Positions 1-8,638 of a DNA stretch of 8,638 nucleotides are shown in pieces. This DNA comes from a bacterium (GTDB lineage Bacteria; Eremiobacterota; Eremiobacteria; Baltobacterales; Baltobacteraceae). The position numbers were made by a program, and so were the translations under genes. How positions within the stretch are numbered: position 1 is the stretch's first letter; every line of letters begins with the position of its first letter. The notes under the pieces are model-generated. The model did not search any database. It was given only the letters and a program-made list of their open reading frames with translations, and was not told the origin of the DNA. The DNA is taken from the NCBI GenBank assembly GCA_021781095.1, contig JAJXXM010000423.1:1-8638 (forward strand), in the 5' to 3' direction.

Positions 1-32
1 GGCCTGATCGCTTCCGCCGTGCGCGGACATCG

Positions 33-1514
33 CTATCCCGCGATCTTCTCGGCGAGATTGACGAACGCGCGCACGGGCGTTCCGGTGGGGCCTTTCGCCG
101 ACCATGCGGTCTCGCCGTCGACGTACGCCGTGCCGGCGACATCGAGGTGAATCCACGGCGTTTTTTCAACGAAGGCTTTTAAGAACGCCGCTGCGGTCAA
201 CGTTCCGGCGGGGCGACCGCCGGTGTTTTTCAGATCGGCGATATCGCTCTTCATCGCGTTGCTGTAGTCTTCGTAGAGGGGCATGCGCCAGTAGCGTTCG
301 CCGCAATCCTTCGCCGCATCGAGAAAGAGCGTTGCAAAAGCATCGTCGTTACTGACAGCGGCGCTCGCGGCGTGGCCGAGCGCGATGACGCAGGCGCCGG
401 TGAGGGTTGCCGCATCGACGATCTGCGTTGCCTTGAGCGAGCGTGCGTATACGAGTGCATCGGCGAGGACGAGCCGACCCTCGGCATCGGTGTTGATGAC
501 TTCGATCGTCGTGCCGTTGCTCGCGCGTACGATATCCCCAGGCTTCGTCGCTTTTCCGCCGGGCATATTTTCGGTGGCGGGAACGATTCCGACGACGTTG
601 ATTTTCGGTTTGAGGGCGGCGATTGCGCCCATTGCGGCGATGACGCCCGCTCCGCCGGACATGTCGTATTTCATCTCTTCCATCTTCTCGGGCGGCTTGA
701 GCGAGATGCCGCCGGTATCGAAGGTGATGCCTTTGCCGACGAGTGCGAGCAGCTGGTCGTTGCCGGGCGCGCCGCGGTAATGCATGACGATGAAGGCGGG
801 TGGTTGTGCGCTGCCCTGTGCGACCGAAAGGAAGGAGCCCATCTTTTTCTCCGCAGCCCATGCCGCGTCGTGCACTTCGATTTCCATTCCGTGCGCCTTG
901 GCGACCGCGGTCGCTTCGGCGGCGAGGTGCGTCGGCGTCATATCGTTCGCGGGCGTCAGTGCCAAGCGACGGGCGAGATTGACCGCTTCGCCGATGGCGA
1001 TGCCGCGCTTGAGGCCGCGGCCGATGGCCTCGGCATTGAATCCTTGCGAGAGGAGGAGCACGTCGCCGACCGCAATCGCGCGTTCGGGAGCGCTCTGGTA
1101 GGTCGTGGTCTCGAAACTTCCGGCGATCGCTCCCTCGGCGACAAACGAGGCGCAGCGTTCTTCGTCGCCTGCGGCTTGTTGCGGGAGCGCGATTGCGAGT
1201 TTGGTCGCGCCGCGCTTCCCGAGCGCGCGAACCGCGCTCCCTGCGACTTTGGCGAGAACCGAAGGGTTGAACGCCGAGCTCTCGCCGAGACCGACGAGCA
1301 AAACGCGCTTGAAGGGGTGCGCCGCGGCGTGAAGCAGCGTGCTCTCCCCGACCTTTCCTTTGAACTCACCGGAGGCAAGAATATCGGCAATCGCCCCGCC
1401 GAGGAGGGCATCGAGCTCTTTTGCGGCGCCGGCGAGCGGACTCTCCGAGGGAATCGGCACGGCAATCGCGCATGGCAGCGAACCGAGAGCATCAGATGAT
1501 TGAAGAACGTGCAT
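33..1514 (-). CDS. pepA: Leucyl aminopeptidase (peptidase family M17, PepA)
   Basis: Cytosolic di-metal aminopeptidase that removes N-terminal residues, classically Leu, from peptides; in E. coli the orthologue also binds DNA. The product is 493 residues, normal for the family. The N-terminal macro-like domain covers about residues 1-160 and the catalytic domain 170-493. All M17 signature residues are visible: VGKG (K261), FDTGG (D266), SLK (K273), KYDMSGG (D284) and NTDAEGR (D343, E345, R347); by homology these are the metal ligands plus the catalytic Lys and Arg. The frame stays open upstream to 1628, but I chose the ATG at 1514: an AAAGG Shine-Dalgarno lies a few bases upstream and residue 1 then matches the family start. 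The longer version would overlap the divergent purM. It is transcribed alone, away from purM, across a 100-bp spacer. Metabolic context does not link it to the purine genes. Confidence 0.95.
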   Translation of the reverse strand: MHVLQSSDALGSLPCAIAVPIPSESPLAGAAKELDALLGGAIADILASGEFKGKVGESTLLHAAAHPFKRVLLVGLGESSAFNPSVLAKVAGSAVRALGKRGATKLAIALPQQAAGDEERCASFVAEGAIAGSFETTTYQSAPERAIAVGDVLLLSQGFNAEAIGRGLKRGIAIGEAVNLARRLALTPANDMTPTHLAAEATAVAKAHGMEIEVHDAAWAAEKKMGSFLSVAQGSAQPPAFIVMHYRGAPGNDQLLALVGKGITFDTGGISLKPPEKMEEMKYDMSGGAGVIAAMGAIAALKPKINVVGIVPATENMPGGKATKPGDIVRASNGTTIEVINTDAEGRLVLADALVYARSLKATQIVDAATLTGACVIALGHAASAAVSNDDAFATLFLDAAKDCGERYWRMPLYEDYSNAMKSDIADLKNTGGRPAGTLTAAAFLKAFVEKTPWIHLDVAGTAYVDGETAWSAKGPTGTPVRAFVNLAEKIAG

Positions 1515-1537
1515 GGTCAACCTTTCCCGTGGGTGAA

Positions 1538-1560
1538 GAAGGCGAGGTGAAAACGCCTTC
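1538..1560. promoter_or_regulatory. 7-bp inverted repeat in the pepA/purM divergent spacer
   Basis: GAAGGCG (1538-1544) and CGCCTTC (1554-1560) are perfect inverted copies separated by 9 bases. They sit 24 bp upstream of the pepA start and 54 bp upstream of purM. This could be an operator for a dimeric regulator of either gene, or a hairpin in the pepA leader. I saw no convincing -35/-10 pair for either gene in the 100-bp spacer, although promoters for both must lie in or near it. The repeat is seen directly; any regulatory role is inference. Confidence 0.3.
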
Positions 1561-1614
1561 CATTGAACCCAACTTTCCGTCGTCGGGCTGCGATGCCCTT
1601 GCGGGGCTGCGCCG

Positions 1615-2646
1615 ATGAGCGAGAGCAAGGACGCCTACGCGCTCGCGGGCGTCGATATCGCCGCCGGGAATGCCGCGGTCGCTCAGTATCGGGAGGTGCT
1701 CGGGCGCTGGCAGCACCCCGACCAACTCGACGCGATCGGTGGGTTCGGCGGCCTTTTTGCGATGCCGGGAGATGCGACGCGCGCGTTGGTCGCTTCGACC
1801 GACGGCGTCGGCACAAAGATCCTGATCGCTGCGGAGTTACAACGCTACGACGGCGTCGGGCGCGATCTCGTCAACCATTGCGTGAACGATATTCTCGTCG
1901 TGAATGCATCGCCGCTCTTTTTTCTCGATTACTATGCCGTCGGAAAGCTCGATCCCGAGATCGCCGCGGCGGTGGTACGCGGCTGCGCGAATGCGTGTCG
2001 CGCGCACGGCTGCGCGCTGCTCGGCGGTGAGACGGCGGAGATGCCGGGGCTCTACGCGCCCGGACACTTCGACCTCGCCGGAACGATCGTCGGCGTCGTC
2101 GATCGTGCCGCAGTTCCGAATCCCGCCACCGTCGAACCCGGCGACGCCGTCATCGGTCTCCCCGCGATCGGGCTGCACACCAACGGATATTCGCTCGCGC
2201 GCGCACTCGTTCCGCGCGAGCAGTGGTTGCAACCGTTCGGCGATACGACGTACGCCGACGCGTTACTCGCCGAACATCCGTCGTACTACGATGCCGTGCG
2301 GGCGATTCAAAAAGTAGCAACGGTAAAAGTGATGGCGCACATTACCGGCGGCGGTTTGTTGGAGAATTTGCCGCGGACGTTGCGCCCCGAAGTAAAGGCC
2401 GTGCTCGAACAATCGCGCTGGTCGGTGCCGGCGATTCAACAGGTGCTGGTGGAGCGTGGTGGGCTCACGCACGAAGAACGATATCGGACGCTCAATATGG
2501 GGATCGGTTACACGCTGGTCGTTCCGGTCGACGATGCCGCACGTGCGGTTGCCGCTGTTCCCGGAGCGAAGACGATCGGTTGGATCGAAGCGCGGACGGG
2601 AGAAGAAGCGCAGGTGCTCATCCACCCGGCGCGCAGCACCGATTGA
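1615..2646 (+). CDS. purM: Phosphoribosylformylglycinamidine cyclo-ligase (AIR synthetase, PurM)
   Basis: Catalyses ATP-dependent closure of FGAM to 5-aminoimidazole ribonucleotide, a step of de novo purine synthesis in the cytosol. The 343-residue product has the usual length (E. coli about 345). Family landmarks appear in order: AGVDIAAGN (11-19), STDGVGTK (61-68), ND at 91-92, GGETAEMPGLY (137-147), GLHTNGYSLAR (186-196), ITGGGLLENLPR (243-254) and NMGIGY (294-299), together the ATP-grasping N domain and the C domain of the PurM/SelD/ThiL fold. The start is the ATG at 1615 with only a weak GGGG ribosome site at 1603-1606; no better in-frame start is visible. Its TGA stop overlaps the TTG start of the downstream GNAT-PurN gene (TTGA), so the pair is probably co-transcribed and translationally coupled. 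purM-purN adjacency is also the E. coli arrangement. Nothing is missing or damaged. Confidence 0.95.
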   Translation: MSESKDAYALAGVDIAAGNAAVAQYREVLGRWQHPDQLDAIGGFGGLFAMPGDATRALVASTDGVGTKILIAAELQRYDGVGRDLVNHCVNDILVVNASPLFFLDYYAVGKLDPEIAAAVVRGCANACRAHGCALLGGETAEMPGLYAPGHFDLAGTIVGVVDRAAVPNPATVEPGDAVIGLPAIGLHTNGYSLARALVPREQWLQPFGDTTYADALLAEHPSYYDAVRAIQKVATVKVMAHITGGGLLENLPRTLRPEVKAVLEQSRWSVPAIQQVLVERGGLTHEERYRTLNMGIGYTLVVPVDDAARAVAAVPGAKTIGWIEARTGEEAQVLIHPARSTD

Positions 2647-3794
2647 AGGCACTTGCCAATCTCGTCGTCGATCTCGTCAGCGATTCGTTCGACGGAAGCA
2701 TCGCCGCCGAGGCGCGCCGACGCATAGAGGCTCGAGGCCTAGAGATCGAAGAACGCGAGCGCGACGACGCGCTCTGCGCGTGGATCGATCTCGCGTTCGG
2801 CGGCGGATGGAGCGGCGAGTCGTATCGGTCGACGAATCTCGTTCTCTCGCACCGCGGGCAACGGCGCGCCTTCGTTGCGATCGCCGCTCGAGGACTACGG
2901 TTTGCATGGTTACGCGGTGAAGGCGCGCGCCCCGGGACGGGCGTCTTCGGTCCGATCGGCGTCGCTGCCGATGCGCGCGGAGAGGGGATCGGCGCCGACC
3001 TCGCGGTGTTGGGATGCGCGCGACTCCGCGAACTCGGGTATCGGCGCGCGCTTATTCCGGCGGTCGGCGGATTGCAACTCGAACGATTTTACGAACGGAC
3101 GCTCGGCGCTCGCGTAGTGGAGCGTATCGATCCGATGCGTTGGTGGGAACCGCGCGCGCGGGTCGTTGCGATGGCCTCGGGAAACGGTAGCAACCTCCAA
3201 GCGGTCTTCGATGCTATCGCCCGGAACGAATTACCGATCGACGTCGCTGCGGTGGTGGTGAATCGGCGCGATACCGTTGCCGCACAACGCGCGGTCGCCG
3301 CCGGCGTGCGACATGTCGAATGCGACGTATGGGAGCGTGAGGCCGAGCCGCGCGCGACCTACGATGCGCGCCTCCTGCGTACGGTCGAGCGCTTCGAGCC
3401 CGAGTGCGTCGTACTGCTCGGATGGATGCATTTGCTCGACGCCGCGTTCGTCGCGCGTTTTCGCGAGCTTCTCAACTTGCATCCCGCCTATCTGCCGCAC
3501 GATCCGCTCGCCGATTCGGTCGCAGTGCCCGATGGGAGCACCATCCCCGCGTTTCGCGGCGCGCATGCGATTCGCGATGCGCTCGCCGCGGGGAGCGCGT
3601 GGATCGGGGCGAGCGTTCACCGCGTGAGCGCGGAGACCGACCGCGGTGAGGTGCTGCTTCGCCGGCCGCTTGCGTGCGGCGAAGAACGCGATGAAAAACG
3701 GGTCCTCGCCGCCTTTCGTCCGATCGAACACCGCGTCACGGTGGAGGCGATGCGTTTGTGGTGTTTCACGCGCGATCGCATTCGCGTGGTGTAG
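2643..3794 (+). CDS. purN: GNAT acetyltransferase - phosphoribosylglycinamide formyltransferase (PurN) fusion protein
   Basis: A single 383-residue reading frame with two domains. Residues ~1-163 look like a GNAT N-acetyltransferase: the acetyl-CoA-binding motif A appears around 102-118 (FGPIGVAADARGEGIG), followed by the typical LGYRRALI strand and an LERFYERTLGARVV ending; its substrate is unknown. Residues ~172-383 are PurN, which formylates GAR with 10-formyl-THF. They show ASGNGSNLQA (178-187), the catalytic Asn278 and His280 of NLHP, and an Asp333 matching the catalytic Asp of E. coli GART. The PurN part alone is 212 residues, the usual size. I start at TTG 2643, which overlaps the purM stop and implies coupling; no Shine-Dalgarno is near, and the frame's extension to 2223 lies inside purM. 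An ATG at 3135 could also yield PurN alone. PurN carries an insertion of about 17 residues after NLHPAYLP. PurN identity is secure; the GNAT assignment is good. Confidence 0.88.
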   Translation: MKALANLVVDLVSDSFDGSIAAEARRRIEARGLEIEERERDDALCAWIDLAFGGGWSGESYRSTNLVLSHRGQRRAFVAIAARGLRFAWLRGEGARPGTGVFGPIGVAADARGEGIGADLAVLGCARLRELGYRRALIPAVGGLQLERFYERTLGARVVERIDPMRWWEPRARVVAMASGNGSNLQAVFDAIARNELPIDVAAVVVNRRDTVAAQRAVAAGVRHVECDVWEREAEPRATYDARLLRTVERFEPECVVLLGWMHLLDAAFVARFRELLNLHPAYLPHDPLADSVAVPDGSTIPAFRGAHAIRDALAAGSAWIGASVHRVSAETDRGEVLLRRPLACGEERDEKRVLAAFRPIEHRVTVEAMRLWCFTRDRIRVV

Positions 3795-3809
3795 CAAGCG
3801 ACTGAACGG

Positions 3810-3838
3810 TTGCGAGAGAAATGTTTTCTTAATGTAAA
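3810..3838 (+). promoter_or_regulatory. Possible sigma70-type promoter for the lipoprotein gene
   Basis: TTGCGA (3810-3815) and TGTAAA (3833-3838) are spaced by 17 bases, each matching four of six consensus positions. They lie 16 bp after the purN stop and about 90 bp upstream of the lipoprotein start, where a promoter is expected because composition and gene type change here. The match is modest and could be chance. Sigma-factor preferences of this organism are unknown. Confidence 0.22.
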
Positions 3839-3842
3839 GGTG

Positions 3843-3851
3843 CCCCCCCCC
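3843..3851. repeat. C9 homopolymer tract in the lipoprotein leader region
   Basis: Nine consecutive C residues lie between the purN stop and the lipoprotein start, just after the candidate -10 box. A T8 run follows at 3906-3913, directly before the GGGAG ribosome site. Such tracts are slippage-prone and in some bacteria drive phase variation by changing leader spacing. A sequencing or assembly length error is equally possible. Confidence 0.5.
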
Positions 3852-3925
3852 TCCCGAGAACGTGGCGGGCGTTCGCAGACATCTGCGATCTATTGTATGT
3901 CAATGTTTTTTTTACGGGAGAAATC

Positions 3926-4741
3926 TTGAATTTTCAACAACTACGAGCAACACTTATGGTATTGCTCGCTACCAGTGCCCTCGCCGCATGCGCCGGTGGA
4001 GTGAGCGGCATTCCTCGCGTCGCATCACCCACGTCCCGCGCGCACTCGATGACCGTGAGCGGCGTTCCTCTCGCCGTGTCACCTGCCGCGGAAGCACCCT
4101 CGGTTACACCGATGTCAAACCCGTGCTCGAAGAGTACCAATATTTCAACAGACGGCACGTATCCAGGAAGCTGCATGGGCCCTTGCCCCCCGTCAGCACC
4201 CACTGGCACCTGCGGACTCACGCCGCCGAGCGCAGGCCCCCCGAGTCAGCCGCCGGGATGGAACAACTGCGTCATCGGCTGCAATCCCGGGAATCCCGGC
4301 GATCCGATTAACGTTGGCCCTCCGTGTAAGCCGATCTCATCGTGTATTGCCATGCGCCAACCAACGTCAGGGGCTCCGTGCTATGGATCTCCTGCGGAAC
4401 TTGGGGACCAGTACCCCGGAAGTACCACTGACTACGCTCACGAAATCGTAAATATTTTCCCGGTATTTTCTAATAATCAAACCGGAAATGAGGACGTTGT
4501 TGCGTGGGAATATACAATGGGGGGCGGCAATATGTATATCCAGGGGAACCAGTCGTTCCAAGGGTTCTGGCAGGACCTAGCCGCAGGTGCCTTTGGACCG
4601 GCCTCAGCCTTTGAGAGCGGCGGTATCTCCGGAATGAATAGCGACCAAGCCAACCAAATCTCGAAATACGCTGCATCTCATCATGGCTACGTTGGTACGA
4701 CTGCATGTTTCGCTCATAATCTTCCTCCAACGCAAGCGTAG
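3926..4741 (+). CDS. Exported Cys/Pro-rich lipoprotein of unknown function with C-terminal CFAHN motif
   Basis: No family recognised. I start at TTG 3926 because a GGGAG Shine-Dalgarno (3916-3920) lies five bases upstream and the product then begins with a textbook lipoprotein signal peptide: charged n-region, hydrophobic stretch 10-20, lipobox L19-A20-A21-C22. The 271-residue precursor should be lipid-anchored at Cys22. Residues 23-60 are a Ser/Pro-rich linker with a near-duplicate VSGxP...SP segment. Residues 63-153 are rich in Pro, Gly and Cys (nine Cys at 67, 83, 87, 96, 115, 119, 134, 140, 152), suggesting disulfides outside the cytoplasm. Residues ~165-271 form a more globular C-terminal domain: EIVNIFPVF (173-181), a Trp at 215, SH (251-252), CFAHN (261-265), end. 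The same landmarks recur in the exported protein at 7357-7902. A small ORF follows after 24 bp. An ATG at 3893 is the alternative start, but it puts hydrophilic residues before the signal. GC is lower than in neighbouring housekeeping genes. Confidence 0.8.
   Translation: MNFQQLRATLMVLLATSALAACAGGVSGIPRVASPTSRAHSMTVSGVPLAVSPAAEAPSVTPMSNPCSKSTNISTDGTYPGSCMGPCPPSAPTGTCGLTPPSAGPPSQPPGWNNCVIGCNPGNPGDPINVGPPCKPISSCIAMRQPTSGAPCYGSPAELGDQYPGSTTDYAHEIVNIFPVFSNNQTGNEDVVAWEYTMGGGNMYIQGNQSFQGFWQDLAAGAFGPASAFESGGISGMNSDQANQISKYAASHHGYVGTTACFAHNLPPTQA
4001..4084 (+). repeat. Imperfect direct repeat within the lipoprotein linker
   Basis: The 30-base segments 4001-4030 and 4055-4084 both begin GTGAGCGGC and match at 24 of 30 positions, in the same frame. 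They encode VSGIPRVASP and VSGVPLAVSP, respectively. This looks like an old internal duplication that lengthened the linker behind the lipid anchor. Confidence 0.6.
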
Positions 4742-4765
4742 TTTTAGTGGATTAGGGTAAATCGA

Positions 4766-5164
4766 ATGATAACTGCTCAATCTTCGCCTCAAGTCACAAC
4801 TAGCACAATAGGGAGGCCGACGAAAATTGTCAGCCAACGTATTTGCAGCCAAATTACAGTCCGGCGTCACGATCAAATGCCTGGGAACGTCGTTTTGCAC
4901 TCGGCCGAAGTGGAGCATGCTCTTATCGTTAGTCTTCATTCAGTCGTTCTCGGCTTTATTTACATTCGAAACGATGGCACCTCGTTTTATGAGGATGGAT
5001 CGATTCGTAAATTGTTCGTGCCATCACGGTTGCGTTCGAGAATTTTGAAAAATTTGCGAATCCAACCGAGAACTCCGCGAGCGAGCGGAACGATATCGAG
5101 ACTTCCATCCTCTCCGTTAGTAAAACTAGTACGGGATGGATATAGCCTCACGAGCTGCTATTAA
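4766..5164 (+). CDS. Small hypothetical protein downstream of the lipoprotein
   Basis: A 132-codon frame with no recognisable domain. In its favour: an AGGG ribosome site (4754-4757) eight bases before the ATG, a start only 24 bp after the lipoprotein stop, and a strong hairpin beginning 13 bp after its own stop, as in a two-gene transcript. The product has a basic C-terminal half and a moderately hydrophobic centre (about residues 47-68), with no signal peptide or clear membrane helix. Against it: codon use is not strongly biased to GC in third positions. A competing frame from TTG 4827 to 5048 (73 codons, GGGAGG site at 4811-4816) encodes a more hydrophobic peptide over the same DNA. At most one is likely real. 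The function is unknown. Confidence 0.4.
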   Translation: MITAQSSPQVTTSTIGRPTKIVSQRICSQITVRRHDQMPGNVVLHSAEVEHALIVSLHSVVLGFIYIRNDGTSFYEDGSIRKLFVPSRLRSRILKNLRIQPRTPRASGTISRLPSSPLVKLVRDGYSLTSCY

Positions 5165-5177
5165 GTAGTTCATGCTC

Positions 5178-5216
5178 GCGCAATCGTGACGACGCTTTGT
5201 GTCGTCACGATTGCGC
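5178..5216. terminator. Perfect 16-bp-stem hairpin, possible terminator
   Basis: Arms 5178-5193 and 5201-5216 are perfect reverse complements (GCGCAATCGTGACGAC and its complement) around a 7-base loop GCTTTGT. It starts 13 bp after the stop at 5164. It could end the lipoprotein transcript or protect its 3' end. No T-tract follows on either strand, so it is not a classic intrinsic terminator. It could also be a protein-binding or small mobile palindrome. Confidence 0.55.
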
Positions 5217-5467
5217 CTACTAACGAGTCAAGTTGTTGCGTCGGAAGCCGTGCCGTCGCAGTCGGAGGCTAAGGGCGTGACGCTCCTTCGGGCTATTACC
5301 GGCGGGCCGATCGGGACGAGTCGTCACTCGGTCGTGCGTTCGTTTTTTTTTGTCTTGTGTCAATCAATAGTTCGGTCCTTGTCGGGTCCACTATATCGAT
5401 TTTTAACGTGGATAAGTTGGTTGAATGAAAACATCGTAAGTTGTTATCTGAGAATGGTCTGGAGTGG
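5217..5467. other. Non-coding or unassigned stretch left of the insertion sequence
   Basis: About 250 bases between the hairpin and the target-site duplication, with no credible gene. A plus-strand frame from 5199 to 5516 begins inside the hairpin and runs into the IS terminal repeat, so I do not accept it. A T9 run lies at 5343-5351; a small 5-bp hairpin (CGAGT/ACTCG, 5318-5331) sits upstream but is too far from it to be a good terminator. GC falls clearly after about 5340. Confidence 0.5.
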
Positions 5468-5475
5468 GAAGTATC
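5468..5475. repeat. Left copy of 8-bp target-site duplication
   Basis: GAAGTATC here is repeated exactly at 6826-6833, immediately outside the other end of the insertion sequence. IS256-family elements typically make 8-9 bp duplications, so this fixes the element's ends and indicates it arrived by transposition at this site. Confidence 0.85.
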
Positions 5476-5505
5476 GACTGTGTCCGGAAAAGTGTGTAAT
5501 TGCGG
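5476..5505 (+). repeat. IS left terminal inverted repeat
   Basis: Begins GACTGTGTCCGGAAAAGTGT and is partnered with the complement of 6796-6825 (20 of 30 identical). This is the end nearest the 3' end of the transposase gene. The conserved GTGTGTAA core is the part most likely contacted by transposase. Confidence 0.85.
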
Positions 5506-5527
5506 TCGCGAGGTGATGTAGTTGTGT

Positions 5528-6766
5528 TCACGATTGCAAAACGAGCTCTAAGCTCTCCGGCGACATGTATCTTCGATCCGTCATCCACTCTTCGCTCTGC
5601 TCGATGAGAACCATTGTGATCAACCGGAGCGCCGACGCCACCGAAGGGAAGATGCCGATCGACCGGGTACGGCGGCGAATCTCTTTGTTGAGATGCTCGA
5701 TGGGATTATTCGAGGAGATCTTCCGATGATGTTCGAGCGGGTAGGAAAGGAAGGCCAACGCGTCGTCAACGCCCGCATCGAAAATCGCCATCGCCTTCTT
5801 GAACGACTCGCTGAATCGCTCGCGCAGATCGGCGATCGCGCGCTGCGCCCCGGCCATCGAGACTTGCGCGAAGACCGCCTTCATCCCGGCTGCAAACTCG
5901 AGCTTACGTGCCTGGGGCACGTGTGCTAGCACGTTGCGGTAGAAATGGACCTTGCAGCGCTGCCAAGCCGCGCCCGTCATCGTCGTAGCGATTGCAGCCT
6001 TGAGCCCCTCGTGCGCATCGCTGATCACAAGCTTCACGCCGGTCAAACCGCGCTTGCGCAGGCCGCGCAGCATCTGCGTCCAGCTCTCCTTGCTTTCGCT
6101 GTCGACGACATCGATACCGATGACCTCGCGAATGCCACTGGTATTGACGCCGTAGGCGATAATCACCGCTTGACTGACGATCTGGCCGTCGATACGCACC
6201 TTTTCGTAGAGTGCATCGAGCCAGAGGTACGGATACGCTCCGGTCAATCGACGACTTCGAAATTCGGTTGCGATACCGTCGAGTTCCGTGCAGAGTTCGC
6301 TGACCTGCGACTTGCCGAGTTCGACGCCCATTTTTTCCAAGACGCCTTCCATCTTGCGCGTGCTCACGCCGGCGACGAATGCCTCCTGGATGACGCCGAC
6401 CAGCGCCCGTTCGCTGCGCTTGAAACGCTCGATTGCCGATGGCATGAAATTGCTGTTACGAGCGCGCGGAACCTCAACGCTCATGCTGCCCAAGAGCGTG
6501 TGCAGAGCCCGCGTACGGGAACCGTTGCGCTGATCACGGCGTTCGCCGGTACGCTCGTGCAGTTCGGCGCCGATGTGCTTGGCAAACTCCGCGCGTACGA
6601 ACTCGGCCATGGCGACGTCGAGCATCTTGAGCATGGCGTTGGGGCCGCCCTCGGCGCTAAGCATCGCAAGAAGCGCCTCGCGCTGCTCGGGCGTCAAGTT
6701 GAGCTGATTAATTTGTTCCAAGGGGTCCTTTCGCTTGCGCTTCATAGCGCAGAGATTGGACCGCAA
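5528..6766 (-). CDS. IS256-family transposase (mutator-type DDE)
   Basis: Cuts and joins the ends of the surrounding insertion sequence, in this family by copy-out through a circular intermediate. The 412-residue product is full length. An N-terminal helical region leads to a catalytic core with the DDE residues: D184 in YLWLDALYEK, D250 in VISDAHEG, and E357 in NNPIEHLNKEIRRR. The family's CxxH motif lies between them (WQRCKVHFYRN, C271 and H274). I keep the TTG at 6766 because GAGGGG lies about eight bases upstream; the ATG at 6745 (405 residues, starting MKRKRKDP) is the alternative and matches how many relatives begin. The frame has no stop or frameshift, so the element is probably active or recently so. 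The long plus-strand frame opposite (5945-6841) is an antisense shadow. Confidence 0.95.
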   Translation of the reverse strand: MRSNLCAMKRKRKDPLEQINQLNLTPEQREALLAMLSAEGGPNAMLKMLDVAMAEFVRAEFAKHIGAELHERTGERRDQRNGSRTRALHTLLGSMSVEVPRARNSNFMPSAIERFKRSERALVGVIQEAFVAGVSTRKMEGVLEKMGVELGKSQVSELCTELDGIATEFRSRRLTGAYPYLWLDALYEKVRIDGQIVSQAVIIAYGVNTSGIREVIGIDVVDSESKESWTQMLRGLRKRGLTGVKLVISDAHEGLKAAIATTMTGAAWQRCKVHFYRNVLAHVPQARKLEFAAGMKAVFAQVSMAGAQRAIADLRERFSESFKKAMAIFDAGVDDALAFLSYPLEHHRKISSNNPIEHLNKEIRRRTRSIGIFPSVASALRLITMVLIEQSEEWMTDRRYMSPESLELVLQS

Positions 6767-6795
6767 CGGCTCCGCCCCTCGGTTGGACGGCGGCG

Positions 6796-6825
6796 CCGAT
6801 TTTACACACGACTCCGGGCACTACC
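6796..6825 (-). repeat. IS right terminal inverted repeat
   Basis: Read inward on the minus strand it begins GGTAGTGCCCGGAGTCGTGT and pairs with 5476-5505. It lies about 30 bp upstream of the transposase start, so the transposase promoter must overlap or adjoin it. Confidence 0.85.
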
Positions 6826-6833
6826 GAAGTATC
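6826..6833. repeat. Right copy of 8-bp target-site duplication
   Basis: GAAGTATC, identical to 5468-5475. Joining 5475 directly to 6834 restores the presumed pre-insertion sequence and an open frame through the junction. Confidence 0.85.
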
Positions 6834-7238
6834 CGTCATAAGCTTTGGCTGGCAATTGTGTTGCAGGCGATGGGATCACTCGCACTATTGGCTGCCGGGC
6901 ATAAATCCGCGTTGTATATTCGGACGCTTCGGCCTGCACGGTACATGAGCCAATGTAGATTATTCGATCCCCAATTTGTTCCAAAAATCGGCCAGGCCGT
7001 GTTTGTTTCGCACCAGTCGATGCCGATGCTTGTGTACAATGAGTTCGCCGTTTCACGAGCATCGGCGCCGTTCTTGCCGGAGGTCTATATTTTGGAGACG
7101 GAAAATAACGCAAAAGTCCTATTTGTTTCGCGAAATACAACTATAATTTGCAGCGAAAGCGAATACGTTCGTCTATCTCGGCGGGGCTGGACTCGCGTTG
7201 AAAAATACGTTACCGACACTGTACCCACTCGTCCATAG
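6834..7238 (+). pseudogene. Small unknown gene cut at its 5' end by the insertion sequence
   Basis: No family recognised. The frame encodes 134 residues after the target duplication. Removing the IS and one duplication copy makes it continuous with GTG GGA AGT ATC at 5464-5475, giving a 138-residue product. That product would begin like a signal peptide or membrane anchor: basic residues at 5-7, then an uncharged stretch LWLAIVLQAMGSLALLAAG. This fits an exported or membrane-anchored protein, like its neighbours. The C-terminal part (from about LPEVYILETE to RRGWTRVEKYV) looks like alternating strands and a small globular domain. Without the native start, translation could begin only inside the IS or at ATG 6870, which would lose most of the signal. 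No good ribosome site precedes the reconstructed GTG, so the gene's reality is moderately supported. It ends 118 bp before the next gene. Confidence 0.45.
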
Positions 7239-7356
7239 GAAGCAACGGTTGGTAATCGTTCCATGCTTTTCTAGGAAATGGAATTGGGAATACCCTACAA
7301 ATCCTGCGTCGTAGTTAAAGCAGCCGCACCGGAGGTCGAACGAAAGTGGAGTGCGA

Positions 7357-7902
7357 ATGCGGTGTTCGATGCGGCGCTTCACGCTCGGTCTCTTAGCCAC
7401 GTTGCTGCTGCAGCCGGCTTCCGCCTCGGCGGGCAGTCGGCTGCTCGAGCCATCGGCGGTCGCCGGCGCGGTTTGCACCTTTGGCCCCTACCATTACGGA
7501 GCGATAGGGTCGGTGCTCGACGGCGCCCCCGACCGGCCCGGAATTCACGGCAATGAAGTACAACAGATCTACCGCGTCTTCTTTCGATCGAAACGGCGCG
7601 GTCGCGCAACGATCGGCTTTGCCGGGTGGCTAGCGTCGACCTTCGATGGTCATTTTTGGTTTACTCCCTCGCCGACGATCGTCGGCAACGCTGCGTCTCG
7701 GGCTTCCTCACTCGCAAACGACGCCATATCGGTCGTCGTCGTTCATGCACATCGCCTACCGCTAGGTGCCTGGATCTCGGAGCTGCGCGAGCATGCAGGC
7801 GTGCCGCCAACCGTGTCGATGCTGGATGTTCTTCGATCGCATCAAGTTGCGACGGCGCTCTCACCCTGCTTTGCCCACAATTGGAACGGCACTTCGCAGT
7901 AG
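7357..7902 (+). CDS. Sec-exported protein of unknown function with C-terminal CFAHN motif
   Basis: No known family recognised. ATG 7357 is chosen because GGAG (7348-7351) lies five bases upstream; GTG 7351 is the nearby alternative. The 181-residue precursor has a clear Sec signal peptide: Arg-rich n-region, LGLLATLLL core, likely cleavage after ASA at residue 25, with no lipobox, so it should be periplasmic or secreted. The mature part carries EVQQIYRVF (67-75), an AW at 138-139, SH (161-162) and CFAHN (171-175) ending six residues before the stop. The same landmarks in the same order, with the same spacing from SH to the stop, occur in the lipoprotein at 3926-4741, so I infer one divergent family. 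Its last 42 bases overlap the 3' end of metX on the other strand. Only two Cys (40 and 171) occur in the mature protein, compatible with one disulfide. Confidence 0.75.
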   Translation: MRCSMRRFTLGLLATLLLQPASASAGSRLLEPSAVAGAVCTFGPYHYGAIGSVLDGAPDRPGIHGNEVQQIYRVFFRSKRRGRATIGFAGWLASTFDGHFWFTPSPTIVGNAASRASSLANDAISVVVVHAHRLPLGAWISELREHAGVPPTVSMLDVLRSHQVATALSPCFAHNWNGTSQ

Positions 7903-8638
7903 ACGGTTTCCAGCGAACGCAAGGGTGTTTGCTTCTAAGGTCCTAGCGAGCGCGGCGTCCTCGGCAAGAAAGGCGTCGTGGCCGTGCTCGCTCTGGAACT
8001 CGATATAGCGAGCATCTATTCCCGCACACGCGATGCGTTCGGCGGAATCGCGAACCTCGCGCGCCGGGAAGAGCGTATCCGAGGAGATGCCCACGAAGGT
8101 GAGCGGCGGCGTCCCGTCCGGCCAACGCGCGTCGCGCAGGTCGAAGGAATCCATCGCATGGGTGAGCGTCACGTAGGTGGCGGCGTCGATGCGCTCGACG
8201 AGCTTTGTGGCTTGAGCTGCAAGAAACCCCTCGACGTCGAATCGCCGCACCCCGTTGCGGTCGGGGCGGCGACCGTGGCGCCGCGAGAGCAAGGCATCGC
8301 TCTTGTACGAAAGCATTGCGATTTTTCGGGCGAGCCCGAGCCCCTCGATCGGATCGAGGGCGATGGCATCGCGTTGGATGCTATTGAGTGCGATCGCCGT
8401 CGTCCCGGTTCGATCGGGCGCACCGATAACGATGGCGCGGCCGACGCGTTCGGGGGCATCGTGCGCCCACTGCAGCGCCTGCATGCCTCCCATCGACCCG
8501 CCGATCGCGAGCTCGACGTGCTCGATCCCGAGAAAATCGAGCGCGCGCCGCTGCGCGCGGACGATATCACCGATGGTAATGCGCGCGCGCACCCGCGTCG
8601 ATCCGTAACTCGAACCGAGCATGTTGATCCCGACGATG
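7861..8638 (-). CDS. metX: Homoserine O-acetyltransferase (MetX), 3' part
   Basis: Alpha/beta-hydrolase-fold acyltransferase that activates homoserine for methionine synthesis, usually with acetyl-CoA; some family members use succinyl-CoA, which I cannot distinguish here. The gene enters from the right edge, so roughly the first 100 residues are missing; the codons beyond the Met at 8622 (IVGIN) continue the conserved strand before the GSSYGST oxyanion region. Counting from that Met, the catalytic triad is present: S43 in GGSMGGMQ, D182 in SSDTLFP, H215 in EHGHDAFL, plus the family-typical GRRPDRNG segment and VRAQRRALDFLGIE. After GHDAFL there are about 37 residues; the last 13 lie in the 42-bp tail overlap with the exported-protein gene and look non-conserved, suggesting the original 3' end was replaced or extended when the neighbouring DNA arrived. 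It is transcribed toward the accessory region. Confidence 0.93.
   Translation of the reverse strand, partial: IVGINMLGSSYGSTRVRARITIGDIVRAQRRALDFLGIEHVELAIGGSMGGMQALQWAHDAPERVGRAIVIGAPDRTGTTAIALNSIQRDAIALDPIEGLGLARKIAMLSYKSDALLSRRHGRRPDRNGVRRFDVEGFLAAQATKLVERIDAATYVTLTHAMDSFDLRDARWPDGTPPLTFVGISSDTLFPAREVRDSAERIACAGIDARYIEFQSEHGHDAFLAEDAALARTLEANTLAFAGNRLLRSAVPIVGKAG

What the first reader, a model, noticed from the sequence alone, without database searches (positions are those of the whole stretch)
3926..7902. Two exported proteins share an undescribed C-terminal signature (SH-x8-CFAHN-x3-T-x2-stop)
The lipoprotein (3926-4741) and the Sec-exported protein (7357-7902) end with Ser-His, eight residues, CFAHN, three residues, Thr, two residues, then stop, with identical spacing in both. 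In the CFAHN codons (4706-4720 and 7867-7881) four of five differ synonymously (TGT/TGC, TTC/TTT, GCT/GCC, CAT/CAC), as expected from long protein-level selection. Other landmarks recur in order upstream: E[IV]xxI[FY]xVF and a Gly-x-Trp followed by [DE]L. I infer a divergent family of exported proteins with a ~100-residue C-terminal domain joined to different N-terminal anchors (lipid or cleaved signal). The nearly terminal Cys/His motif could be a sorting signal, a metal or heme site, or a disulfide closure. I know no named family with it.
Basis: partly seen in the sequence, partly recalled or inferred. Interest (0 to 1): 0.8.

Follow-up and report, generated by a model that had tools for sequence, protein, structure and literature searches.

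The report
Swappable-domain lipoprotein and lookalike partner genes
The two matching proteins belong to a swappable weapon-like gene set in an uncultured bacterium: a lipid-anchored protein with an exchangeable tip, and small lookalike partner proteins that probably protect against such tips and seem to have been copied from them more than once.

Summary
The lipoprotein (3926-4741) joins a constant N-part (lipobox, Cys-rich linker) to an exchangeable C-domain: N-parts up to 99% identical carry unrelated C-domains, and C-domains 82-91% alike sit on different N-parts. One cassette weakly resembles an M91 zinc protease (sub-threshold). Each of 20 typed C-domain genes is followed by a small gene that is itself a C-domain homologue. 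The cognate partner scores best for 7 of 9 types, though not for the window's type I; a single partner clade is rejected (AU p 0.002). In the window, 4766-5164 is the cognate partner, 7357-7902 an orphan type VII partner, and a broken type III partner next to an IS256 element lies between. This is the anatomy of a polymorphic toxin-immunity locus with orphan immunity genes, SitA-like in layout. Unusual: the presumed antidote arises repeatedly from the effector's own domain. Toxicity, neutralisation and delivery are inferred, not shown.

The parts
3926..4741 (+). Lipoprotein gene with type I C-domain (effector-like). Start TTG 3926 or ATG 3956; lipobox LAAC with Cys at 3989-3991 (by inspection)
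   Evidence: lipoprotein signal peptidase PF01252 found in 8 of 9 relative genomes searched
3926..4345 (+). Constant N-part: signal, lipobox, Cys-rich linker (..PPGWNNCVIGCNPGNPGDPINVGPPCxPxSSC), shared with proteins that carry other C-domains
   Evidence: invariant columns; mosaic identities (window against P0003: N 89% over 140 aa, C 27%)
4349..4738 (+). Type I exchangeable C-domain, with the two invariant Cys at 4379-4381 and 4706-4708
4766..5164 (+). Cognate type I partner, a homologue of the C-domain family without an evident signal peptide; 67% identical to the gene at the same place in L001
5212..7945 (.). Segment absent from the syntenic relative L001 (which has 205 bp there)
   Evidence: window 2-5211 matches L001 6015-11219 and window 7946-8638 matches L001 11425-12117
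5476..6825 (-). IS256/mutator-type insertion sequence (transposase 5528-6766), flanked by the 8-bp repeat GAAGTATC at 5468-5475 and 6826-6833
   Evidence: PF00872 E 3.2e-115
6834..7344 (+). Broken orphan type III partner: body 6855-7184 is 41% identical to the L019 partner from its residue 14 on; start probably cut off by the IS (inferred); the end motif lies in another frame (tblastn 7138-7344)
7357..7902 (+). Orphan type VII partner with signal peptide (by inspection); invariant Cys at 7474-7476 and 7867-7869
   Evidence: cognate arrangement seen in L045

Best explanation
A polymorphic lipoprotein effector-immunity locus. The lipoprotein (3926-4741) has a constant lipid-anchored arm and ends in an exchangeable, probably disulfide-closed effector domain. 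The next gene (4766-5164) is its type-specific neutraliser. Recombination replaces the effector domain and its neutraliser behind the constant arm, and older neutralisers are kept as orphans downstream: here a decayed type III one and an apparently intact type VII one (7357-7902). Neutralisers are homologues of the effector domain, and the two split more than once, so they may work by pairing with, or competing with, the effector fold. Shown by sequence: modular swapping, linkage of C-domain and partner, their homology, cognate matching for most types, orphans, synteny. Inferred: toxicity, neutralisation, lipid anchoring in the outer membrane, delivery between cells, and the inhibition mechanism.
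For: (1) Cassette exchange: N-parts 99% (L001/P0006), 96% (L002b/L004) and 89% (window/P0003) identical carry C-domains only 20-31% alike; conversely C-domains 83% (window/P0005) and 91% (P0010/P0021) identical sit on N-parts 30% and 41% alike. (2) One cassette (L004) carries HELDH and matches Pfam Peptidase_M91 'Effector protein' (E 7.8e-4, 20.3 bits, below the 25-bit cut-off), followed by an unrelated small ORF with a hydrophobic N-terminus. (3) 20 of 20 typed C-domain genes with downstream sequence in view are followed by a partner of the same type, its domain starting 24-96 nt after the stop. (4) Orphans are one-sided among typed genes: 8 of 30 partner genes have no C-domain gene upstream, against 0 of 20 C-domain genes without a partner. 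(5) Cognate matching: hhalign best for 7 of 9 types, permutation p 1.5e-5; a second measure on largely the same proteins, pairwise z-scores, p 3e-4. (6) Partners as one clade rejected, AU p 0.0024, 0.0016 without eight long or distant rows; in the reduced tree C-domains plus partners form one clade for type VI (99/98) and type VII (97/91). (7) Same chromosomal slot in the window and L001. (8) The layout matches published SitA-SitI loci (PMC5562445, passages and section 9; PMC8546572, abstract) and orphan immunity arrays left by effector displacement (PMC5361080, abstract).
Against: No toxicity data. The common C-domain has no family match and no solved-structure match at E<=0.001. Homologous toxin and antidote is not the usual arrangement (general knowledge). 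By eye, the partners in the window and L001 and two or three type V partners lack a signal peptide, which does not fit a uniform periplasmic antidote. Type I, the window's own type, is the exception in the cognate test (hhalign P 2.1%; its C-domain matches type II, VI and VIII partners at about 95%); types III and IV are best but weak (18%, 4%); type II C-domain plus partner as one clade is rejected (p 0.02). The M91 match is below Pfam's cut-off, a lactate-oxidase chain matches the stretch after HELDH with a similar E-value (4e-4), and that gene's N-terminal frame is broken in the MAG. L066, an untyped effector-like gene, has a downstream frame that matches only at E 0.93, so the 20 of 20 holds for typed genes only. 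T6SS Hcp is absent in 10 of 10 genomes, so no delivery machine is identified.
Confidence: 0.66

Rival explanations
1. A recognition or adhesion system: the lipoprotein shows a variable surface domain and the secreted lookalike partner is its ligand or dimer mate, giving strain-specific self recognition without killing.
For: C-domain and partner are homologous and mostly type-matched; no toxin family in the common domain.
Against: The HELDH zinc-protease-like cassette on the same arm (sub-threshold); orphan partners without C-domain genes; a broken orphan tolerated in the window.
Confidence: 0.19
2. A two-component secreted bacteriocin or heteromeric complex in which both gene products are active subunits.
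For: Adjacent genes, homologous products, both Cys-bearing.
Against: Orphan partners of several types (I, III, VI, VII, VIII, X); the partner in the window and L001 appears to lack an export signal; the zincin-like cassette is followed by an unrelated ORF (no domain hit there).
Confidence: 0.07
3. Downstream copies are silent donor cassettes for antigenic variation of the lipoprotein.
For: Tandem related domains; mosaic lipoproteins.
Against: Downstream genes have their own start codons and often a hydrophobic N-terminus and are much diverged from the lipoprotein C-domain in front of them; the lipoprotein C-domains are near-copies of C-domains in other strains instead.
Confidence: 0.04
4. Coincidence: the two C-termini are unrelated.
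For: The exact signature is not conserved in either family; BLASTP of the pair gives E 0.13.
Against: Profile chain I-X-VII, direct E 3.8e-4, same order of the main strands and helices in the two models, one of them low confidence.
Confidence: 0.02

Closest known systems
SitA/SitI lipoprotein toxins of myxobacteria (PMC5562445: passages and section 9 read; PMC8546572: abstract read)
   Same: Lipobox protein, conserved N-part, unrelated C-domains, type-specific small gene directly downstream, mobile elements nearby
   Different: Lineage here is unnamed (its phylum has 149 genomes held, which I take as not Myxococcota); SitA C-domains are typically nuclease-like and the tested ones act in the cytoplasm, and in the passages read SitI is not called a toxin homologue; no SitB-like gene was looked for and TraA/TraB were not examined
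Orphan immunity gene arrays of Vibrio cholerae T6SS (PMC5361080: abstract read)
   Same: Cognate pair followed by immunity-like genes whose effectors are elsewhere, explained there by displacement of effectors
   Different: No Hcp in 10 of 10 genomes; lipoprotein effector; partner homologous to the effector domain
Peptidase_M91 effectors (Pfam PF14891)
   Same: HExxH and a sub-threshold profile match in one cassette (L004)
   Different: Only one cassette; score below the curated cut-off
HipA N-terminal subdomain / HipS
   Different: Not significant by Foldseek (HipA/HipS rows E 0.7 and above; best row of the list, another bacterial kinase complex, E 0.18); may be only a common strand arrangement

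Membership tests
Polymorphic toxin-immunity systems | Conserved N-part joined to non-homologous or highly divergent C-terminal domains | tested here: met
Polymorphic toxin-immunity systems | Small type-specific gene directly downstream of the C-domain | tested here: met
   20 of 20 typed C-domain genes; partner profiles were built from these same genes for all but L070; untyped L066 has only a weak downstream match
Polymorphic toxin-immunity systems | Orphan immunity genes | tested here: met
   8 of 30 typed partner genes, some weak; two of them in the window. That they act as immunity genes is untested
Polymorphic toxin-immunity systems | C-domain is toxic and the downstream protein neutralises it | not testable with these tools
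   needs expression experiments
SitA | Lipoprotein signal with lipobox | tested here: met
   sequence; by inspection, no predictor
SitA | N-terminal escort domain homologous to a SitA family | not tested
   no SitA sequence was fetched; PMC5562445 section 9 says HMMER found no homologues outside Myxococcales
SitA | Delivery by TraA/TraB outer membrane exchange | not tested
   no TraA/TraB search was run
SitA | Nuclease-like C-domains | tested here: inconclusive
   no nuclease family in the Pfam or NCBIfam scans of the five lipoproteins submitted (window, L002 2477, L004, L040, L045), but SitA nucleases were recognised by HHpred, which was not available
T6SS effector | T6SS machinery (Hcp) in the genome | tested here: not met
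   0 of 10 genomes, control hit in E. coli; MAGs may be incomplete, and one of the ten (G017) has no domain hit
Peptidase_M91 (L004 cassette only) | HExxH zinc motif | tested here: met
   HELDH
Peptidase_M91 (L004 cassette only) | Pfam gathering score of 25 bits | tested here: not met
   20.3 bits, E 7.8e-4
HipA/HipS N-subdomain | Same fold | tested here: inconclusive
   [not shown]

The most novel reading that the evidence does not exclude
In this bacterial family an effector specificity brings an antidote made from its own domain: the effector domain is duplicated, loses the lipoprotein arm and becomes the inhibitor, and this has happened separately several times (clearest for types VI and VII, apart from the joint type I/II partner clade). 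Toxin and antidote would then be sister domains in continual joint diversification, with the inhibitor acting as a dominant-negative or decoy copy of the effector.
Probability: 0.42. Interest if true: 0.82.

Novelty: new variant of a known kind. Interest (0 to 1): 0.66.

Why it matters
In the papers read here, lipoprotein-borne polymorphic toxins are described for myxobacteria only; this would add a second lineage, with a domain family that has no match above cut-off in the Pfam, NCBIfam and PADLOC scans run. If partners really are antidotes, their repeated, mostly type-matched origin from the effector domain gives a direct handle on where immunity genes come from, testable pair by pair with nine types in hand.
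Full report
What was checked. BLASTP of the two proteins alone finds only the tail as a match of note (E 0.13), and shuffled tails reach eight stop-anchored identities in 25 of 200,000 draws, so the pair by itself would not prove relatedness. Profiles do: type I/II C-domains against type VII partners give E 3.8e-4 (hhalign P 36%), and the chain of C-domain types I-X-VII is strong (94 and 97%), against column-shuffled controls of at most 3.1%; the direct I-to-VII-partner cell of that table, with smaller profiles, is only 1.0%.

The lipoprotein. A search of 5.8 billion proteins gave 15 proteins at E<=1, the window's own cluster included, and a later search with an alignment gave 18, of which 5 were new. 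They share (P0004 and P0005 excepted) a Cys-rich linker ending in SSC (invariant columns over 13 rows), and mostly a signal with lipobox, but the parts after the linker differ. Of the pairs printed, L001 and P0006 have N-parts 99% identical over 141 residues with C-domains at noise level; L002b and L004 96% over 140; the window and P0003 89% over 140. Conversely the window and P0005 share 83% of the C-domain on N-parts 30% alike, and P0010 and P0021 91% on 41%. I call the C-domain sets types I to VIII, X and XI; these labels are mine. A further cassette (type IX, L004) contains HELDH and matches Peptidase_M91 'Effector protein' below Pfam's cut-off (20.3 against 25 bits); a near-identical piece, P0024, comes from an ENA contig. 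The upstream frame of L004 is broken in that MAG, so this cassette may be a remnant there, and a PDB sequence search of the region gave lactate oxidases at a similar E-value over the stretch after HELDH.

The partner genes. In L001, the relative that is syntenic with the window, the lipoprotein is followed by a 132-residue gene that is 67% identical to window 4766-5164. In L002 two tandem lipoproteins of different type are each followed by their own small gene. One search scanned the window and the loci then held (L001-L077) with profiles per type: 72 unique matches, of which 24 fit a C-domain profile, 36 a partner profile and 12 only the general profile. Of the 24, four were left out (the two pieces of L020, whose contig ends 106 bp later; L007, a partial duplicate of L002; L003 1152-1829, which is freestanding); the other 20 are all followed by a partner of the same type, the partner domain starting 24-96 nt after the stop. 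Partner profiles were built from these same genes for all but L070, so type agreement is built in for the rest. Of the 36, six belong to a separate conserved single gene and were not counted; of the remaining 30, 21 are cognate (one, L024, behind a truncated C-domain), 8 have no C-domain gene upstream, and one (L062) lies at a contig edge. The weakest orphans are L030 96-413 (29 bits), L055 2853-3143 (35 bits) and L077 (a short frame). The 12 general matches were not classified; one, L066, looks like an effector-like gene by its linker, and its downstream frame matches only at E 0.93.

Partners are homologues of C-domains. Pairwise z-scores reach about 18. In the type-by-type hhalign matrix the cognate partner is the best for 7 of 9 C-domain types; permutation of the pairing gives p 1.5e-5, and the z-score matrix, on largely the same proteins, p 3e-4. 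Type X ranks its cognate second, and type I, the window's own type, does not favour its cognate (P 2.1%). For types III and IV the cognate is best but weak (18 and 4%). A tree of 49 domains needs 6 changes between C-domain and partner, of which starred branches force 2; holding all partners together is rejected (AU p 0.0024), and again with eight long or distant rows left out (p 0.0016). In the reduced tree type VI and type VII C-domains and partners each form a starred clade (99/98 and 97/91; in the full tree 98/99 and, unstarred, 94/93), types V and VIII unstarred ones (94/91, 61/20), while type II is rejected as a clade (p 0.02): type I and II partners group with each other (100/97). So the split between C-domain and partner happened more than once, though the direction is not shown.

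The window's own locus. Window 2-5211 aligns with L001 6015-11219 at 80% and window 7946-8638 with L001 11425-12117 at 79%; the 2.7 kb between them is extra. It holds an IS256-type element (PF00872) flanked by an 8-bp repeat, the body of a type III partner (41% identical to the one behind the type III lipoprotein in L019) whose start was probably cut off by the IS and whose end motif is in another frame, and then 7357-7902. The latter is 40% identical to the gene directly behind the type VII lipoprotein in L045, so it is an orphan type VII partner. P0019, also in L044, is another orphan.

Distribution and setting. The C-domain/partner profile hits 43 of 99 genomes of one family at E<=0.01, some only through the conserved single gene, and 23 of 149 genomes of the phylum at E<=1e-5, one of them (G122) outside that family. 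Omp85 is found in 4 of 4 genomes searched and lipoprotein signal peptidase in 8 of 9, so a diderm cell with lipoproteins is likely. T6SS Hcp was found in 0 of 10. Completeness of these genomes is not given.

Structure. The 7357-7902 model is moderate and the C-domain model poor. Both show two long strands, a short strand, then helices; the better model ends in a strand near the second Cys. No solved fold was matched convincingly. The invariant Cys pair makes a disulfide between the start and end of the domain the natural reading; this is inference.

Mechanism. The layout fits a polymorphic effector with immunity genes: constant arm, swapped tip, adjacent small gene, one-sided orphans, tandem copies, and one protease-like cassette. 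SitA of myxobacteria has the same layout (PMC5562445 passages and section 9; PMC8546572 abstract), and orphan arrays are explained by effector displacement in V. cholerae (PMC5361080 abstract); divergent orphan immunity proteins can protect (PMC12247911, passages). I infer that the lipoprotein reaches the outer membrane (Ala after the lipobox Cys; rule recalled), is passed to neighbours by an unknown route, and that the lookalike partner blocks the tip by pairing with it or occupying its target. Against a uniform periplasmic antidote, the partners in the window and L001 and two or three type V partners have no visible signal peptide (judged by eye).

Verdict. The likely identity is a new variant of polymorphic toxin-immunity systems. 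Function is unproven, and the most interesting part is the repeated split of partner and effector domain. On rechecking, confidence was lowered from 0.68 to 0.66 because of the lactate-oxidase match and L066.

Noticed in passing
window 2646-3794: One continuous frame joins an acetyltransferase-like part (PF00583, 19.4 bits, just below its 20.7 cut-off) to a PurN-like formyltransferase (PF00551); in L001 the corresponding stretch appears split over two frames.
   Followed up: no
L068, L069, L072, L073, L074, L076: A conserved secreted single-domain protein (CLDSxRAVP..IVRIDQV..GFLYTT..GTTWLGER..) matches the type X partner weakly (27-44 bits); it could be the housekeeping ancestor of the domain. 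No Pfam match for L069 and L073.
   Followed up: partly
L004 5757-7034 and 7038-7562: Lipoprotein with an HELDH zincin-like C-terminus followed by an unrelated small ORF with a hydrophobic N-terminus, then the start of another lipoprotein near the contig end.
   Followed up: partly
L060 1189-1893: A C-domain fragment of type VI beside a partner that scores like the intact ones: the effector may be decaying while the partner stays.
   Followed up: no
[not shown]
   Followed up: no
L026 2-831 and L046 2252-2869: Further partner-like small genes in series behind a cognate pair (weak matches), as if orphan arrays grow downstream.
   Followed up: partly
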